This document shows positions 1 to 64,000 of a stretch of 64,000 nucleotides of DNA, in pieces. The stretch is from the NCBI GenBank assembly GCA_944388965.1, contig CALXKL010000004.1, positions 1 to 64,000 of the forward strand. The letters are read 5' to 3'. Position 1 is the first letter of the stretch; each line of letters opens with the position of its first letter. Source of the DNA: an uncultured Spirochaetales bacterium (lineage in GTDB: Bacteria > Spirochaetota > Spirochaetia > Sphaerochaetales > Sphaerochaetaceae). Below the pieces are notes generated by a model. It did not search any database and had not been told where the DNA came from. It saw only the letters and a list, made by a program, of their open reading frames with translations. Made by a program: the position numbers and the translations under genes.

Positions 1-60
1 CAGCGTCGGATGGGAAAACGCACGCCGCTTCATCTCCTCGAATCTTCTTTCTGCATCCAT
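1..60 (-). CDS. Hypothetical protein, 5' end only (runs off the window)
   Basis: An open minus-strand frame enters the window edge. The best start is the ATG at 60, preceded by a GGAGGAA Shine-Dalgarno about 10 bases upstream. The visible N-terminus begins MDAERRFEEMKRRAF, which is charged and helix-like. Only 20 codons are in the window, so no family can be named. It diverges from rrmJ with 126 bases between the two starts. Confidence 0.5.
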   Translation of the reverse strand, partial: MDAERRFEEMKRRAFSHPTL

Positions 61-173
61 TCTTCCGGATTCCTCCACATCTGTCTCATGCCTTGCATAC
101 ACGGGAATGACGGATTCTGTGCACGACCAGTCCAGTCATATGAGGCGTCCTTCCCCTTTTGGCCCGCTCATGG

Positions 174-186
174 TAGATTCTTCAGC
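174..186 (+). promoter_or_regulatory. Putative -10 element of rrmJ, giving a leaderless or near-leaderless transcript
   Basis: TAGATT at 174-179 ends 7 bases before the ATG at 187, and no Shine-Dalgarno precedes that ATG. The -35 region (TTCCCC at 151-156) is poor. The call rests on the same geometry recurring at other genes in this window. Confidence 0.4.
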
Positions 187-786
187 ATGGCGACAAGCAG
201 AAGAGACAAGGCCGATTCATACACCCAGAGGGCGCACCGCGAGGGCTACCCCGCGCGCTCCGTATACAAGCTGGAGGAGATAGACCAGACCCATCATCTG
301 ATCAGGCCGGGAGACACCGTCCTGGACGTCGGGGCCGCTCCGGGATCATGGACGCTGTACGTGCACCGCGAGCTCATAAAAGGACGGGGAAAGATAGTCG
401 CATGCGACCTCAACCCGCTGCGTCTCGATCCGGTGCCTCCGACCGTCGTCGAGATCACCGGCGATGCGTTCAGCCGCCAGATACGGGAGCGTCTGGTGGA
501 GGAAGGCCCCTACCAGTGCATCATCTCCGACGCGGCGCCCATGACGACCGGCAACCGCACCGTCGACACCTCGCGCTCCGAATACCTGGCAGAGCAGGTC
601 GTCCTCCTGGCCCAGGAACAGCTGGCGCCACACGGCAACCTGGTGATCAAGATCTTCCAGGGAGGTGGCCAGGAAGCCGTGCTGAAGACCATGAGGGGAA
701 TGTTCCGCAAGGCCAAGGCCTTCAAGCCCAAGGCTTGCAGGGACGACAGCTTCGAGATCTACCTCATCGGTCTGGACAGAGTGTAG
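187..786 (+). CDS. rrmJ: 23S rRNA (uridine-2'-O-)methyltransferase RrmJ/FtsJ
   Basis: This cytoplasmic SAM-dependent methyltransferase is expected to 2'-O-methylate the A-loop uridine of 23S rRNA (U2552 in E. coli). The 199-residue product covers the whole RrmJ family. The SAM-binding motif DVGAAPGSW lies at about 47-55, and the K-D-K-E catalytic tetrad reads K28, D115 (SDAAP), K155 (VIKIFQG) and E190. An upstream in-frame ATG at 10 would add 59 residues that do not resemble the family, so the start is placed at 187. The gene stands alone and is followed by a hairpin. Orthologues in other bacteria are heat-shock genes; nothing in this promoter shows that here. Confidence 0.93.
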   Translation: MATSRRDKADSYTQRAHREGYPARSVYKLEEIDQTHHLIRPGDTVLDVGAAPGSWTLYVHRELIKGRGKIVACDLNPLRLDPVPPTVVEITGDAFSRQIRERLVEEGPYQCIISDAAPMTTGNRTVDTSRSEYLAEQVVLLAQEQLAPHGNLVIKIFQGGGQEAVLKTMRGMFRKAKAFKPKACRDDSFEIYLIGLDRV

Positions 787-825
787 CAAGCCCCAGGAAG
801 CCGCAGGTGCAGACATGAGACATGC

Positions 826-860
826 AAGGCTCCCCGCCATCGATGACGAGGAGCCTTTTC
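826..860 (+). terminator. Probable rho-independent terminator after rrmJ
   Basis: AAGGCTCC (826-833) pairs with GGAGCCTT (850-857) around a 16-base loop and runs into TTTTC. It sits between rrmJ and the convergent mscS gene. Confidence 0.6.
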
Positions 861-885
861 ATCACATTGCCAGCCGTCTGATGGT

Positions 886-1725
886 TCAGCTGTTGCGGAT
901 GTTCACGTCCAGCTTGCTGTACGGTATCTCGATGCCCTCCCTGTTCAACAGGTCGTATATGTCCTTCTGGAATCTCCAGTTGACCTTCCAGTAGTCGCTG
1001 TTGTGCACCCAGGGGCGGACGATGAAGTCGACCGACGAGCTGTTGAGCTTCGACACCTCGACGACCGGCACCGGATCCCTGTGGACCTCCGGGTATGATT
1101 CCAGCAGGTCCGTGATGATACCCTTCACCCTGTCCAGATCGCTTCCGTAGGCCACCGAGACGGTCATGTCCAGTCTCCTGTCATCGCTGGACGAGACGTT
1201 TATGATCGGGTCGGCAAGCACGAGCTTGTTTGCCATCGTGATCTTCTTCCTGTCTCCGGTGGCCAGCGTCACGGAGAAGGCGTCCATCGATACGACAGTG
1301 CCCTCGATGCTGCCGATGATCACGTAGTCGCCGATCCCGAAGGGGTTGTTCAGCGCAAGGAGCAGACCGGAGAAGATGTTGCTTATCGACTCCTGGAGGG
1401 CGAAGCCGAGCACGACGCCCGTGATCCCCAGTCCTGCTATCACAGGGGCCATGTTGATTCCCCAGATCTGCAGCACGATCAGGATGCCGAGCAGCCAGAC
1501 CACCGACGAGAGGACCTTGTCGATGAAGCCCGCCATCAGAGGGCTTATCTTGGGATGCACCTTCTGCGATGCCTTCGTCAGAAGCCTGTCGATTGTCCTG
1601 TTGACCAGCTTGACTATCACGAGCACCAGAAGCGAGAGCAGGACCTTGAAGGCTATCGCGACAAGAGCCTGCGCACTCGTCTGCGCTATCCCCGTCACCA
1701 CGTCGATGACCTGTACGTCTTGCAT
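886..1725 (-). CDS. Small-conductance mechanosensitive channel, MscS family
   Basis: Inner-membrane channel of 279 residues, close to E. coli MscS in length, expected to open under membrane tension and release osmolytes on hypo-osmotic shock. Three N-terminal hydrophobic segments lie within about 1-110. The pore-lining helix and family signature (VLGFALQESISNIFSGLLL) lies around 105-123, then NPFGIGDYVIIG, then the soluble beta and C-terminal domain. The start at 1725 has a strong GGGGAGGAC ribosome site. A second MscS-type gene lies at 12497, so the organism has at least two. The gene sits downstream of htpG on the same strand, but a strong hairpin separates them. Confidence 0.9.
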   Translation of the reverse strand: MQDVQVIDVVTGIAQTSAQALVAIAFKVLLSLLVLVIVKLVNRTIDRLLTKASQKVHPKISPLMAGFIDKVLSSVVWLLGILIVLQIWGINMAPVIAGLGITGVVLGFALQESISNIFSGLLLALNNPFGIGDYVIIGSIEGTVVSMDAFSVTLATGDRKKITMANKLVLADPIINVSSSDDRRLDMTVSVAYGSDLDRVKGIITDLLESYPEVHRDPVPVVEVSKLNSSSVDFIVRPWVHNSDYWKVNWRFQKDIYDLLNREGIEIPYSKLDVNIRNS

Positions 1726-1754
1726 ATGATGTCCTCCCCGACGGCAGTGGATTT

Positions 1755-1787
1755 ACAAAAATGCACGGGAGACGGCTCCCGTGCATT
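1755..1787 (-). terminator. Rho-independent terminator of htpG
   Basis: A perfect 12-bp stem (1760-1771 with 1776-1787) with a 4-base loop is followed on the minus strand by TTTTGT. It lies just downstream of the htpG stop and ahead of mscS. Confidence 0.8.
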
Positions 1788-1810
1788 CAAGTCTACCAGA
1801 TTGACATACA

Positions 1811-3691
1811 TCAGCCAAGGAGCTTCGTGACGTTCCTCACGAACGCGGCCGGGTCCTTGGGCATGATGCCCTCCGCGATATACGCCTCGTCCAGTACTAT
1901 CGAGGCCAGGCTGGCGACGTAGTCCTCGTCATCGCTGGCGTCGATCTTCCTGATCACGCCGTTGTCGGCGTTGACCTCGAGGATCGGCTTGACCTCCGGC
2001 ATGTCGGCCCCGCCGCCCATCTGCTTCAGTATCCGTTGCATCTGCATGGACGGATCGTTCTCGTCCATGACGATGACGGCGGCGCTGTCGGCGGAGAGCC
2101 TGGAGGAGACCACGACGTCCTTGACCCTGTCGCCGAGGGCCTTCTTCAGCTTCTCGACCAGCCTGGACTCGTCCTTCTTCTCGTCCTCGCTCTTGTCGGC
2201 GTCCTTCATCTCGTCCATGGCGCCGCTCTTGTTGATGGCCTTGAACGGGAGGTCCTTGTAGTCATGGACCATCTCGGTGACGATGTCGTCGATGTCGTCG
2301 TCCATGATCAGGACCTCGTAGCCCTTGTCCCTGTATGTGGCAAGCAGCGGGCTGTTGCGCAGGATGTCCTCCTTGCCGCCCGTGATGTAGTAGATGGCGC
2401 TCTGGCCGTCCTTCATCCTCTCCTTGTAGGAGGCAAGGGACGTGTAGCCCTCGACGGCGGTGGACTTGTAGCGCACCAGCTCAAGCAGCGTCTCGCGGTT
2501 GGCATAGTCGCCGTACAGCCCCTCCTTGAGAGGCCTGTTGTACTGCTCTATGAACTTGACGTACAGGTCGGGGTTGCTGTCGGCGATCTTCCTGAACTCT
2601 CCAAGCAGCTTCTTCACCGAGCCGCTACGGATCGCGCTCATGACCTTGTTCTCCTGCAGGATCTCACGCGAGACGTTCAGCGGCAGGTCCTCGCTGTCGA
2701 TGATGCCGCGCACGAACCTGAGGTACGTGGGCAACAGCTCCTTGTCGTCGTCGGTGATGTACACCCTCTTCACATACAGCTTCACTCCGGGGCGGTAGTC
2801 GGCATAGTACATGTCGAACGGCGCCTTGGCCGGAACATAGAAGAGCGTGGTGTACTCCGTCGCACCCTCCGCGTGGGTGTGGATGTAGAACAGCGGATCC
2901 TCGCTGTCCGAGTAGCTGTTCTTGTAGAACTCCTTGTACTCCTCGTCCTTTATGCTGCTCTTGCTACGGGTCCACAGCGCCGATGCGCTGTTGATCTGCT
3001 CCCTCTTGTGCTCGATCTCCTTGACGGGATTGCCATCCGCATCCTTCTCGTCCTTGTAGTGCTCCTGGTCGTACTCCAGCCAGATCGGATAGGCGATGTG
3101 GTCCGAATACTTGCGGATCAGCGTCTCCAGCTGCCAGCGGTTGGCGTACTCCTCGCCCTCCTGGTTGAGGTGCAGGATGATGTCGCTTCCCTGCTCCTCC
3201 CTCTGTGCCTCGGAGACCGTGTACGAGCTCCTGCCCTCGCTCTCCCAGCGGAAGGCCTTGTCCTGTCCCGCCTTGCGCGAGACGACCTCGACTCTGGAGG
3301 CGACCATGAAGGCCGAGTAGAAGCCGACTCCGAACTGTCCGATCAGATTGCTGTTCTTCCTGGCGTCGTCGCCAAGGTTCTCCAGGAACTTCCTGGTGCC
3401 GCTGGAGGCTATCGTGCCCAGGTTGGCGTTCAGGTCGTCCTCGTCCATGCCGACGCCGTTGTCGCTGATGGTCAGCGTCTTGGCATCACTGTCGAACCTG
3501 ACCTCGATCGCAGGATCGAAGGAGAAGCCCTTGAGCTTCTCGTCGGTCAGGCTGAGGTACTTCAGCTTGTCGATTGCGTCCGAGGCGTTGCTGATCAGCT
3601 CGCGCAGGAATATCTCCCTGTTGGAATACAGTGAGTGGATGATGAGGTTCAGCAGGTCGCTGACTTCGGTCTTGAATTGTCTCTTTCCCAT
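1811..3691 (-). CDS. htpG: Molecular chaperone HtpG (bacterial Hsp90)
   Basis: A 626-residue ATP-dependent dimeric chaperone, the usual HtpG length. The N-terminal GHKL ATPase motifs are clear: ELISNASDAIDKL (N box), DNGVGM (G1), GTIASSGTRKF and GQFGVGFYSAFMV (G2). They are followed by the charged linker, middle and dimerisation domains. The start at 3691 is preceded by AGGGGTAG. The gene diverges from a TetR regulator and has its own promoter-like elements at 3733-3761. No CIRCE repeat was seen upstream, so its heat-shock control, if any, is not the HrcA type. Confidence 0.97.
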   Translation of the reverse strand: MGKRQFKTEVSDLLNLIIHSLYSNREIFLRELISNASDAIDKLKYLSLTDEKLKGFSFDPAIEVRFDSDAKTLTISDNGVGMDEDDLNANLGTIASSGTRKFLENLGDDARKNSNLIGQFGVGFYSAFMVASRVEVVSRKAGQDKAFRWESEGRSSYTVSEAQREEQGSDIILHLNQEGEEYANRWQLETLIRKYSDHIAYPIWLEYDQEHYKDEKDADGNPVKEIEHKREQINSASALWTRSKSSIKDEEYKEFYKNSYSDSEDPLFYIHTHAEGATEYTTLFYVPAKAPFDMYYADYRPGVKLYVKRVYITDDDKELLPTYLRFVRGIIDSEDLPLNVSREILQENKVMSAIRSGSVKKLLGEFRKIADSNPDLYVKFIEQYNRPLKEGLYGDYANRETLLELVRYKSTAVEGYTSLASYKERMKDGQSAIYYITGGKEDILRNSPLLATYRDKGYEVLIMDDDIDDIVTEMVHDYKDLPFKAINKSGAMDEMKDADKSEDEKKDESRLVEKLKKALGDRVKDVVVSSRLSADSAAVIVMDENDPSMQMQRILKQMGGGADMPEVKPILEVNADNGVIRKIDASDDEDYVASLASIVLDEAYIAEGIMPKDPAAFVRNVTKLLG

Positions 3692-3732
3692 TTTCTACCC
3701 CTATGTGGAAGACTTTCGATTTCCAGCAGACA

Positions 3733-3761
3733 AAGATAACAACGCATATGGCAAAGGGCAA
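3733..3761 (-). promoter_or_regulatory. Putative sigma-70 promoter of htpG
   Basis: On the minus strand TTGCCC (3761-3756), a 17-base spacer and TATCTT (3738-3733), about 40 bases upstream of the htpG start. Confidence 0.5.
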
Positions 3762-3807
3762 GTGCGCCATCGGCCCACGGTGCACAGTGCCAGCGGAGCG
3801 AATCCGA

Positions 3808-3836
3808 TTGACAACATGTCAGTCCGGGTCTATCTT
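3808..3836 (+). promoter_or_regulatory. Sigma-70 promoter of the TetR gene
   Basis: TTGACA at 3808-3813, a 17-base spacer and TATCTT at 3831-3836. The predicted start of transcription near 3843 falls inside the second operator palindrome. AGAGGAGG precedes the ATG at 3869. Confidence 0.7.
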
Positions 3837-3851
3837 GTTGACACGATGTCA
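3809..3851. promoter_or_regulatory. Pair of palindromic operators, probably autoregulatory TetR sites
   Basis: TGACAACATGTCA at 3809-3821 and TGACACGATGTCA at 3839-3851 share the form TGACA-N3-TGTCA. Their centres are exactly 30 bases apart, about three helical turns. One overlaps the -35 box and the other the transcription start of the tetR promoter, as expected for a repressor that controls its own gene. Confidence 0.7.
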
Positions 3852-3868
3852 GAAAGAGGAGGTGCACC

Positions 3869-4495
3869 ATGTCCAGGGTTTCCCGTGACGTAGTCGAGAG
3901 CCGCCCCGACGAGATAGTCGAGGCCTGCAGACAGCTGTACCAGAACCACACGTTCCACGAGATCACGCTGAAGGACATAAGCGACAGGACCAGCCTCTCG
4001 CGCCCGTCCATCTACAACTACTTCGCCACCAAGGAGGAGATATTCCTGGCCCTGCTGAAGAAGGAGTACGGAATGTGGGCGGACGACCTCGAGGCGATAC
4101 TCGGCTCCCCCTCGATGGACGCCTCGTACTTCAGCCAGGTCATGGCCGCGGCCCTTGACAGGCGCCATCTGATGCTGCGCATCCAGTGCATGGACCTGTA
4201 CGAGATCGAGGAGCACAGCGGCACCGGGGCCCTGGTCGACTTCAAGAGGACCTACGGCAGGGTTCTCGACCTGCTGGAATCCTGCCTGGTGAAGTTCTTT
4301 CCGCAGATGGATGCACAGGCAAGGGAACGCTTCATCTACACTCTTCTGCCTTTCATCTACGGTCTGTATGCATACGTCAATCCGACACGACGGCAGAAGG
4401 CCGCCATGGAGGAGTGCGGCATCCGCTACCGCCGTTCGACCGTCTACGAGATGGCGAAGGACGCCATATGCGCATTGACGGAGGGTCTCGCATGA
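3869..4495 (+). CDS. TetR/AcrR-family transcriptional regulator
   Basis: A 208-residue DNA-binding repressor. The N-terminal helix-turn-helix (about 20-65) carries the TetR signature ITLKDISDRTSLSRPSIYNY followed by FATKEEIF. The all-helical C-terminal ligand/dimer domain is not family-specific. Two matching palindromes in its own promoter suggest autoregulation. It is followed 70 bases later by a DUF362 gene on the same strand, a likely co-transcribed target. The ligand is unknown. Confidence 0.9.
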   Translation: MSRVSRDVVESRPDEIVEACRQLYQNHTFHEITLKDISDRTSLSRPSIYNYFATKEEIFLALLKKEYGMWADDLEAILGSPSMDASYFSQVMAAALDRRHLMLRIQCMDLYEIEEHSGTGALVDFKRTYGRVLDLLESCLVKFFPQMDAQARERFIYTLLPFIYGLYAYVNPTRRQKAAMEECGIRYRRSTVYEMAKDAICALTEGLA

Positions 4496-4565
4496 GAAGG
4501 TGCATGACACCCCTCCCGGCATCGGCGGGCATATCGGCACAGAACATCTTCAGGAGGATCGGATA

Positions 4566-5456
4566 ATGAAACCGAAAGTCTATTTCACACGCTTCGTGGA
4601 GCCCGGCAAGGTCGTCGAGGCCTATCATATGCTCTCCATCGCCCTGCCCGGCAGAATCGCCGTCAAGATCCACTCCGGCGAGAAGGGCAACCAGAACTAC
4701 CTCAGGCCGGAGTTCTGGCGTCCGATGGTCGACGAGGTGAATGGGACCATCGTCGAGTGCAACACCGCCTATGGAGATGCGGCAGGCGGAGTCAGGGACA
4801 ACACGGAATCGCACTGGAAGCTGCTGGAGGAGCACGGCTGGACGAAGCTCTTCGACGTGGACCTCATGGACGCGGAGGGCCCGGACCTGGTATGGCCGAT
4901 CCCGACCGGAAAGGTGCTCAGGGAGAACCATGTCGGCAAGAATATCGCGAACTATGATTCCATGCTCGTCCTGGTCCACTTCAAGGGCCACCCGATGGGA
5001 GGATACGGCGGAGCCCTCAAGCAGCTGGCGATCGGCTGTGCAAGCCGTGCAGGCAAGGCCCTGATCCACTCGGCCGGCAGGACCGACGACAGGTTCGAGA
5101 CGTGGAACATGCACGCCGACTCCGTCGCCTTCCCCGAGGCCATGGCCGATGCCGCGATGAGCATCGTCGAGCACTTCCAGGGCCGCATGGCGTTCATCAG
5201 CGTCATGAAGAACCTCTCGGTGGACTGCGACTGCTGCCAGGTGGCCGAGGACCCATGCATGAAGGACATCGGCATCCTAGCCTCGCTGGACCCCGTGGCC
5301 ATAGACCAGGCATGCATCGACCTGGTCATGTCCAGCGACGATCCCGGCAGGGACCACTTCATGGAGCGCGTCGAGAGCCGCAACGGCATCCACACCATCG
5401 AGGCCGCAGCCGCTCTGGGCTATGGCTCGAGGGAGTACGACCTGGTCGAGTTCTGA
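4566..5456 (+). CDS. DUF362-family protein
   Basis: A 296-residue protein of the DUF362 type (typical stretches: KPKVYFTRF at the N-terminus, KIHSGEKGN at about 37, and SRAGKALIHSAG in the middle). The function of the family is unsettled; many members carry or sit beside ferredoxin domains. This one has no C-terminal CxxCxxC ferredoxin repeat, only a short cysteine cluster in DCDCCQVAEDPC. The start at 4566 is set by AGGAGG at 4552; the longer in-frame start at 4500 has no ribosome site and adds non-family sequence. It probably shares transcription with the preceding TetR gene. Confidence 0.8.
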   Translation: MKPKVYFTRFVEPGKVVEAYHMLSIALPGRIAVKIHSGEKGNQNYLRPEFWRPMVDEVNGTIVECNTAYGDAAGGVRDNTESHWKLLEEHGWTKLFDVDLMDAEGPDLVWPIPTGKVLRENHVGKNIANYDSMLVLVHFKGHPMGGYGGALKQLAIGCASRAGKALIHSAGRTDDRFETWNMHADSVAFPEAMADAAMSIVEHFQGRMAFISVMKNLSVDCDCCQVAEDPCMKDIGILASLDPVAIDQACIDLVMSSDDPGRDHFMERVESRNGIHTIEAAAALGYGSREYDLVEF

Positions 5457-5650
5457 CTCATGCACACTTGTTCCACTTTCTCACACTCCGTTTCATTCGC
5501 TTTCAGCAAAAAAAAGCCACTCCCGACCCTATGTAGCGTGAGCGTGAAGTGGTATCATCGTGGAAAAGGAGATCCACCACCCCGGCAGGTCGGCGTGTCC
5601 TGCCGCGTGGTCCATTTCCATCCCAAGGGAGCCGAAGAAGCCTTAAGAAG

Positions 5651-5887
5651 ATGGATCAGATGCCAAGGCCACTGCTTGACGACAGTCTCGAGAACAGGCT
5701 GGACGAACTGCTGCTCAGGGACCTGGTCTCGATCGACCGGGAGGTGACGGCGATGAACGGCCGCTTCTACACGCTGCGCATCGTCCCGTACAGGACGACG
5801 GAGAACAGCATACGCGGTCTGGTGATCACCATCATCGACTCCCTGGGCAAGCCTCAGGAGGTCGAAGGCGGCGAGCAGAGGAGATGA
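5651..5887 (+). pseudogene. Fragment of a CheR-type chemotaxis methyltransferase PAS domain
   Basis: About 78 codons read RDLVSIDREVTAMNGRFY then LRIVPYRTTENSIRG then LVITIIDS. This closely matches the PAS_10 segment found C-terminal to CheR in CheB/CheR fusion proteins. The methyltransferase and CheB parts that should precede it are absent, and the upstream 5457-5650 region shows no related frame. It is therefore called a relic. A short expressed protein starting at 5651 or 5660 is possible, but the ribosome site is weak. The rest of the 5457-5977 gap holds only short inverted repeats and the terminator. Confidence 0.55.
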
Positions 5888-5908
5888 CGCTCCTAGACAA
5901 GCATACGG

Positions 5909-5937
5909 AAGGGGACCGCAGCGGATGCGGTCCCCTT
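5909..5937. terminator. Bidirectional terminator hairpin
   Basis: A perfect 12-bp stem (5909-5920 with 5926-5937) with a 5-base loop lies between the plus-strand relic and the convergent ABC operon. The T tract is weak on both sides. Confidence 0.6.
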
Positions 5938-5977
5938 CTCTCATGTCTTGAAGACTGTCAGGAAGCCAAGGCGGGCT

Positions 5978-7477
5978 TCACTCATGTTCCCGTATGCCCT
6001 TTAGGATCCTGTCCTTCTTCCTCCTCCTGGGATCGATCGAATGCTCGACCAGCGTCACGAGACGGGTAAGGAGCGCCGAGATCACGAAGTACATGATCGC
6101 GGTGACGATCAGGGGGAAGAAGGCCTCGTAGGTCCTGCTCCTGACCAGGTCGCTGATCTTGGTCAAATCGAGCACGGCGATGTAGCCGACGACGGAGGTC
6201 TCCTTGATCAGCGTCACCACCTCGTTGCGGTAGATTGGCAGGAAGTGCTGTGCGGCCTGCGGCAGGATGATCCGGAAGAAGCTCTGGTGCTCGTTGTAGC
6301 CAAGCGCCGTGGAGGCCTCCATCTGGCCGCGTCCGATGGCGTTGCATCCGACCCTCAGCATGTCTATCATCGAGCAGGCGAACATCAGGCTGAAGCCCAC
6401 CACCGACACCCACATGCCGCTGAGCGACGATGAGCCGAAGACGATGTAGTACAGGATCATCAGCAGCAGTACCGTGGGCATGCCGTGGATCAGCCACAGC
6501 ACGAAGTTGGTCGTCCTGTTGGCGATCACGCTGCCCTTGCGGCAGGTCATGTAGACGAGGAAGCCCAGAATGGTGCCGGCCAGGATCGAGGTGATGGTGA
6601 TCAGCACCGTGACGAAGGCGCCCTGGACGAAGAGCTCCCATCTGTTCTCCCTGATGAACGTCTTGTACAGGCTGTCCTTCAGAGAGTCGATGAAGCCGAC
6701 GTCCGTGTCGTCCTCGCCCAGGATGACCAGACGGATCGGGGTCGTGTAGTAGACGTCAGACAGAGTGCCCGACTCGTTGCGCTCGGCGCTCACGACGATG
6801 TTCATGCCGATGTCGTACTTGCCGCTCTCGACGCCCGGCGCGATGGACTCGAAGGGCACCTCGTAGAACTGCGGCGTATAGCCGTAGGCCCTGGCGAAGC
6901 GGCAGATGAAGTCGACGTCGAAGCCCGACTCGTGGCCGTCGCTTATGAAGCTGAAGGGTTCGTAGCCGCCCTCCACCGCGACTGATATCACACCGTTCTC
7001 ACCGGTGAATCCCGTGACGTCGCACTTGTCGTTTATCGGGTCGAAGTCGGCGATCCAGTATTCGTAGAGCTCGTCCAGAAGCCCGTTCTCGCGGCTGTCG
7101 GCGATGAACTGGTTCAGCTCGCCAAGCAGCCTGTCCTGGCGCTCGTTCTCGCCGATTATGCAGGTGGCGCTGATGAACCCGGCCGGCTCCTCGAGGACGG
7201 TGAGCTCGGGATGGTTCTTCTTCTGCGCCCCGTAGCTGACCTCCTCTATCAGGTAGGCGTCGATCTTGCCCGAGGTGAGGGCAAGGATCATGTCGTTGGG
7301 CATCGTGTAGTACTGGATCGTGCTGTTGGGGACGCGGTCCGTTATCAGCTCCTCGTACAGCACCGCGGTCTGCACGCCGATGTCGTGCCCGTCGAGGTCC
7401 TCTATCGTGGTGAACTGCGACGCGAAGAGGCATCCGGCGACGAGGATGAGGCAGATGATTGATGCGATCTTCTTCAT
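5978..7477 (-). CDS. Polar amino-acid ABC transporter, substrate-binding/permease fusion
   Basis: A 499-residue fusion expected to bind and import an amino acid or similar polar solute. A signal peptide (1-20, ending LFASQ) is followed by two SBP_bac_3-type lobes and a HisM/GlnP-type permease (about 280-490) with the EAA-like loop QMEASTALGYNEHQSFFRIILPQ broken here as GYNEHQ..PQAAQHF. The lobe order is unusual: residues 25-145 look like a C-terminal binding lobe (DLDGHDIGVQT, ALTSGKIDAYLIEE) and 165-260 like an N-terminal lobe (GGYEPFSFISDGHESGFDVD). It lies 4 bases after the ATPase gene, whose end supplies GGAGGAG. Confidence 0.9.
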   Translation of the reverse strand: MKKIASIICLILVAGCLFASQFTTIEDLDGHDIGVQTAVLYEELITDRVPNSTIQYYTMPNDMILALTSGKIDAYLIEEVSYGAQKKNHPELTVLEEPAGFISATCIIGENERQDRLLGELNQFIADSRENGLLDELYEYWIADFDPINDKCDVTGFTGENGVISVAVEGGYEPFSFISDGHESGFDVDFICRFARAYGYTPQFYEVPFESIAPGVESGKYDIGMNIVVSAERNESGTLSDVYYTTPIRLVILGEDDTDVGFIDSLKDSLYKTFIRENRWELFVQGAFVTVLITITSILAGTILGFLVYMTCRKGSVIANRTTNFVLWLIHGMPTVLLLMILYYIVFGSSSLSGMWVSVVGFSLMFACSMIDMLRVGCNAIGRGQMEASTALGYNEHQSFFRIILPQAAQHFLPIYRNEVVTLIKETSVVGYIAVLDLTKISDLVRSRTYEAFFPLIVTAIMYFVISALLTRLVTLVEHSIDPRRRKKDRILKGIREHE

Positions 7478-7481
7478 GGCC

Positions 7482-8591
7482 CTACTCCTCCACCCATCTG
7501 AAGCGCATCGAGATGATGTGCTCGTAGCCCATCGGGTCGTCGGTGACGTCGTCCTGCCTGACCTCCGTGGTCGGCTCCGAGAGCAGGTTCTGGAACAGCC
7601 TGCTGCCGGAGGTGTGCACGTCGAACCTCTCGCCCTTGTAGCAGATGATCATCGTCAGGATGTCAAGCTTCTCGGAGTACTCCACCTTGACAAGGATGTC
7701 GGGTACATCGTTCATGGCGGCGATGTTGTTGATGCAGATCTCCTCGAGGGCCAGCGTCAGCTTGCTTAGTCGTTCGGCCTCGATCAGCAGCTTCTCGCCG
7801 TAGGCCATCAGCTCCTCGTTCATCGCCTCCATGTCGAAGTCGGTGGAGTCGATGCGGTATGTCAGCGAGGACAGGCGCTGGATGAACTTCTTGGTCATCT
7901 CCCTCTGGGGATGCTCGAAGATCTGCTTCGGCGTGCCGTCCTCGTAGATGTAGCCGTCGTACATGAACAGTATCCTGTTGGATATCTTGCGGGCGAAGTC
8001 CATCTCATGGGTGACGATCATCATCGTGCGTCCGCTCTTGGCCAGCATCTTGATGACGGACTGGACCTCGCCGATCATAGACGGGTCCAGCGCGCTGGTA
8101 GGCTCGTCGAAGAGGATTATGTCCGGATCCATGGCCAGCGTCCTGGCGATCGCGATTCTCTGCTGCTGTCCGCCGGACAGCTCGTCGGGATACGCGAATA
8201 CCTTTGATGCCAGACCGACCTGCTGGAGCAGGTACATGGCCTTGTCGTAGGCCTCCTGGCGGCTTCTTCCCAGCAGAGTGATCTGCGGATTCATGATGTT
8301 CTCGATTATCGTGAGATGCCCGAAGAGGTTGAAGGACTGGAAGACCATGCCCATCTTCTTGCGTATCTCGTTCAGGTCGCATCCGCGGCGGGTTATGTCC
8401 TGTCCGTCGACTATTATGCTGCCGCTGGTGGGCTCGGTGAGCATGTTTATGCACCTGAGCAGCGTGCTCTTGCCGGTGCCGGACGGTCCTATTATCGAGA
8501 TGACGTCCCCATCGTTTATCGTGACATCTATGTCCTTGAGCGGGATGGTGTCGTCATCGAACACTTTCCTCAGGTGTCTAATCTCTATCAT
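7482..8591 (-). CDS. Amino-acid ABC transporter ATPase with extra C-terminal GHKL-like domain
   Basis: A 369-residue ATPase partner of the adjacent binding-protein/permease. Walker A GPSGTGKS (35-42), signature LSGGQQQR (138-145), Walker B IILFDEPTSALDP (158-170) and the H-loop VTHEMDF are intact. The family normally ends near residue 245. Here about 120 more residues follow, including LTLALEEICINNI (278-290), which resembles the N box of RsbW/SpoIIAB-type serine kinases, then YKGERFDV in the place of the D.G.F.P motif. The start at 8591 is chosen for AGGAGAAG upstream; 8627 would add 12 atypical residues. First gene of a two-gene operon. Confidence 0.9.
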   Translation of the reverse strand: MIEIRHLRKVFDDDTIPLKDIDVTINDGDVISIIGPSGTGKSTLLRCINMLTEPTSGSIIVDGQDITRRGCDLNEIRKKMGMVFQSFNLFGHLTIIENIMNPQITLLGRSRQEAYDKAMYLLQQVGLASKVFAYPDELSGGQQQRIAIARTLAMDPDIILFDEPTSALDPSMIGEVQSVIKMLAKSGRTMMIVTHEMDFARKISNRILFMYDGYIYEDGTPKQIFEHPQREMTKKFIQRLSSLTYRIDSTDFDMEAMNEELMAYGEKLLIEAERLSKLTLALEEICINNIAAMNDVPDILVKVEYSEKLDILTMIICYKGERFDVHTSGSRLFQNLLSEPTTEVRQDDVTDDPMGYEHIISMRFRWVEE

Positions 8592-8750
8592 TGACTTCTC
8601 CTGAACCCAAAGAAATGCAGCTGGCACAACAGGCCCGATAGACTTTTAGCAGAGTTTGCGGCATGAGTACAGCCTTTTGACTCCATTTCTCACCAATTTG
8701 TTCCGATTATGATTCTACCATGGCTCAGGAAGGCGTGCACCACCAGCTAT

Positions 8751-9488
8751 TCAGGCCTTCCTGGAGAAGGTCCAGGCGAAGAATATGTCCCGGATCCGCC
8801 TGAAGTCCCCGCGCTTGATGAGGATCCTGGATCCGTCCCTCATCTCGATATGGGCGGGTGTTATGGTCGCGATGTGGTCCAGGTTGACGATGTACCCCCT
8901 GTAGGGGGAGAAGAAGCGTCCCGGACACAGCCCGTCCAGCTCCTCGAGCAGTGATGAAAGCGTCTTGCGCATCTCCTCGTAGACGCCGCCCCAGGTGTGC
9001 ACGACACGCGTGTAGCCTATGCTCTCGATGTAGATGATGTCGTCGCACTCTATGCTCTGCACCACCGCATTCCTCATGTGGACCAGCAGTCTGGCCGGCG
9101 TCTTCGCGGCAGAGGGCGCCAGGGCCCTGTCGAGAGCCTCGAACAGAGTCTTCTGCGATACCGGCTTTGTGACGTAGTGCACAGCCCCCATCTCGAACGC
9201 ATCAACGGCGTAGTCCCTGCTGACGCTCATGAAGACTATCCGTACGTCCGGCAGCCGGGAGACCATGCTCCTGGCCAGATCCGTCCCCAGCATGCCGGGC
9301 ATTATGACATCGAGGATGACGACATCGTATGAGACGCCATCGTCCAGAGCCTTGGACAGGTCCTTCCACGAAGAGAACGCGTCGATCGAGTGCTCTGCTC
9401 TACAACGAAGGCGGAAATAGGTCTCCACGCCTTCGACGCACGATTCGAGATTGAGCTTGAGATCATCACATACGGCAATTCGATACAT
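8751..9488 (-). CDS. LytTR-type response regulator
   Basis: A 245-residue regulator: receiver domain 1-115 with acidic D8/D9, phospho-acceptor D60 (VVILDVIMPG) and K108, then a LytTR DNA-binding domain (about 135-240: IIYIESIGYTRVVHT, FFSPYRGYIVNLDHI). It probably pairs with the histidine kinase encoded 96 bases upstream on the same strand. LytTR regulators typically bind two direct repeats and control secreted peptides, envelope or transport genes. The ABC operon beginning at 8591 is the next gene downstream, but co-regulation is only a guess. The 8592-8750 gap shows no clear feature. Confidence 0.92.
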   Translation of the reverse strand: MYRIAVCDDLKLNLESCVEGVETYFRLRCRAEHSIDAFSSWKDLSKALDDGVSYDVVILDVIMPGMLGTDLARSMVSRLPDVRIVFMSVSRDYAVDAFEMGAVHYVTKPVSQKTLFEALDRALAPSAAKTPARLLVHMRNAVVQSIECDDIIYIESIGYTRVVHTWGGVYEEMRKTLSSLLEELDGLCPGRFFSPYRGYIVNLDHIATITPAHIEMRDGSRILIKRGDFRRIRDIFFAWTFSRKA

Positions 9489-9584
9489 ATGACATCCAGA
9501 GAATATTACACCACAGGTGGCATGGATTCGACCATTCGCGACATGCGCTGCGACGAAGGCGACATCATATGCAGCGAACAGGCA

Positions 9585-10871
9585 TCATGCACTCTCCAGC
9601 GGCATGATCACACGGGAGATGAAAAGGCATCCGGACACCTCCTGCTTCAGCAGTCCGCCATGGCGTGCCAGTATGAGGCGCACGCTCTCAAGCCCCGTGC
9701 CTCCACCATCCTTCGTGGTCCTGGGCAGCCCGTCCACCCATTCGATCTGGCCACGGAAGATGTTGACCACCTCGATCAGCATGCGCCCCTCCTGGACTCT
9801 GACGGAGAGCCGGATGGAGGGATCGGGGGCTCCACAGGCCGCCTCCATGGCGTTCTCCAGCAGATTGCCCAGCACCGATATGCACTCCATATCGCCAAGT
9901 CCCGTACCGCCGGCAAGCGAGACGTCCACGTCGAAGTCTATGCCGCGGGAGGTGCACCAGCGCCATGCTATGCGGATCTGGGCGTCCATCAGCGGGTCGC
10001 TGCACCAGGATCTCAGACCGTCGTCATGGATCTGACGCTCATGCGCCCCGAGCAGACGTCTGGCATCATCCACGCGTCCCTGGTCCAGGTATTCCAGAAG
10101 CACACGGTCATGGTGCCTCTGGTCATGCCTGATGGCCCTGGCCTTCTCCACGAACGCCTTCTCCGCCTCCAGTTCGCTCTCCAGCAGTCTCTGGCGCCCT
10201 ATGACCTTCTCCATCTGGACAGAGGACGAGGCAAGCCGCATCACCCTGGACGCGATGGCGAATATCGAGACCATCATCAGCGACAGGATGACGAGCACCA
10301 CCAGATTCATGACGGGATCATCCACGAAGAAGGCGGCGAAGAGGACATAGGACAGGATCGACAGTCCGACGACCCATGAGAAGAGCACTATCTCCGCTCC
10401 ATGGCCGGAAAAGCCGTCGACAAGCTGGTAGACCATGTCCTTCAGGAACAGCCTCAGGGCCACTACCAGGACGATCGAAAGCACTGTCCTGATGACAAGT
10501 GACACCTCGTCGCCATACATCGGCATGACGATGGCGGAAAGCTGCTGCGAGAAGCCCACCATGAGCATGAAGACCGCCACATAGACGATGTAGATGAACA
10601 GTCTGCCGACAATGGATATGCCTGTACACACGAAGCAGAAGAAGAGGCCCATGACGACCAGCATCATGTACGCGGTCAGGGAGACGTTCGATGTCGGGGC
10701 CGGAATGAGGAAGACCATCAACGTCCCCGCAACGATGATAGCGAGCGTCATCAGCGTCATCGGCAGCACGACGGATCCGTCCCCATCCCTTCGTCTGGCA
10801 AGCACACCGAGCGTCACGCCATGGGCGATGGCGACCAGAACGACTCTGGCGATCTCGAACAGGCTGTCCAT
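9585..10871 (-). CDS. Sensor histidine kinase, GHKL type (AgrC/HPK10-like)
   Basis: A 428-residue membrane sensor kinase. Residues 1-205 form about six hydrophobic segments, with no large extracytoplasmic domain. A coiled region (218-245) leads to the phospho-acceptor motif IRHDQRHH with H249. The ATP-binding domain shows the N box NLLENAMEA and the G box GGGTGLESVR. The start at 10871 follows GAGGAGGTGCCC; the longer frame from 11039 adds non-family residues. This layout matches kinases paired with LytTR regulators, and such a regulator follows. Transport-coupled or peptide sensing is typical of the group, but the ligand is unknown. Confidence 0.9.
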   Translation of the reverse strand: MDSLFEIARVVLVAIAHGVTLGVLARRRDGDGSVVLPMTLMTLAIIVAGTLMVFLIPAPTSNVSLTAYMMLVVMGLFFCFVCTGISIVGRLFIYIVYVAVFMLMVGFSQQLSAIVMPMYGDEVSLVIRTVLSIVLVVALRLFLKDMVYQLVDGFSGHGAEIVLFSWVVGLSILSYVLFAAFFVDDPVMNLVVLVILSLMMVSIFAIASRVMRLASSSVQMEKVIGRQRLLESELEAEKAFVEKARAIRHDQRHHDRVLLEYLDQGRVDDARRLLGAHERQIHDDGLRSWCSDPLMDAQIRIAWRWCTSRGIDFDVDVSLAGGTGLGDMECISVLGNLLENAMEAACGAPDPSIRLSVRVQEGRMLIEVVNIFRGQIEWVDGLPRTTKDGGGTGLESVRLILARHGGLLKQEVSGCLFISRVIMPLESA

Positions 10872-10993
10872 GGGCACCTCCTCGTGCACGGTCTTGGGGT
10901 GACGGCCCCGACAGGACAAGTCTAGCACAGGCTCCTGCCGCTTCATACGCCGCCACGACGGAAGACCTGCCTCATGCGATGAAAGATGCAGAC

Positions 10994-11008
10994 GACACGG
11001 TCCGTGTC
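10994..11008. promoter_or_regulatory. 15-bp perfect palindrome upstream of the histidine kinase
   Basis: GACACGGTCCGTGTC (7-1-7) lies 123 bases upstream of the kinase start, between it and the MATE gene. It may be an operator or a small hairpin. The rest of 10872-11073 has only a weak TAGACT -10-like element near 10920. Confidence 0.35.
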
Positions 11009-11073
11009 CATGCAGAAGGCAGATCCACAAGGACATCACGCGGATGGGAGGTCAGACTTCACAGGAAAAAATG

Positions 11074-12408
11074 TCACATGGCCCTCTTCCAGACGCCTCT
11101 CAGGTAGCCGGTGAGCGATATGCCCCAGTTGAGCAGCCAGCCGACGGGGACGATGTACCAGACCATGGCCACACCCACCACCGGGGAAAGGAGGAAGGAG
11201 AAGACCACCCTCGTCGTCAGGTTCACGATGTTGGCAAGGGTGAAGACCCTTACATCCCCGCTTCCCCTGAGAAGGCCGTCCGTTGCCATCTTGAAGCCGA
11301 TGATGGCGAAGAACCATCCCATGAAGCGCAGATAGGAAGTCCCCGTCGCATAGGCCGACGCAGTGCCGTCCGCTCCTATGAACATGCCCACCAGACTTGT
11401 CGGCGCAAGCTCGAAGACGAGCATTATGACCAGGGCGAAGAACAGCACCATCGCATATGAGGCCCGGTAGCCTTTCACCACCCTGTCCTGTCTGCCGGCG
11501 CCCAGGTTCTGTGCGGTGTAAGAGCTCATGGCGTTGCCGATCGACACCATTGGCACCGTGGCGATGTTCTCCAGCCTCATGCCCGCCGAGTAGCCGGCCA
11601 GCACCTGGCTGCCGAAGCCGTTGACCACGCTCTGCACGAGCATCATGCCGATGGACACGGTCGACTGCTGGAGAATCGACGGAATCGCCAGACGCACCAT
11701 TTTCAATGACGTCGAAAGATCGAACAGTCTGGACGCCCTTCCATCGAAGGATGAAAGGACGCGCAAGAGCACGATGAAGGAAAGACAGGCGGACAGCCCC
11801 TGCGCGATCAGCGTCGCCCAGGCCGCACCCGCTATGCCCATGTCGAGGACCGCGACCATGAAGAGGTCCAGAGCCACGTTCAGCAGGGATGAGAAGACCA
11901 GAAAGTACAGCGGGATGCGCGAGCGGCCGAGCGCGTTGAAGGTCGACGAGAGGATGTTGTACATGAACAGGAACGGCAGGCCCAGGAAATATATCCTCAG
12001 GTAGAGCACGGCGTCATCCAGGATGTCCGCCGGGGTGTTCAGGGCCCTCATGATGTCCTGCGAGAACAGGTAGCCGAAGGCGGCCATCAGGATCGACAGG
12101 GCCAGGAAGGCGACCAGCGACGTGGAGACCGCCTCCTTCATGTCGTCGTAGTCTCTGGAGCCGAAGCCCCGGCTCACAAGCACGCCGCCACCCACCCCGC
12201 CGCCTATCGCGACGGCGATGAACACGCTGGTCAGCGAATAGGATGCACCCACAGCTGCAAGCGCATCCTCGCCCACATAGCGGCCGACGATGACGGAATC
12301 GGTCATCGTGTACAGCTGCTGGAAGAGGTTGCCCAGCATCATCGGAAGAGAGAAGGCCACGAGGGCCTTCCATGGACTCTGTCTTATAAGGTATTCCCGG
12401 TCTTTCAT
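11074..12408 (-). CDS. MATE-family multidrug/Na+ efflux transporter
   Basis: A 444-residue, about 12-helix antiporter of the DinF/NorM superfamily. Typical stretches are FSLPMMLGNLFQQLYTMTD at the N-terminus and the GVGGGVLVSRGFGSRD loop in the first half, mirrored by GIGNAMSSYTAQNLGAG-like sequence (VSIGNAMSSYTAQNLGAGR) in the second. The start is placed at 12408 (MKDREYLIRQSPW); the extra 146 residues of the longer frame are antisense-like and not family sequence. It diverges from an MscS gene across 88 bases that contain a perfect palindrome. The substrate cannot be told from sequence. Confidence 0.9.
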   Translation of the reverse strand: MKDREYLIRQSPWKALVAFSLPMMLGNLFQQLYTMTDSVIVGRYVGEDALAAVGASYSLTSVFIAVAIGGGVGGGVLVSRGFGSRDYDDMKEAVSTSLVAFLALSILMAAFGYLFSQDIMRALNTPADILDDAVLYLRIYFLGLPFLFMYNILSSTFNALGRSRIPLYFLVFSSLLNVALDLFMVAVLDMGIAGAAWATLIAQGLSACLSFIVLLRVLSSFDGRASRLFDLSTSLKMVRLAIPSILQQSTVSIGMMLVQSVVNGFGSQVLAGYSAGMRLENIATVPMVSIGNAMSSYTAQNLGAGRQDRVVKGYRASYAMVLFFALVIMLVFELAPTSLVGMFIGADGTASAYATGTSYLRFMGWFFAIIGFKMATDGLLRGSGDVRVFTLANIVNLTTRVVFSFLLSPVVGVAMVWYIVPVGWLLNWGISLTGYLRGVWKRAM

Positions 12409-12445
12409 CGCGGCATAAGGATAGCCGCATCGCCACTGTGCGTCC

Positions 12446-12462
12446 ACATGCACAGTGCATGT
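12446..12462. promoter_or_regulatory. 17-bp perfect palindrome between divergent MATE and mscS genes
   Basis: ACATGCACAGTGCATGT (8-1-8) abuts the -35 of the mscS-side promoter and lies 38 bases upstream of the MATE start. Its position suggests an operator for one or both genes; the regulator is unknown. Confidence 0.5.
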
Positions 12463-12490
12463 TGTGACATGGCGCCTTGTGTCATACAAT
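12462..12490 (+). promoter_or_regulatory. Sigma-70 promoter of the second mscS gene
   Basis: TTGTGA (12462-12467), a 17-base spacer and TACAAT (12485-12490). The -10 ends 6 bases before the ATG at 12497, so the transcript would be leaderless. Confidence 0.6.
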
Positions 12491-12496
12491 TCACCT

Positions 12497-13366
12497 ATGG
12501 AAACCGAAACACTGGAAGCGATGCTCACGACGAGCGACAGCCAGATCCTGCTGTTCATCATCACGATAGTCTTCGGACTCGTCGCGCTCAAGCTGTTCTC
12601 GAAGCTTCTCAGAAGGCTTCTCCTGATCTCCAGCCTGGACAACGCCGTCGTGCACTTCTGTGCAAGCAGCGTCCAGATCGTCCTGGGCGTGCTGCTGGTG
12701 CTATTCGCCCTGTCCTTGATAGACATACCCCTTACCAGCATGATCGCCCTCATAAGCGCCTTCGGCGTGGCACTGGGCCTTGCCCTGCAGGACTCGATCG
12801 CCAACGTGGCCAACGGCCTGATCATGATAGGCACGCGCCCGTTCAAGGTCGGCGACTATGTGTGCATAGGCTCGGACGAGGGCACGATCGAGGAGCTGAG
12901 GCTCATGGACACGGTCCTCAGGACCGAGAACAACCAGAAGCTCATCCTGCCCAACAAGACCGTGTTCACCTCGCGCATCCTCAACTTCAACACCAACCCG
13001 ACCAGGCGTCTGGATCTGAAGTTCCCCCTGGATATGGAAAGCGATCTGGACAAGGTCCTCGAAGTGACCCGCAGCGCATGCCAGTCCTGCAGGACCGTCC
13101 TGAAGACCCCTGCGCCGCGCATAGAGCTCGGGACGCTTTCGGCCAGCCCTGAGATCACCGTATGGTGCTGGGTCGACAGCAGGGCCTACTCCGATGCGCT
13201 CTTCGAGGTCAACAGGGCCGTGTACGACGCATACGGGAAGGCCGGCATACGTATTCCGTGCGACCGGATCGCCATAGCACAAGGCGCCACGGCCAAGCGC
13301 AGGAGCCCATCCAGGACCAGGACGACGTCCAGGACCACGGCGAAGAAGAGCGGAGGTGCGAAATGA
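12497..13366 (+). CDS. Mechanosensitive ion channel, MscS family (second copy)
   Basis: A 289-residue MscS-type channel. Hydrophobic helices occupy about 15-105, and the pore segment ISAFGVALGLALQDSIANVAN is near 85-105, followed by the signature RPFKVGDYVCIGSDEGTIEE. The C-terminal tail (after 265) is very basic and rich in R, T and S. No Shine-Dalgarno precedes the ATG at 12497. A -10 box sits 6 bases upstream, so translation may be leaderless, or may begin at the later ATG at 12521 behind a weak GGAAG. Its stop overlaps the next start by ATGA. It differs from the mscS at 886, so it is not a recent duplicate. Confidence 0.9.
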   Translation: METETLEAMLTTSDSQILLFIITIVFGLVALKLFSKLLRRLLLISSLDNAVVHFCASSVQIVLGVLLVLFALSLIDIPLTSMIALISAFGVALGLALQDSIANVANGLIMIGTRPFKVGDYVCIGSDEGTIEELRLMDTVLRTENNQKLILPNKTVFTSRILNFNTNPTRRLDLKFPLDMESDLDKVLEVTRSACQSCRTVLKTPAPRIELGTLSASPEITVWCWVDSRAYSDALFEVNRAVYDAYGKAGIRIPCDRIAIAQGATAKRRSPSRTRTTSRTTAKKSGGAK

Positions 13367-13809
13367 AGACACTGGTGACCTTCCTGCACTCCTTCATCGA
13401 GCACAACATCGGCTACATCGCCGGCTGGCTCACGCTGATCACGATCCTGCTGTTTCTGCTTCTGGTCTTCCGCTGCTTCGAAAGTCCGTACCGTACGACC
13501 TTCTCCTCGGTCAGGAGCCTGAGGGACATGGCGACCAGGTCCCTGAAGGCCAGGACGGGAAAGATGGGCTTTGCACTGAAGAAGGCGGTCCGACTCGCTT
13601 CCCGCATCGAGAGACTGATTGACGCCTCGATATACGACGACCCGGACGACGACAGGTACAGACAGGCGCGCGATATTGCCCAGAAGATCGTCACGCTGAC
13701 GGACGTCCTGGTGAAAGGACGGACCAAGCTCGACGAGAAGAGGGTGCGCACGGTACTGAAGGCCATCGAGAAGCAGTGCACGTCATACCTCTCGCTGGAG
13801 AGGCGCTGA
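13363..13809 (+). CDS. Single-pass membrane protein of unknown function
   Basis: 148 residues. One strong hydrophobic segment (about 18-38, GYIAGWLTLITILLFLLLVF) is followed by a basic, helix-rich cytoplasmic part. No family is recognised. Its start overlaps the stop of the MscS gene (ATGA), so the two are translationally coupled, and GGAGG in the end of the channel gene serves as ribosome site. A channel accessory or regulatory role is a reasonable inference from this coupling only. Confidence 0.75.
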   Translation: MKTLVTFLHSFIEHNIGYIAGWLTLITILLFLLLVFRCFESPYRTTFSSVRSLRDMATRSLKARTGKMGFALKKAVRLASRIERLIDASIYDDPDDDRYRQARDIAQKIVTLTDVLVKGRTKLDEKRVRTVLKAIEKQCTSYLSLERR

Positions 13810-13815
13810 AGCGCG

Positions 13816-14292
13816 TCAAAGAATGGAGGGCACATCCACTCCAAGCTCGGCGGCGATGGCGTCGCAGACCACCTGATGGTCCTCCTCGCCCGCCATGCCG
13901 GAGAACGTGATGCTGCCGACCGGGATGCCGGAGGGAAGCAGGACAGGGAACGAACCGCCTGACAGGCCGTAGTCGGCATTGTCCATTCCACAACCTTCCA
14001 GCGTCTTGCCGTCCCGGGCAAGCCTGAGCACCACATGCAAAGAGCTGATCCCATAGCGGTGGCACACATTCGCCTTCCTTCTGGCCCACTCCTCGTTGTT
14101 GCGGCTGGCGCCTGCAAGGGCGCGGGCATAGACCACCATCCCGTTGACAGAGGCGCGGACATAACCGGTCGCGCCCATGGACATCACCCTGTCGCAGATG
14201 CCGCTGCAGATGCGGCCTATCGTATCGAAGTCGAGCGATGGAAAACGCAGAATCCTCTCCTGCTCCTCCACGATCCGGCTCAAGTCGTCCAT
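13816..14292 (-). CDS. Heme-degrading/UPF0303-type protein (GlcG-HbpS fold)
   Basis: A 158-residue cytosolic protein resembling UPF0303 / heme-degrading domain proteins: an N-terminal helix with EEQERILRFPSLDFDT, a middle RKANVCHRYGISS block and the C-terminal GGSFPVLLPSGIPVGSITFSG broken as SFPVLL..VGSITFSG, which is the family hallmark, ending EEDHQVVCDAI. Members have been linked to heme binding or corrinoid and redox enzymes, but the reaction is not established. The start at 14292 has GGGAGGAG upstream. It is convergent with the preceding operon at only 6 bases distance. Confidence 0.75.
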   Translation of the reverse strand: MDDLSRIVEEQERILRFPSLDFDTIGRICSGICDRVMSMGATGYVRASVNGMVVYARALAGASRNNEEWARRKANVCHRYGISSLHVVLRLARDGKTLEGCGMDNADYGLSGGSFPVLLPSGIPVGSITFSGMAGEEDHQVVCDAIAAELGVDVPSIL

Positions 14293-14398
14293 CCTGGCTC
14301 CTCCCATCATGAAACAGGCAATGTACACAGCATACCCGCATGGTCCCGACCTTGCCAAGGATTTCCGGGAAACGATGCCCAGGACAAGTCAGAGGATG

Positions 14399-14725
14399 CT
14401 AGTTCCTTATGAACGACCGGTCTTCATCCGGCATAGAGGCCTCGGTGTATCGCTCCGCCTTCATGTGAAGATCATACTTCTTCCTCAGCATCGCGACAGC
14501 GTCCATCAAAGGAGAGGCGTGGTATTCATCCAGCGCCTTCTGGTCCCTCCAGGTGTCGATGAGGAGAACCGTCTCGGGATCGGACAGGCTGACGAAGTAT
14601 TCATACCTCAGGCAGCCGTCCATGCATCTTATCTTGTCGACGATTCCACTTGAGACCATCTCCTGGGCGAAGGCTCTTGCACTTCCATTCCCGCCTTTGT
14701 AATAGAGGTTCATCGAGAAGCTCAT
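14399..14725 (-). CDS. ABM-domain (antibiotic biosynthesis monooxygenase-like) protein
   Basis: A 108-residue protein with the dimeric ferredoxin-like ABM fold: MNLYYKGGNGSARAFAQEM, then CLRYEYFVSLSDPETVLLID (the typical strand pair), and W-x5-LDEYHASPLM. Families in this fold include heme and quinol oxygenases and aldehyde-type enzymes; the substrate is not predictable. The start at 14725 is set by GGGAGG 8 bases upstream, in preference to an in-frame GTG at 14743. It sits at the GC-rich edge of the AT-richer island. Confidence 0.75.
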   Translation of the reverse strand: MSFSMNLYYKGGNGSARAFAQEMVSSGIVDKIRCMDGCLRYEYFVSLSDPETVLLIDTWRDQKALDEYHASPLMDAVAMLRKKYDLHMKAERYTEASMPDEDRSFIRN

Positions 14726-14817
14726 CCGTTCATCCTCCCGCACTTGCCGACAACATTCCCGGTGACGAAGTATTCGTATGTCGGGAACTCGAAGAGAACA
14801 CCATACATCTCATCAGT

Positions 14818-14865
14818 CTCACTTATCTCGGATGTTTCAGAGAATTCTGGGTCAAATCCAAGTCA
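14818..14865. repeat. Degenerate repeat, copy A
   Basis: 48 bases matching copy B at 15781-15829, sharing CACTT-TCTC, GTTTCA and GGGTCAAATCC blocks in order. It lies downstream of the DUF2442 gene in the AT-rich 14744-14939 gap. Confidence 0.5.
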
Positions 14866-14939
14866 AACAGGTTAAATCCATCGAAAAGCGCATATGCATA
14901 GGTACAACCTATTGCATCCAGTCTCCACTGCATCAGTCC

Positions 14940-15233
14940 CTATGCCATGGCTACATATGGATAGCTGTTCTCATACATGGATTCCGGTGCAATATCCAAT
15001 TCGCCATCAAGCCATGTGACCACACCATGGTCAAGCTCAGGATGGGCGAATACCTCATTATCCTTCAAGGGTTGGAAAAGCGGATACTCGAGGAGACGGC
15101 TCGCATCATATAGCCTCTGCTCTCCCGAATTGAATGTCAGAAGAAGCATCATATTATCAAGCGGCTTCACCTTCGTGATCTTCATCAGTTCAGCCGGAGT
15201 ACCTCCGTAAACGAACCCATTTGAAAAGTACAT
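14940..15233 (-). CDS. DUF2442-domain protein
   Basis: 97 residues of the small DUF2442 family (core MKITKVKPLDNMMLLLTF, then LYDASRLLEYPLFQPLKD and HGVVTWLDGELDIAPE). A 16-residue N-terminal extension precedes the core. DUF2442 proteins are commonly encoded next to DUF4160 proteins, as here, and the pair behaves genomically like a toxin-antitoxin module; the activity is not established. The ATG at 15233 has GAGGAGGTGAGAG upstream. The sequence is markedly more AT-rich than the flanking core genes. Confidence 0.8.
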   Translation of the reverse strand: MYFSNGFVYGGTPAELMKITKVKPLDNMMLLLTFNSGEQRLYDASRLLEYPLFQPLKDNEVFAHPELDHGVVTWLDGELDIAPESMYENSYPYVAMA

Positions 15234-15244
15234 CTCTCACCTCC

Positions 15245-15511
15245 TCAGCTCAGAGGTCTTATCTTTGGAAGCTGTTTCATCTGGACAGCATTGTTCCACG
15301 CCTCGTAAAGCTCCTCCTCGTGCAATGTCAGCCAGGCCGCTACAAGCTTATACTGTTTCTCTGGCAAGACACCTGCCAGAACCTCTCCATCGATTCCCAC
15401 GGATGCCTCATACTCCCCATACTCGACATGGACATGGGGTTTATTATGTTTACCTCCTGCCTCATAGAGCATCTTTATGACTATTCCAAAGAATCTGCTT
15501 ATTTCAGGCAT
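15245..15511 (-). CDS. DUF4160-domain protein
   Basis: An 88-residue protein with the full DUF4160 signature: PEISRFFGIVIKMLYEAGGKH broken as ISRFFGIVIKM and HNKPHVHVEYGEYEASV, then KQYKLVAAWLTLHEEELYEAW. It is the first gene of a pair with the DUF2442 gene 11 bases downstream. The start at 15511 is preferred because CAGGAG lies 6 bases upstream; 15517 would place the site against the start codon. Proposed as half of a toxin-antitoxin-like module from genomic context. Confidence 0.8.
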   Translation of the reverse strand: MPEISRFFGIVIKMLYEAGGKHNKPHVHVEYGEYEASVGIDGEVLAGVLPEKQYKLVAAWLTLHEEELYEAWNNAVQMKQLPKIRPLS

Positions 15512-15620
15512 TGCCATCTCCTGAGCAAAGGATAACATGAAACAGAACAAAGTACATTCTTTCACAATGTCACACACAATCAGTTCTCTGCCATTTCCAC
15601 AATCCAAGTGAGTATGAAAA

Positions 15621-15690
15621 GATTTTCCATGGCAGGAATTTGGCAGGAAGAACCTAAAACAATAGCGACAACTGTCACAAAACAGAAATC
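15621..15690. repeat. Degenerate repeat, copy C
   Basis: About 70 bases beginning GATTTTCC and containing GGAATTTGG, AACCT, AATAGC and ACTG-CA blocks, colinear with copy D at 19141-19212. It lies upstream of the DUF4160 gene. The rest of 15512-15826 is AT-rich with no gene seen. Confidence 0.55.
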
Positions 15691-15780
15691 AGCTTTCATC
15701 ATTCCCGCTCAATAATTTCATTGTCTCATGCACAATCTATGGTGTTATAAAGTCTCAAATACCCACTATATATCTTCTGT

Positions 15781-15829
15781 TTCACTTGTCTCAGACGTTT
15801 CAAGATTTTTTGGGGTCAAATCCGGGTCA
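15781..15829. repeat. Degenerate repeat, copy B
   Basis: 49 bases matching copy A (14818-14865). It overlaps the stop codon of the antitoxin gene. One minus-strand frame through it reads DPDLTPKNLETSETSET before a stop, like the tail of a lost reading frame. Confidence 0.5.
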
Positions 15830-16201
15830 GATCGAGTAATCACGCCGCGCTTCCTGCAGCATAAGTACAAGATCGGGTTTCTGAGATATAAGATAAATCA
15901 GATTCTTTGCGGTAGGTGAAGGCGTACTTCGTCCTGTTTCCCAGGATTCTACAGTTCTTCTGGAAACCCCGAGCACATTTGCAAAAGCCTTCTGCGTCAT
16001 ATCCAAAGATTCACGTTCCGCTTTCACATTCACATCAGGAAGACTTCTCTTTCTGGCAATGGTCTCTGCACTTGCTTTCCCCTTCTCATATGCAAGAGCC
16101 TCTTCAAGACCTTCCTTTATACCATTGAAGAAATCGACATCTTTGAAGTTTTTCTCCATTTCCTCCAGGCTGTATTTCGATTTGAAAACATGATCGCTCA
16201 T
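15827..16201 (-). CDS. XRE-family antitoxin (HigA-like)
   Basis: 124 residues. An N-terminal toxin-binding part is followed by a Cro/C1 helix-turn-helix (about 60-115: RESLDMTQKAFANVLGVSR then RTVESWETGRSTPSPTA). The order toxin then antitoxin and the sequence match HigBA/RelE-XRE modules. The ATG at 16201 overlaps the toxin stop (ATGA) and has GGAGGAG upstream inside the toxin gene; a GTG at 16207 is a less likely start. It is expected to neutralise the toxin and repress the operon through the inverted repeat at 16542-16560. Confidence 0.85.
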   Translation of the reverse strand: MSDHVFKSKYSLEEMEKNFKDVDFFNGIKEGLEEALAYEKGKASAETIARKRSLPDVNVKAERESLDMTQKAFANVLGVSRRTVESWETGRSTPSPTAKNLIYLISQKPDLVLMLQEARRDYSI

Positions 16202-16482
16202 ATCCACTCCTCCATTATGGTCTCGGCCATCCGCCGAAGAAACTTACGCTGTTCGGCAGTCAGATCCTCCTGCACATTTTTCGGATAAGCAAACAGCAGA
16301 TAGAGTCTCCTCTTCTCCAACACGTCAATATATATTACCCGTCCTCCTCCGCTCTTCCCTCGACCTTCCAGTCTTATCCTCAGTTTTCTTATACCTGCCA
16401 GACCGTCTATGACAACGCCCTTGCGAGGATTCTCAAGCAGGATGTTTTCCAGCTCATGCAGCTCATCATCACCCAATCCCAT
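16198..16482 (-). CDS. RelE/HigB-type toxin, probably longer than the ATG-initiated frame
   Basis: 94 residues from the ATG at 16482. Family features are DDELHELENILLENP, RKLRIRLEGRGKSGGGRVIYI, the LLFAYPKNVQEDLTAEQRK core, and a C-terminal helix. HigB2-type toxins degrade mRNA on the ribosome. Relatives have about 15 more N-terminal residues. Here the same frame stays open upstream and reads IHIHRTLHRFWKA, which fits the family. GAGGAAAG lies just before an ATT at 16519-16521, so initiation at ATT, giving 107 residues, is plausible. Otherwise the toxin is N-terminally truncated. Confidence 0.8.
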   Translation of the reverse strand: MGLGDDELHELENILLENPRKGVVIDGLAGIRKLRIRLEGRGKSGGGRVIYIDVLEKRRLYLLFAYPKNVQEDLTAEQRKFLRRMAETIMEEWI

Positions 16483-16541
16483 CGCTTTCCAGAACCTGTG
16501 AAGGGTTCTGTGTATATGAATTCTCTTTCCTCACTTTTAAA

Positions 16542-16560
16542 TATACGGTTTTATCGTATA
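16542..16560. promoter_or_regulatory. Inverted repeat, probable toxin-antitoxin operator
   Basis: TATACGgttttatCGTATA, a 6-7-6 inverted repeat, lies about 20 bases upstream of the extended toxin start. AT-rich promoter-like sequence surrounds it. HigA-type antitoxins bind such repeats. Confidence 0.55.
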
Positions 16561-16689
16561 AGATAACCATAATGAATCATCCACACGCTTAAGATGTGGC
16601 TATTCCGGAGTGTTCCTTCTGCCCTGATTTACCTGCTCAGGTACGGTTTTTCTGCGCACTCGGATGTGCGTTGTATCCACACCCTGTAA

Positions 16690-17331
16690 TCAGCACCCAT
16701 TGATTTCCCTCATTGTCTTCGAGGCCCATTCAAGAAGCATGAATGCATCACCTTCTGTACTTGGATTCCGGGCTTCGAGAATCGTCTTCTCCTCTTCACC
16801 GACAACGGTGGCGAGCTCTCTGAATGCGGATACATAGACACCTGTGAGAAGATAATGCTTCATCCTTATCGTGAATCTTGCGCTCTTATAAAGCTCAGGA
16901 AGAATCGACCAGTTTCTAGCATGAAGTATGTTGTGGGAGGATGCATGATGGATTGCACACGCGCCCTGCAGCACAGCTCTTCTGATATCATCCTCTGTCA
17001 TCGCGGGACAAAGCTCTGCAAGATCTCCATGGACAGGCCTTGTATCGAGAATCAGCTGTGTCCTGTCTGCACCATCCCATGCTCCCAGCTCCTCCATGGA
17101 TGAGACAAATCCACAGAGGATATCCTTTTCGGGAAGAGTGTCGATATATGCTCTGTACTTCAGCAGTTCGTCTTTCCCGCAATGCCGTAGGATCATCACG
17201 GGGTCGATGTCGCTTGTCTCCTTTGCCTCTCCCCTTGCCCAACTGCCCTGAAGTCCCAGAAACAGAAGGTCATCACCGAAGAGGCGAAGAAGATCCTCCT
17301 TGAAAGATTCCATGAATGCGTCTATGTCCAT
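16690..17331 (-). CDS. Nucleotidyltransferase-domain protein (pol-beta/ANT-like)
   Basis: 213 residues. The N-terminal nucleotidyltransferase motif GSWARGEAKETSDIDPVMIL (about 29-48) carries the G-S and D-x-D residues of the pol-beta superfamily, and a helical C-terminal half follows. The architecture resembles aminoglycoside nucleotidyltransferases and standalone toxin-like nucleotidyltransferases; the substrate cannot be assigned. No HEPN partner gene lies next to it. The start at 17331 has GGAGGGG upstream. It belongs to the AT-richer accessory island; the 16561-16689 gap holds only short inverted repeats. Confidence 0.75.
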   Translation of the reverse strand: MDIDAFMESFKEDLLRLFGDDLLFLGLQGSWARGEAKETSDIDPVMILRHCGKDELLKYRAYIDTLPEKDILCGFVSSMEELGAWDGADRTQLILDTRPVHGDLAELCPAMTEDDIRRAVLQGACAIHHASSHNILHARNWSILPELYKSARFTIRMKHYLLTGVYVSAFRELATVVGEEEKTILEARNPSTEGDAFMLLEWASKTMREINGC

Positions 17332-17445
17332 TTCCCCTCCGGATGAATGTGGAACCCTGAGGCTATCATGAAGAGACAGGACCTGACAATCTCCATCACT
17401 GTCATCATGATTGCGGAAGGGTCACGAAGACAAGTTGCAGAAAAC

Positions 17446-17486
17446 GTTCTCCTTCTGTTAGCATTGGATTCACCCAGAAGGAGAAC
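17446..17486. promoter_or_regulatory. Perfect 12-bp inverted repeat masking the leader-peptide ribosome site
   Basis: GTTCTCCTTCTG (17446-17457) pairs with CAGAAGGAGAAC (17475-17486) around 17 bases. The second arm contains the AAGGAG that precedes the leader ATG at 17494. On the minus strand the same hairpin runs into GTTTTC and could also act as a terminator. Confidence 0.5.
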
Positions 17487-17493
17487 ATCTTCC

Positions 17494-17529
17494 ATGCTCT
17501 GCATTGCTGCAGCTCCCTGCGAAGCCTGA
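17494..17529 (+). CDS. Putative regulatory leader peptide of the MFS gene
   Basis: An 11-codon frame encodes MLCIAAAPCEA. AAGGAG (17478-17483) lies 10 bases upstream. The stop codon lies inside the first arm of the downstream hairpin, the layout of translational attenuators of efflux and ribosome-methylation resistance genes. No experimental support is available. Confidence 0.4.
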   Translation: MLCIAAAPCEA

Positions 17530-17604
17530 AGCGGACGGCCGCATGGAGCAAGAATAGACAAGTCCGCCAGGCTTTGCTTCAGAAAAACGAACAAGGAGCA
17601 AAGC
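17522..17604 (+). promoter_or_regulatory. Attenuator-like competing hairpins ahead of the MFS gene
   Basis: Hairpin 1 pairs AAGCCT and GCGGAC (17522-17536) with GTCCGC and AGGCTT (17562-17574). Hairpin 2 pairs GCTTTGC (17571-17577) with GCAAAGC (17598-17604), flanking the AAGGAG ribosome site of the gene at 17606. They share bases 17571-17574 and so exclude each other. Confidence 0.5.
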
Positions 17605-17605
17605 A

Positions 17606-18877
17606 ATGAAAGACGAAAGGAAATTCAGCAGTTTCATATTGTTGTGGGCAACCCAGACGCTTTCTCGTCTCGGGTCTTCGTTGACGCCATTCGCGCTCAT
17701 CCTCTGGGCTTATGGCAAGACCGGTTCTGCATTTGACACCGCACTTCTGACGGTATCGTCCTACGTGCCGTACATCCTTCTCTCGCTTCCTGTAGGAACG
17801 CTGACAGACAGGATGAACAAGAAGCATCTGATGCTGTTATCGGATACAGCCGCGGCATTATGCACGCTCACGATACTCTTCGTATGGCTTTCCGGGAATC
17901 TGGAGCTATGGCACCTCTATCTGGTGAACTGTATCACCGGGACGGCTCAGACATTCCAGCAGCCGGCAAGCGAGGTCGCCACCACCCTCGTCACACCTGA
18001 GGACAAGTACCAGAAGGCGGGAAGCCTCAATGCACTTGCATACAGCGTGATAAACATGGCCTCCCCTGTAATCGCAACGGCGCTGTATTCCGTTGGAGGG
18101 CTGACTCTTGTAATCATCGTCGATCTCTCCACATTCACTGTGGCTTTCCTCTCGCTTCTGTTATTCGTAAGGATTCCGGAAATGAAGAGTGAGAAACGTG
18201 AAGACAGTCAAATCATGATGGATCTGAAGGAGGCATTAGGTTTCCTCAGAACAAACATGGGGATACTCCAGGTGATACTCTTCCTTGCCGCGATCAACTT
18301 CATCGCCTCGATCTACAATGCGTCTCTTCCCGCCATGATCCTCAGCTTCGAAAGTGAAAGCGTACTGGCTGCAGTACAGTCCACAGCGGGAATTGCCATG
18401 ATCATTGGAAGCGCAATCGCGACCATGATGCCAACGCCGAAAAGCAGAGTGAGAATGATAATCCTCTCGCTCTTCATCTCGATGAGCACCGAGAACTTCA
18501 TGCTTGCCTTCTTCCGTAATCCCGTCATGTGGTGTCTAGGAGCATTCCTCGGATGGCTCTGCATCCCCGTGATGAACACCAATCTCGATGCCTTGATGAG
18601 AAGCCAGATCCCATCAAGCATCCAAGGCAGAGTGTATTCAGCAAGGAACATGCTCCAGTTTTTCACCATACCGCTGGGCTATCTTGCTGGGGGCTTCCTA
18701 GTAGATTCTATGTTTGAACCTTTCATGACTAATAAATCAAACACTGTGCTAAACAAGCTGTTCGGTACAGGAAAAGGTTCAGGGACAGCATTCCTCTTCG
18801 CTGTAATCGGTGTAATGGGTGTACTTGTATGTGTGATTTTCTCAAAGTTTAAAGCTATGAGGAATCTGGAAAGATAA
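17606..18877 (+). CDS. MFS transporter, macrolide-efflux (Mef)-like
   Basis: A 423-residue, 12-helix major facilitator of the MFS_3/Mef group. The N-terminus reads FSSFILLWATQTLSRLGSS, the cytoplasmic loop 2-3 motif is LPVGTLTDRMNKKHLMLLSD, and TFQQPASEVATTLVTPED lies in the first half, as in Mef-type pumps. Drug export is the likely role; the specific drug is inferred from family only. Codon use is more AT-rich than in the core genes around it, and it lies in a repeat-bearing island, which suggests acquisition. A leader peptide and mutually exclusive hairpins precede it, so inducible expression is possible. Confidence 0.85.
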   Translation: MKDERKFSSFILLWATQTLSRLGSSLTPFALILWAYGKTGSAFDTALLTVSSYVPYILLSLPVGTLTDRMNKKHLMLLSDTAAALCTLTILFVWLSGNLELWHLYLVNCITGTAQTFQQPASEVATTLVTPEDKYQKAGSLNALAYSVINMASPVIATALYSVGGLTLVIIVDLSTFTVAFLSLLLFVRIPEMKSEKREDSQIMMDLKEALGFLRTNMGILQVILFLAAINFIASIYNASLPAMILSFESESVLAAVQSTAGIAMIIGSAIATMMPTPKSRVRMIILSLFISMSTENFMLAFFRNPVMWCLGAFLGWLCIPVMNTNLDALMRSQIPSSIQGRVYSARNMLQFFTIPLGYLAGGFLVDSMFEPFMTNKSNTVLNKLFGTGKGSGTAFLFAVIGVMGVLVCVIFSKFKAMRNLER

Positions 18878-18885
18878 GATCTATT

Positions 18886-18933
18886 GCTTTGTCATCCACT
18901 CCAACGGATGACAAAGCGCTTTAATGGTTTTTT
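18886..18933 (+). terminator. Terminator of the MFS gene
   Basis: A perfect 12-bp stem (18886-18897 with 18906-18917) with an 8-base loop; a T6 run follows at 18928-18933, 10 bases past the stem. Confidence 0.6.
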
Positions 18934-19140
18934 GACAAGAACTAACGATACTGAAGTATAGGAATTCCTGATACTATGATTAAGGTATAATTTAAAGAAC
19001 TAAGAGTATTCTTGCATGACAAATGAATTCAGGGTTTCATCCATTTGAAAAGATAGATAGGCCAATAAACTAAATCCTTTAGTCATAAAAGATAAAAATA
19101 GGACTTAGATAATACAGATAATGCGTATACCTGCTTTAAG

Positions 19141-19212
19141 GATTTTCCCGTGGTAGGAATTTGGAAGAAAAAACCTCAAATAATAGCAATAACTGACATA
19201 AATCAGAAAATC
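19141..19212. repeat. Degenerate repeat, copy D
   Basis: About 72 bases colinear with copy C (15621-15690), differing mostly by transitions. It lies in the 18878-19267 AT-rich gap, where apart from the flanking hairpins nothing else was seen. Confidence 0.55.
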
Positions 19213-19248
19213 GTCATAATACAAGTCATTGTATTACAACGATTTTCT
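19205..19248 (-). terminator. Long hairpin at the 3' end of guaA
   Basis: AGAAAATCGT (19205-19214) pairs with ACGATTTTCT (19239-19248), enclosing a second 7-bp stem (19218-19224 with 19229-19235) and a 4-base loop. It lies 19 bases past the guaA stop and probably terminates it. Confidence 0.55.
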
Positions 19249-19267
19249 TATTATAGACAAATTGGAA

Positions 19268-20254
19268 TCACTCCCACTCGATCGTTCCGACAGGCTTCGG
19301 CGTCATGTCGTAGCAGACTCTGTTGACGCCCTTCACCTCATTCAGGATCCTGTCGGTGATGTGCTGGAGCAGCGGGAACGGGACATCCTCGACCGTGGCG
19401 CTCATCGCGTCCTTCGTGTTGACGGCACGGATGATCACGGGGTATTCGAAGCTCCTCTTGCCATCACGCACTCCGACGCTCCTGAAGTCGGGCACGACAG
19501 TAAAGTACTGCCATACCTTGCCTGCAAGGCCGTTCTTCGCGAACTCCTCGCGCAGGATCGCATCCGACTCCCTGACGCACTCGAGCCTGTCGCGGGTGAT
19601 CGCACCCAGACAGCGCACGCCCAGGCCGGGACCGGGGAACGGCTGGCGGTAGACCATCGAATCGGGCAGTCCGAGGGCCTTGCCCACGACACGGACCTCG
19701 TCCTTGTACAGCAGCTTGAGAGGTTCGACCAGCTCGAAGTCCAGGTCCTCGGGGAGGCCGCCCACGTTGTGGTGAGCCTTCACGCCGTCCTTGCTCTCCA
19801 GGATGTCGGGGTAGATCGTGCCCTGGGCCAGGAATCCGATGCCCTCAAGCTTCCTCGCCTCCTCTTCGAAGACGCGGATGAACTCGGCTCCGATGATCTT
19901 CCTCTTGGTCTCGGGATCGCTGACACCGGCAAGCCTGTCCAGGAAGCGGTCGACGGCATCCACATACACCAGGTTGGCGTCCATCTCATGTCTGAAGACC
20001 TGCACAACCTGCTCCGGCTCGCCCTTCCTCAGCAGGCCGTGGTTGACATGCACGCACACCAGGTTCCGGCCTATGGCACGGATCAGCAGCGCGGCGACCA
20101 CGGAGGAGTCGACTCCTCCCGAAAGCGCCAGAAGCACCTTGCCGTCGCCCACCTGCTCCCTTATCCTGGCGATCTGCTCGTCGATGAAGGCTGCCGCCAG
20201 CTTCTCGTCGACGATCCTCTCCATTGTCTCGGGTCTCTTGTCGTCATAGCTCAT
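19268..20254 (-). CDS. guaAB: GMP synthase, ATP-pyrophosphatase subunit (no glutaminase domain)
   Basis: A 328-residue N-type ATP pyrophosphatase that adenylates XMP and aminates it to GMP. The PP-loop LSGGVDSS (44-51), the IGAEFIRVFEEEA segment, the LAQGTIYPDILES motif and the C-terminal dimerisation domain ending PKPVGTIEWE are all GuaA-like. The class I glutamine amidotransferase half found in most bacterial GuaA (about 200 residues) is absent, as in two-subunit enzymes. No partner amidotransferase is in the window; carA has its own role. It begins 3 bases after the pspF stop and so probably rides on the same transcript. Confidence 0.9.
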   Translation of the reverse strand: MSYDDKRPETMERIVDEKLAAAFIDEQIARIREQVGDGKVLLALSGGVDSSVVAALLIRAIGRNLVCVHVNHGLLRKGEPEQVVQVFRHEMDANLVYVDAVDRFLDRLAGVSDPETKRKIIGAEFIRVFEEEARKLEGIGFLAQGTIYPDILESKDGVKAHHNVGGLPEDLDFELVEPLKLLYKDEVRVVGKALGLPDSMVYRQPFPGPGLGVRCLGAITRDRLECVRESDAILREEFAKNGLAGKVWQYFTVVPDFRSVGVRDGKRSFEYPVIIRAVNTKDAMSATVEDVPFPLLQHITDRILNEVKGVNRVCYDMTPKPVGTIEWE

Positions 20255-20257
20255 CTG

Positions 20258-21310
20258 TCAGTTTTCTCCTATGTTCTCTCCGGGACGGGGGTCCAGGAGT
20301 CTTCTGTACTTCCTGTAGAGGCCTCGGAACTGGTCATAGGTCAGTCCGAGCAGCCTTGCCGCACCCTTCTGGCTGCCATTCGACTGCGACAGGGCACGTG
20401 AAAGGTATACCAGATCGAGCTGCTGCTGTGCCAGAGCATAATCTGCAAGGGGCATCGATTCCAGCCCCACGGAGGATGTCCTGGCGACGATTCTGCCGGC
20501 AGATGGCTCTTCTCCTTTCGGCTCAGGCGGCCTGTAGGGATTCCTGAACGGATCGAACTCGACCTGGGTTATCACGGGGCCCTCGCTGCGGTACACCGCC
20601 CTCTCGACGACGTTCTTCAGCTCCCTGACGTTGCCGGGCCAGGGGTAGCCCATCAGCTGGTCGACGACCTCCTCGCTGAAGGTGGGGATGTCCTTCCAAT
20701 GGCACTCGACCGCCATGCGGCTGGCGAAGTGCGAGGCCAGCAGGATTATGTCGTCACCCCTCTCCCTGAGAGGTGGAAGGAACAGCACCTCGAAGGACAG
20801 CCTGTCCAGAAGGTCCTCCTTGAAGCGTCCCTGACGGCAGAGTTCGGGAAGGTCGGCGTTCGTCGCACCCACAATCCTCACGTCGCACTCGTGCGTCACC
20901 GACGATCCCACACGCTCGTATGTTCCGTACTCGACCACGCGCAGGATCTTCTCCTGCACCTCGAGGGGAATCAGCCCGATCTCGTCCAGGAAGAGGGTGC
21001 CGCCCTCGGCCTCCTCGAAACGGCCCTTGCGCGTCTTGACCGCTCCGGTGAACGCACCCTGCTCGTAGCCGAACAGCTCGCTCTCGATCAGGGATGAGGG
21101 CAATGCGGCGCAGTTGACGGCCACCAGGCTCTTCTGCCACCTTGGCGAGAGATAGTGTATCCTCTGCACGGCAAGCTCCTTTCCGCTGCCGCGCTCCCCT
21201 ATGATCAGGACGCTGCGGTCCACACCGGCCACTCGTGACAATCTGTCCTGGAAGTCGAGGAAGACGTCGCTCTCCCCTATCCCCATCTCCTTTTGAGACA
21301 CGCCATTCAT
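20258..21310 (-). CDS. pspF: PspF-type sigma-54 activator of the phage-shock response
   Basis: A 350-residue bacterial enhancer-binding protein without a receiver domain, like PspF. Walker A GERGSGKE (about 36-43), the sigma-54-contacting GAFTGA loop (ELFGYEQGAFTGAV), Walker B GGTLFLDEIG and a C-terminal Fis-type helix-turn-helix (GSQKGAARLLGLTYDQFRG). HYLSPRWQ-VAVNCAALP is strikingly PspF-specific. It diverges from pspA, the classical arrangement. The start at 21310 lies 7 bases after a TAGAAT box and lacks a Shine-Dalgarno, suggesting a leaderless message; the internal ATG at 21286 has AGGAG pressed against it. It is expected to be inhibited by PspA. Confidence 0.92.
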   Translation of the reverse strand: MNGVSQKEMGIGESDVFLDFQDRLSRVAGVDRSVLIIGERGSGKELAVQRIHYLSPRWQKSLVAVNCAALPSSLIESELFGYEQGAFTGAVKTRKGRFEEAEGGTLFLDEIGLIPLEVQEKILRVVEYGTYERVGSSVTHECDVRIVGATNADLPELCRQGRFKEDLLDRLSFEVLFLPPLRERGDDIILLASHFASRMAVECHWKDIPTFSEEVVDQLMGYPWPGNVRELKNVVERAVYRSEGPVITQVEFDPFRNPYRPPEPKGEEPSAGRIVARTSSVGLESMPLADYALAQQQLDLVYLSRALSQSNGSQKGAARLLGLTYDQFRGLYRKYRRLLDPRPGENIGEN

Positions 21311-21317
21311 GTGGTGG

Positions 21318-21346
21318 ATTCTACCATTATCGGCGACGATTACCAA
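21318..21346 (-). promoter_or_regulatory. Sigma-70 promoter of pspF
   Basis: Minus strand TTGGTA (21346-21341), a 17-base spacer and TAGAAT (21323-21318), 7 bases before the pspF ATG. Confidence 0.55.
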
Positions 21347-21411
21347 GATTCCGACCAAATCTGGACGGGCAAAAGCATCCCAAGTCCTCTGGAAATGGGT
21401 GTTGACGATTC

Positions 21412-21428
21412 TGGCACGGTTAATGCTA
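21412..21428 (+). promoter_or_regulatory. Sigma-54 (-24/-12) promoter of the psp operon
   Basis: TGGCACGGTTAATGCTAA matches TGGCACG-N4-TTGCW with the invariant GG (21413-21414) and GC (21425-21426) ten bases apart. Transcription would start near 21438, about 30 bases before pspA. The divergent PspF is the expected activator. Confidence 0.8.
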
Positions 21429-21466
21429 ACCGATGTATGCACAATTCACGTACAAGAGGTGGAAGG

Positions 21467-22108
21467 ATGGGAGTCTTCTCGAGATTCAAGGACATAGTCA
21501 ACGCAAACATCAACGCTCTGCTGGACAAGGCGGAGGACCCTGAGAAGATGCTCAGGCTCATGATGCAGGAGATGGAGGACACGCTCATCGAGCTCAAGAG
21601 CAGCTGCGCCGCCCGCATGGCGAGCCGCATCAGGCTGGACAAGCGCATCAACGAGCAGAAGGCCCTGGTCAGCCGCTGGCAGAGCCGGGCCCAGATGGCG
21701 ATCGACAAGGGTCGTGACGACCTGGCTAGGGAGGCCCTGGCGGAGAAGCGCAAGGAGAGCGCGACCCTGGCCTCGCTCGAAAGCGAGATCGGAGGCTACG
21801 ACGAGATCATCGCCCGCACGAGGGCGGACATAGACCAGCTCGACGCCAAGCTGTCGCAGGCAAGGAGCAGACTGAGGCTGCTGCAGGAGAAGGCACGCCG
21901 CGAGCGGGAGAGCGGACAGGTGAACAGCCGCATGGCGGCCTCTTCATCCATGCGTTTCGACGACCTGGAGGAGAGAATCGACAGGATGCATCAGGAGAAC
22001 GAGCTCTCACGTCCCCGCCCGGGGGCCGACGAGGTCTTCTGCAGCATGGAGGAGAGCGAGGAGATAGAGAAGGAGCTTGAGCAGCTCAAGCGGGAGATGG
22101 GCAGATGA
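21467..22108 (+). CDS. pspA: Phage shock protein A (PspA/Vipp1/ESCRT-III family)
   Basis: A 213-residue coiled-coil membrane-remodelling protein that stabilises the inner membrane and, in the classical system, inhibits PspF. The N-terminal helix MGVFSRFKDIVNANINALLD and the following KAEDPEKMLRLMMQEMEDTL stretch are diagnostic. Long helices rich in R, K, E and A follow. The start at 21467 has GAGGTGGAAGG upstream. It is the first gene of a four-gene operon behind a sigma-54 promoter, and its stop overlaps pspB by ATGA. Confidence 0.95.
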   Translation: MGVFSRFKDIVNANINALLDKAEDPEKMLRLMMQEMEDTLIELKSSCAARMASRIRLDKRINEQKALVSRWQSRAQMAIDKGRDDLAREALAEKRKESATLASLESEIGGYDEIIARTRADIDQLDAKLSQARSRLRLLQEKARRERESGQVNSRMAASSSMRFDDLEERIDRMHQENELSRPRPGADEVFCSMEESEEIEKELEQLKREMGR

Positions 22109-22464
22109 TCGAGCTTCTCACCATGGCAATAGTCTTCGGCAGCATCATAGCGATCGTCGCCATCGTGAGCTGGTTCAGCTACAAGGAGGAGGAGCTGAAG
22201 ACGAGCCTCAGGCTCAGGGAGATGGAGGCCGGATTCGAACCCGGCACCTATTCCAGGATATCGAAAAGAGACCTCAGACGGGCTCGCAGGATGGCAAAAA
22301 GGCATCCCGAATGGGCCGAGGAGGAGAGCGAGGCGTTCAGACGCCGCGGAGAGGCCGAGGAGAGACAGGAGCTCATGAAGGGCATCGCCGACCTGAAGGC
22401 CAGGATAGACGACATCGACACGATCATGTCGAGGCGAAGGACGGAGGAAGGGAAAAATGACTGA
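22105..22464 (+). CDS. pspB: PspB-like membrane protein
   Basis: 119 residues. One N-terminal membrane helix (MIELLTMAIVFGSIIAIVAI) is followed by a charged helical cytoplasmic tail. The C-terminal LMKGIADLKARIDDIDTIMS resembles the leucine-zipper end of PspB. At 119 residues it is longer than E. coli PspB (about 74), with an inserted basic stretch around 45-90. Position between pspA and pspC, with overlaps on both sides, supports the assignment. PspB and PspC sense membrane stress and relieve PspA inhibition in enterobacteria. Confidence 0.7.
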   Translation: MIELLTMAIVFGSIIAIVAIVSWFSYKEEELKTSLRLREMEAGFEPGTYSRISKRDLRRARRMAKRHPEWAEEESEAFRRRGEAEERQELMKGIADLKARIDDIDTIMSRRRTEEGKND

Positions 22465-22846
22465 CAGATGGATGAGATCGCCCAGGGGGAAGATACTTGG
22501 TGTGGCGACGGGGCTTGCCGAATGGAGGGACCTGCCGCCGGAGCCCGTCAGGCTCATAGTCTTCTTCACCATACTCTTCACAGGCTTCTTCCCAGGTGCA
22601 CTGATATACCTGGCACTCGCCCTGTTCCTCCCCGCCCAGAAGGAGGGCGACTACCGTCCAGGAGCAGGCGGCCGATGGGAGCATGTCTACAGGGACGCAC
22701 AGGATGCCAGCTGCGCCGATGCGCACAAGTCGACAGAGGACCTCAAGGCGGAATACGAGGAGCTGAAGCGCAAGGTCGAGGCCATGGAGAGCGAGATGTT
22801 CGACAAGGAGAAGGAGTGGGACGAGAGGTTCTCCAGAGGAGAATGA
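22457..22846 (+). CDS. pspC: PspC-domain membrane protein
   Basis: 129 residues with a clear PspC domain: RSPRGKILGVATGLAEWRDL (the family's G-x2-AG-AEYF-like start) and two close hydrophobic helices, PVRLIVFFTILFTGFFPGA and LIYLALALFLPA. A C-terminal coiled coil (about 95-129, EELKRKVEAMESEMFDKEKE) follows. It overlaps pspB by 8 bases and is followed one base later by the toastrack gene. It is likely the membrane sensor of the module. Confidence 0.88.
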   Translation: MTDRWMRSPRGKILGVATGLAEWRDLPPEPVRLIVFFTILFTGFFPGALIYLALALFLPAQKEGDYRPGAGGRWEHVYRDAQDASCADAHKSTEDLKAEYEELKRKVEAMESEMFDKEKEWDERFSRGE

Positions 22847-22847
22847 G

Positions 22848-23627
22848 ATGATCCGCTACTCGAAGACGAAGGTCGTCATCCTCATCATCGTCGTCCTGGT
22901 CCTCTGGATCGCGGTGCGTTGCGGCATCAGTCTGCCGCTGTCCGCTCGAAGCGGCGCGCATGTCACGATCGATGGTGACGGTCTGACCGTCCATTCGCGC
23001 GGCTGCGACCTCGTCGTGGGACCCTCGAGCGACGATCTGGTCCACGTGGAAGGGGATGGAGAGACCCGGACCATCGCACAGGGAACCGTCAGGACATACA
23101 CGGATGATGTGGTCACCGTCCTGGTGCCTGCATCGGCGACGGGTCTGTTCCTCGATGCGACAGGATCGATCGATGTGGCAGGCATGGATGTCGACTCTCT
23201 GGAGCTGGCAACGGTTGACGGGAAGCTGTCGTTGTCAGGCTGCAGCGCCAGGCAGGCGTCTGTGACCACCATAGACGGAGACGTATGCATCACCGGCTCC
23301 TCCTTCCCCCTCCTGTCCATACATGCAATTGACGGCGACATCGACATTGCACAGTGCGACGTGGATGACATCGACGGCACGACCGTCGACGGCGACATCA
23401 CCATCTCCCTCTCCTCCTTCCAGACGATCTCCGTCTCCACCGTCGATGGAGACATCATCCTGGATGCGGACGGCCTTTCGGAGGCTACGCTCACGCTCGA
23501 CGACTCCTCGGCAAACCGCACGATCCAGGGCCTGTCAGACAAGAGGGTCGAGGCCTCGACAGTCTCCGGTAAAGTGGAGATCCTGCAAGGCGGCATGCCC
23601 TCGGACCTTGACGACACGCCCCGTTAG
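22848..23627 (+). CDS. Membrane-anchored toastrack (DUF4097-like) beta-repeat protein of the psp operon
   Basis: 259 residues: an N-terminal membrane anchor (8-25) and then a repetitive beta-solenoid built from TVDG/IDGD units (LATVDGKLSLSGC, TTIDGDVCITGS, HAIDGDIDIAQC, TTVDGDITISLS, STVDGDIILDAD) at about 20-22 residue spacing. This is the toastrack pattern of DUF4097-type proteins, which recur with PspC and membrane-stress sensors. It is probably exported and displayed on the outer face of the inner membrane. It is the last gene of the pspABC operon; the role is inferred from this context. Confidence 0.8.
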   Translation: MIRYSKTKVVILIIVVLVLWIAVRCGISLPLSARSGAHVTIDGDGLTVHSRGCDLVVGPSSDDLVHVEGDGETRTIAQGTVRTYTDDVVTVLVPASATGLFLDATGSIDVAGMDVDSLELATVDGKLSLSGCSARQASVTTIDGDVCITGSSFPLLSIHAIDGDIDIAQCDVDDIDGTTVDGDITISLSSFQTISVSTVDGDIILDADGLSEATLTLDDSSANRTIQGLSDKRVEASTVSGKVEILQGGMPSDLDDTPR

Positions 23628-23661
23628 TGGTTTCTTGGAAGCCAAGGAGAAAATAGAGAAA

Positions 23662-24813
23662 ATGGCTTACAGATTCAATCTGAACGAGACCAGCTATCAT
23701 GGAAAGGGCGCAATCAAGGAGATCGCCGTCGAGGCCAAGGGAAGGCACTTCAGGAAGGCCTTCGTATGCTCCGACCCGGACCTCATCAGGTTCAACGTCA
23801 CGAAGAAGGTCCTGGACGTACTTGAAGAGGCGGGACTCGACTACGAGGTCTACAGCGACATCAAGGCCAACCCGACCATCGAGAACGTCCAGCACGGAGT
23901 TGCCGCCTTCAAGGCAAGCGGCGCCGACTACATCATCGCCATCGGAGGAGGCTCCTCCATGGACACGGCCAAGGCCATCGGCATCATCATCGCCAACCCT
24001 CAGTTCGAGGACGTCAGGTCCCTCGAGGGCACGGCACCGACACAGAACCCATGCGTGCCCATCATCGCGGTGCCCACGACGGCTGGAACCGCGGCAGAGG
24101 TCACTATCAACTACGTCATCACCGATGTCGAGAGGAAGAGGAAGTTCGTGTGCGTCGACCCGCATGACATGCCCATCGTCGCAGTCGTCGACCCCGACAT
24201 GATGTCCTCGATGCCCAAGGGCCTCACGGCGGCCACCGGAATGGACGCACTGACCCACGCCATCGAAGGCTACACCACGAAGGGTGCCTGGGAGATGAGC
24301 GACATGTTCCACCTCAAGGCAATCGAGCTCATCTCGAAGAACCTCAGGAAGGCCGTCGCCAACGACGCAGAAGGTCGCGAGGGCATGGCTCTTGGCCAGT
24401 ACATCGCGGGAATGGGATTCTCGAATGTCGGCCTGGGAATCGCGCACTCGATGGCACACACGCTCGGTGCGGTCTATGACACCCCGCACGGCGTCGCATG
24501 CGCCATGATGCTGCCACTGGTCATGGAGTTCAACCAGGAGGCGACCGGCGAGAAGTACCGCGAGATCGCCAGGGCCATGGGCGTCAAGGACGTCGACCGG
24601 ATGAGCCAGGACGAGTACAGGAAGGCGGCCATCGAGGCCGTCAGGAAACTCGGCGAGGATGTGGGCATCCCGAAGACCGTCGATGCCCTCAAGGAGGAGG
24701 ACCTCCAGTTCCTCGCCGAGAGCGCAGCCGCCGACGCTTGCGCCCCGGGCAATCCGAAGGACGCCACGATCGACGACTTCAAGGCCCTCTTCAGGAAGGT
24801 CATGAAGAGCTGA
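23662..24813 (+). CDS. fucO: Iron-containing alcohol dehydrogenase, lactaldehyde reductase type
   Basis: A 383-residue group III alcohol dehydrogenase that closely follows FucO, which reduces L-lactaldehyde to 1,2-propanediol with NADH at the end of fucose and rhamnose breakdown. The NAD-binding GGGSSMDTAKAIG (95-107) and AVPTTAGTAAEVT are intact, and the metal ligands read D195, H199, H262 and H276. AGGAG lies 12 bases before the ATG at 23662. It is 34 bases after the psp operon and may be separately expressed. A class II aldolase of the fuculose-phosphate type lies elsewhere in the window (51591), which fits deoxy-sugar use. Confidence 0.88.
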   Translation: MAYRFNLNETSYHGKGAIKEIAVEAKGRHFRKAFVCSDPDLIRFNVTKKVLDVLEEAGLDYEVYSDIKANPTIENVQHGVAAFKASGADYIIAIGGGSSMDTAKAIGIIIANPQFEDVRSLEGTAPTQNPCVPIIAVPTTAGTAAEVTINYVITDVERKRKFVCVDPHDMPIVAVVDPDMMSSMPKGLTAATGMDALTHAIEGYTTKGAWEMSDMFHLKAIELISKNLRKAVANDAEGREGMALGQYIAGMGFSNVGLGIAHSMAHTLGAVYDTPHGVACAMMLPLVMEFNQEATGEKYREIARAMGVKDVDRMSQDEYRKAAIEAVRKLGEDVGIPKTVDALKEEDLQFLAESAAADACAPGNPKDATIDDFKALFRKVMKS

Positions 24814-24834
24814 AGCCAACCAAAAGGCAACAAC

Positions 24835-24864
24835 GGAGACCGTCTTGAATGGCGGTCTTCGTCA
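24835..24864 (+). terminator. Probable terminator after fucO
   Basis: An 8-bp stem with one wobble (24835-24842 with 24853-24860) and a short downstream T stretch (GTCATTTT). Confidence 0.45.
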
Positions 24865-24911
24865 TTTTCGCAACACATCTGTTGCATTATGGTGTAATTT
24901 CATCTTCCAGA

Positions 24912-24941
24912 TTGCACCTTCTGCACCATTTCTGCTACGAT
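24912..24941 (+). promoter_or_regulatory. Sigma-70 promoter of carAB
   Basis: TTGCAC (24912-24917), an 18-base spacer and TACGAT (24936-24941), giving a leader of about 25 bases before carA. No PyrR or arginine-box element was recognised. Confidence 0.55.
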
Positions 24942-24972
24942 TCACCAGATTCGAGAGGGGGCAGGTCTCAAG

Positions 24973-26073
24973 ATGCAACACGGTTACCTGATACTTTCAA
25001 GCGGAGAGGTCCACGAAGGGACGCTCTTCGGTTCCACCGGCACGATCGCCGCCGGGGAGATCGTCTTCAACACCAGCATGGCAGGCTACCCGGAGATTCT
25101 CACCGACCCGTCCTACAACGGACAGATGGTGCTCTTCACCTACCCCCTGGTGGGCAACTACGGCTGGGACGACGCGTGGAGCGAGAGCGACGGCGTGAAG
25201 GTCTCGGCCCTGGTCGTCCGGAGACTTTACGAAGGCCGGGTCCCAGAGGGAAGACGCACCCTTGACGAGGCGATGGCGGCGGCAGGCATCGTCGGCATCC
25301 AGGGCGTGGACACCAGAAGGCTCACCCTCGACATCCGAGCCCACGGCTCGTGCAACGCGGTCATCTGCCCTGAGGACCGCCTGGACGAGGCCAGGAGACT
25401 GCTATCCACCTTCCCTCCCATCACGCAGCGCGACCTCATCGGCGACGTCGCTGTGAAGAAGCCGGTGGAGGACCCCGACCTCAGTGTCGGCTTCGCCAGC
25501 GCCCCCGCCGAGGCTGCCGGACGCATCGCCCTGGTCGACTTCGGCATCAAGCGTTCGATCATCGAGAACTTCTACCGCCTGGGCGTGGCCGTAACGCTCC
25601 TTCCTCCCACATTCAGGGCCGAGGACGTGCTCGACCACGGCTACTCGATGCTCTTCCTGTCCAACGGACCGGGAGATCCCGCCCTGCTTCAGGAACAGGT
25701 GGCACAGGTCAGACGCTGTCTTGGAAGAATCCCGGTATGCGGGATATGTCTGGGTCATCAGATCATCACCTGGGCGTTGGGAGGACGGACGGTCAAGATG
25801 GCCTACGGGCACCATGGAGGCAACCAGCCTGTGAAGGACCTGGACAGAGGGGTCAGCTTCGTCACGGCGCAGAACCACAACTACATGAGCGACATGGCAA
25901 GCCTGCCCGAGAGCGTGCACCTGTGGTTCGTCAACGCGAACGACGGTACTGTGGAGGGGCTGTACGACGAGTCGCTGAAGGTGCGCAGCGTCCAGTTCCA
26001 TCCTGAGGCCTGCCCCGGCCCGCATGATGCCCGACACATATTCGAAGCCTTCGTCAAGGAGATGGACAGATGA
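24973..26073 (+). CDS. carA: Carbamoyl-phosphate synthase small (glutaminase) subunit
   Basis: A 366-residue subunit that hydrolyses glutamine and channels ammonia to CarB for arginine and pyrimidine synthesis. The N-terminal CPSase_sm_chain domain (GEIVFNTSMAGYPEILTDPSY broken as VFNTSMAGYPEIL) is followed by a class I amidotransferase with the nucleophile Cys259 in VCGICLGHQI and the C-terminal His-Glu in VQFHPEACPGP. Length is typical. Its stop overlaps the carB start (ATGA), so the subunits are translationally coupled. Confidence 0.96.
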   Translation: MQHGYLILSSGEVHEGTLFGSTGTIAAGEIVFNTSMAGYPEILTDPSYNGQMVLFTYPLVGNYGWDDAWSESDGVKVSALVVRRLYEGRVPEGRRTLDEAMAAAGIVGIQGVDTRRLTLDIRAHGSCNAVICPEDRLDEARRLLSTFPPITQRDLIGDVAVKKPVEDPDLSVGFASAPAEAAGRIALVDFGIKRSIIENFYRLGVAVTLLPPTFRAEDVLDHGYSMLFLSNGPGDPALLQEQVAQVRRCLGRIPVCGICLGHQIITWALGGRTVKMAYGHHGGNQPVKDLDRGVSFVTAQNHNYMSDMASLPESVHLWFVNANDGTVEGLYDESLKVRSVQFHPEACPGPHDARHIFEAFVKEMDR

Positions 26074-29000
26074 GCCGCAGAGAAGACATAAGACACATAC
26101 TCGTCATCGGTTCCGGACCGATCGTCATCGGCCAGGCCTGCGAATTCGACTACTCCGGCAACCAGGCCGTCAGGGCGCTGAAGGAGGAAGGCTACGAGGT
26201 GTCGCTGATCAACCCGAACCCCGCGACGGTCATGACCACGCCCGGCATCGCCGACCACATCTTCCTCGAGCCGCTCAAGAGCGAGTACGTGGAGCGCATC
26301 TTCCAGCAGGTGGGTCCCGACGCCATCCTCTCGACGATGGGAGGCCAGACGGCCCTCAACCTGACCATGGAGCTTGAGAGGTCCGGCATTCTGGCGCGCT
26401 ACGGTGTCAAGGTCATCGGCGCCAGCACCCAGAGCATCGAGAAGGCCGAGGACCGCGGCAGGTTCAAGAAGATCGTCGAGTCGCTCGGTCTGGAATGCGC
26501 GAAGAGCCGCATCGTCCACAGCCTCGAGGAGGCCGAGGATGCGAGGAAGGCCATCAGCCTCCCGATAATAATCCGTCCCTCGTTCACGCTCGGCGGCATG
26601 GGCGGCAGCATCGCCGAGACGGAGCAGGAGTTCCTCCCCCTGGTGGAGAAGGCTCTCGGGATGAGCCCCACGCACGAGGCGCTTCTCGAGGAGTCCCTCA
26701 TAGGCTGGAAGGAGTTCGAGATGGAGGTCATGAGGGACCGCAACGACAACGCGATCGTCGTGTGCTCCATAGAGAACGTCGACCCGATGGGCGTGCATAC
26801 CGGAGACAGCATCACGGTGGCGCCGATCCAGACGCTCTCCGACAGGCAGTACCAGAGGATGAGGGACGCCTCGATAGACATCCTCAGGGCGGTCGGGGTC
26901 GACTGCGGAGGATCGAACGTGCAGTTCGCCATGAAGCCGGACAGCGACAGGATGGTCGTCATCGAGATGAACCCACGCGTGTCGCGCTCATCCGCACTCG
27001 CTTCCAAGGCCACAGGCTTCCCCATAGCCCGCATCAGCGCCAAGCTGGCCGTCGGCTACACTCTGGACGAGGTGCGCAACGAGATCACGGGCCAGAGCGC
27101 ATCCTGCTTCGAGCCGGCTCTGGACTACGTCGCGGTGAAGGTGCCCCGCTTCGAGCTCGAGAAGTTCCCCCTGCCCTCCAGCGCGCTGGGCACCCAGATG
27201 AGAAGCGTCGGAGAGGCCCTGGCCATCGGACGCACCATGGAGGAGGGGCTCAACAAAGCCATACGCGCAAGCGAGAGGAAGATCGAGGGACTCGTGGAGC
27301 TCGACAGGAGGAGCAACGACGTCGAGACGCTGCTCAGGAGCGCGCATCCGCTGCGCCTGCTGGCCGCCTACACCGTCATCTGCGAAAAGGGTCCGTCCTG
27401 TCTTGAGGAGATATCATCAATCACGGGCTTCGACCGCTTCTTCCTGGATGCCCTGTACAGGCAGAGCCTGATGGACGGGCGACTGAGGAAGGGACCCGTG
27501 GACGCATCGCTGCTTGCCGAGGCCAAGGAATACGGGATGAGCGACAGGCGGATCGCACAGCTTGCAGGATGCAGCGAAGAGGATGTCCTGGCGATTCGTC
27601 AGGAGAACGGCATACATGCCGTGGCCCACTTCGTCGACACCTGTGCAGGGGAGTTCGACGCCCTCACCCCTTACTGCTACACCACATACGGCGAAGCGGA
27701 CGAAGGCGCAGGCCTTGGCGAAGACGCCGTCATCATCGTCGCCTCGGGACCCAACCGAATCGGACAGGGGCTTGAGTTCGACACCTGCTGCACCCTCGCC
27801 TCAATGGCATTCAGGAAGCACGGAAGGAAGACCATAATGGTCAACTCCAACCCGGAGACGGTCTCGACGGACTTCAACACATCCGACCGCCTGTACATCT
27901 CTCCGCTGTCCGCAGAGGAGGTGCTGGAGATCATGCGCCGCGAGAAGTGCCGCGACGTCGTGCTGCAACTCGGCGGACAGACGCCGCTGAACATGGCCAG
28001 GACACTCCAGGAACATGGAGCCAGGATCATCGGCACGAGCCTTGACGGCATAGACGAGACCGAGGACAGGGGACTGTTCTCGGACCTGGTGAGGAGACTC
28101 GGCCTGAGACAGCCTGCCGGACGCATGGCGCACAGCGAGGAGGAGGTCTATGCAAAGGCCGCCGAGATCGGCTTCCCGGTCCTGATGCGTCCCTCCTTCG
28201 TCCTGGGTGGAAGAAGCATGTTCATCGCATACGACAAGGACGGTCTGAGGGAGTTCATCGAACGTGGCGGCGTCACGATCTCGCCCGACTCGCCGGTGCT
28301 CGTGGACCAGTTCCTCGAGGACGCGTTCGAATACGATCTGGATGCGGTGTGCGACGGAGAAAGCGTCTACATCGGCGGGATCCTGCAGCACATCGAGGCG
28401 GCGGGCATCCACTCGGGCGACAGCGCGGCGGTCTTCCCGCCCTACAAGAGCAAGCCCGAGATACTTGAGCAGATGCGCTGCTGGACGCTGAAGATCGCCC
28501 GCGAGCTCGACGTCAGAGGCATGATGAACATCCAGTTCGCCGAGAAGGACGGCCTGCTGTACATCATCGAGGTCAACCCCAGGGCCTCCCGTACCGTCCC
28601 CTTCATAAGCAAGGCAAGCGGCGTGGACCTGATCGAGAAGGCCGTCAGGGTATGGCTTGGAGAAAGCCTCGTCCAGCAGGGTCTGGTCGATCCAGTCACC
28701 CACATAGGCCAGGGCCGCTGCCACACGGGCTGGGCCATCAAGGAGGCGGTGTTCTCATTCGACAGGTTCGTCGACGTCGACCCGCAGCTGGGCCCGGAGA
28801 TGAGGAGCACAGGAGAGGCGGTGGGGCTGGGCCGCACGTTCGGCGAGGCCTATGCCAAGAGCCAGGCCGGAGCCGGCAACATCCTCCCCACAAGCGGAAG
28901 GGTCATCATAAGCGTGAACAGGAAGGACAGACAGACCATCATCCCCATAGCCCGCGCCCTGCAGGATCTGGGTTTCAGCATCCTGGCCACCAGGGGAACC

Positions 29001-29273
29001 GCAAGGGACCTCTTCGACGCCGGGATCATGAGCGACGTGGTGCTCAAGGTGCATGACGGGCGGCCCAACATCGTCGACTTGATCCGCGGTCACCGGGTCG
29101 ATCTGATCATAAACACGCCCATGGGCTTCCATGCCACAAGGAGCGACGACGACATCAGGACCGAGGCCGTACGCGCCAGAATACCCTACACCACCACGAC
29201 CAGCGCCGCGGCCGCAGCCGTCGACGCCATCCGCTATCTGCAGCAGAAGGAGTACGTGGTCAGGGAAATCTGA
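26070..29273 (+). CDS. carB: Carbamoyl-phosphate synthase large subunit
   Basis: 1067 residues, full length. Two homologous ATP-grasp halves each phosphorylate an intermediate (bicarbonate, then carbamate). The first half opens with HILVIGSGPIVIGQACEFDY and the second with VIIVASGPNRIGQGLEFD. EMNPRVSRSSALASKATG and EVNPRASRTVPFISKASG are the paired catalytic loops. The C-terminal MGS-like allosteric domain (from about 930) carries ATRGTARDLFDAGI. It overlaps carA and is followed by a hairpin at 29298. Confidence 0.97.
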   Translation: MSRREDIRHILVIGSGPIVIGQACEFDYSGNQAVRALKEEGYEVSLINPNPATVMTTPGIADHIFLEPLKSEYVERIFQQVGPDAILSTMGGQTALNLTMELERSGILARYGVKVIGASTQSIEKAEDRGRFKKIVESLGLECAKSRIVHSLEEAEDARKAISLPIIIRPSFTLGGMGGSIAETEQEFLPLVEKALGMSPTHEALLEESLIGWKEFEMEVMRDRNDNAIVVCSIENVDPMGVHTGDSITVAPIQTLSDRQYQRMRDASIDILRAVGVDCGGSNVQFAMKPDSDRMVVIEMNPRVSRSSALASKATGFPIARISAKLAVGYTLDEVRNEITGQSASCFEPALDYVAVKVPRFELEKFPLPSSALGTQMRSVGEALAIGRTMEEGLNKAIRASERKIEGLVELDRRSNDVETLLRSAHPLRLLAAYTVICEKGPSCLEEISSITGFDRFFLDALYRQSLMDGRLRKGPVDASLLAEAKEYGMSDRRIAQLAGCSEEDVLAIRQENGIHAVAHFVDTCAGEFDALTPYCYTTYGEADEGAGLGEDAVIIVASGPNRIGQGLEFDTCCTLASMAFRKHGRKTIMVNSNPETVSTDFNTSDRLYISPLSAEEVLEIMRREKCRDVVLQLGGQTPLNMARTLQEHGARIIGTSLDGIDETEDRGLFSDLVRRLGLRQPAGRMAHSEEEVYAKAAEIGFPVLMRPSFVLGGRSMFIAYDKDGLREFIERGGVTISPDSPVLVDQFLEDAFEYDLDAVCDGESVYIGGILQHIEAAGIHSGDSAAVFPPYKSKPEILEQMRCWTLKIARELDVRGMMNIQFAEKDGLLYIIEVNPRASRTVPFISKASGVDLIEKAVRVWLGESLVQQGLVDPVTHIGQGRCHTGWAIKEAVFSFDRFVDVDPQLGPEMRSTGEAVGLGRTFGEAYAKSQAGAGNILPTSGRVIISVNRKDRQTIIPIARALQDLGFSILATRGTARDLFDAGIMSDVVLKVHDGRPNIVDLIRGHRVDLIINTPMGFHATRSDDDIRTEAVRARIPYTTTTSAAAAAVDAIRYLQQKEYVVREI

Positions 29274-29297
29274 CGGATCAGGCCCTGAAGACACGAA

Positions 29298-29339
29298 GAT
29301 GCCGCCGGATTCCTCTCTCCCAGGCTCCCCGGCGGCATC
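29298..29339. terminator. Hairpin between convergent carB and hsp20 genes
   Basis: GATGCCGCCGG (29298-29308) pairs perfectly with CCGGCGGCATC (29329-29339) around a 20-base loop. No T tract follows on either strand. Confidence 0.45.
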
Positions 29340-29416
29340 CCGCATCCATCGATCCATCCGGATGGCCGTGTGTGGGCAGCCCCTCCCGGACGGATCTCCT
29401 CATATGCCTTCCTTCA

Positions 29417-29839
29417 TCAGGCCTTTTCGCCTTCGGCAGGAGAGGCGATCTTCACCTCTATCCTGCGCGCCTGCGCCTCGGCCTTCTTGGGAATCGTGAC
29501 GACCAGCATTCCGTTGTCGTACGACGCCTCTATCGCACCCTCGTCGACGTTCTCCGGCAGACTGAAGCTCCTCCTGAACGCCGGCGTGTGGATCTCGTGG
29601 GTCAGATAGCTCCTGTCCTCGGCCTCCTTCACGCCCTCGCTCGAAATCTCAAGGACATGCCTGTCCACATGCAGCCTCACCTCGTCCTCGCCGTATCCGG
29701 CAACCTCCATCTCGATCACGTACGCCTTGTCCGTCTCGTACAGGTCCACAGGAGGAAACCTCCTGCCGCTGTCGCTCCAGCTTCCGAAAAGATCGTCGAA
29801 GAGCCCGTTGAACGGGTCGCTCGTGTAATAGTATCTCAT
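29417..29839 (-). CDS. Small heat-shock protein, Hsp20/alpha-crystallin family
   Basis: A 140-residue holdase with the alpha-crystallin domain at about 28-120 (PPVDLYETDKAYVIEMEVAGY, FRRSFSLPENVDEGAIEASYDNG broken as FSLPENVDEGAI, then GMLVVTIPK). The conserved G-x-L motif appears as GMLVV. A short C-terminal I-x-V (IEVKI) follows. It is the second of two tandem hsp20 genes, 28 bases after the first, and probably shares its upstream promoter. The tandem copies differ enough to form a hetero-oligomer like IbpA/IbpB; that is an inference. Confidence 0.93.
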   Translation of the reverse strand: MRYYYTSDPFNGLFDDLFGSWSDSGRRFPPVDLYETDKAYVIEMEVAGYGEDEVRLHVDRHVLEISSEGVKEAEDRSYLTHEIHTPAFRRSFSLPENVDEGAIEASYDNGMLVVTIPKKAEAQARRIEVKIASPAEGEKA

Positions 29840-29867
29840 CTTGCCTATCCTCCTATCATCACAGGTC

Positions 29868-30278
29868 TCAGTTGACCTTCACCTCTATCCTTCTGGGCTC
29901 GGCCTTCGCCTTCTTCGGGACCACCAGCTCCAGCACACCCTTCCTGCAGCTCGCCTCCAGCCTCTGCTCGTCGGCGTCCTCGGGCAGCGTGAAGCTCCTC
30001 TCGAAGCTCTCGCATCTGCGTTCGCGGGTGATGTACTTCCTGTTTCCCTTCTCCTCATCGGCCCTGCGTCCCACGATGTGCAGCACGTGGTCCTCGACGT
30101 ACGCATTGAGCTCGTCCGGCCTGTACCCCGCCACCCGGGCCCTCACCACGTAGGAATCCCTGTCCTGCCTGATGTCCACGCTGGGCATCCTGTCCGCATG
30201 TCCGAAGAAGGAGTCGAGCATCCTGTCGAAGTCCTTCATCATCTGTCTATCGGTGTATCGTGCAATATCCTTTGCCAT
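29868..30278 (-). CDS. Small heat-shock protein, Hsp20/alpha-crystallin family (first of pair)
   Basis: A 136-residue holdase: N-terminal arm MAKDIARYTDRQMMKDFDRM, alpha-crystallin domain about 35-120 (PSVDIRQDRDSYVVRARVAGY, SFTLPEDADEQRLEA, GVLELVVPK) and C-terminal IEVKV. The start at 30278 is chosen because AGGAGG lies 7 bases upstream; the frame extends to 30302 without a ribosome site. A sigma-54-like promoter lies 44-59 bases upstream of the start. Binding to unfolding proteins under stress is the known family role. Confidence 0.93.
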   Translation of the reverse strand: MAKDIARYTDRQMMKDFDRMLDSFFGHADRMPSVDIRQDRDSYVVRARVAGYRPDELNAYVEDHVLHIVGRRADEEKGNRKYITRERRCESFERSFTLPEDADEQRLEASCRKGVLELVVPKKAKAEPRRIEVKVN

Positions 30279-30321
30279 ATCCGGCCTCCTGATTGTTCTC
30301 AAGTATCTGTGCCATCATGTC

Positions 30322-30337
30322 TGCATTGAGCGTGCCA
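30322..30337 (-). promoter_or_regulatory. Sigma-54-like (-24/-12) promoter of the hsp20 pair
   Basis: Minus strand TGGCACGCTCAATGCA (30337-30322) has GG and GC exactly ten bases apart and the full TGGCACG element, the same form as the pspA promoter. Transcription would begin near 30311. The remaining 30338-30735 stretch is non-coding; it contains ATTCCGAC on the minus strand at 30451-30444, also present upstream of the psp promoter at 21348. Confidence 0.6.
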
Positions 30338-30735
30338 GACGGGACAAGTCGTTGCAGGACAAGGACTTGCATCCGAACACCAGTGATCCGGCATACCTGC
30401 ATGGACTCCAATCGGGTCATTGTGACACACCACTGCCCGATACGTCGGAATTAAGGGTCGCTTTGATACGACAGTGGGAGGACATGCGTGGAAAAACAGT
30501 GCAGTTCCACCCACCAGGACGCGTTTTTTCCAATTTGTCGCACAATTGCATCTTTTCAACCGGGGACAATGTATTTATCATACAAGACGAACACTGGCAT
30601 TTGGTTTCTGGTTTCATAACAATTTCCCTCAAAAACACACCTTTACCATTATCAGAAACCGATGCCTTTTTTTACCCGGATTCCAATTGGATATTTCAAA
30701 TTCCACTTTCTTAGCTCCAGTATTTACGAAAAATT

Positions 30736-30764
30736 TGCAAATTCCACCATTTAGGAGTAGACTT
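30736..30764 (+). promoter_or_regulatory. Promoter of the AAA ATPase gene
   Basis: TTGCAA (30736-30741), a 17-base spacer and TAGACT (30759-30764). A near-copy of the CAAATTCCAC block in the spacer occurs about 40 bases upstream at 30698. Confidence 0.5.
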
Positions 30765-30783
30765 TGACTGGAGGTGGACGAAA

Positions 30784-31962
30784 ATGCTTGTCAGATTCAC
30801 ATTCAAGAACCACAAGTCGTTCCTGGGCGAGCAGACGCTCAGTCTGGAGGCTTCCAACGACGAGATGATGCAGCACAGCATCGAAAAGGTCAGCACCGCC
30901 CTGCTGCCGCAGAGTGCAGGCATACTGCGGAGTGCGGCGATATTCGGAACCACGGCCAGCGGCAAGACGAACGTGCTCAGGGCGCTGGACTTCATGAAGC
31001 GCGTGGTGCTGATGAGCGCGACGAAGGTCCTCATCGTGCGTCAGGTGGAGCCATTCGCCTTCCTGGAAGGCAGCATCGACATGGACAGCCACTACGAGGT
31101 CGAGTTCATAGAGAACGGAATCTACTACCGCTACGGCTTCGTCATCCGCAGCAGAAGGATCGTCAGGGAGTGGCTCTTCAGACGGACCGAGCGCCTCACC
31201 CCGCTCTTCAGAAGGGATGAATACGGGCTCAAGGTCATGGGACTGTCGAAGAACGGCGCAGGGATGATCGCACCCTCGGACTCGACTCTCTTCCTTACCG
31301 TCGCAGGATCCCTGAACCTCGAGATCAACACGGCCGTCCAGGACGTAGTGTCCTGGTTCTCGAAGCTGACCATAAGCCTGGCCCCGAAGAGGGATGACCT
31401 GTTCGTGTTCACACAATGCGGGGAATACCTGCCGCGTGCTCTGGACATCCTCAGGAAGGCGGAGTGCGGGATAGAGCACGCCCGGCTCATACACGACGGC
31501 GGCTACATCGACATCGAGACCACGCACCGGGTATACGGCAGCGGCGGCGATGTGACGGGGGCGGCGACATCGCGCATGTTCCAGGACGACGGGATGTACT
31601 CGGACGGGACGCGCACCCTGACCTGCGCCGTGGCCCAGGTGGTCAGGGCCCTCGACGAAGGTGGCACGCTGTTCATCAACGACTTCGCCAACACGCTCAA
31701 CGTCTTCCTCGCCAGCTACATCCTCTCCCTTTTCAACAGCGACGCCGGCAACCCGAACGGAGCCCAGCTCGTGATCACGGGCAACATATCCGCCCTGATA
31801 GACAAGGCCTTCAGACGTGACCAGATCCATTTCGTCACCCGTGACGAGGACGGACAGAGCCATCTGGTGAGGCTGTCGTCCATCCCCGGCGTACGCAAGA
31901 GCGACAGCTATGAGAAGAAGCTGATCGAGAACGCCCACGTGAACCAGTACAAGCTGACGTGA
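30784..31962 (+). CDS. AAA/ABC-type ATP-binding protein with degenerate Walker B
   Basis: A 392-residue protein of the AAA_15/AAA_21 group (SMC/RecF-like ATPases common in anti-phage systems). The N-terminal MLVRFTFKNHKSFLGEQTLSL and Walker A FGTTASGKTNVLRAL (about 54-68) are typical, and the signature SDGTRTLTCAV is present. The Walker B region reads TLFINDFANTLNVFLASYI, where relatives have a D-E pair followed by SLHP, so the catalytic glutamate and the H are missing. GGAGGTGG precedes the ATG. No partner effector gene is adjacent; aspS follows with its own promoter. A binding rather than hydrolysing role is possible. Confidence 0.8.
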   Translation: MLVRFTFKNHKSFLGEQTLSLEASNDEMMQHSIEKVSTALLPQSAGILRSAAIFGTTASGKTNVLRALDFMKRVVLMSATKVLIVRQVEPFAFLEGSIDMDSHYEVEFIENGIYYRYGFVIRSRRIVREWLFRRTERLTPLFRRDEYGLKVMGLSKNGAGMIAPSDSTLFLTVAGSLNLEINTAVQDVVSWFSKLTISLAPKRDDLFVFTQCGEYLPRALDILRKAECGIEHARLIHDGGYIDIETTHRVYGSGGDVTGAATSRMFQDDGMYSDGTRTLTCAVAQVVRALDEGGTLFINDFANTLNVFLASYILSLFNSDAGNPNGAQLVITGNISALIDKAFRRDQIHFVTRDEDGQSHLVRLSSIPGVRKSDSYEKKLIENAHVNQYKLT

Positions 31963-31965
31963 GAA

Positions 31966-31994
31966 TTGCAAGAAAAGGGTCATGATGGTACTAT
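31966..31994 (+). promoter_or_regulatory. Sigma-70 promoter of aspS
   Basis: TTGCAA (31966-31971), a 17-base spacer and TACTAT (31989-31994), 31 bases before the aspS ATG. No T-box leader is present. Confidence 0.65.
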
Positions 31995-32025
31995 TCGCTC
32001 ACATCAAGAAACCAGGAGAGAGAAG

Positions 32026-33807
32026 ATGTCTGAAGAAGCTTTCCTCCAGAGGACCGTCACCTGCGGCCAGCTGAGCGCCGCCGACGAGGGCAGGACCGTC
32101 GTCCTGAACGGATGGGTCCACCGAGACAGGAACCACGGTGCGCTGCATTTCATCAATCTGCGCGACCGCTACGGAATAACACAGGTGGTCGTCGACGACG
32201 ATGCATCCGGGGCTCTGCAGGAGACCGCATCCCAGCTGAAGCTGGAGTACTGCATCGCGGTGCGTGGCATCGTCCGCCGCCGTCCACAGGACATGGTCAA
32301 CCACGACATGGCCACGGGAGAGATCGAGGTCAAGGCCGAGCACATCGATGTTCTGAGCAGATGCGACGTGCTTCCCTTCATGATCGAGGACGAGAACAAC
32401 GCCAAGGAGGACCTTAGGCTCAAGTACCGCTACCTGGATCTCAGGGGCAGGGGCATGACGGACCGCATCGTGCTTCGCCACAGGATCGTCAAGGCCATCA
32501 GGGAGTACTTCTACAGGACCGACTTCCTGGAAATCGAGACGCCGACGCTCATCAGGAGCACGCCGGAGGGTGCACGCGACTTCCTCGTGCCCTCCAGGAT
32601 ATACCCCGGAAAGTTCTTCGCCCTTCCACAGTCGCCGCAGCTGTACAAGCAGCTGCTGATGGTCTCGGGAATGGACAAGTACTTCCAGATCGCCCGCTGC
32701 TACCGCGACGAGGACCCCAGGGGAGACAGGCAGCTGGAGTTCACCCAGCTTGACATCGAGATGAGCTACGTCCAGAGGGACGATGTGCTTGCCCTTGTGG
32801 AGGACCTGTTCAACGACGTGTTCAGGAAGGTGCTCGACGTGGAGCTTCCCAGGCACTTCAGGAGGCTCACCTACCATGACGCGATGAACACATACGGCAG
32901 CGACAAGCCCGACCTGCGCTTCGGTCTGGAGATGAAGGACTTCACCTTCGCCGAGGGCTGTGCGTTCAACGCCTTCACCGAGGCGCTCTCCGCCGGCGGA
33001 GCGGTCAAGTACCTCGTCGCCCCCGCAAGCGACAGGCAGGAGTTCACCAGGAAGTACATCACGAGCCTGGAGGATGCCGCCAAGGTCTACGGTGCCCATG
33101 GTCTTGCATGGATGAAGGTGCAGGACGGAACCATTTCGGGAGGCGTGTCCAAGTTCTTCGCCGACAAGGCAGGAGAGATCATCGAGGCCACGGGTGTGCA
33201 TGACGGGGACATGATCCTCATCGTCGCCCACGAGAACTGGAAGAAGTGCTGCAACAGCCTGGGTGCCGTCAGGAACAGGCTCGGTGCGGACCTCGGTCTG
33301 ATCCAGGACGGCTTCGCCTTCTGCTGGATCATCGACTTCCCCCTGTTCGAATACAACGAGGACGAGGGCCACTGGGAGGCGGCGCACCACATGTTCAGCA
33401 TGCCTCAAGCGGAGTATATCGACACGCTCGAGGAGGATCCGGGTGCGGTCAAGGGCGACCTGTACGACCTGGTTCTCAACGGCTACGAGCTGGCATCCGG
33501 TTCGATAAGAATCCATGACATCGAGCTGCAGAAGAGGATCTTCCGCATCTGCAACTTCTCGGACGAGAAGGCCCAGGAGCGCTTCGGCTTCCTGCTTGAC
33601 GCCTTCCGCTTCTCGCCGCCACCTCACGGAGGCATCGCACCGGGAATCGACAGGCTGTGCATGATCGTCAGCAACGTGAACACGATCAGGGAGGTCATCG
33701 CGTTCCCGAAGAACACGGCTGCGGCAAGTCCGATGGACGACTGCCCCGCCGAGGTCGAGCCGATACAGCTCAAGGAGCTCGGCCTGAAGATAGATGCTGC
33801 GAAGTAG
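32026..33807 (+). CDS. aspS: Aspartyl-tRNA synthetase
   Basis: A 593-residue class IIb synthetase of the bacterial type. An N-terminal OB-fold anticodon-binding domain (VVLNGWVHRDRNHGALHFINL broken as GWVHRDRNHG) precedes the catalytic core with motif 2 (FQIARCYRDEDPRGDRQLEFT broken as RCYRDEDPRGDRQ). The inserted GAD domain lies at about 290-420, and motif 3 (GGIAPGIDRL) is near the C-terminus. The start at 32026 follows CAGGAGAG; the in-frame 31966 start lies inside the promoter. It overlaps the next gene by 14 bases. Whether it also charges tRNA-Asn cannot be judged here. Confidence 0.96.
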   Translation: MSEEAFLQRTVTCGQLSAADEGRTVVLNGWVHRDRNHGALHFINLRDRYGITQVVVDDDASGALQETASQLKLEYCIAVRGIVRRRPQDMVNHDMATGEIEVKAEHIDVLSRCDVLPFMIEDENNAKEDLRLKYRYLDLRGRGMTDRIVLRHRIVKAIREYFYRTDFLEIETPTLIRSTPEGARDFLVPSRIYPGKFFALPQSPQLYKQLLMVSGMDKYFQIARCYRDEDPRGDRQLEFTQLDIEMSYVQRDDVLALVEDLFNDVFRKVLDVELPRHFRRLTYHDAMNTYGSDKPDLRFGLEMKDFTFAEGCAFNAFTEALSAGGAVKYLVAPASDRQEFTRKYITSLEDAAKVYGAHGLAWMKVQDGTISGGVSKFFADKAGEIIEATGVHDGDMILIVAHENWKKCCNSLGAVRNRLGADLGLIQDGFAFCWIIDFPLFEYNEDEGHWEAAHHMFSMPQAEYIDTLEEDPGAVKGDLYDLVLNGYELASGSIRIHDIELQKRIFRICNFSDEKAQERFGFLLDAFRFSPPPHGGIAPGIDRLCMIVSNVNTIREVIAFPKNTAAASPMDDCPAEVEPIQLKELGLKIDAAK

Positions 33808-34954
33808 ACACTCGCGCGTCATCTGCATAGGAGCAGGAGCGGCCGGGCTGTACTTCTCCACGCTGTGCCATGAGGCGCTGGTGCTGGAGAGGAACGACCG
33901 GCCTGGCCGCAAGCTCCTCATCACAGGAGGTGGCGGATGCAACTTCACGCATGACCTGCCGCCCTCCGAGCTCTCACTCCACTACCCCGACAGACGCACA
34001 TTCGTCTCTCCGGCTCTTCATGCCCATGGAGCGGATGCGATAAGAGCACGCTTCAGGTCGCTTTCCCTCGAATCCATCGTCACGGAGGACGGCAAGGTCT
34101 TCCCCCGGAGCAGGGATGCACATGACGTGCTGTATGCACTCGAGAAGGCCTCCGGCACGATAGTGACGGGCTGCCATGTGGAGGAGGTGCACAGAAAAGA
34201 CGACCACTTCGTCATCGGCACGGACATGGGACTCTTCACATCGGACACGCTCATCATCGCGACAGGAGGCCTCTCCTACCCCGCGACGGGTTCCACGGGA
34301 GACGGCTTCGCCTTCGCCAGGTCGCTTGGCCACACGGTGGTCCCGCCGCGCCCCGCGCTGTGCCGTCTGGAGCTGGAGAGCGCCCTGCCTGAGTGCGAAG
34401 GCATAAGCCTCGACGAGGTCAGGCTGGTCCTTGACGGACACAAGACCAGAGGCCCCATCCTCTTCACCCGTACAGGCGTGAGCGGACCGGCCGTGATGAA
34501 CCTCTCGCGGTACGCCACAGGCGACAGCGTGCTCAGGATATGCTTCAGGGACGTCGACGAGGCGGCGATCCGAAGTCTCGAGGCACGGCGCAAGGCCGTC
34601 AATGCGATGGCATCTGCACTCTCTCTTCCCGACCGCCTCGTCAGGGCACTGCTTCCATCCGTTGTGGACAAGACAATCGCCCAGCTGACGAAAGAGGATA
34701 TGAAGACCTGTGCGAGGATGCTTAGGGACTTTTCATCCCCCTGTTCCACTTCAGGCTGCATGAAGACCGCCACCGTCACACGAGGTGGCGTATGCGTGGA
34801 CGAGGTCGACAGGAGGACGTTCGCCTCGAGGCTCTGCCCCGGACTCAACATCATCGGCGAGGCGCTTGACGTGGACGGAGAGTGCGGAGGCTACAACCTC
34901 ACATTCGCCTTCGCATCCGCATACGCCGCCGCCAAGGCCATCGTATCCCGATAG
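33794..34954 (+). CDS. HI0933/YhiN-family flavoprotein (aminoacetone oxidase-like)
   Basis: A 386-residue FAD-binding oxidoreductase. The N-terminal dinucleotide-binding motif VICIGAGAAGLYFS (about 9-22) is followed by the family hallmark RPGRKLLITGGGGCNFTHD (40-58). IIATGGLSYPATGSTGDGF lies mid-protein, and the C-terminal GLNIIGEALDVDGECGGYN broken as GEALDVDGECGGYN closes the FAD site. Reported activities in the family vary, so the substrate is open. Its start lies inside the aspS 3' end, so the two are co-transcribed. Confidence 0.88.
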   Translation: MLRSRHSRVICIGAGAAGLYFSTLCHEALVLERNDRPGRKLLITGGGGCNFTHDLPPSELSLHYPDRRTFVSPALHAHGADAIRARFRSLSLESIVTEDGKVFPRSRDAHDVLYALEKASGTIVTGCHVEEVHRKDDHFVIGTDMGLFTSDTLIIATGGLSYPATGSTGDGFAFARSLGHTVVPPRPALCRLELESALPECEGISLDEVRLVLDGHKTRGPILFTRTGVSGPAVMNLSRYATGDSVLRICFRDVDEAAIRSLEARRKAVNAMASALSLPDRLVRALLPSVVDKTIAQLTKEDMKTCARMLRDFSSPCSTSGCMKTATVTRGGVCVDEVDRRTFASRLCPGLNIIGEALDVDGECGGYNLTFAFASAYAAAKAIVSR

Positions 34955-34957
34955 GAC

Positions 34958-35104
34958 TCACCTGTCCTCATGGGCGGTCCCTTCAAGGGCCTGTATGATC
35001 GGCTTCATGTCGGAGAATGAGAACTGGGCGTCCTCGATTCCGTCGGCACGCCCCGTCCACTCTATCTGCTCGTCGCCCACATGATAGGCGTCGTCGTCCC
35101 TCAT
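34958..35104 (-). CDS. Small hypothetical protein (48 residues) coupled to the HD gene
   Basis: A short frame, MRDDDAYHVGDEQIEWTG onward to TAHEDR, acidic and without a membrane segment. Its ATG overlaps the stop of the upstream HD-domain gene (ATGA), which argues for real translation by coupling. No family is recognised. It ends 3 bases from the convergent flavoprotein gene. Confidence 0.5.
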   Translation of the reverse strand: MRDDDAYHVGDEQIEWTGRADGIEDAQFSFSDMKPIIQALEGTAHEDR

Positions 35105-35652
35105 AGCCCGATCTGGTCCGAAATGGAGGTCAGGGCCTGGATCGTGACCTTGATCAGGTGCTCCTTCGTTACATCCGCCATCTGGGCGCCCTTCTCGATG
35201 ACTTCGCGGTTCACGCCTGCGGCGAACGACTTGCTGGACCATTTCTTCTTCACCGACTTCACGCTCATGCCGGCCATGCGCTCAGGTCTCATCAGCGCGG
35301 TCGCATAGACCAGTCCGGTCAGCTCGTCCACGGCATAGAGGATCTTCTCCATCTGACGCTGGGGCTCCACATCGCTCACCAGCCCCCAGCCATGCGAACA
35401 GATTGCATGGACCATGTCGTCGGGCATGCCTATCTCGGCAAGCAGCTCGGGAGCCTTGCGGCAGTGCTGGTCGGGGAACATCTCCCAGTCTATGTCATGA
35501 AGGAGACCCACGATTCCCCAGTAGTCCACGTCCTCGCCCGCTTCGGCGGCGAAGGCCCTCATGACGGCCTCGACGCACAGTGCGTGATGCCACAGGCTCT
35601 CGCTCTTGTTGTACTTGTGGAAAAGCTCCACAGCCTGTTCTCTTGTAACCAT
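35101..35652 (-). CDS. HD-domain hydrolase (HDIG type)
   Basis: A 183-residue predicted metal-dependent phosphohydrolase. Metal ligands appear as WHHALCVEAVMRAF, then GLLHDIDWE (the HD pair) and ICSHGWGL. Small HDIG proteins of this kind act on nucleotides or are of unknown substrate. AGGAGGTGAGAC gives a strong start at 35652. It lies 24 bases after znuB on the same strand and could be the tail of the zinc operon, although the ribosome site is independent. The tiny 48-residue gene overlaps its stop. Confidence 0.85.
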   Translation of the reverse strand: MVTREQAVELFHKYNKSESLWHHALCVEAVMRAFAAEAGEDVDYWGIVGLLHDIDWEMFPDQHCRKAPELLAEIGMPDDMVHAICSHGWGLVSDVEPQRQMEKILYAVDELTGLVYATALMRPERMAGMSVKSVKKKWSSKSFAAGVNREVIEKGAQMADVTKEHLIKVTIQALTSISDQIGL

Positions 35653-35676
35653 GTCTCACCTCCTGATGGCTGGATG

Positions 35677-36510
35677 TTAGCGCTTTTGCCTTCCTGCAAG
35701 AAGCCCCCTGGAGCGGAGAGATGCCACAATGCTCAGCAGAATATAGGAGACCAGGTGCACCACGACTATGCTGGCTCCGGCAGGAGTGCCCAGCTCATAG
35801 CTCATGACGAAGCCCAGAACGAAGCAGACCAGCGACTCGAGTGCGCTGACGATGGTCAGTGCACGATAGCTATGGGCGATTCTCATGGCCCCAAGACAGG
35901 GGAAGATCACCAGGGCGCTGATCAGAAGGCTTCCCAGCATCCTCATCCCCAGAACGATCGTCAGTGCTGACAGCACCGCCAGCAGCGTCGTATAGCGCTC
36001 GCTCCTCACCCCCGCCGCCTGTGCGAAGACAGGGTCGAAGGTCACTGCATACAGCCTCGGGTAGAGCAGGACGTAGCACAGCAGCACTGCAGCCGACAGC
36101 GTGACGGAGAGGATGCAGTCGCCTCTTCCCACCGAGAGCAGCGAGCCGAAGAGGAAGTTGTCTATGTCGCTGTTGGTCCCCTTCACGTAGCTGATCAGGA
36201 CTATTCCTATGGCAAGGGCCGAGGAGGCGATCAGCGCTATGGCGCTGTCTCCTGACAGGCCACGTCGTCCGTCGAGACGCAGCAGCAGTACGGCCGCGAC
36301 CACGACCACGGGTATCGTGAAGAACATCGGCGAGAAGGAGAACACGCTTGCGACGGCAAGCGCGCCGAAGCCCACGTGCGACAGGCCGTCTCCTATCATG
36401 GAGTAGCGTCTGAGCACCAGCGACACGCCGAGCAGGGCCGAACACAGCGATACCAGGAACCCGACTATGAAGGCCCTCTGTATGAATGCGTATGAGAAGA
36501 GTTCAATCAT
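35677..36510 (-). CDS. znuB: Zinc ABC transporter permease ZnuB
   Basis: A 277-residue ABC-3 family permease with about eight membrane helices: an N-terminal IQRAFIVGFLVSLCSALLGV, the LRRYSMIGDGLSHVGFGALA loop that contacts the ATPase, and IVLGMRMLGSLLISALVIFP. It is expected to import zinc (manganese cannot be excluded by the permease alone). The start at 36510 lies 8 bases inside znuC; the ORF could be extended to 36615, but that adds non-family residues. Confidence 0.92.
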   Translation of the reverse strand: MIELFSYAFIQRAFIVGFLVSLCSALLGVSLVLRRYSMIGDGLSHVGFGALAVASVFSFSPMFFTIPVVVVAAVLLLRLDGRRGLSGDSAIALIASSALAIGIVLISYVKGTNSDIDNFLFGSLLSVGRGDCILSVTLSAAVLLCYVLLYPRLYAVTFDPVFAQAAGVRSERYTTLLAVLSALTIVLGMRMLGSLLISALVIFPCLGAMRIAHSYRALTIVSALESLVCFVLGFVMSYELGTPAGASIVVVHLVSYILLSIVASLRSRGLLAGRQKR

Positions 36511-37204
36511 GGTGTCCGGCCTCCTCAAGGTATGCTCTGCCCTCGCTCGAGGCGAAGTACTCGTCCCTGTCGCCGAAGAAGACGCTGTGGCCCAGATGGA
36601 GTATGCGGTTGGCACTGTTGATGGCGGGATGTATGTCGTGCGTGACCATCATGATCGTCATGCCGTCCTCGCGAAGGGCGTCGATGAGCCGGTACAGCTC
36701 GCTCGACGTGTGCATGTCCAGACCCGCCACGGGCTCGTCCAGCAGCAGGATGCGGCTTGCCGCAGTCAGTGCACGTGCAAGCAGAACCCTCTGTCTCTGT
36801 CCACCGGACAGCTCCTGGAACGGACGGCGGGCGAAGACAAGCATGCCCATCCTCTCCAGATTGCCAAGCGCCCTCTCCCTTTCGGCCTTCAGGTAGAAGA
36901 AGCGGCGGCCTAGACGCGAAACCGCGCCGGAGAGGGCCACCTCCTCCACCGAAGTGGGGAAGCCGGGATCCAGCATCGCCGACTGCGGCAGATAGCCGAT
37001 CCCACGCCTGTCCACATTGAAGGTCAGCTGGCCGGAGAGTGGCGGATTCAGCGAGAGCACGGCCTTGACCAGCGTGCTCTTGCCTGCCCCGTTGTCCCCT
37101 ATTATGCAAAGGTAGTCGCCCTCGTCCACCTGGAACGAGACATGCTCCACCACACTGTGTCCATCATAGCCGAGACTCAGGTCCCGGGCCTCGAGAAGTG
37201 TCAA
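36503..37204 (-). CDS. znuC: Zinc ABC transporter ATPase ZnuC (TTG start)
   Basis: A 233-residue ATPase with Walker A GDNGAGKST, Q-loop LPQ, signature LSGGQRQR, Walker B ILLLDEPVAGLD and H-loop VTHD. The start codon is TTG at 37204-37202; it overlaps the znuA stop (TTGA), and AAGGAGG lies 8 bases upstream. It overlaps znuB by 8 bases. It energises the adjacent permease. Confidence 0.93.
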   Translation of the reverse strand: MTLLEARDLSLGYDGHSVVEHVSFQVDEGDYLCIIGDNGAGKSTLVKAVLSLNPPLSGQLTFNVDRRGIGYLPQSAMLDPGFPTSVEEVALSGAVSRLGRRFFYLKAERERALGNLERMGMLVFARRPFQELSGGQRQRVLLARALTAASRILLLDEPVAGLDMHTSSELYRLIDALREDGMTIMMVTHDIHPAINSANRILHLGHSVFFGDRDEYFASSEGRAYLEEAGHHD

Positions 37205-38139
37205 TTCAGCGCCTCCTTCAGCACTTCGATATTGCTCTTCATCAGATCGACATAGGTCACGCCGGCCTCGAACTGCCGCCGTGTCACGTTATGGCAGGAG
37301 GAGAACTCCATCACCTCGGCCCCGGTCTCCTCGGCCACCACCTGACTGAGCATGGTGTTGGCCATCTCCATGTGAAGCACCACGGGGATGTCGTCCTCCT
37401 CGATGCGATCGACCAGGGCGGCCACGGTCCTCAGCGAGGGTTCGCTCTGCCTTGCACAGCCGGGATAGGCCGCGACCCAATCCAGTCCGACCTCCGCAGC
37501 GAAGTACAGCAGCGGGAAACGGTCGGCGACCACGATCTCATGCCGTCTAGCATCATGCACTTCCGTCTGGATCCCGGCACGGATCTCCTCCAGCGATGCG
37601 ATGTACCTGTCGGCATTGCGCCTGTACTCCTCCTCCCCGTCCCGGTCCAGCGAGGACATGAGGGAGCAAAGCGAATCGATTATGGCGATCTCGTTGCCAA
37701 GGCTCGTCCAGACATGCTCGTCCACCACGCCATGTCCATGGTCATGGTCCTCATGACCCTCCTCTTCCAGGATGCCGTCCGTCTCCTCCTCCAGTAGCAG
37801 AGGCACGTTGTCCACAAGGGCGAATGTCGTCACGTCCTCGTCAAGCGAGGATAGCAGGGAATCCAGCCAGCCGTCGCTCTCGCCGCCGACGTATATGAAC
37901 AGGTCGCACTCCTGTATGCCTACCACGTCGTCGATGGTGGGTTCGAAGGAATGCGTGTCCGTGCCCGGTGGAAGCAGCATCGTCAGGCCTTTTGTGCCGC
38001 CGAGCACGGCACGTGCCGCATCATAGCAGGGGAACGACGACGCGACGATGACCAGTCCGTCATCACTCTCCTGTGCAGCATCGGTACACGAACACATCAG
38101 CACGAGAGACAGAAGCATCACAAGCACGGCTCTCATCAT
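37201..38139 (-). CDS. znuA: Zinc-binding lipoprotein of the ABC transporter, ZnuA
   Basis: A 312-residue cluster A-I metal-binding protein. The signal sequence ends LSLVLMCSC, so it is probably a lipoprotein anchored at C16 or C18. The His-rich loop EEEGHEDHDHGHGVVDEHVW (about 140-160) is the zinc-specific feature of ZnuA as against manganese homologues. Further ligands are expected at PGTDTHSFEP and LHMEMAN. The first of two adjacent ATGs overlaps the zur stop. It is the first transporter gene of a zur-znuACB operon. Confidence 0.92.
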   Translation of the reverse strand: MMRAVLVMLLSLVLMCSCTDAAQESDDGLVIVASSFPCYDAARAVLGGTKGLTMLLPPGTDTHSFEPTIDDVVGIQECDLFIYVGGESDGWLDSLLSSLDEDVTTFALVDNVPLLLEEETDGILEEEGHEDHDHGHGVVDEHVWTSLGNEIAIIDSLCSLMSSLDRDGEEEYRRNADRYIASLEEIRAGIQTEVHDARRHEIVVADRFPLLYFAAEVGLDWVAAYPGCARQSEPSLRTVAALVDRIEEDDIPVVLHMEMANTMLSQVVAEETGAEVMEFSSCHNVTRRQFEAGVTYVDLMKSNIEVLKEALN

Positions 38140-38507
38140 CCGTCCTTCCTCCTGCACTCGCTGCAGATGCATGGAATCACGGCATCCTCGGCAATCGAAA
38201 GGCCCTGGCCCTCCAGCAGGCGCTCCATCCTGCGGCTGGAATCCTCGTCCATATGGACCAGGGCGCCGCAGCGCATGCAGCTTGCATGAAGATGGTGATG
38301 ACAGCGACCGACGTACGAGAAGAGGCGTACTCTTCCGTTCCGGGAGGACGCGACAATCCCCTCCTCCAGTGCCTGGGAGAGGATCCTGTAGACGCTCGAC
38401 GAGCCCACCTGAGGAACCGCAGAGGCGATTTCTGATGCGCTCATGGCCCTGCCGCTGTCGGCAAGGCAGTCCAGCACAAGTCTCTTCTGATGTGTATCGT
38501 AGCTCAT
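38136..38507 (-). CDS. zur: Fur-family regulator, probably Zur
   Basis: A 123-residue metalloregulator. The N-terminal winged helix (HQKRLVLDCLADSGRAMSA, GSSSVYRILSQALEEGIV) and the C-terminal metal region RCHHHLHASCMRCG with structural C77/C80 and C115/C118 (CICSEC) are typical. It heads the znuACB operon, which makes zinc sensing the best call. No Shine-Dalgarno precedes the ATG at 38507; a -10 box ends 7 bases upstream. A Fur-like palindrome overlaps that -10, suggesting autorepression with zinc. Confidence 0.85.
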   Translation of the reverse strand: MSYDTHQKRLVLDCLADSGRAMSASEIASAVPQVGSSSVYRILSQALEEGIVASSRNGRVRLFSYVGRCHHHLHASCMRCGALVHMDEDSSRRMERLLEGQGLSIAEDAVIPCICSECRRKDG

Positions 38508-38512
38508 AAATC

Positions 38513-38544
38513 GGGAATTATTCTCAGATTCGGGGAATTGTCAA
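38513..38544 (-). promoter_or_regulatory. zur-znu promoter with overlapping Fur/Zur-like operator
   Basis: Minus strand TTGACA (38544-38539), an 18-base spacer and TAATTC (38520-38515). GAGAATAATTCCC (38525-38513), a near-palindrome around GAATAATTC, covers the -10. The -35 overlaps the stop codon of the upstream phosphodiesterase gene. Confidence 0.6.
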
Positions 38545-39269
38545 CATCTTCCAAGTGCATCCAGCACCCTGCCCGGCCAGTTGGTTATGATTCCATCCAC
38601 CCCCAGCGCGATGGCCTTGCGTATGTCCTCGTGTTCATTGACGGTCCACACGTTCACGCCACGGCCGTTGTCATGAAGGGAATGCATCATCGTCTCGTCC
38701 AGGTCCCTGATGTCCGGATGATAGAAGTCGACGTCCAGCTCCCTCATGATCGCTCCGAGACCGTACAGCGGCATGGACGAGAAGAGCAGTCCGATGCGGC
38801 ATGTGGGGTCCATCCTCTTCATCTTGACCACGCTCAGCCAGTTGAATGAGGAGTAGACCACGTTGTGTTCCAGACCATGCCTTGCGACGAGGTCCATGAC
38901 CTTCTCCTCGATGCCGGGGTAGTACACCGGAGCCGTCTTGAGCTCGATGTTGGTCACCTTGTCGCGGTGGGCCTCCATCATGGTCAGATACTCGTCGAGG
39001 GAGGGAATCGGGGTGAAGCCGCACCTGTCGTCCTGAGTCCGGCCTGCACTGGTCGCCTCGAGCTCGCTGCGCGTCATCTCGTAGACGCATCTGTCCACAC
39101 CCGCAGTGCGCTTCAGGCTCTCGTCATGGATGATCATGACCTCGCCATCCTTCGACAGGTGCACGTCGTTCTCGATTCCGTCTGCGCCCTCCTCGAGCGC
39201 CTTGGAGAAGGAAAGCATCGTGTTCTCCGGCCACAGGCCGCTGGAGCCTCTATGTGCGAATACCTTCAT
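38541..39269 (-). CDS. Glycerophosphodiester phosphodiesterase
   Basis: A 242-residue GDPD-family TIM barrel that releases glycerol-3-phosphate from glycerophosphodiesters. Active-site signatures are AHRGSSGLWPENTMLSF (HRG, about 6) with EGADGIENDVHLSKDGEVMI broken as GIENDVHLSKDG and HDESLKRTAG, then the IELKT strand and VNVWTVNEHEDI. No signal peptide is present, so it acts in the cytoplasm. GGAGG lies 6 bases before the ATG at 39269. It follows a small zinc-ribbon gene. Confidence 0.92.
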   Translation of the reverse strand: MKVFAHRGSSGLWPENTMLSFSKALEEGADGIENDVHLSKDGEVMIIHDESLKRTAGVDRCVYEMTRSELEATSAGRTQDDRCGFTPIPSLDEYLTMMEAHRDKVTNIELKTAPVYYPGIEEKVMDLVARHGLEHNVVYSSFNWLSVVKMKRMDPTCRIGLLFSSMPLYGLGAIMRELDVDFYHPDIRDLDETMMHSLHDNGRGVNVWTVNEHEDIRKAIALGVDGIITNWPGRVLDALGRC

Positions 39270-39271
39270 CG

Positions 39272-39484
39272 TCAACCTCCGATCAGGAAGTCAAGCACAT
39301 CCATGCCGACGCTGTTCTTCTGCCTGTAGAGCTCGCTGTAGCCGCACCGGGCACACGATACAACCGTGAAGCGGCGGTTCTGGACATCGAACAGGCGGGA
39401 GAGGTTTCCGCCCGTGGCCTGCATCCTGTCGGCCTCGTAGCGTCTGCATCCGCATTTCGGACACACGTACTGCATCTTCTCCAT
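39272..39484 (-). CDS. Small zinc-ribbon protein (DUF2082-like)
   Basis: 70 residues with two Cys pairs, CPKCGCRRYEADRMQATGG and VVSCARCGYSELYRQK, forming a zinc ribbon of the DUF2082 / nucleic-acid-binding type. Its function is unknown. AAGGAGG precedes the ATG. It ends 2 bases before the phosphodiesterase start, so the two are likely co-expressed. Confidence 0.8.
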   Translation of the reverse strand: MEKMQYVCPKCGCRRYEADRMQATGGNLSRLFDVQNRRFTVVSCARCGYSELYRQKNSVGMDVLDFLIGG

Positions 39485-39525
39485 GGAAAAGGCCTCCTTC
39501 CCTGGCCAAGTTGTACCCTTCTTTG

Positions 39526-39554
39526 TTGACCTTTGTCGAGCTTTTTTCCATATT
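39526..39554 (+). promoter_or_regulatory. Promoter of the 39562 operon
   Basis: TTGACC (39526-39531), a 17-base spacer and CATATT (39549-39554), which ends 7 bases before the ATG. This implies a leaderless message. Confidence 0.5.
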
Positions 39555-39561
39555 TCCGCTT

Positions 39562-40014
39562 ATGGACGATTTCAAGAGGAAAATCGAGGAGTTCTTTTCA
39601 GGCAGGCATGGAAGTGACCAGCTGTCGTTCGCCATGTCGCTGGCAGGGCTTGTGCTGGTGGTCTGCTCCCCCGCGTTCGAGAACGACGATGTGCACATGC
39701 TCCTGAGCGCAGTAGGACTTGCGCTCATCATCTGGTCGGTCTTCCGCGTCCTGTCCCGGGACGACGCCAGACGCACGAAGGAGAACGAAGCGTTCATATC
39801 ACTTTTCAGACGCACCCCGTCTCCCGAAAGACGTCACAAGGACGAGCTACGCCGGCAGGAGAAGGAGAAGAAGCGACGCCTGAAGGAGAAGCTCAAGACG
39901 CATGAGATGTTCTACTGTCCCAAGTGCAAGGCGGCATGCTTCGTGCCCCGCGGCAAGGGCAAGGTCCGCATCACCTGCCCCAAGTGCGGCGAGAAGTTCA
40001 TAGGCAAGACCTGA
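39562..40014 (+). CDS. Membrane protein with C-terminal zinc ribbon
   Basis: 150 residues: two hydrophobic segments (about 25-43 and 52-70), a strongly basic linker (RRHKDELRRQEKEKKRRLKE) and a C-terminal zinc ribbon MFYCPKCKAACFVPRGKG then ITCPKCGEKF. The family is a common accessory in clostridia and spirochaetes but has no set function. The start at 39562 has no Shine-Dalgarno. It is followed by a DUF5685 gene with TGATG overlap and then a DnaJ-domain gene, so all three probably act together. Confidence 0.75.
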   Translation: MDDFKRKIEEFFSGRHGSDQLSFAMSLAGLVLVVCSPAFENDDVHMLLSAVGLALIIWSVFRVLSRDDARRTKENEAFISLFRRTPSPERRHKDELRRQEKEKKRRLKEKLKTHEMFYCPKCKAACFVPRGKGKVRITCPKCGEKFIGKT

Positions 40015-40829
40015 TGACCGGCTACGTCGTCCTCAACCCGGGTGCCGCCACCGATGACGAGAAGCGGCGCTATTCACGCTACTACTGCGGGCTGTGCAAG
40101 GCCATCGAAGCCGCTCATGGACGCGCTGCCACGAAGGCGCTCAGCTACGACATGACATTCCTTTACATGCTGCTTGCCGACCTCTACAACCAGGAGGGGG
40201 AGGTCATGAAGGACCATTGCACAATCCATCCAGTGACGAAGAAGGAGTACATCTCCTCCCCCATCGCATCCTACGTGGCGGACATGCAGGTGCTTCTGGG
40301 CTGGTATCTGGCGCTGGACAGGTGGCAGGACGACGGCAGCAGGAAGGCCAGGGCATTCATGGATGCGCTGGAAGACGACAGGGCGGCCCTTGAGGCGAAG
40401 TACCCACGCCAGAGCGATGCGATACATATCAACCTCGACCTTATAAGGAAGTGCGAACTTGCGGGTGAGAAGGATGCATCCATTCCTGCGATGCACTTCT
40501 CGGCGATGCTGGCGGAGGTCTTCACTCCGTATGAGGACAACTGGTCGTTCCATCTGGGCCAGATGGGACGCTGTCTCGGACAGTTCGTATACATCATGGA
40601 CGCCTACGACGACATGGAGAAGGACAGGAGAAAGGGCAGCTACAACCCCTTCTCCTCAAGAGAACAGGACGATGCCCTCAGAAGCGAGGTGAAGGACATG
40701 CTCACCCTGGCCGCCTCTGGTGCGGCGCAGGAGCTGGAGATGCTGCCTCTTGACGAGAACCTTTCCATCCTGCGAAATGTCGTCTATAGTGGAATCTGGT
40801 CCAGATTCGAGGGGAAGCGAAGCAGATGA
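40014..40829 (+). CDS. DUF5685-family protein
   Basis: A 271-residue helical protein of the DUF5685 type. The N-terminus [19 protein letters not shown] broken as YYCGLCKAI carries the conserved CxxC, followed by [17 protein letters not shown]-rich motif in [20 protein letters not shown] resembles the aspartate-rich segment of isoprenoid-synthase-fold proteins, but no activity is known. The ATG overlaps the upstream stop by one base and its own stop overlaps the DnaJ-domain start by four. Confidence 0.8.
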
Positions 40830-41410
40830 GAGATCCATACAGCGTCCTGGGCGTAAGCCCGGGTGCCAGTGAAGACGAGATCAAGAAGGCGTACAAGAAG
40901 CTGGCCAAGCAGTATCATCCGGATGTGACAGGCAACTCCCCTGAAGCCGAGAGGAAGATGCAGGAGATCAATGCGGCATATGACGAACTGATGAACCGCA
41001 GGTCGAGCTACAACCCCTTCGAGAGCCGGTCCTCATCCTCATACAACCGCGGTGGCGAGGAGGAGCCCCTGATCTTCCAGGCGGTGCAGAACTACATCCG
41101 CGCCCACCGCTTCAACGAGGCCATAACCGCCCTGTCCCAGATTCCGCAGCCGGAGCGTACGGCTCGCTGGTACCACCTCAACGCAATCGCCTACGCCGGC
41201 ATCGGCAACAGGATGGAGGCCACTCTGTCGGCCCGCAAGGCCTGCCAGATGGATCCGGGCAACAGCGAGTACCAGGAGCTGCTACAGTACCTGGAGTCAG
41301 GACGATCCACATACCAGAGGACATACACGACGTACGCACCGGCAGGCGGAAGCATAGGAAGCATCTGCTGCACGCTGTTCTTCTTCAGGCTGTGCTGCTG
41401 TCCCTTCTGA
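40826..41410 (+). CDS. DnaJ-domain protein with TPR-like repeats and Cys-rich tail
   Basis: 194 residues. The J-domain (1-65) has [22 protein letters not shown] broken as [18 protein letters not shown] and the catalytic HPD at 31-33, so it can stimulate DnaK. TPR-like helices follow at about 85-155 ([21 protein letters not shown] broken as [12 protein letters not shown]). The last residues [14 protein letters not shown] form an unusual cysteine- and phenylalanine-rich, possibly membrane-attached tail. It closes a three-gene operon with a zinc-ribbon membrane protein and DUF5685. Confidence 0.85.
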
Positions 41411-41478
41411 AGCGGAGTAGAAGCTTTACAATATAGAGAAAAGGGGTTGTTGAGAAAGCTTAGGCCTTCGAGATAGAA

Positions 41479-42591
41479 TCATTTCCGCCTTCCATGAATC
41501 GATTTGTTGCCGAAATATTTCGTCTCCCATTCAGGATCCTCTTCCTTTCCATACTCGGAAATTCTGCAATCATGAAAGAGATCATCAGCGATTTCCAATA
41601 TAATATCCTTCAGCTCAAGTTCCCTTGACCATTCAGCAGGAATGCCTTCCAGCCCAAGATAAGCCCCTACAATATTCCCTGTTATGGATCCTGTAGAATC
41701 GCTATCACCATCGTGGTTCACGGCCGTTATTATCGCCTTGGTGAAATCGTTGCTATACCGAATAGAACAGAAGATCGCGATAGCCAGAGCCTCTTCAGCA
41801 ACCCACCCTCTACCAAGCATGGCAATGGCTTTCCTGTCATCTATCCTCCTGTCATATGCAAGATCTACAGCATCCCTGACTATGTCGAGGAAGCAGTCGA
41901 TAGCTTTCTCATCATAGTTCTGGTTTCTGATTGCCGTCCGCATGGCGGCAACGGCCTCCTCGACAGAACAACCGTGGTGAACAATGAGAACGATCATATG
42001 CGTAAGAGCCGCAGCTGGAATGTATCCAAGAGGATGACCGTGTGTAAGCGCAGCGACTTGCGCACCTATATGGTCTGCCGTATCCAAATCATATTCTCTT
42101 CCAAAATAGAGTCCGACAGGAGCAACCCGCATGACACCCCCACATCTCTTACTGTTGTTGATTGGATTCTCAACGGTTCCACACTCCTCCGACGCAAGGG
42201 CGCTCAGGCATGTATTTCCCGGCGCCCGACAAGAGAACAGCTGTGGGACATCATCAAGCCATGAGTAATGATAACCTTCAAGGGGATATGCTTTTGTCTG
42301 CGTCCTATACCAGTCCTTATAGCTGTAGCGGACATAGTCCCAAGGGGCAGCAGAGATACCACGCATGCTTGCCCGCGTGATTCCAAGCAGCAGTCCGGTC
42401 GCGGTGAACAGCGTCATCTGCGTATCGTCCGATATCTCTGCAATACCATCCTTCAGCTCATATGATGTTATGCCGGCTTCTCCGTATTCCCTGATTATCT
42501 CCCCAAGACTCATGAATTCCACGGGATAACCCAGAGCATCCCCTGCAGCTCCGCCTATAAGACAACCTCTATATCTATCCACCAGTTCCAT
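41479..42591 (-). CDS. ADP-ribosylglycohydrolase (DraG/ARH-like)
   Basis: A 370-residue enzyme expected to remove ADP-ribose from a modified target. The dinuclear metal motifs are complete: CLIGGAAGDALGYPVEF, SDDTQM (54-59) and DGDSDSTGSITGNIVGA near 290. A variable central region with a cysteine/glycine loop lies between them. The -10 box TATACT ends 6 bases before the ATG and no ribosome site is visible. It is divergent from a DUF262-DUF1524 gene, and both are more AT-rich than the neighbours, so the pair looks like an acquired unit. Confidence 0.88.
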   Translation of the reverse strand: MELVDRYRGCLIGGAAGDALGYPVEFMSLGEIIREYGEAGITSYELKDGIAEISDDTQMTLFTATGLLLGITRASMRGISAAPWDYVRYSYKDWYRTQTKAYPLEGYHYSWLDDVPQLFSCRAPGNTCLSALASEECGTVENPINNSKRCGGVMRVAPVGLYFGREYDLDTADHIGAQVAALTHGHPLGYIPAAALTHMIVLIVHHGCSVEEAVAAMRTAIRNQNYDEKAIDCFLDIVRDAVDLAYDRRIDDRKAIAMLGRGWVAEEALAIAIFCSIRYSNDFTKAIITAVNHDGDSDSTGSITGNIVGAYLGLEGIPAEWSRELELKDIILEIADDLFHDCRISEYGKEEDPEWETKYFGNKSIHGRRK

Positions 42592-42597
42592 ATAAAC

Positions 42598-42625
42598 AGT
42601 ATACTACATCAGCATAATGCTGATG
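42598..42625. promoter_or_regulatory. Divergent promoter region with 19-bp perfect palindrome
   Basis: CATCAGCATAATGCTGATG (42607-42625, 9-1-9) lies in the 48-base gap. It covers the region just upstream of the minus-strand -10 TATACT (42603-42598) and contains a plus-strand CATAAT (42613-42618). It is probably an operator controlling both genes; no regulator gene is adjacent. Confidence 0.55.
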
Positions 42626-42639
42626 CATGGAGGGTACTG

Positions 42640-44490
42640 ATGGCAAAGAACATAGAGCCTCAGCTGTCTGCAATCGGGAAATACCTTAATATCGATGAGG
42701 ATACAATATTCGTCATACCGGAGTACCAGAGAGCCTACTCATGGACAACCGACAACTGCGACAAGCTCTGGCAAGACATACTGGATTACGCAGAGACAAA
42801 CAGCAAGGATAACTATTTTTTCGGAACCGTAATCGTAAACTGCCAAGATAACGACACAAGGCTTGCACTGATTGACGGTCAGCAGAGGACTACGACATTC
42901 TACCTTCTCTTCAAAGCACTTCTTATGAGAATCAATGAGAGAATTCTCAAGATGGCGGATGACGAGGATTCCATCCAGCTTCGCCGTGGTCTACGCGGAA
43001 AAAGGCGTTCTCTGATACAGATCCTATATAAGGCGAAGGAAGATGACATTCCTGAAGAGCCAGACAAAAGGATAGATGCCGCAATATACAAAAAGGTTAA
43101 TCTCATAGAGAACCTTTCAATCAATGAACGATATAAGGATGATTTCAATAAAGTCCTTACATCTTCAAACTTTGAAGAAGCTGAATGCAACACGACCAAG
43201 ATTCCATATAAGCAGAAAGACAACAAGTTCACGAATTTCTTCCGGAACTTCAAGTTCTTCTACAATGAAACTGGTCTGCTTTCCGATTCCCAGATCAACA
43301 ATATTGCAGATAAGATAATCGGAAAATGCGAGGTCATTGAAATCAAGAGCTGGAAGGTCGATCAGGCAATCACGATGTTCAACTCCCTCAATTCCGACGG
43401 CCTTCCACTTTTCGATTCGGATATAATCTCTGCAAAGCTTTATGCAAGCGCAGAAGCGCAGGGACAGGGCAACAGTTTCGCGGAAGAATGGGAAGGGCTC
43501 AAGGAATCGGTTGAAGACCTGGCAGGGCTCGGCATATGTGACCTTGATTCCCTCCTGATGCAGCAGATGTACTATGAGAAGGCAGCCAGGCGGGAAATCA
43601 TAGGAGAATCAGGATCGCCCAATGTGACGATGCCCGGACTCAGAAGGTATTTCACAGAAATAAACAAAGAGCTAATGAAGCATCCCATTGAGCTCTGCAA
43701 TGACATGAACAATATCGCAGGTATTTGGCGGAAGGTATCGGAATATCCTGCCGTGCAGGTACTCTCCAAGTTCAACGACAACTTCAGACTTTTCCTTGCC
43801 GCCTATTTCCATCGCTTCAGGGCAGAGGACATAACGGAGAGGGATACGACCCCGATTGTCGAAGCGATGCTTAGACTCTTCACGATACTGGAACTTGTCG
43901 ACGCCGGCTATTCAAGCAGGTACTTCAAGACATTCCTATTCGGTGAAATAGAGAAGCTTGCAGACCCATCAGTGCCCGTGGCATCAATCATCAGAGACTT
44001 CTCTGACCATATAGGGAAGGCATGGAATCTGGATGATATAAAGGCTCGGATCTCCGATTACGGCAGGAATCCCCTGGTCTTCCTGAATGAGTATCTCGTG
44101 GCGACCGAGGACGGCATTCCTTTCAGCATCGGTTCCAAGTATGATATAGAGCATATAATGCCCTACAGTGGAAGCAATATCCAGGTCATACGGAATGATG
44201 CAGGAATAACCACAAATGATGAATTCTACGACACAGTGAACAAGCTCGGAAACAAGATCATCCTTGAACAGAAGATAAACAGATCAATAGGCAACGAATG
44301 GTTCCGTACGAAGGTATCCATGAGCCTTAAGGACAAGAGCGGTTATGTAGATAGCCGCTATCCAATGGCAAGGCAGCTTGTTCGAAGATACCAAAACGAG
44401 GCAAAGGCATACTGGACAAAGCAGGACATCGAAGAAGCAACCACCAAGATAGGAGAGCGAATCACCGGCTTCATCTTTTCTGCCAACTGA
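42640..44490 (+). CDS. DUF262/DUF1524 protein (GmrSD-like type IV restriction family)
   Basis: 616 residues. The N-terminal DUF262 ParB-like part carries VIPEYQRAYSW (about 24-35) and LIDGQQRTTTFYLL (75-88), the GmrS NTPase signature. The C-terminal DUF1524 part has the HNH-type DIEHIMPYSG (about 505) with later N and H residues, as in GmrD. Fused GmrSD proteins cut DNA with modified cytosines, and related proteins form other phage defences. GGAGGG precedes the ATG. It pairs divergently with an ADP-ribosylglycohydrolase. The gene is AT-richer than the surroundings. Confidence 0.88.
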   Translation: MAKNIEPQLSAIGKYLNIDEDTIFVIPEYQRAYSWTTDNCDKLWQDILDYAETNSKDNYFFGTVIVNCQDNDTRLALIDGQQRTTTFYLLFKALLMRINERILKMADDEDSIQLRRGLRGKRRSLIQILYKAKEDDIPEEPDKRIDAAIYKKVNLIENLSINERYKDDFNKVLTSSNFEEAECNTTKIPYKQKDNKFTNFFRNFKFFYNETGLLSDSQINNIADKIIGKCEVIEIKSWKVDQAITMFNSLNSDGLPLFDSDIISAKLYASAEAQGQGNSFAEEWEGLKESVEDLAGLGICDLDSLLMQQMYYEKAARREIIGESGSPNVTMPGLRRYFTEINKELMKHPIELCNDMNNIAGIWRKVSEYPAVQVLSKFNDNFRLFLAAYFHRFRAEDITERDTTPIVEAMLRLFTILELVDAGYSSRYFKTFLFGEIEKLADPSVPVASIIRDFSDHIGKAWNLDDIKARISDYGRNPLVFLNEYLVATEDGIPFSIGSKYDIEHIMPYSGSNIQVIRNDAGITTNDEFYDTVNKLGNKIILEQKINRSIGNEWFRTKVSMSLKDKSGYVDSRYPMARQLVRRYQNEAKAYWTKQDIEEATTKIGERITGFIFSAN

Positions 44491-44609
44491 TTCCACCACA
44501 ACGTGCAAGTCGACGAGCATGTGACAGGGGATGAATTGAGCAGACGATTAAAAGAGGCTATCGAGAGAGCCCACACTTTCTCGGCAGCCCGTTTTCATTA
44601 TTGCATAGT

Positions 44610-45404
44610 TCAGCCCTGCAAGAGAATCTCTAAAGGAACCGAATACGTGCCGGCATAGTCTCCTCCGGTGATTACACAAATGTTCGTCTGATTTTCCGTG
44701 TAGACCTCGATGTTCGTCATGCCGTCGATGTCTGGAGTGGTCTTGACCTTGTGATAAGACTGGAAATAGTCCAGAGCAGAAGTGCTCGTACTGGTTAATT
44801 CCATAGTTTCATGATACCAGCTGGAATAGACTATCCCATCATACTCCATATCCGTGTATCGAGATGTCGTGCGCCGGGCTCTGTACACTTTCGCTGAAGT
44901 CATGAAAAGCTGATCCAGGGCCGTATCCTGTTCTTCTGACAAAGGTGTCCCTTCGAAACTGTATACGGGAGTGTAACTGGGTAATGCAGGAGGCTCCACC
45001 TCGGGTATCACGGCTTCAATCACACTACCGGCGGGGATGTCCTCAACTGGCGTGTAGATGGTGATCTCGGCCCTCGAGCCCGGCTCTCCGTCATCTTCAG
45101 TGACCCAGGTGGCAAGCAGATTCCCATTTATGTCATGATAGGAAGTCTGAATCAGAGCCGTCGCTTCGTCAGGTGCCTTGCCATGTTCACCATCCCATCG
45201 CGTGATTCGCATGATCTTCAAGGCAAGTTCCCTGTCAATATCAACACCTGCATTGGCAGGTGGATCAGGTATCCGTATGGGATCTTCGAATACGGAAACG
45301 AACGATGCCCCACCGGAGCTGTCACCCGGATGGGGGTTGCCTCCGCTGCATGCAGTTGCGAACACCAACACAAATGCCGACAATACGGCAAGAATCCTCT
45401 TCAT
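44610..45404 (-). CDS. Lipoprotein of unknown function (paralogue 1)
   Basis: 264 residues. The lipoprotein signal MKRILAVLSAFVLVFATAC places the lipidated cysteine at C19. Gly/Pro/Ser-rich linker follows, then a globular region ending with ICVITGGDYAGTYSVPLEIL. It is clearly paralogous to the gene at 45789 (shared EPGS-AEIT, DIPAGSVI, Y-D-Y-G-Y-SWYYE-like blocks, and the same C-terminus). An insertion at about 25-45 is unique to this copy. The start at 45404 has GAGG upstream; the frame to 45494 adds no signal sequence. Probably attached to the outer or inner membrane facing out of the cytoplasm. Confidence 0.75.
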   Translation of the reverse strand: MKRILAVLSAFVLVFATACSGGNPHPGDSSGGASFVSVFEDPIRIPDPPANAGVDIDRELALKIMRITRWDGEHGKAPDEATALIQTSYHDINGNLLATWVTEDDGEPGSRAEITIYTPVEDIPAGSVIEAVIPEVEPPALPSYTPVYSFEGTPLSEEQDTALDQLFMTSAKVYRARRTTSRYTDMEYDGIVYSSWYHETMELTSTSTSALDYFQSYHKVKTTPDIDGMTNIEVYTENQTNICVITGGDYAGTYSVPLEILLQG

Positions 45405-45727
45405 ACCTCTTCCCTCTTGTTGTCCAGTGGATTGTGCATCCCTGGGCAGGTTCAGGTTATTGCAAGAACATGGCCAGCGCAAGGTTTTCTGCAATGGAGG
45501 AACGGAATAGCTTCGATGGAAACAGGGGATAAGGAATCACTGTCATGTAGCGTCTGAAACCCTGGTGGCCCCCGTGGTTACGGCAATGATGTCGACGAGA
45601 GACTCCATTATGCCGTTGAAGGAAAATCTCCCGAACAGCAATGCAAGAATGCGTTGTCGCTTGCTATCCATGTATGGCATCACTACGGAACCATATCGGA
45701 AAAACGCCACATCGATCTTTTCTAAAA

Positions 45728-45755
45728 GGACCGCCTCCCGTCGAAACGGGAGGCG
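45728..45755 (-). terminator. Terminator of the second lipoprotein gene
   Basis: A perfect 10-bp stem (45732-45741 with 45746-45755) with a CGAA tetraloop; on the minus strand TCCTTTT follows. The rest of 45405-45727 is without a convincing gene; a minus-strand frame of about 60 codons there was not recognised. Confidence 0.7.
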
Positions 45756-45788
45756 TCATTTAAAACCACATCGTTTGTGCAGAGAAAC

Positions 45789-46505
45789 TCATCCCATGGA
45801 TGGCCCGAACAGTCCTCCGAGAATCTCCGGCGGAATCGAGTACGTGCCAGCATCGGCACCGCCCTTGATCACACACATGTTGGACTGGCTTCCGAAGTAC
45901 ACCTCGATGCACGTCATTCCATCGAGCGCCGGAGTGGTTGTGACCTTCATGTAGGTCTGATACCGATTGCTGGAGGGATCGTTCTCGTTGATGACCTCAT
46001 AATACCAGCTTTCATATGTATTCCCTTCATACATCATATCTGTGAAGCTGTATGTCGTATGATCCGACCTCTTCTCCGTCACTGACGAACGCATCACTTC
46101 CATAAGTGCATTCGTCTGGTCTTCTGTAAGCTGAGAACCATTGGCGGAATAGCTAGTCGCGCCAAACTCTCCCACAGTTGCCGTTATTACACTTCCTGCC
46201 GGTATGTCCGCGACGGGGACAGCGAGAGTGATCTCCGCTTTCGATCCCGGCTCTCCGTTTCCGTGGCTGACCTGGGTCGCAAGCTGTTTGCCGTTTCCGT
46301 CAAAGTAGGTACTCTCTACCAGATACGTCGCTTCGACATTCTCGTTACCGGACTCATCAGCCCACATCATGATGGACATGACCTTCTGGACGAGTTCTTG
46401 GCTTGCAACACCATCCGTGTTCCCTCCCGGTGCAGGATTGTCCCCACTGCATGCCACGGCGAATATCAGCACCAATGCTGACAACAAAATCAGGATTCTC
46501 TTCAT
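45789..46505 (-). CDS. Lipoprotein of unknown function (paralogue 2)
   Basis: 238 residues with signal and lipobox MKRILILLSALVLIFAVAC (C19), an extended GDNPAPGGNTDG linker and a globular part sharing the C-terminal MCVIKGGADAGTYSIPPEIL pattern with paralogue 1. No known domain. TAAGGAAAA lies directly before the ATG. Its promoter contains a run of eight G between -35 and -10, so expression may vary by slipped-strand change. A strong terminator follows. Confidence 0.75.
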   Translation of the reverse strand: MKRILILLSALVLIFAVACSGDNPAPGGNTDGVASQELVQKVMSIMMWADESGNENVEATYLVESTYFDGNGKQLATQVSHGNGEPGSKAEITLAVPVADIPAGSVITATVGEFGATSYSANGSQLTEDQTNALMEVMRSSVTEKRSDHTTYSFTDMMYEGNTYESWYYEVINENDPSSNRYQTYMKVTTTPALDGMTCIEVYFGSQSNMCVIKGGADAGTYSIPPEILGGLFGPSMG

Positions 46506-46553
46506 TTTTCCTTACCCTCTCTTCGTCTGGGGACCTGTATCCCGGACGGCTCC

Positions 46554-46581
46554 AGAGTATGATAAATACCCCCCCCGTCAA
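46554..46581 (-). promoter_or_regulatory. Promoter with poly-G spacer, possibly phase-variable
   Basis: Minus strand TTGACG (46581-46576), a 16-base spacer (46575-46560) that begins with the rest of a G8 run (46576-46569), and TACTCT (46559-46554). One extra G would give the optimal 17-base spacing. Confidence 0.5.
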
Positions 46582-46616
46582 GGTTTACGGTAGGGGCGAT
46601 TGGGAATCTGATGTTG

Positions 46617-47201
46617 TCATCTGCGGTGGAAATAAGGATCGAGCACTTCCGTTATGAGCCGTGAGAGCTCCTTCGGCAGCACCTCAAGAGAGAGGCCCGT
46701 CTTGCCGGCCAAGGTGTCGACTATGAGCTCGACGGCTCCGTTGATGGCGAAGTTTATCGCACAGCGGTAGGAGACCGCGTTGCGGATCGTGTTGCCCGCC
46801 AGGAAGCTAGACGACTCCAGGTAGTTGATCAGACTGCTTCGCCACAGGTCCAGCATCCCCTTGCCGTTGTCTATCGTCAGAAGCGTCCTGTAGTATTCCG
46901 GGCTCCTGCGCAGGAAGTCGATGCATGCCGACAGAATGCTCTCGCAGTCGTAGAAGATGCTGTCCGCATCGAGATGTTGGAAAAGGCGCCCGAGCTGGCG
47001 GGCCACATCGCTCTGTATGGACTCCAGCACCTCCGAGATGTTCTTGTAGTGGGCGTAGAAGGTCCCCCTGTTCACACCGGCCTTCTGGGCAAGGGCGCTG
47101 ACGGTTATCTCGTCAAGATCCTTGTCCATCAGAAGCGACAGAAGAGCGCTCTTTATGAGGTCGCGGCTGCGTATGGAGGACCTGTACTCCGCCTTCGCCA
47201 T
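46617..47201 (-). CDS. TetR-family regulator (DhaS/TetR_C-like)
   Basis: 194 residues. N-terminal helix-turn-helix DEITVSALAQKAGVNRGTFY then AHYKNISEVLESI, followed by a helical ligand domain. The start at 47201 overlaps the HAD gene stop (TGATG). It is the last gene of an ilvA-HAD-tetR series, all joined by overlaps, so its target may be that operon, although no palindrome was picked out at the ilvA promoter. No aromatic-rich ligand motif stands out. Confidence 0.85.
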   Translation of the reverse strand: MAKAEYRSSIRSRDLIKSALLSLLMDKDLDEITVSALAQKAGVNRGTFYAHYKNISEVLESIQSDVARQLGRLFQHLDADSIFYDCESILSACIDFLRRSPEYYRTLLTIDNGKGMLDLWRSSLINYLESSSFLAGNTIRNAVSYRCAINFAINGAVELIVDTLAGKTGLSLEVLPKELSRLITEVLDPYFHRR

Positions 47202-48001
47202 CAGATCACCCCGAAATGTCTCAGCGCCTGGGCGATTCCGCCCTTGTCGCACTCGGCGGTGACGTAGTCCGCCTTGGCCTTGAGGGCCTCCTCGGCGTTG
47301 CCCATGGCGACTCCTATTCCCGCCATCTGTATGATCTCGTGGTCGTTCGATCCGTCCCCGAAGGCCATCGCCTCGGACACCGGAAGGCCGAGATGCTTCA
47401 TCACCTCGAGCATTGCATGCCCCTTGTCCACGCCCTTCTGGCAGACTTCGGCCATGAGACAGGATGGTACGCCGACCGTGTTGTTCAGGACATCGAAGCG
47501 CGAATCGAAGACCTCATGCGCCCTGTCCATGTCGCCATCAGGAGTCAGTAGTATGAGCTTGGTCACATTGTCAAGGACAGGCAGGGTGTCGAGCTGCGTG
47601 AGGTTGCGTATGACGATGTCGGTACCCACATGGCGGTGGAACATGTCCATCAGAATGTCATGGAAGTCGCCGGTGTAGTACGACTGGCCGTCGGTCTGCA
47701 GAAGGATCCTCCAGCCGTGGCGGCTGCTCTCGTCGATATAGAATGCCAGATCGTCCGCAGGGATGTAGCTGGCATAAATGTCCCGACCGTCGACGAAGGC
47801 CCTTGCGCCGCCAGAGTACACGCCGCCGTCGAACGGGATCTCGGAAAGCCTCGGGTCGACCTCAGCAGGACTTCGTCCTGTGGACAGGAAAAGTCTGGAG
47901 CCGTTCGCCTTCGCCTGGGCGAGGGCTTCGATCGTGTCGCGGGGAACGGGCTTGCCGAACGGAACGAGCGTACCGTCCACGTCGAAGAAGAGACACTTCA
48001 T
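47201..48001 (-). CDS. HAD-superfamily hydrolase, Cof type
   Basis: A 266-residue phosphatase of HAD subfamily IIB. Motif I FFDVDGTLVPFG (about 5-16), motif II LSTGRS, motif III lysine region and motif IV AFGDGSNDHEIIQMAG are all present, with a C2 cap between. Substrates of such enzymes are small sugar or cofactor phosphates. The ATG overlaps the ilvA stop (ATGA). Confidence 0.88.
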   Translation of the reverse strand: MKCLFFDVDGTLVPFGKPVPRDTIEALAQAKANGSRLFLSTGRSPAEVDPRLSEIPFDGGVYSGGARAFVDGRDIYASYIPADDLAFYIDESSRHGWRILLQTDGQSYYTGDFHDILMDMFHRHVGTDIVIRNLTQLDTLPVLDNVTKLILLTPDGDMDRAHEVFDSRFDVLNNTVGVPSCLMAEVCQKGVDKGHAMLEVMKHLGLPVSEAMAFGDGSNDHEIIQMAGIGVAMGNAEEALKAKADYVTAECDKGGIAQALRHFGVI

Positions 48002-49200
48002 AGTATTTCGCACCTGTAGCCAAGATCGCTTCGTATCGCATCGACGATCTGTCCTATGTGGTCCGCGTTCCTGGTCTCCAGGCCAAGACGCAGCATGCAG
48101 TGCTGCAGGTCCGTGCTGTCGGTCTTCCTGTCATGCTCGACGGACACGACGTTGGCACCCATCTCGGCGACCAGGGCGCTGACGATCGCCAGCTGCTTGG
48201 GCCTGTCGTACACCTCGAGCTCCAGCTCGACCTGACGGCCCTGCATCATCAGACCACGGGTTATGACGCGCGAGAGGATGGTGACGTCTATGTTGCCACC
48301 CGAGACGAGACAGACCGTCTTCCTGCCGGCAAGATCCACCTTGCCCGCCATCGCGGCGGCCACCGACACGGCACCTGCGCCTTCCGCAACCAGCTTCTGC
48401 TGCTCCATCAGCGACAGGATCGCGCTTGCGATCTCGTCATCGCTGACCGTGACGATGTCGTCGACATACCTCCTGCAGTACTCGAATGTCTTCTCGCCAG
48501 GCATCTTGACCGCGATTCCATCGGCAATGGTCGACACGCGCTCAAGAGGCACACGCCTGTGCTCGTCGAAGGCATGCCGCATGCTGGCGGCTCCCGCCGC
48601 CTGGACGCCGATGACACGGCATGTGGGCTTGAGAGCCTTGATGGCGAAGGCCATTCCGCTGATCAGGCCACCGCCTCCCACGGGGACTATGCAGGTGTCC
48701 ATCTCAGGAAGGGCGCTCAGGATCTCGAGGGCTATGGTGCCCTGGCCTGCGATCACATCGTCGTCATCGAAGGGGTGGATCAGAGTCCGTCCACTCTCCT
48801 TTGCGATCTCGATGGCCTTCTCGTATGCGTCATCATAGACCCCAGGCACCAGCACGACTTCGGCACCATAGGCCCTGGTGGCCTCCACCTTGGAGATCGG
48901 GGCCCCGTCGGGGATGCAGATGACGGCGTTCAGGCCGGCCTTCTGCGCGGCCAGGGCGACACCCTGGCTGTGATTGCCTGCAGAGCAGGCGACGACTCCC
49001 CTCTCCTTCTCCTCGTCGCTCAGGCGCGCGATCCTGTTGTAGGCACCGCGGAGCTTGAAGGAACCCGTGAGCTGGAGGTTCTCCGTCTTGAGATACACCT
49101 CGTTGTCCGGAAACATGCGAGGAGCCCTTATGAGATCGGTGACGCGAGCCACGCCCTTGAGGGCGAAGGCCGCCTGGTAAAGCGAATCCAGTGTCAGCAT
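47998..49200 (-). CDS. ilvA: Threonine ammonia-lyase (dehydratase)
   Basis: A 400-residue PLP enzyme making 2-oxobutanoate from threonine. The PLP lysine lies in TGSFKLRGA (about 45), the phosphate loop is GGGGLISG, and SAGNHSQGVA is typical. The C-terminus (330-400) is a single ACT domain, so it is the short TdcB/IlvA2-like form and not the two-ACT biosynthetic IlvA. The start at 49200 has a TATCGT -10 ending 6 bases upstream and little Shine-Dalgarno, and the longer frame to 49293 adds unrelated residues. No ilvBCD genes lie in the window. It heads an operon with HAD and TetR genes. Confidence 0.9.
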   Translation of the reverse strand: MLTLDSLYQAAFALKGVARVTDLIRAPRMFPDNEVYLKTENLQLTGSFKLRGAYNRIARLSDEEKERGVVACSAGNHSQGVALAAQKAGLNAVICIPDGAPISKVEATRAYGAEVVLVPGVYDDAYEKAIEIAKESGRTLIHPFDDDDVIAGQGTIALEILSALPEMDTCIVPVGGGGLISGMAFAIKALKPTCRVIGVQAAGAASMRHAFDEHRRVPLERVSTIADGIAVKMPGEKTFEYCRRYVDDIVTVSDDEIASAILSLMEQQKLVAEGAGAVSVAAAMAGKVDLAGRKTVCLVSGGNIDVTILSRVITRGLMMQGRQVELELEVYDRPKQLAIVSALVAEMGANVVSVEHDRKTDSTDLQHCMLRLGLETRNADHIGQIVDAIRSDLGYRCEIL

Positions 49201-49206
49201 GGCCCT

Positions 49207-49236
49207 ACGATAATCGTTTTCAGAGACGCTAATCAA
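49207..49236 (-). promoter_or_regulatory. Promoter of the ilvA operon
   Basis: Minus strand TTGATT (49236-49231), an 18-base spacer and TATCGT (49212-49207), 6 bases before the ATG. Confidence 0.5.
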
Positions 49237-49247
49237 CCTCGGTGTGC

Positions 49248-49253
49248 TAGCAT
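49248..49253 (+). promoter_or_regulatory. Putative -10 of the MBL-fold operon
   Basis: TAGCAT ends 6 bases before the ATG at 49260; no good -35 is visible. Same leaderless geometry as ilvA on the other strand. Confidence 0.35.
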
Positions 49254-49259
49254 TAAGGC

Positions 49260-49940
49260 ATGGTGAATGTGAAATTCCTCCACCACAGCGCATTCGTCAT
49301 CGAAAACGATGACCTGGTCGTCCTGATCGACGCCTTCCGCCCCGTCCAGCTTGACAGGAGAGGAAGAAGGCTGTATGTGCTCTCCTCCCACTTCCATCAG
49401 GACCATTACGACCCATGGATCCTCTCGCTCGACGCGACCAGATACTACCTTTCCAGCACGATCAGGCGCAGGATCCGGGGACGGGATGCCGACCTGCCGG
49501 TCACATACGTCTCGCAGAACATGCGCTTCGACGAGGATGGATTCACGCTGGAGACCTTCGACAGCACGGACTGTGGCGTGAGCTTCGTCCTCACCATCGG
49601 CGGCAGGAGGATCGTGCACCTGGGGGACGACAACGACTGGGATCCGTCAGACGAAGCGATGCACAGACGCTTCATCGCCTCGCTGAGGAAGATGCCGTCG
49701 CCTGTGGACGTGGCGCTCGTACCACTCGACCCTCATCTTGGGGACAACATGTGCACCGGGCCTGTCGAGGTGATGCGCATTCTGCACCCGGACCACGTCG
49801 TGCCCATGCACTGCTGGCAGGACTTCGACGCATCGCGGCAGTTGGAGAAATCGTTTGCCCGTGAAGGCCTCGATTGTAGTACTATTGTCCATATGGCAGG
49901 GGACGGACAGCATGTCCTGTCCCTCCAGGAGGTGTCATGA
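49260..49940 (+). CDS. Metallo-beta-lactamase-fold hydrolase (UlaG-like)
   Basis: A 226-residue hydrolase with the H-x-H-x-D-H zinc motif in SSHFHQDHYDPW (about 42-53) and further ligands expected at HLGDDNDW and PMHCWQDF. It resembles the small UlaG/YtkL group; the substrate is unknown. It overlaps the OsmC gene by ATGA, so the two are made together. Confidence 0.85.
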   Translation: MVNVKFLHHSAFVIENDDLVVLIDAFRPVQLDRRGRRLYVLSSHFHQDHYDPWILSLDATRYYLSSTIRRRIRGRDADLPVTYVSQNMRFDEDGFTLETFDSTDCGVSFVLTIGGRRIVHLGDDNDWDPSDEAMHRRFIASLRKMPSPVDVALVPLDPHLGDNMCTGPVEVMRILHPDHVVPMHCWQDFDASRQLEKSFAREGLDCSTIVHMAGDGQHVLSLQEVS

Positions 49941-50326
49941 TGGAGGCATACAGGCAGGCATACGCCCACTTCGGAGCCGATGGACGCTACTTCACCAAGG
50001 ATGGAAGGCGGTTCGACTACCAGGACGGCATGGGACCTTACGAATACCTCATGGGCGCACTGTGCGGCTGTTTCTGTTCCACGCTGGAGGACGAGCTCGC
50101 CCTTGCTGGCGTCGCCGTCCAGGCGATCGATGCGCATGCATACGGCAAGAAGAGGGAGAGCGTGCCCACGACGCTGGAGGACACCTGGATCGAGCTGAGG
50201 ATCCACGCCTCCAGGTCTGACGAAGAGAGGATAATGGATGCGGTGGGCCAGGCGTGCCGCCACTGCTCGATGTACCAGACGATAGCCTGTGTAAGCAGGA
50301 TGCACGTCTCATGCGAGGTGATATGA
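49937..50326 (+). CDS. OsmC/Ohr-family protein
   Basis: 129 residues with the OsmC fold. The two conserved cysteines occur as GALCGCFCSTLEDEL (about 40-55) and ACRHCSMYQTI (about 105-115). OsmC proteins reduce organic hydroperoxides, with thiol help. The N-terminal MDGRYFTKDGRRFDYQDG-like region (GADGRYFTKDGRRF) is typical of the smaller branch. Overlaps its neighbours on both sides. Confidence 0.85.
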   Translation: MMEAYRQAYAHFGADGRYFTKDGRRFDYQDGMGPYEYLMGALCGCFCSTLEDELALAGVAVQAIDAHAYGKKRESVPTTLEDTWIELRIHASRSDEERIMDAVGQACRHCSMYQTIACVSRMHVSCEVI

Positions 50327-50886
50327 GCGACAGAGAACTCGAGATCGTGCTGTTCGACGCCTTCTGCGAAGCGCTCAGACGGCTGTGCCATGACGACTAC
50401 AGGCTCTTCTCATCGCAGAAGAGGAAGGGCCCGATCACGCATCGCATCGCGATGTACATAGAGGAGATACTGGACCGTCCTTCCATGATATGCGACACGC
50501 AGTTCCAGATCAGGGGCGACAGGTGCACCTACACCCCCGACATCGTCGTGCACGACAGGCAGGGCGGCGAGGTGATGGCGCTATACTGGCAGGACGGCTA
50601 TCTGAGCGCCCAGGAGAAGGCTGAGGCACGCGACTTCCACCGTGAGAAGAAGTGCCTCACCCTGGCCTTCTCCCTGCTACCCGAGAAGGACTACTTCCTG
50701 ATCTACCGCTTCGCCGGCAGCTATACCGACTATCTGCATCTCTCGCGGGAGGACTTCAGCGAGGACGTGCTCAAGCGCTGCTCCAACGACGAAGACATCT
50801 TCGACGACCAGATGACGCTCTCCCTGACAAGGAGGCGTACCCGGAAGCGTCCTTCAGCGGCTGAGGACCCTGCCCTCTCCGAATAG
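50323..50886 (+). CDS. Hypothetical protein
   Basis: 187 residues from the ATG at 50323, which overlaps the OsmC stop. Sequence has DFCEALRRLCHDDYRLF-like helices and a beta strand PDIVVHDRQGGEVMALYWQD that recalls the PD-D/ExK nuclease core, although the paired E-x-K is not clear. The C-terminus is basic (TRRRTRKRPS). Third gene of the MBL-OsmC operon; its last 33 bases overlap the convergent DUF6062 gene. Confidence 0.65.
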   Translation: MSDRELEIVLFDAFCEALRRLCHDDYRLFSSQKRKGPITHRIAMYIEEILDRPSMICDTQFQIRGDRCTYTPDIVVHDRQGGEVMALYWQDGYLSAQEKAEARDFHREKKCLTLAFSLLPEKDYFLIYRFAGSYTDYLHLSREDFSEDVLKRCSNDEDIFDDQMTLSLTRRRTRKRPSAAEDPALSE

Positions 50887-51579
50887 CTTGCGCACCAGAC
50901 GCCTGTGGGCGTCCTCGCAGCCGTTCCACGGCTTGTCGCGGTTCTCGCTCTTGTACTTCTGGCTGAGGTAGACGTCGTCCTTCTGGCAGCGCTCCAGATT
51001 GTCCTTCAGCAATCTTGCAAGCAGAACGAGGTAATCGGCGAGCATGTCGCCTGACAGCTCCGTGTCCGCACACCGGACAAGGGCGAGCGTATGATGCACG
51101 CAGAAGCCCTTGCCCTGGGCGAAGGCAAAGCGGAACTCCGCATCATCCCGGTACAGCGCCGCCACCGTACGCAGGTAGCGCACAAGACGGTCGTTCATGT
51201 AGTCGCACACCAGACAGCCCTTCTCCCTGTGCGATGCGTATTCCTCGAGCGCCTTGAAAGACTTCATGGCCTTGCGCCATGATGAGGAGTCGGCGATCCT
51301 GTCCAGCAGAGGGAAGAGGTCCTTCTTCGACTCCTCCATGTATGTGTCTAGGACCAGCGACAGGCTCTGGGCCTTATTTCGCTCGGCCATGGCGTGGAAA
51401 TGCGTCGGACAGATGCCCTTGCGGTTCATCTCGACGCGGATCTCCGGCACCATGATCGCAGGCCCGAGATAGTAATCGACGGCATCTCTCTCGGCGGCGT
51501 TCATCAGGTCGCATATGAAACATTCGCTCCCGCTCTTCAGTCCGTCCCATACGGGAATGGTCTCGAGTTCTATCTTCAT
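50854..51579 (-). CDS. DUF6062-family protein
   Basis: 241 residues that match the DUF6062 pattern: SECFICDLMNAAERDAVDYY, LGPAIMVPEIRVEMNRKGIC broken as GPAIMVPEIRVEMNRKGIC, and a second GCLVCDYMNDRL. The Cys-x2-Cys pairs suggest metal binding; the function is unknown. A gene with own start at 51579 lies 11 bases downstream of the aldolase gene stop on the same strand, so the two may be one operon. Confidence 0.8.
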   Translation of the reverse strand: MKIELETIPVWDGLKSGSECFICDLMNAAERDAVDYYLGPAIMVPEIRVEMNRKGICPTHFHAMAERNKAQSLSLVLDTYMEESKKDLFPLLDRIADSSSWRKAMKSFKALEEYASHREKGCLVCDYMNDRLVRYLRTVAALYRDDAEFRFAFAQGKGFCVHHTLALVRCADTELSGDMLADYLVLLARLLKDNLERCQKDDVYLSQKYKSENRDKPWNGCEDAHRRLVRKLFGEGRVLSR

Positions 51580-51590
51580 GTCATCCCCCC

Positions 51591-52220
51591 TCAGGCGAAG
51601 TCCTTCATGATTGCGGCGACCTGAGCGTCATCAAGGGGCCTGGGATGCACTCGGCCACCTGTCAGGTACGTCATCTTCGCCGCCCTCTCCAGGACCTCCA
51701 TGCGCTCGAAGGCCGTCAGCAGGCTCGTTCCGACGGTGAGCGCGCCATGGTTCTCCATCAGCACGACATCATGTTCCATGATGCACCGGGCGACGCTGCC
51801 GGCAAGCTCCTTTGTCCCCATCAGGGCATAGGGCGCCTTCACGACCTGGCCGAGAAGATAGCAGTTCTCTGCAATCAGCCGCGTCTCCACCGGCTCCTCG
51901 AGAGCACTGTACATGGAGGCGAACAGCGGGTGCGAATGGACCACTGCACACACGTCCTCACGAGCCAGGTACACCTGCCGGTGCATCTCGCCTTCTATGC
52001 TGACGCGGATGTCCGGCGTCAGGCTGCGTGCACTGGCGATGTCGATGATGGCGACCTGGGACGGCATTATGGCCGCCTTGTCGATCGACGATGGCGTGAT
52101 GTACATCAGGTCCCCGGCCCTCAGCGACACGTTGCCGCCGCAGGCCGTGGTCAGCCCCCTTTCATATAGGCGCGCCATATAGCGCGCGACTTCAGCTCTA
52201 TAATCTTCCATACCAGACAT
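51591..52220 (-). CDS. Class II aldolase/adducin-family protein (fuculose-phosphate aldolase-like)
   Basis: 209 residues. The zinc site reads VHSHPLF (His-x-His) and ENHGAL (third His), with GGNVSLR near the N-terminus for phosphate binding. Members cleave L-fuculose-1-phosphate or related sugar phosphates; E in GEMH may be catalytic. The start at 52220 has GGGGG upstream; 52211 is an alternative. Together with FucO at 23662, which consumes the lactaldehyde product, it supports use of fucose or rhamnose, but the specific sugar is not proven. Confidence 0.85.
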   Translation of the reverse strand: MSGMEDYRAEVARYMARLYERGLTTACGGNVSLRAGDLMYITPSSIDKAAIMPSQVAIIDIASARSLTPDIRVSIEGEMHRQVYLAREDVCAVVHSHPLFASMYSALEEPVETRLIAENCYLLGQVVKAPYALMGTKELAGSVARCIMEHDVVLMENHGALTVGTSLLTAFERMEVLERAAKMTYLTGGRVHPRPLDDAQVAAIMKDFA

Positions 52221-52237
52221 ATTACCCCCGCGCGCGA

Positions 52238-52266
52238 TTGAATGCGACAACCTTTTCCATTAGAAT
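52238..52266 (+). promoter_or_regulatory. Sigma-70 promoter of proS
   Basis: TTGAAT (52238-52243), a 17-base spacer and TAGAAT (52261-52266), followed by GAGGAG and the ATG at 52295. It diverges from the aldolase gene. Confidence 0.65.
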
Positions 52267-52294
52267 GGTCACTCGTTCGAGGAGACAGACTATC

Positions 52295-54052
52295 ATGAGA
52301 ATGTCCAACATGTTTTCAAGGACCCTGCGCGAGGCGCCTTCCGGTGCCGACAGCAAGGGCTATGAATATCTTCTGAGGGCCGGCTTCATACGCCAGATGG
52401 GAGCCGGGATCTTCTCCCTGCTGCCGCTCGGCTTCAGGGCGACGGCGAAGATTGAAAGCATCATCCGCGAGGAGATGGAGAGAATCGGTGCCCAGGAGAT
52501 CCTGATGCCGGTGGTCAACACCGCCGACATCTGGAAGGAGACCGGCCGCTACTACTCCATAGACAAGGAGATGAGCCGCTTCGAGGACAGGGCCGGACGC
52601 GACATGGTGCTCGCGATGACCCATGAGGAGGCCGTCACCGACCTCGCACGCGGCGAGATAGACTCCTACAGGCGCCTGCCTCTTCTGGTCTACCAGATCC
52701 AGACAAAGTGGCGCGACGACCCCAGGCCGAGAGCCGGTCTGATCCGCGTCAGGGAGTTCACGATGAAGGACTCCTACTCATTCGACCGCGACCAGGAAGG
52801 GCTGGACAAGGTCTACAGGGCCCATTACAAGGCCTACTTCCGCATCTTCAGCCGCTGTGCACTGCCTGCGATCGCAGTGGGAGCCGACTCGGGCATGATG
52901 GGCGGAAAGGTCAGCCACGAATACATGTACCTGTCACCCATCGGAGAGGACACGATCATCACCTGCCCCTCCTGCGGCTACACGGCCAACAGACAGGTGG
53001 CGACATTCCAGAAGGACTACTACGGCGAGGAGATGAAGATGCTGGAGAAGGTCGCCACGCCCGATGCGAAGACGATCGAGGACCTGTGCGCATACCTCCA
53101 CATCGAGCCGAGGCAGACGGCCAAGGCGGTCTTCATGGTCGGCACCTTCATCGACGACCATACCGGAGACGAGACGGAGAAGCTCATCGTGGCCATCATC
53201 CGCGGCGACATGGACGTCGAGGAGAGCAAGCTGAGCAATGCGGCGAAGGCCAATTCGATCCGCCCGGCCCACGAGGAGGAGATCGTGGCGCACGGCATCG
53301 TTCCGGGCTTCGGTTCGCTCATCGGTGCGGACGACGACCTTATCCGGATCGTCGACGACTCCGTGGCGAAGTCGAACAACCTCGTGGCGGGAGCGAACGA
53401 AGTCGGCTATCACTATCTGAACACCAACTTCGGACGTGACTATGATGCCACTGTCGCCGACATCGCAAGCGCACGTCAGGACTACCGCTGCCCAGTATGT
53501 GGAAAGCCCCTCGATGCGTCAAAGGGCGTCGAGATCGGAAACATCTTCCAGCTCGGCACACGCTACAGCGAGAGCATGAACTGCTACTACCAGGACGAGG
53601 ACGGCACCAGGAAGCCCGTCATAATGGGAAGCTATGGAATCGGAGTGGGACGCCTGCTTGCCTGCATCGCCGAGGAGTACAACGATGAAGCAGGACTCAA
53701 GCTTCCGATCTCGGTCGCACCCTACCAGGTCCACCTGATTTCCCTTGTCAAGGACAACGCGGTCGGAGAGGAGATCTACGAAAGCCTCCAGAAGGCCGGC
53801 ATCGAGGTGCTGTACGATGACAGGAAGGAGTCGGCCGGAGTGAAGTTCGCAGATGCGGACCTCATCGGACTTCCGATAAGGATCACAATCGGCAACAGGA
53901 GCCTCAAGGAGGGCAAGGTCGAGGTCAAGATCCGCGAGACCGACGAGACGACGTCCTTCCTGGTCAGCGACCTGGCCGACGAGGTCAAGGCAACCATCGC
54001 CAGGCTCCAGAAGGAGATCGACGAGAACATCGTCGAGAAGGAGCTGGACTGA
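52295..54052 (+). CDS. proS: Prolyl-tRNA synthetase, bacterial type with editing domain
   Basis: A 585-residue class IIa synthetase of the long bacterial form. Motif 1 and 2 region (RAGFIRQMGAGIFSLLPLGFR broken as RQMGAGIFSLLPLGFR, DDPRPRAGLIRVREFTMKDSY broken as RPRAGLIRVREFTMKDSYSF), the YbaK-like INS editing domain (about 225-390), motif 3 (GSYGIGVGRLLACIAEE) and the C-terminal anticodon domain. The start at 52295 follows GAGGAG; 52301 is an alternative. A terminator follows. Confidence 0.96.
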   Translation: MRMSNMFSRTLREAPSGADSKGYEYLLRAGFIRQMGAGIFSLLPLGFRATAKIESIIREEMERIGAQEILMPVVNTADIWKETGRYYSIDKEMSRFEDRAGRDMVLAMTHEEAVTDLARGEIDSYRRLPLLVYQIQTKWRDDPRPRAGLIRVREFTMKDSYSFDRDQEGLDKVYRAHYKAYFRIFSRCALPAIAVGADSGMMGGKVSHEYMYLSPIGEDTIITCPSCGYTANRQVATFQKDYYGEEMKMLEKVATPDAKTIEDLCAYLHIEPRQTAKAVFMVGTFIDDHTGDETEKLIVAIIRGDMDVEESKLSNAAKANSIRPAHEEEIVAHGIVPGFGSLIGADDDLIRIVDDSVAKSNNLVAGANEVGYHYLNTNFGRDYDATVADIASARQDYRCPVCGKPLDASKGVEIGNIFQLGTRYSESMNCYYQDEDGTRKPVIMGSYGIGVGRLLACIAEEYNDEAGLKLPISVAPYQVHLISLVKDNAVGEEIYESLQKAGIEVLYDDRKESAGVKFADADLIGLPIRITIGNRSLKEGKVEVKIRETDETTSFLVSDLADEVKATIARLQKEIDENIVEKELD

Positions 54053-54074
54053 AATCCATCCAGAACATCATCAC

Positions 54075-54105
54075 AGGGCCCCGTCCACACAGGCGGGGCT
54101 CTTTT
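54075..54105 (+). terminator. Rho-independent terminator of proS
   Basis: A 9-bp GC-rich stem with one wobble (54075-54083 with 54094-54102) followed by TTTTC. The 54106-54351 stretch is AT-rich with no gene seen. Confidence 0.75.
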
Positions 54106-54351
54106 CATGCATGGATGGCATGACGTCCTGTTCATTAACAGACGCACAGAACAGGTTGACGCCACCCGCGACCTACAGCCTCTCAGCCTCCTGTATGGAG
54201 AAACGGTGATTGACAGAGACGAGGCCTAAACAATGAACATGGACAGTTTCGACTTGATTCGTTCTCCAGATAATACAAACATAGATGATATAATCATACC
54301 ATAATCGGTATTTATTATGAGCCAAACTATTTGAAGAGTATATGAAATCAG

Positions 54352-54387
54352 AAAAAAAATAAGCTTCCCGCCTGAACGAGAAGCCTT
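54352..54387 (-). terminator. Rho-independent terminator of glgA
   Basis: A 10-bp stem with one bulge (54361-54370 with 54377-54387) followed on the minus strand by A then T8. Confidence 0.75.
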
Positions 54388-54407
54388 GCACTCGATCCCA
54401 TGATGGA

Positions 54408-55865
54408 TCACATTCTGGAATACAGATCCATGTATATCTTCGAGGAGTTGTTCCAGGACCAGTCCTCCTTCATGCCACGCTCGACCATCTGGTCCCAGTG
54501 CTCGCGTTCGCTGTTGAACACGAACAGGGCATGCTGGATTCTTCCAAGGAGCTCGTCGGCCGAATACCCGGCGAATGAGAATCCGGTTCCGGTGTTCTCC
54601 ATCGGGTTGTACGGTTTGACCGTGTCCTTCAGTCCGCCTGTCTCGTGGACTATGGGGACGGCACCATAGCGGAGGCTGATCAGCTGGGTCAGACCGCACG
54701 GCTCGAAGGCCGAAGGCACGAGGAAGGCATCCGCCGCGGCATATATCCTGCGCGAGAGAGCATCCGAGTAGCAGATGTTCGCACTCACCTTGCCCGGATA
54801 CTTCCAGGCATAGTAGCGGAACATGTTCTCGTAATGCGGATCGCCGGTGCCGAGCACAACCAGCTGGACATTGAGATTGCACAGCCTGTCCATGATTCCG
54901 TCCACGAGATCGAGACCCTTCTGGTCAGTAAGGCGGGAGACCAGTCCAAGCATCAATGCACCATCGTCCTCGGGAAGGTTCATCTCCTTCTGCAGCGCCT
55001 TCTTGTTCAGAGGCTTCCTCTTCCTGAAGTCCTTGACCGAGTAGTTGACCTCGATCTTGTCGTCCTTGGCAGGATTCCACACATCATAGTCCAACCCGTT
55101 GATGATTCCCCACAGCCTCTCGTGTCTCCATCTGAGGATGTCGTCAAGGCCGTCACCGAAGTTCGGGGTCTGGATCTCCCAGGAATACGTGTTGCTGACC
55201 GTGGTGATGTAGTCGGAATAGACCAGACCGCCGCGAAGCATGGAGCAGTTCCACTCCTGCTGCGGAATCGAGGTGTCCTGATACGGACTGACCAGACGTC
55301 CCGGCTGGAAACACTCGTCGGGCAGTCCGGAGACCCACCTGATGTGTCCGACGTTCCAGGTGCCCTGGAAACGCAGGTTGTGGATCGTCATGATCGTCCT
55401 TATGCCTCGGAAGAACTGGTCGCCCTGGAAGACCGTGTTCAGATAAACGGGAACCAGCGACGCCTGCCAGTCGTGGCAGTGGATGATGTCGGGACGGAAG
55501 CCTATAAGAGGAAGAGCGGACAGACAGGCCTTGGAGAAGTAGGCGAAACGCTCCAGGTCCTGGAACATGTCGTAGTAAGGGACCATGCCGGAGAAGTACT
55601 GCTCGTTGTCTATGAAGTAGTACGTGATTCCGTCCAGCTCGAGCTTCTGCACGCCGACGTAGATCCTGTTGTCCATCTGGAAGTAGTAGACGGTCTCGGT
55701 ATGCTCCCTGTACTCGGGCTTGATGCAGCGGTAGTTGGGTATCATGACCCGTATGTCGTAATCCTTCTTGTCGAACGCCTTGGGCAGGGAGCCGACGACG
55801 TCCGCAAGGCCTCCGGTCTTCACGAACGGAACGCATTCGGAGGCTACAAACAGTATTCTCTTCAT
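54408..55865 (-). CDS. glgA: Glycogen synthase (ADP-glucose type, GT5)
   Basis: A 485-residue glycosyltransferase that elongates glycogen from ADP-glucose. The N-terminal KTGGLADVVGSLP (16-28) with its catalytic lysine and the second domain GLVSRLTDQKGLDLV and PSAFEPCGLTQLISLRYG broken as SAFEPCGLTQLIS with the catalytic glutamate are intact. Length is standard. AAGGAAGG lies before the ATG at 55865. No other glycogen genes are adjacent. It lies alone on the minus strand. Confidence 0.95.
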   Translation of the reverse strand: MKRILFVASECVPFVKTGGLADVVGSLPKAFDKKDYDIRVMIPNYRCIKPEYREHTETVYYFQMDNRIYVGVQKLELDGITYYFIDNEQYFSGMVPYYDMFQDLERFAYFSKACLSALPLIGFRPDIIHCHDWQASLVPVYLNTVFQGDQFFRGIRTIMTIHNLRFQGTWNVGHIRWVSGLPDECFQPGRLVSPYQDTSIPQQEWNCSMLRGGLVYSDYITTVSNTYSWEIQTPNFGDGLDDILRWRHERLWGIINGLDYDVWNPAKDDKIEVNYSVKDFRKRKPLNKKALQKEMNLPEDDGALMLGLVSRLTDQKGLDLVDGIMDRLCNLNVQLVVLGTGDPHYENMFRYYAWKYPGKVSANICYSDALSRRIYAAADAFLVPSAFEPCGLTQLISLRYGAVPIVHETGGLKDTVKPYNPMENTGTGFSFAGYSADELLGRIQHALFVFNSEREHWDQMVERGMKEDWSWNNSSKIYMDLYSRM

Positions 55866-55902
55866 TATCGGATGACCTTCCTTTGTTTTTGTTGCAGGAA
55901 CA

Positions 55903-55931
55903 ATTATAAGGCCATGGAAGCGGAATTAGAA
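55903..55931 (-). promoter_or_regulatory. Promoter of glgA
   Basis: A consensus TATAAT (55908-55903) with a 17-base spacer to a weak TTCTAA (55931-55926). The overlapping plus-strand TATAAG (55905-55910) may serve the opposite direction. Confidence 0.45.
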
Positions 55932-55981
55932 AGAGGAAAAGGCGACAGAGGAGGTACAATGGGGCTTGAAGGAGATTCGTG

Positions 55982-56113
55982 ATGACCGCTTACCAATACC
56001 GTACCGACTTCATAAGACGTCCTTACCATGTGATGGAAGGCGGCACAACACGACTATCCCGCGGCGAAGAGTCCTGTTCCATCTTGCATCTCGGCGCTCT
56101 TAGTGCGCTATAA
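55982..56113 (+). CDS. Candidate small protein (43 residues)
   Basis: A short frame beginning MTAYQYRTDFIRRPYHVMEG with AAGGAG 8 bases upstream. Its ATG overlaps the stop of a 7-codon frame (55959, MGLEGDS, preceded by GAGGAGG). The coupling looks deliberate, but no relative is known and its stop lies in the -10 box of the next gene. It may instead be leader sequence of the esterase gene. Confidence 0.35.
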   Translation: MTAYQYRTDFIRRPYHVMEGGTTRLSRGEESCSILHLGALSAL

Positions 56114-56114
56114 T
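56084..56114 (+). promoter_or_regulatory. Promoter of the esterase operon
   Basis: TTGCAT (56084-56089), a 19-base spacer and consensus TATAAT (56109-56114) that ends 8 bases before the ATG at 56123, where no Shine-Dalgarno exists. Confidence 0.5.
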
Positions 56115-56122
56115 CTATAGGC

Positions 56123-57202
56123 ATGAGCGACAAGTATCCTCTGTCCAGGAAGATGCGCAGGATAATCGAGGTCTCCGGACTCTTCATCGAGCGGGACGTC
56201 GACAAGCTCACACCCTCGGCGATCGAGGCGCTCAACACGAAGAGCGTCCCCTCGTCGCGCTCCGTGCGCAAGCACCTGTTCAAGCCGGCCAGGAAGATAT
56301 CCAAGACGACATACATAATCCCCGTGAACGAAGGCGCCATCACAGGCTACTTCTTCAACTCGCTGGAGGACCTGACGCTCACAAGTCTCAAGCCGATGAT
56401 CATCTACTTCCATGGTGGAGGATGGGTGTTCGGCAACATGGACCTGTACGGGCTGTACTGCAACCATCTGGCGGCGATCACAGGGGCATGCGTGCTCCTT
56501 GTGGACTATCGTCTCGCTCCCCGATACAAGTTCCCGACCGCGGTCGAGGACTGCTACGACTCCTATCTGTGGGCCATGCAGGGGATAAAGTACTGGAAGG
56601 TGGATCCGGACAGGGTGTTCCTGGCAGGGGACAGCGGTGGCGGAACGCTCGCGGCCGGCGTGTCTCTGCTGGCACGAGACAGGAAGGACACTCTGCCTTC
56701 GGGCCAGATACTCCTGTATCCGTGCACCGATGGAAGGCTGAGGACGGAATCGTTCAGCCAGTATGCGGACTCGCCGACGCTGTCGGAGAAGCAGATGCAG
56801 TTCTACATCAGCAGCTACCAGAGGGAGCCCAAGGACATACTCTCGCCGCTGTTCTCCCCGCTGCTGGCAAGCGACCTCTCGCGCCAGCCGGACACATTGA
56901 TAATAGGGGCCCAGTATGATCCGCTCAAGGACGACGGACGCCTGTATGCCGACGCGCTCGAGGAGGCGGGATCCACGGCGCACTACATCGAGCTCGAAGG
57001 TACGGTGCATGGATTCGCCATGTATCCGCACGCGGTCGGGACGGACAGGACCGACTGCATGATAAGGCAGTTCACATCAGGCCGGCCGTGCAAAAAGGTC
57101 CAGCCTCTTACCGAGGCTGAGCTCAGGAGGGAGGGACGGCTGAAGATGCAGGCTGCAAGCCAGCAGTTCCATGAGAAAGACGGCGATTCCTCTGATTCTT
57201 AG
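56123..57202 (+). CDS. Alpha/beta hydrolase, hormone-sensitive-lipase (HSL) family esterase
   Basis: 359 residues. The oxyanion-hole motif IYFHGGGWVFGN (about 93-104), nucleophile elbow LAGDSGGGTLAAG (serine about 170) and acid/His pair near ALEEAGS and GTVHGFAMYP make a complete HSL triad. Substrates are probably short-chain esters or carboxyl esters. No signal peptide. It overlaps the next gene by 32 bases. No ribosome site is seen, but a consensus -10 lies 8 bases upstream. Confidence 0.88.
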   Translation: MSDKYPLSRKMRRIIEVSGLFIERDVDKLTPSAIEALNTKSVPSSRSVRKHLFKPARKISKTTYIIPVNEGAITGYFFNSLEDLTLTSLKPMIIYFHGGGWVFGNMDLYGLYCNHLAAITGACVLLVDYRLAPRYKFPTAVEDCYDSYLWAMQGIKYWKVDPDRVFLAGDSGGGTLAAGVSLLARDRKDTLPSGQILLYPCTDGRLRTESFSQYADSPTLSEKQMQFYISSYQREPKDILSPLFSPLLASDLSRQPDTLIIGAQYDPLKDDGRLYADALEEAGSTAHYIELEGTVHGFAMYPHAVGTDRTDCMIRQFTSGRPCKKVQPLTEAELRREGRLKMQAASQQFHEKDGDSSDS

Positions 57203-57977
57203 CATCATCGTGCTGTTCGCATCTTGCGGGGATCCGAACATCTACTCCCACATGGGATACGATCCTGCAGGCAGACCGCTTCCGGTCGAGACGGTACGGG
57301 CCGGAAAAGGTGAAGACTTCAACCTGCTGTCCCTGATCTCGGGATATGACGGGAACATCAGGCTCATATACAAGGAGGTGGATGGGAACTACGACCTTCT
57401 CAGGAGCCTGTCGGAGGAAGGACGCATCCGGCTTGTGCAGACGGTGGACTATCTGTCCCGCTACGGGGACCTCAGCTCGTATCTCGCAGGACCGCTGGAT
57501 GACGACACACTGGATGCGTGCAAGGACACGATCGCCTTCGTCAACTCGATCATCGACGGCATCGAGGGCAATGTCACGAAGATACTGGACGGGCTCGAAG
57601 AGACCGGAATGGACGTCGCCGTCGTCCGCCAGGCAATCGACAGCCTGTTCGAAGAATTCGGTGCTCTGAATCGGCTGGATCCGGAGACGGTGGAGGACCT
57701 CATATCGATACAGCTGGTCGAAGACACTCTCGTCTCCTGCATCGAGATGTTCTACATCATACTGCTCGACATCCCTGGCGACATTGCCGAATACACATGG
57801 AACCAGTTCTCATCTGATGGCGCATGGACAACGGATGATATGCTTTCCTCCATCTCGCGAAACGCAGGACGGCTGGTCCAGACGCTCCTTGATGCGATAG
57901 CGGACATAGACCAGGTGTCAAGCCGGATACCCTCGTTCGTGTCGCTGGACGAGATAGTCGACGAGGTGCTGCAGTGA
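57171..57977 (+). CDS. Lipoprotein of unknown function
   Basis: 268 residues with a signal and lipobox PLILSIIVLFASC (C19). The mature part is acidic and helix-rich (repeated stretches of D, E, L and I; LDGLEETGMDVAVVRQAIDS). No domain recognised. It begins within the esterase gene (32-base overlap), and its stop overlaps the following GTG start, so the three genes form one operon. Confidence 0.7.
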   Translation: MRKTAIPLILSIIVLFASCGDPNIYSHMGYDPAGRPLPVETVRAGKGEDFNLLSLISGYDGNIRLIYKEVDGNYDLLRSLSEEGRIRLVQTVDYLSRYGDLSSYLAGPLDDDTLDACKDTIAFVNSIIDGIEGNVTKILDGLEETGMDVAVVRQAIDSLFEEFGALNRLDPETVEDLISIQLVEDTLVSCIEMFYIILLDIPGDIAEYTWNQFSSDGAWTTDDMLSSISRNAGRLVQTLLDAIADIDQVSSRIPSFVSLDEIVDEVLQ

Positions 57978-59008
57978 GAAGATCCGCCGCATGCATCCTG
58001 ATCCTCCTGCTGACCTGCTCGCTTCTTGCAGGGACGGGCATCACGGCCCAGGGGCGCGGACAGGCCGTCCTGACGGACGACAGCGTACGTCATGCGTTCA
58101 CCCACAACCCCGCGTTCATCACATCAAGCGACTTCTCGCTCCACATACCGATCCAGACACGTGTGCACAATGTGACGGGAATACTCGGAAGCGACTTCAC
58201 GGGAAACATCAAGGGGATAATGTCAGGGGATGCCAGAAGGATGGCAACGTCGATTCTGGACATACTCAGGAGCTTCAACGGCAGGATGGACCTTCTTGAG
58301 GTGGAAGAAGGCTTGTCATTCACGCTGAAGGGACTCGGTGCAGGCGTCTTCCTTCGTCAGAAGGCCGTAACATACGACGGTTCCCTCGGCATGCGCTTCG
58401 CCCTGGAGATGGAGGCCGAACTCGACTGGGGTCTCGGCTGGAGGTGGGACCTGGATAATGGATACACCATCGCGGCCGGCCTCGTGAACCGTACGCGGAT
58501 AGGACTCAGGACAAGCCTTGTCGGAGTCGATACGGTGGTAGATTTCCTTCTGGACCCTCCATCCGCGCTCGACATATCGCTGGAGGAGGACATCGCCAAC
58601 AGTTTCGACATCGGCACATACTTCTGTCTTCCATATGGCTTCTCGACATCATTCGTGGTCCGGGACATCGGACCTGACGGGAATACGGCGACGATCGACA
58701 CGGCCTTCGGCTGGAAAGGCTCGCTCTCCATCCTCTCCCTGTCCCTCGAAGCCGGGCTGAAAGGCTGGAGTTCCATTCGGGACGAAGTCGATCTGATGAA
58801 AAGTCTGGATGCAGGTCTCTCGCTTGGAATCACGAGCCTCCTGTCGATCAGCGCAGGAATCGACGGAGGCTATCCGTCATTCGGAATCGACCTCGAGCTG
58901 CTGTGCTTCGCCATCAGCGCTGCATGGTACTGGCAGGACTACGGAGTGGTATACGGCCTCGCACCACGCGATGTGCTGTCGATTGAAATAGCGCTGCTCA
59001 TAGACTAG
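57974..59008 (+). CDS. Exported protein, probable outer-membrane beta-barrel-like
   Basis: 344 residues. Signal peptide SAACILILLLTCSLLAGTG, then alternating hydrophobic/polar strands with many aromatic residues and a C-terminus ending in IEIALLID, as in spirochaetal outer-membrane or surface proteins. Early NPAFITSSDFSLHIP resembles the start of TraF/OmpP1-like barrels. The start is GTG at 57974, overlapping the lipoprotein stop (GTGA). The family is not certain. Confidence 0.65.
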   Translation: MRRSAACILILLLTCSLLAGTGITAQGRGQAVLTDDSVRHAFTHNPAFITSSDFSLHIPIQTRVHNVTGILGSDFTGNIKGIMSGDARRMATSILDILRSFNGRMDLLEVEEGLSFTLKGLGAGVFLRQKAVTYDGSLGMRFALEMEAELDWGLGWRWDLDNGYTIAAGLVNRTRIGLRTSLVGVDTVVDFLLDPPSALDISLEEDIANSFDIGTYFCLPYGFSTSFVVRDIGPDGNTATIDTAFGWKGSLSILSLSLEAGLKGWSSIRDEVDLMKSLDAGLSLGITSLLSISAGIDGGYPSFGIDLELLCFAISAAWYWQDYGVVYGLAPRDVLSIEIALLID

Positions 59009-59054
59009 CCGGGAAAGCGGACCGGAAAAGACTTGGACACACATGGACAACAGG

Positions 59055-59080
59055 AGGAGATGGTCTCATGGCCATCTCCT
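59055..59080. terminator. Hairpin between convergent operons
   Basis: AGGAGATGG (59055-59063) pairs perfectly with CCATCTCCT (59072-59080), 8-base loop. The T tract is missing, so a terminator role is only probable. Confidence 0.4.
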
Positions 59081-59091
59081 GCCCAGATGGA

Positions 59092-59457
59092 CTAGAAGTC
59101 CTCGACACTCTCCAGATGATATCCTTCGCCCTCGACGACCCGCCGAAGCAGGTCATGAGAGACATCGCGGTTCACGGCAAGGACGACGTGGCCGTCCTTC
59201 CAGGTGATGCTCTCCACCGCGGCTCCGCTTATCCCGTCCAAGGCCTTGCGCACCCGGTCCTCGCAGTGGGGACAGTGCATCCCGGCCACGACAAGGCGCA
59301 TCCTATGCGTCACATCATCCAGTCTCTTGGTCTCGACCGATGTCATCGGCGACGAGGCCGTGCAGCACGAGCCCTGGCCCCTGAAATGCCTTATGGAACC
59401 CTTCAGCGCCAACGCCATCATCAGGATGACGATCAGGAATATGATCAAGTCAACCAT
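59092..59457 (-). CDS. Feo-operon small membrane protein fused to an HMA domain
   Basis: 121 residues. Residues 1-32 form a membrane helix and Cys tail (VDLIIFLIVILMMALALKGS, GQGSCC), as in FeoB-associated Cys-rich proteins. Residues 53-121 form a heavy-metal-associated domain with the metal-binding GMHCPHCEDRV. The fusion is unusual. GGAGAGGAAG precedes the ATG at 59457. It is the last gene of the iron operon. An iron or copper chaperone role at the membrane is an inference. Confidence 0.7.
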   Translation of the reverse strand: MVDLIIFLIVILMMALALKGSIRHFRGQGSCCTASSPMTSVETKRLDDVTHRMRLVVAGMHCPHCEDRVRKALDGISGAAVESITWKDGHVVLAVNRDVSHDLLRRVVEGEGYHLESVEDF

Positions 59458-59584
59458 CTGTCCACTTCCTCTCCTTCGCAGCCTTCCTGATCCTCTGGAC
59501 CAGGGTGTATATGAGCGCCCCAAGGATATAGACGACCATGATGATGGCGAAGAAGATCAGCATCGAACCCGTGGAATCACCCAT
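59450..59584 (-). CDS. Small single-helix membrane protein of the feo operon (44 residues)
   Basis: A short frame from the ATG at 59584: MGDSTGSM, then a strong membrane helix LIFFAIIMVVYILGALIYTL and a basic tail. It overlaps the upstream Cys-rich gene by 8 bases and the downstream HMA gene by 8 bases, so its place in the operon is tight. It is too short for usual gene calling. Confidence 0.6.
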   Translation of the reverse strand: MGDSTGSMLIFFAIIMVVYILGALIYTLVQRIRKAAKERKWTDG

Positions 59585-59771
59585 TGGATGTCTCCTTCCG
59601 CCTGTCGAGCTCCTTATCGATCAACGCCTCGAAGTGCATACAGGACCCGCAGCAATGCCCTGCCTGGGAACAGCCTGTGCATCTGCCGGCCCTGCGGTCC
59701 CTGACCAGCTTGCGTACGGCCAGGGCCACCAGGGCGATGACAATCGCGACGACGACCATGTCTGCAAACAT
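59577..59771 (-). CDS. FeoB-associated Cys-rich membrane protein
   Basis: 64 residues: N-terminal membrane helix DMVVVAIVIALVALAVRKLV, then a Cys cluster GRCTGCSQAGHCCGSCMHF. This is the recognised FeoB-associated Cys-rich type. GGGAGGAAAG precedes the ATG. It follows feoB by 71 bases on the same strand and may assist ferrous iron import; the role is not proven. Confidence 0.8.
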   Translation of the reverse strand: MFADMVVVAIVIALVALAVRKLVRDRRAGRCTGCSQAGHCCGSCMHFEALIDKELDRRKETSNG

Positions 59772-59842
59772 ATCTTTCCTCCCGGGGCATCATGACGGCA
59801 GGAGCCGGACCGGCTCCATGCACGTCATTGTCCGCATTCTTC

Positions 59843-62035
59843 TCAGGCGCTTGCCGCGTCCACGCTTCTCCTGCTGTAGCTCTTGAGGTCCTTGTAAGGA
59901 TCGGGACGGAAGAGCATGAAGAGAATGGCCACCAGGAACACCGCCGCCACGACCGTCCCGATTCCGAACGATCCGTATGCGACCAGCTTGCCGATCTGGA
60001 ACACGATCATCGTCGTGACGTATGCGAACACGTTCTGGAAGACAATCGCGAACCAGAACCATCTGCGGCTCTGCAGCTGCTGGGCCATCGTCGCGATGGC
60101 GGCCAGACACGGAGAGTCCAACATGTTGAACATCAGGAAGCAGAATGCCGCCAGGGCACTTGGTACGCCGTTGAATGTGAACCACTGGGCGACGGCCGGA
60201 GCCACCACGCCTGCATCCTCGACATCCCCTGCGACGGAGGCCAGGACGCCCATCGTGGAGACGATCGCCTCCTTGGCCGTGAAGCCGGACAGGGATGCCG
60301 CCACAGGCTGCCACTGCCCGAAGCCGAGCGGTGCGAACAGCGGTGCGATGAAGCCGCCTATCGTGGCCAGCAGCGAATCGTCGCTGTCGACCATGCCGAA
60401 ACCGTCGGGTCCGAAACCGAAGCCTCCAAGGAACCACATCACGACACATGCCAGGAAAAGAATGGTTCCGGCCTTGATGATGAAGCCCTTCAATCGCTCC
60501 CAGACATGCATGAGAACGGTCCTTACGGACGGGACATGGTAGGCTGGAAGCTCCATGACGAAAGGTGCGGGCTTTCCAGAGAACGGTCTGGTCTTCTTGA
60601 GAATGATGGCGCTCACCAGAACCGCCACGATCCCCAGGAAGTACATCGCAGGTGCGACCCATGCAGACTCTGCGTAGCCCATCGTCGCGCCTGCTATGAC
60701 GCCGGCCATCAGGGATATGACGGGAAGCTTCGCCCCGCAGGGGATGAACGTCGCCGTCATGATCGTCAGTCTCCTGTCGTTGTCCTGCTCGATGGTGCGG
60801 CTGGCCATGATGCCCGGGATTCCGCATCCGGAGGATATCAGCAGAGGGATGAAGCTCTTGCCCGACAGGCCGAAATGACGGAACACCCTGTCCATGACGA
60901 AGGCGATCCTTACCATGTATCCGCAATCCTCGAGAATCGAGAGGAACAGGAAGAGGATGGCCATCTGCGGGACGAAGCCGAGGACGGCGACAAGACCGCC
61001 GACGATGCCGTCGACAACCAGACTCGTCACCACCTCGCCGGCACCGATGGCTGCCAGCATTCCAGAGAACAGGTCTGCGACCCAGCCTCCGAACGTGTCG
61101 TTCGTCCAGTCCGTGACCCATGTTCCGACGGTCGTGACCGAGATGTAGTAGACGATGAACATCACCGCTATGAATATGGGGATTCCGAGGATCCTGTTCG
61201 TCACGACACGGTCTATCCTGTCCGAGACGGTGAGCTTGGTTCCACTCTTCTTCACCGTGGTCGAGACGAGCTTCTGGATGTACCTGTAACGCTCGTCTGT
61301 GATGATGGATTCGATATCGTCATCCCTCTTCTCCTCGAGGGTGCGTCTCAGTTCGTCGACGGTCTTCCTCGCCTCGGCATCAAGCTTCATCTGGGGCACG
61401 ACCTTCTCGTCGTTCTCAAGGACCTTCACCGCATACCATCTTCTTCTGGGTGCGCTGACTGTGAGAAGGTCGGCTATCCTGGACACCGCGGCCTCGACAT
61501 CATCGCTGAAGATATCCTTTGGAAGCGGGACCTCTCTGCTGTGCGCCACCTTCACGGCCTCGTCGACCAGCTCGCCCAGTCCGGTCTTCTTCAGCGCCGA
61601 GGTCTCGACGACCGGACAGCCGAGAACCATCGACAGCCTCTTCGAGTCGATCTTCAGGCCCCTCTTTCCGATCAGGTCGGACATGTTGAGCGCGATGACC
61701 ACGGGGATTCCGGTCTCGATGAGCTGCGTCGTCAGGTAGAGGTTCCTCTCGATGTTCGTGGCATCCACCAGATCGACGATGACATCCGGGTTCTCATTGA
61801 GCAGATAGTCGCGGGAGACGACCTCCTCCAGAGTATAGGGACTGAGCGAATAGATTCCGGGAAGGTCCGTAACGATGATCTCTTCACCACGCTTCCTGTC
61901 CTTCAGCCGTCCCTCCTTCTTCTCGACCGTGACGCCAGGCCAGTTGCCGACATACTGGTTGGCACCTGTGAGCGCGTTGAACATGGTCGTCTTTCCGCAG
62001 TTGGGGTTTCCTGCAAGTGCGATTCTGATTCCCAT
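59843..62035 (-). CDS. feoB: Ferrous iron transport protein FeoB
   Basis: A 730-residue GTPase/permease that moves Fe2+ across the inner membrane. The N-terminal G domain has G1 GNPNCGKTT (9-17), G3 DLPGIYSL, G4 NMSD, then a GDI helix bundle and two Gate-type membrane blocks with the conserved cysteines LLISSGCGIPGIMASRTIE broken as SSGCGIPGIMASR and AAFCFLMFNMLDSPCLAAI broken as MLDSPCLAA. The start at 62035 has AAGGAGG upstream; the longer frame is inside the feoA gene. An operon of two feoA genes and FeoB-associated small proteins surrounds it. Confidence 0.96.
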   Translation of the reverse strand: MGIRIALAGNPNCGKTTMFNALTGANQYVGNWPGVTVEKKEGRLKDRKRGEEIIVTDLPGIYSLSPYTLEEVVSRDYLLNENPDVIVDLVDATNIERNLYLTTQLIETGIPVVIALNMSDLIGKRGLKIDSKRLSMVLGCPVVETSALKKTGLGELVDEAVKVAHSREVPLPKDIFSDDVEAAVSRIADLLTVSAPRRRWYAVKVLENDEKVVPQMKLDAEARKTVDELRRTLEEKRDDDIESIITDERYRYIQKLVSTTVKKSGTKLTVSDRIDRVVTNRILGIPIFIAVMFIVYYISVTTVGTWVTDWTNDTFGGWVADLFSGMLAAIGAGEVVTSLVVDGIVGGLVAVLGFVPQMAILFLFLSILEDCGYMVRIAFVMDRVFRHFGLSGKSFIPLLISSGCGIPGIMASRTIEQDNDRRLTIMTATFIPCGAKLPVISLMAGVIAGATMGYAESAWVAPAMYFLGIVAVLVSAIILKKTRPFSGKPAPFVMELPAYHVPSVRTVLMHVWERLKGFIIKAGTILFLACVVMWFLGGFGFGPDGFGMVDSDDSLLATIGGFIAPLFAPLGFGQWQPVAASLSGFTAKEAIVSTMGVLASVAGDVEDAGVVAPAVAQWFTFNGVPSALAAFCFLMFNMLDSPCLAAIATMAQQLQSRRWFWFAIVFQNVFAYVTTMIVFQIGKLVAYGSFGIGTVVAAVFLVAILFMLFRPDPYKDLKSYSRRSVDAASA

Positions 62036-62040
62036 CTTCT

Positions 62041-62265
62041 CTACACCTCCTTGACCTCGACGCATGCCGCGTCGCCCTTTCTGACGGACAGTTCATAACC
62101 CCTGACCGTGATCTCGACAGGATCACCGAGCGGAGCGACCTTGCGTATGTGCAGCTCCGTGCCCCTGGTGATGCCCATGTCCATGATCCTCCTCTTGTAG
62201 GCGCCGTCCCCGTCGATCGACAGGACACGCACGACGCTTCCAACCTGAGCTTCCCCTAGTGTCAT
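62041..62265 (-). CDS. feoA: FeoA-domain protein (second)
   Basis: 74 residues of the SH3-like FeoA domain: TLGEAQVGSVVRVLSIDGDG, YKRRIMDMGITRGTELHI, then GDPVEITVRGYELSVRKGDA broken as PVEITVRGYELSVRKGD. It probably modulates FeoB. AAGGAG lies about 10 bases before the ATG at 62265, and 5 bases separate it from feoB. A related but distinct feoA gene is 26 bases upstream. Confidence 0.9.
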   Translation of the reverse strand: MTLGEAQVGSVVRVLSIDGDGAYKRRIMDMGITRGTELHIRKVAPLGDPVEITVRGYELSVRKGDAACVEVKEV

Positions 62266-62291
62266 ACAGATATCTCCTTTGCGGACTTGCC

Positions 62292-62507
62292 TCAGAAGTC
62301 CACCATTATGTGCCTTGCCATGTCGGCGTCGATCGCGATCCTGGAATCCTTTATGCTGACGATCACGTTTCCACCCAGCCTGTTCACGATCTCCACGGGC
62401 GCCTGGTCGACGAACCCGAGGTTCATCAGGTGCCTTCTCATGTCCTCTCCGCCGGAAAGTCTTGAAATCCTTGCCTTGTCTCCAATCTGCATCAATGTAA
62501 GCGGCAT
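62292..62507 (-). CDS. feoA: FeoA-domain protein (first)
   Basis: 71 residues: MPLTLMQIGDKARISRLSGG, DMRRHLMNLGFVDQAPVEIV, then GGNVIVSIKDSRIAIDADMA broken as NVIVSIKDSRIAIDADMA. It is first in the operon. The start at 62507 is preferred because GAAGG lies 8 bases upstream; a GTG at 62516 would add three residues. It shares limited identity with the second FeoA, so they are old paralogues. Confidence 0.88.
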   Translation of the reverse strand: MPLTLMQIGDKARISRLSGGEDMRRHLMNLGFVDQAPVEIVNRLGGNVIVSIKDSRIAIDADMARHIMVDF

Positions 62508-62528
62508 CACATTCACCTTCTCAACTTG

Positions 62529-62542
62529 TTAGCAATAGCTAA
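62529..62542. promoter_or_regulatory. DtxR/IdeR-like operator box 1
   Basis: TTAGCAATAGCTAA fits TTAG-N6-CTAA, the core of the DtxR-family box. It lies 22 bases upstream of the feoA start, just downstream of the predicted transcription start. Confidence 0.55.
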
Positions 62543-62559
62543 TTCAAATTTCTGTTGTT

Positions 62560-62588
62560 AGTCTATGCAAACTCATATTCATAGTCAA
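62560..62588 (-). promoter_or_regulatory. Sigma-70 promoter of the feo operon
   Basis: Minus strand TTGACT (62588-62583), a 17-base spacer and TAGACT (62565-62560). Transcription would begin near 62553. Confidence 0.65.
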
Positions 62589-62663
62589 TGCAGAATCGTA
62601 AAATTAAAGCGAATTTGTTGATTTCAAGCTGAATCACACTTCCAGTGTGAAACTGTAATTCGA

Positions 62664-62677
62664 TTAGAATAAGCTAA
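62664..62677. promoter_or_regulatory. DtxR/IdeR-like operator box 2
   Basis: TTAGAATAAGCTAA, TTAG-N6-CTAA, 11 of 14 bases shared with box 1; about 76 bases upstream of the feo -35. Confidence 0.45.
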
Positions 62678-62748
62678 TATCGTCATCTGTACCTCTGCAA
62701 CATATCCTTGAAATACTGATATTTACCAGAAGTCAGACTTGATTATGA

Positions 62749-62762
62749 TTAGCAAGGACTAA
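62749..62762. promoter_or_regulatory. DtxR/IdeR-like operator box 3
   Basis: TTAGCAAGGACTAA, TTAG-N6-CTAA, 11 of 14 bases shared with box 1; about 160 bases upstream of the feo -35. Confidence 0.4.
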
Positions 62763-62931
62763 TATTACTGGTACAAAACGGTCTGAGAAGAACATTCTCA
62801 AAGATTTCAGGTTGGGTTTCAGGCTAAATCAGCATTTTCCAACACTTTTCGCACCCTGCCACAAGTACTTGGCCTAAAGGTAATCACCTACAGTGCCTTC
62901 ACTTGTCATGAACACCGTTACAAAACCCGTA

Positions 62932-63039
62932 GATAATAAAAAACCCCTGTGCGGGAAAAAGGAGGTAAACCGCAGTAGGGGAACAAAAGGAGGTAAATTT
63001 ATGTGTTGGAAACTCTTTGTTTCCGTGTTATGGCCTTAA
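62932..63039 (+). promoter_or_regulatory. Short transcript-like unit with hairpin, twin ribosome sites and a 12-codon frame
   Basis: GATAAT (62932-62937) could be a -10. It is followed by CCCCTGTGCGG (62944-62954) pairing with CCGCAGTAGGGG (62970-62981). AAAAGGAGGTAAA occurs twice, at 62956 and 62985, and the second leads into ATG at 63001, encoding MCWKLFVSVLWP. No plus-strand gene follows. The rest of the 62517-63341 gap is AT-rich without a recognised gene. Confidence 0.35.
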
Positions 63040-63294
63040 GATATTCGAATACGGATTTTATGTCAATATTTTTTTTGAAAATTTGTATACAAATTTCTAT
63101 TTTTTATGCGTATTCGTTTGAAAACGGGAATCTTCGTGTCACTATTTCTTTGTAGTATAAGCAGTTAGTACAATTGTAAAATCCATATCCACTTTGTGAA
63201 ATTTTCGTTTCAGACCAGTCGGTCTCTCTGTTCCATCCCGTTTTTCGGACTTCCATACCAACTGAAAGGCCTGTTTCACGTGGCCGGGCACAAT

Positions 63295-63320
63295 GAAGGC
63301 CGCCCTCGCGGACGGCCTTC
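63295..63320 (-). terminator. Hairpin downstream of the phosphofructokinase gene
   Basis: GAAGGCCG (63295-63302) pairs perfectly with CGGCCTTC (63313-63320); no long T tract follows on the minus strand. Confidence 0.5.
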
Positions 63321-63341
63321 ACAATGCCTTGGCAAAACCGG

Positions 63342-64000
63342 TCAGTTCTTCATGCTGAACGGCTGACGGGTGTTCTCAAGCACATCCCTCCAAAGGCTGC
63401 CTTCGACGTCGACATGGCTTCTCTTGGACACGGCCTGCTTGATGGGCAGGTAGACGAACTGGTTGTTCACGCGGCTGACCAGACATCTGGTCTTTCCCGC
63501 CATGGCCGCATGCACCGCATGGGCGCCAAGACGTGCGCAGTAGATCGAGTCGTAGCTGTTGGCAGGGGCCGAGCGGATGATGTACGACGGGTCGATGTAC
63601 TTGACCGATGTCGGGATGCCCTCGTCCTTGAAATACTGCTTGATCCTCTCCTTGAGGAAGATGCCGATGTCGTGGTACTTGATGTTGCCCGAGGCATCGG
63701 TCTCGCCTGTGGGAGGCGCGAACTCCTGGCCTGCACCCTCCGCGACGAGGATTACCGCGTGTCCACGTTCCAGAATCCTCCTCTTGAGGTTCTCCAGAAG
63801 GCCGTTGGGGCCATCGAGATCGAACGGACTCTCCGGGATGAGACAGAAGTTGACATCCGACTGGGCCAGGGACGTATGTGCGGCGATGAAGCCGGATTCG
63901 CGGCCCATGACCTTCACCAGGCCGATGCCGTTGATCGAATTCTTCGCCTCCACGTGTGCTCCGCGCACGGAGGGGACCGCGGAAGCGACAGCGGTGTCGA
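63342..64000 (-). CDS. 6-phosphofructokinase, 3' part (5' end beyond the window)
   Basis: 219 codons of a phosphofructokinase, open to the window edge. The visible C-terminal part has [19 protein letters not shown], then [18 protein letters not shown], the loop [14 protein letters not shown] and [17 protein letters not shown], with the R-S-A-P substrate segment. The pattern and length resemble the long spirochaete/chlamydia-like group that includes ATP- and PPi-dependent enzymes, so the phosphate donor is undecided because the donor-binding part is missing. A GTG at 63968 is internal, not the start. Confidence 0.9.

Follow-up and report, generated by a model that had tools for sequence, protein, structure and literature searches.

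We found that an ADP-ribosylglycohydrolase gene and a gene for a single-chain GmrSD-type nuclease form a co-inherited divergent unit, which stands at four unrelated chromosomal sites in spirochaetes and has moved sideways as a pair. Tentatively, and with a confidence somewhat short of even, we explain the pair as a two-gene defence cassette that spreads horizontally; its nuclease would act against modified DNA and its hydrolase against the ADP-ribosylation imposed by an invader. The window examined here is a stretch of 64,000 nucleotides from an uncultured Spirochaetales bacterium of the gut, and its initial annotation, made from the letters alone, had named both genes and described them as diverging from a 48-nt gap. 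These identities and coordinates proved exact, and Pfam and PADLOC support both families.

The same divergent pair occurs in three other spirochaete genomes among the 150 relatives searched, of which two (G001 and G005) belong to the window's genus and one (G086) to another. Across these three cassettes the hydrolase is 77-79% identical to that of the window and the nuclease 82%. The genes that flank the four cassette sites have nothing in common, and the DNA similarity between cassettes (pairwise, about 79%) runs from one end of the gene pair to the other and breaks off there. A close relative, G002, has an empty site, at which a lipoprotein gene comes immediately after the DnaJ-domain gene, and most proteins of the block around this site are 90-99% identical to those of the window. 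The DnaJ-domain gene was part of the ancestral site, and the transferred unit consists of the two genes only. G001 and G005 carry the same syntenic block without the pair, which is located elsewhere in both genomes. A chance junction is ruled out by the recurrence of the cassette, its unrelated flanks, the limits of the similarity and the empty site. The core protein beside the site is 54-58% identical to its homologues in the same genus and 39% identical to that of G086, whereas the similarity of the cassette to its three relatives is about the same in each case, which argues for lateral transfer. Both genes are under purifying selection, with dN/dS values of 0.05-0.19 at a dS of about 0.6-2.4 (rough estimates, partly saturated). 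No ADP-ribosyltransferase gene is present in any of the four cassettes, and DarT, the transferase family searched for genome-wide, is absent from the genome of the window.

The hydrolase gene (41479..42591, minus strand; 370 aa) was assigned to the ARH/DraG fold and PF03747 from Pfam, an AlphaFold model and solved folds. Its reading frame is intact, without internal stops, and the protein matches PF03747 over residues 9-320 (Pfam, E 8.8e-68). The AlphaFold model (pLDDT 92.7, pTM 0.94) has the all-helical ARH fold according to Foldseek, its closest solved folds being MJ1187 (Foldseek E 1.6e-13) and then ARH3, ARH1 and DraG. Both ARH metal-site motifs are present. The N-terminal one, S54-D55-D56-T57 (42421..42432, minus strand), is invariant across 19 relatives, and we take its residues to be metal ligands by analogy with ARH1, ARH3 and DraG; the C-terminal one, H293-DGDSDSTG (41689..41715, minus strand), is invariant across 19 relatives except at D294, so that the run G295-D296-S297-D298-S299-T300 is fully kept. 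By its motifs and its modelled fold, the protein is a catalytically competent-looking ARH enzyme. It scores below the cut-off of both NCBIfam equivalogs, DraG and Tri1.

The nuclease gene (42640..44490, plus strand; 616 aa) encodes GmrSD_N/DUF262 and GmrSD_C/DUF1524 domains, as judged from Pfam, PADLOC, PDB and fold comparisons, and its reading frame is likewise intact and without internal stops. Both Pfam matches (PF03235, E 7.5e-33; PF07510, E 1.4e-12) are over the curated cut-offs, and PADLOC gives matches to HEC-06 (6.9e-39), Orf5 (2.1e-32) and SspE (2.6e-19). By sequence the protein matches DndI in the PDB (9jfl) at 33 bits, and the only significant fold matches of its model (pLDDT 81.7) are SspE, DndI (9jfl) and BrxU. 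The DGQQR nucleotide-pocket motif (residues 79-83; 42874..42888, plus strand) is invariant in 14 relatives, as are QR (Q30R31), FxxxN (F247..N251), the predicted catalytic histidine of the His-Me finger, His505 of IEHIMP (44152..44154, plus strand), and the His-Me residues N538 and N547 that come after it. The roles of the QR, DGQQR, FxxxN and His-Me motifs have been described for the GmrSD-like family, which senses and cuts modified invader DNA (PMC11411939). With both domains in one chain and all of these residues in place, the protein belongs by sequence to this family of phage-defence nucleases.

Within the bacterial family, the hydrolase is the constant element and the nuclease is swapped, with recurrent adjacency to different defence nucleases. 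The hydrolase subfamily, which carries the motif NHDGDSDSTG, occurs at no fewer than 18 spirochaete loci. At one of them (L068) a different GmrSD gene (PADLOC Orf5/HEC-06) lies 44 nt downstream of the hydrolase and is followed by a DUF4268 gene, and at another (L083) a BrxU-like GmrSD gene lies 10 nt upstream and matches HEC-05 at 3.8e-230 (PADLOC), HEC-05 being BrxU (PMC11411939). On a further spirochaete contig (L069:7640-12286) the genes for an EVE-domain McrB-like ATPase, McrC and the hydrolase form one overlapping run. At L125 the hydrolase is preceded, at a distance of about 5 nt, by a DUF4268 protein (PADLOC PDC-S11, 3e-122), at L071 a PD-(D/E)XK protein (PDDEXK_4, PDC-S26) adjoins it on the opposite strand, and fragments of a GmrSD gene and a DUF4268 gene are found at L082. 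No nuclease adjoins about half of the subfamily's hydrolases in spirochaetes (L064, L066, L067, L070, L073, L245, L246 and L248). The 119 genomes of the bacterial family contain 57 DUF262 loci, and a DUF262 gene lies within 4 kb of 5/16 subfamily hydrolases; when the cassette is counted once, 2/13 hydrolases are near DUF262, for which a simple uniform model that ignores the clustering of accessory genes gives a chance probability of about 2e-4. None of the other PF03747 genes among those listed is near a DUF262 gene.

Across bacteria at large, a general link between hydrolase and nuclease is unsupported: on genome contigs, mostly of Firmicutes, the hydrolase has mixed neighbours, and matches to defence models are similarly frequent beside it (at least 11/114) and at 6-10 kb (about 7/97), these being rough counts from family names. 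Among some 75 hydrolase loci of the Firmicutes type, DUF262 genes never stand immediately next to the hydrolase. The initial annotation had reasoned that the junction would be a matter of chance if the two genes were rarely neighbours elsewhere; they do recur together within the bacterial family, but outside it they largely do not. Its suggestion of a defence unit holds as far as the pair is co-inherited and the nuclease is of a phage-defence family, but the link is weak beyond spirochaetes.

The nuclease subfamily is also found in Oscillospirales and Lachnospirales, at 57-61% identity to the window's protein. There it either neighbours R-M genes of type I or type III (L200, L211, L212 and L218), often within the R-M operon itself, or stands alone, in both cases without the hydrolase. 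Two loci are suggestive exceptions, in that they link the nuclease subfamily to other ADP-ribose enzymes. In a member of the Bifidobacteriaceae (L112) a nuclease 59% identical to that of the window is followed immediately downstream by a truncated macrodomain and, after another 1.3 kb, by a hydrolase. On an IMG/VR viral contig (L162:6928-11874) a nuclease of 50% identity is part of a run in one direction, DUF3791-DUF3990-[small ORF]-GmrSD-Macro-vWA, in which DUF3990 is presumably an ADP-ribosyltransferase-like family. Plasmid and phage records yielded distant relatives only. Among the plasmid neighbourhoods looked at, the sole one with both genes near each other is that of L. amylolyticus (L076), where the hydrolase, a PH-domain protein, a Nudix protein and, 1.9 kb on, a distant DUF262 gene share one strand. 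A hydrolase of the same subfamily, 56% identical, adjoins a serine recombinase on another IMG/VR contig (L061:512-3839), which would fit a hydrolase that is mobile on its own.

If the pair is a defence cassette, the DUF262 domain would serve as an NTPase and sensor that recognises modified invader DNA and the DUF1524 His-Me domain would cut that DNA, as knowledge of the family suggests. The hydrolase, in the weakest step of this scheme, would strip ADP-ribose put on host proteins by the invader's ADP-ribosyltransferase. The cassette would then counter a pair of weapons, modified DNA and ADP-ribosylation, that can be combined in a single phage. T4-like phages have both. We direct the hydrolase against invader-made ADP-ribosylation because no coupled transferase accompanies it and because of the view that has been taken of hydrolase-centred systems, in which a hydrolase without a coupled transferase is the pattern used to infer action of this kind (PMC9503650). 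Points against the defence reading are the many spirochaete hydrolases without a nuclease beside them, the mixed surroundings of the hydrolase in Firmicutes, the nuclease subfamily's occurrence in Oscillospirales and Lachnospirales with no hydrolase, and the lack, in the pair, of the hallmark genes of those hydrolase-centred systems. It is possible to extend the scheme to a modular two-arm system of spirochaetes, in which a constant hydrolase would reverse phage ADP-ribosylation and an exchangeable nuclease (GmrSD types, BrxU-like, McrBC, DUF4268 or PD-(D/E)XK) would destroy modified phage DNA, although we regard this wider version as doubtful.

A serious rival, to which we give appreciable but lesser weight than to the defence cassette, is that two independent accessory genes have hitch-hiked together by way of a shared divergent promoter region and gene-gain hot spots, without any joint function. 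GmrSD-like proteins of the HEC-06 and HEC-05 types work alone (PMC11411939), many genomes have the hydrolase without the nuclease and many the nuclease without the hydrolase, and the mixed neighbours of the Firmicutes hydrolase are what such hitch-hiking would lead one to expect. Set against these points are the retention of the exact two-gene unit at four unrelated sites despite strong synonymous divergence, and the independent pairing of the hydrolase with several other defence nucleases. The DNA-directed nature of all of the hydrolase's partners could also be read differently, with the hydrolase acting on ADP-ribosylated or ribosylated nucleic acid, so as to clear host DNA or uncover phage DNA, and the nuclease telling self from non-self. 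The macrodomain fragment and macrodomain gene (ADP-ribose removers) that adjoin the same nuclease subfamily at L112 and at L162, where DUF3990 also lies upstream, fit this idea, but we consider it improbable, given that proteins or small molecules are the substrates of the characterised ARH enzymes (PMC9503650), that ARH1, ARH3 and DraG are among the nearest solved folds, and that the spirochaete loci have no coupled DNA ADP-ribosyltransferase.

It had also been proposed that the nuclease controls itself through ADP-ribosylation, in which case it would be held in check by the modification and switched on by the hydrolase, much as DraT/DraG act on nitrogenase. Reversible ADP-ribosylation has general precedent, and DraG is among the related solved folds. 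A switch of this kind is very unlikely, however, because the four cassettes lack a transferase (and the genome lacks DarT) and because the nuclease partner varies, so that the same switch would have to be common to the unrelated GmrSD, McrBC and DUF4268 nucleases; we therefore set the proposal aside.

Both protein families are known already, as is the published idea that a hydrolase acts together with nucleases against viral ADP-ribosylation: ARG-centric host systems with accessory nucleases have been predicted to counter it (PMC9503650, Viruses 2022). Those systems resemble the present pair in having a hydrolase without a coupled transferase and variable nucleases at its side; their hallmarks are a Nudix/WYL regulator, a phosphatase or a chaperone, all absent from the bare two-gene unit of the window, whose partner is of the GmrSD type, a family absent from the text of that paper. 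Like the nuclease of the window, the type IV enzymes of the GmrSD family (BrxU/HEC-05, HEC-06, Orf5, SspE, DndI and TgvAB) combine the DUF262 motifs with a DUF1524 His-Me domain in a single chain, but the window's protein is distant in sequence from the characterised members, as the bit score to 9jfl indicates, and pairing with a hydrolase, which is the feature of the window, is in no description that we found. DraT/DraG and DarT/DarG are likewise two-gene units that include an enzyme for the removal of ADP-ribose, but together with its cognate transferase, whereas the partner in the window is a DNA nuclease and the unit has no transferase.

The same ARH subfamily, at 45-51% identity, forms part of PARG-ARH-Macro-NADAR fusions in Lachnospiraceae and other gut bacteria, whereas the spirochaete hydrolase stands alone with a nuclease as its partner. 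These fusions (with PARG_cat_microb as the PARG domain) occur in gut Firmicutes and others in varied domain orders, with up to four ADP-ribose-removing domains per protein (L114:779-4054, L120:4919-8083, L117, L119, L122, L126 and L138).

The initial annotation knew of no described system with exactly this pair, and we too found neither the two-gene hydrolase-GmrSD cassette nor the swapping of nucleases in the open literature searched (subscription papers not covered). How hosts answer phage ADP-ribosyltransferases is a matter of predictions that have seen hardly any tests. With a unit that is compact and mobile and has clear active sites, the question can be addressed directly, by comparing the hydrolase plus a type IV nuclease with the nuclease alone, and the swapping of nucleases around a single hydrolase would suggest that the latter is a general helper of modification-dependent restriction.

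The divergent intergenic gap (42592..42639, 48 nt) is 46-49 nt long across the four cassettes. All four gaps have in common AGTATA[C/A]TAC, which contains a TATAcT/TATAaT element, and the GGAGG ribosome-binding site of the nuclease gene (in the window at 42629..42633, plus strand). The shared AGTATA[C/A]TAC, represented in the window by AGTATACT (42598..42605), is compatible with a putative -10 box. The perfect 19-nt palindrome reported initially does exist, as CATCAGCAT-A-ATGCTGATG (42607..42625), with 9-nt arms around one A, and a palindrome of such size arose in 11/20,000 shuffles of the gap; three are present in the window. It is conserved in 0/3 orthologous gaps (L062 included), and a regulatory meaning is therefore unsupported and was rejected. 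Most simply, the palindrome would be an incidental feature of the window's copy. An inverted repeat around the pair (47 nt, 70%; 41438-41484 / 44550-44596) was considered as transposon ends and is treated as chance, since no outer flank is common to the four cassettes.

The AT-rich codon use noted initially was borne out, with a GC3 of 0.48 for the hydrolase and 0.56 for the nuclease vs 0.75-0.80 in most neighbours; the two lipoprotein genes downstream are also low (0.55 and 0.62). These two low-GC, lipoprotein-like genes (44610-46505) are paralogous and match no Pfam family, and the empty site of G002 has only one of them. A further low-GC patch of the window (15245-17331, about 45-46% GC) holds a nucleotidyltransferase gene and small genes that have a toxin-antitoxin look, judged by eye from their translations.
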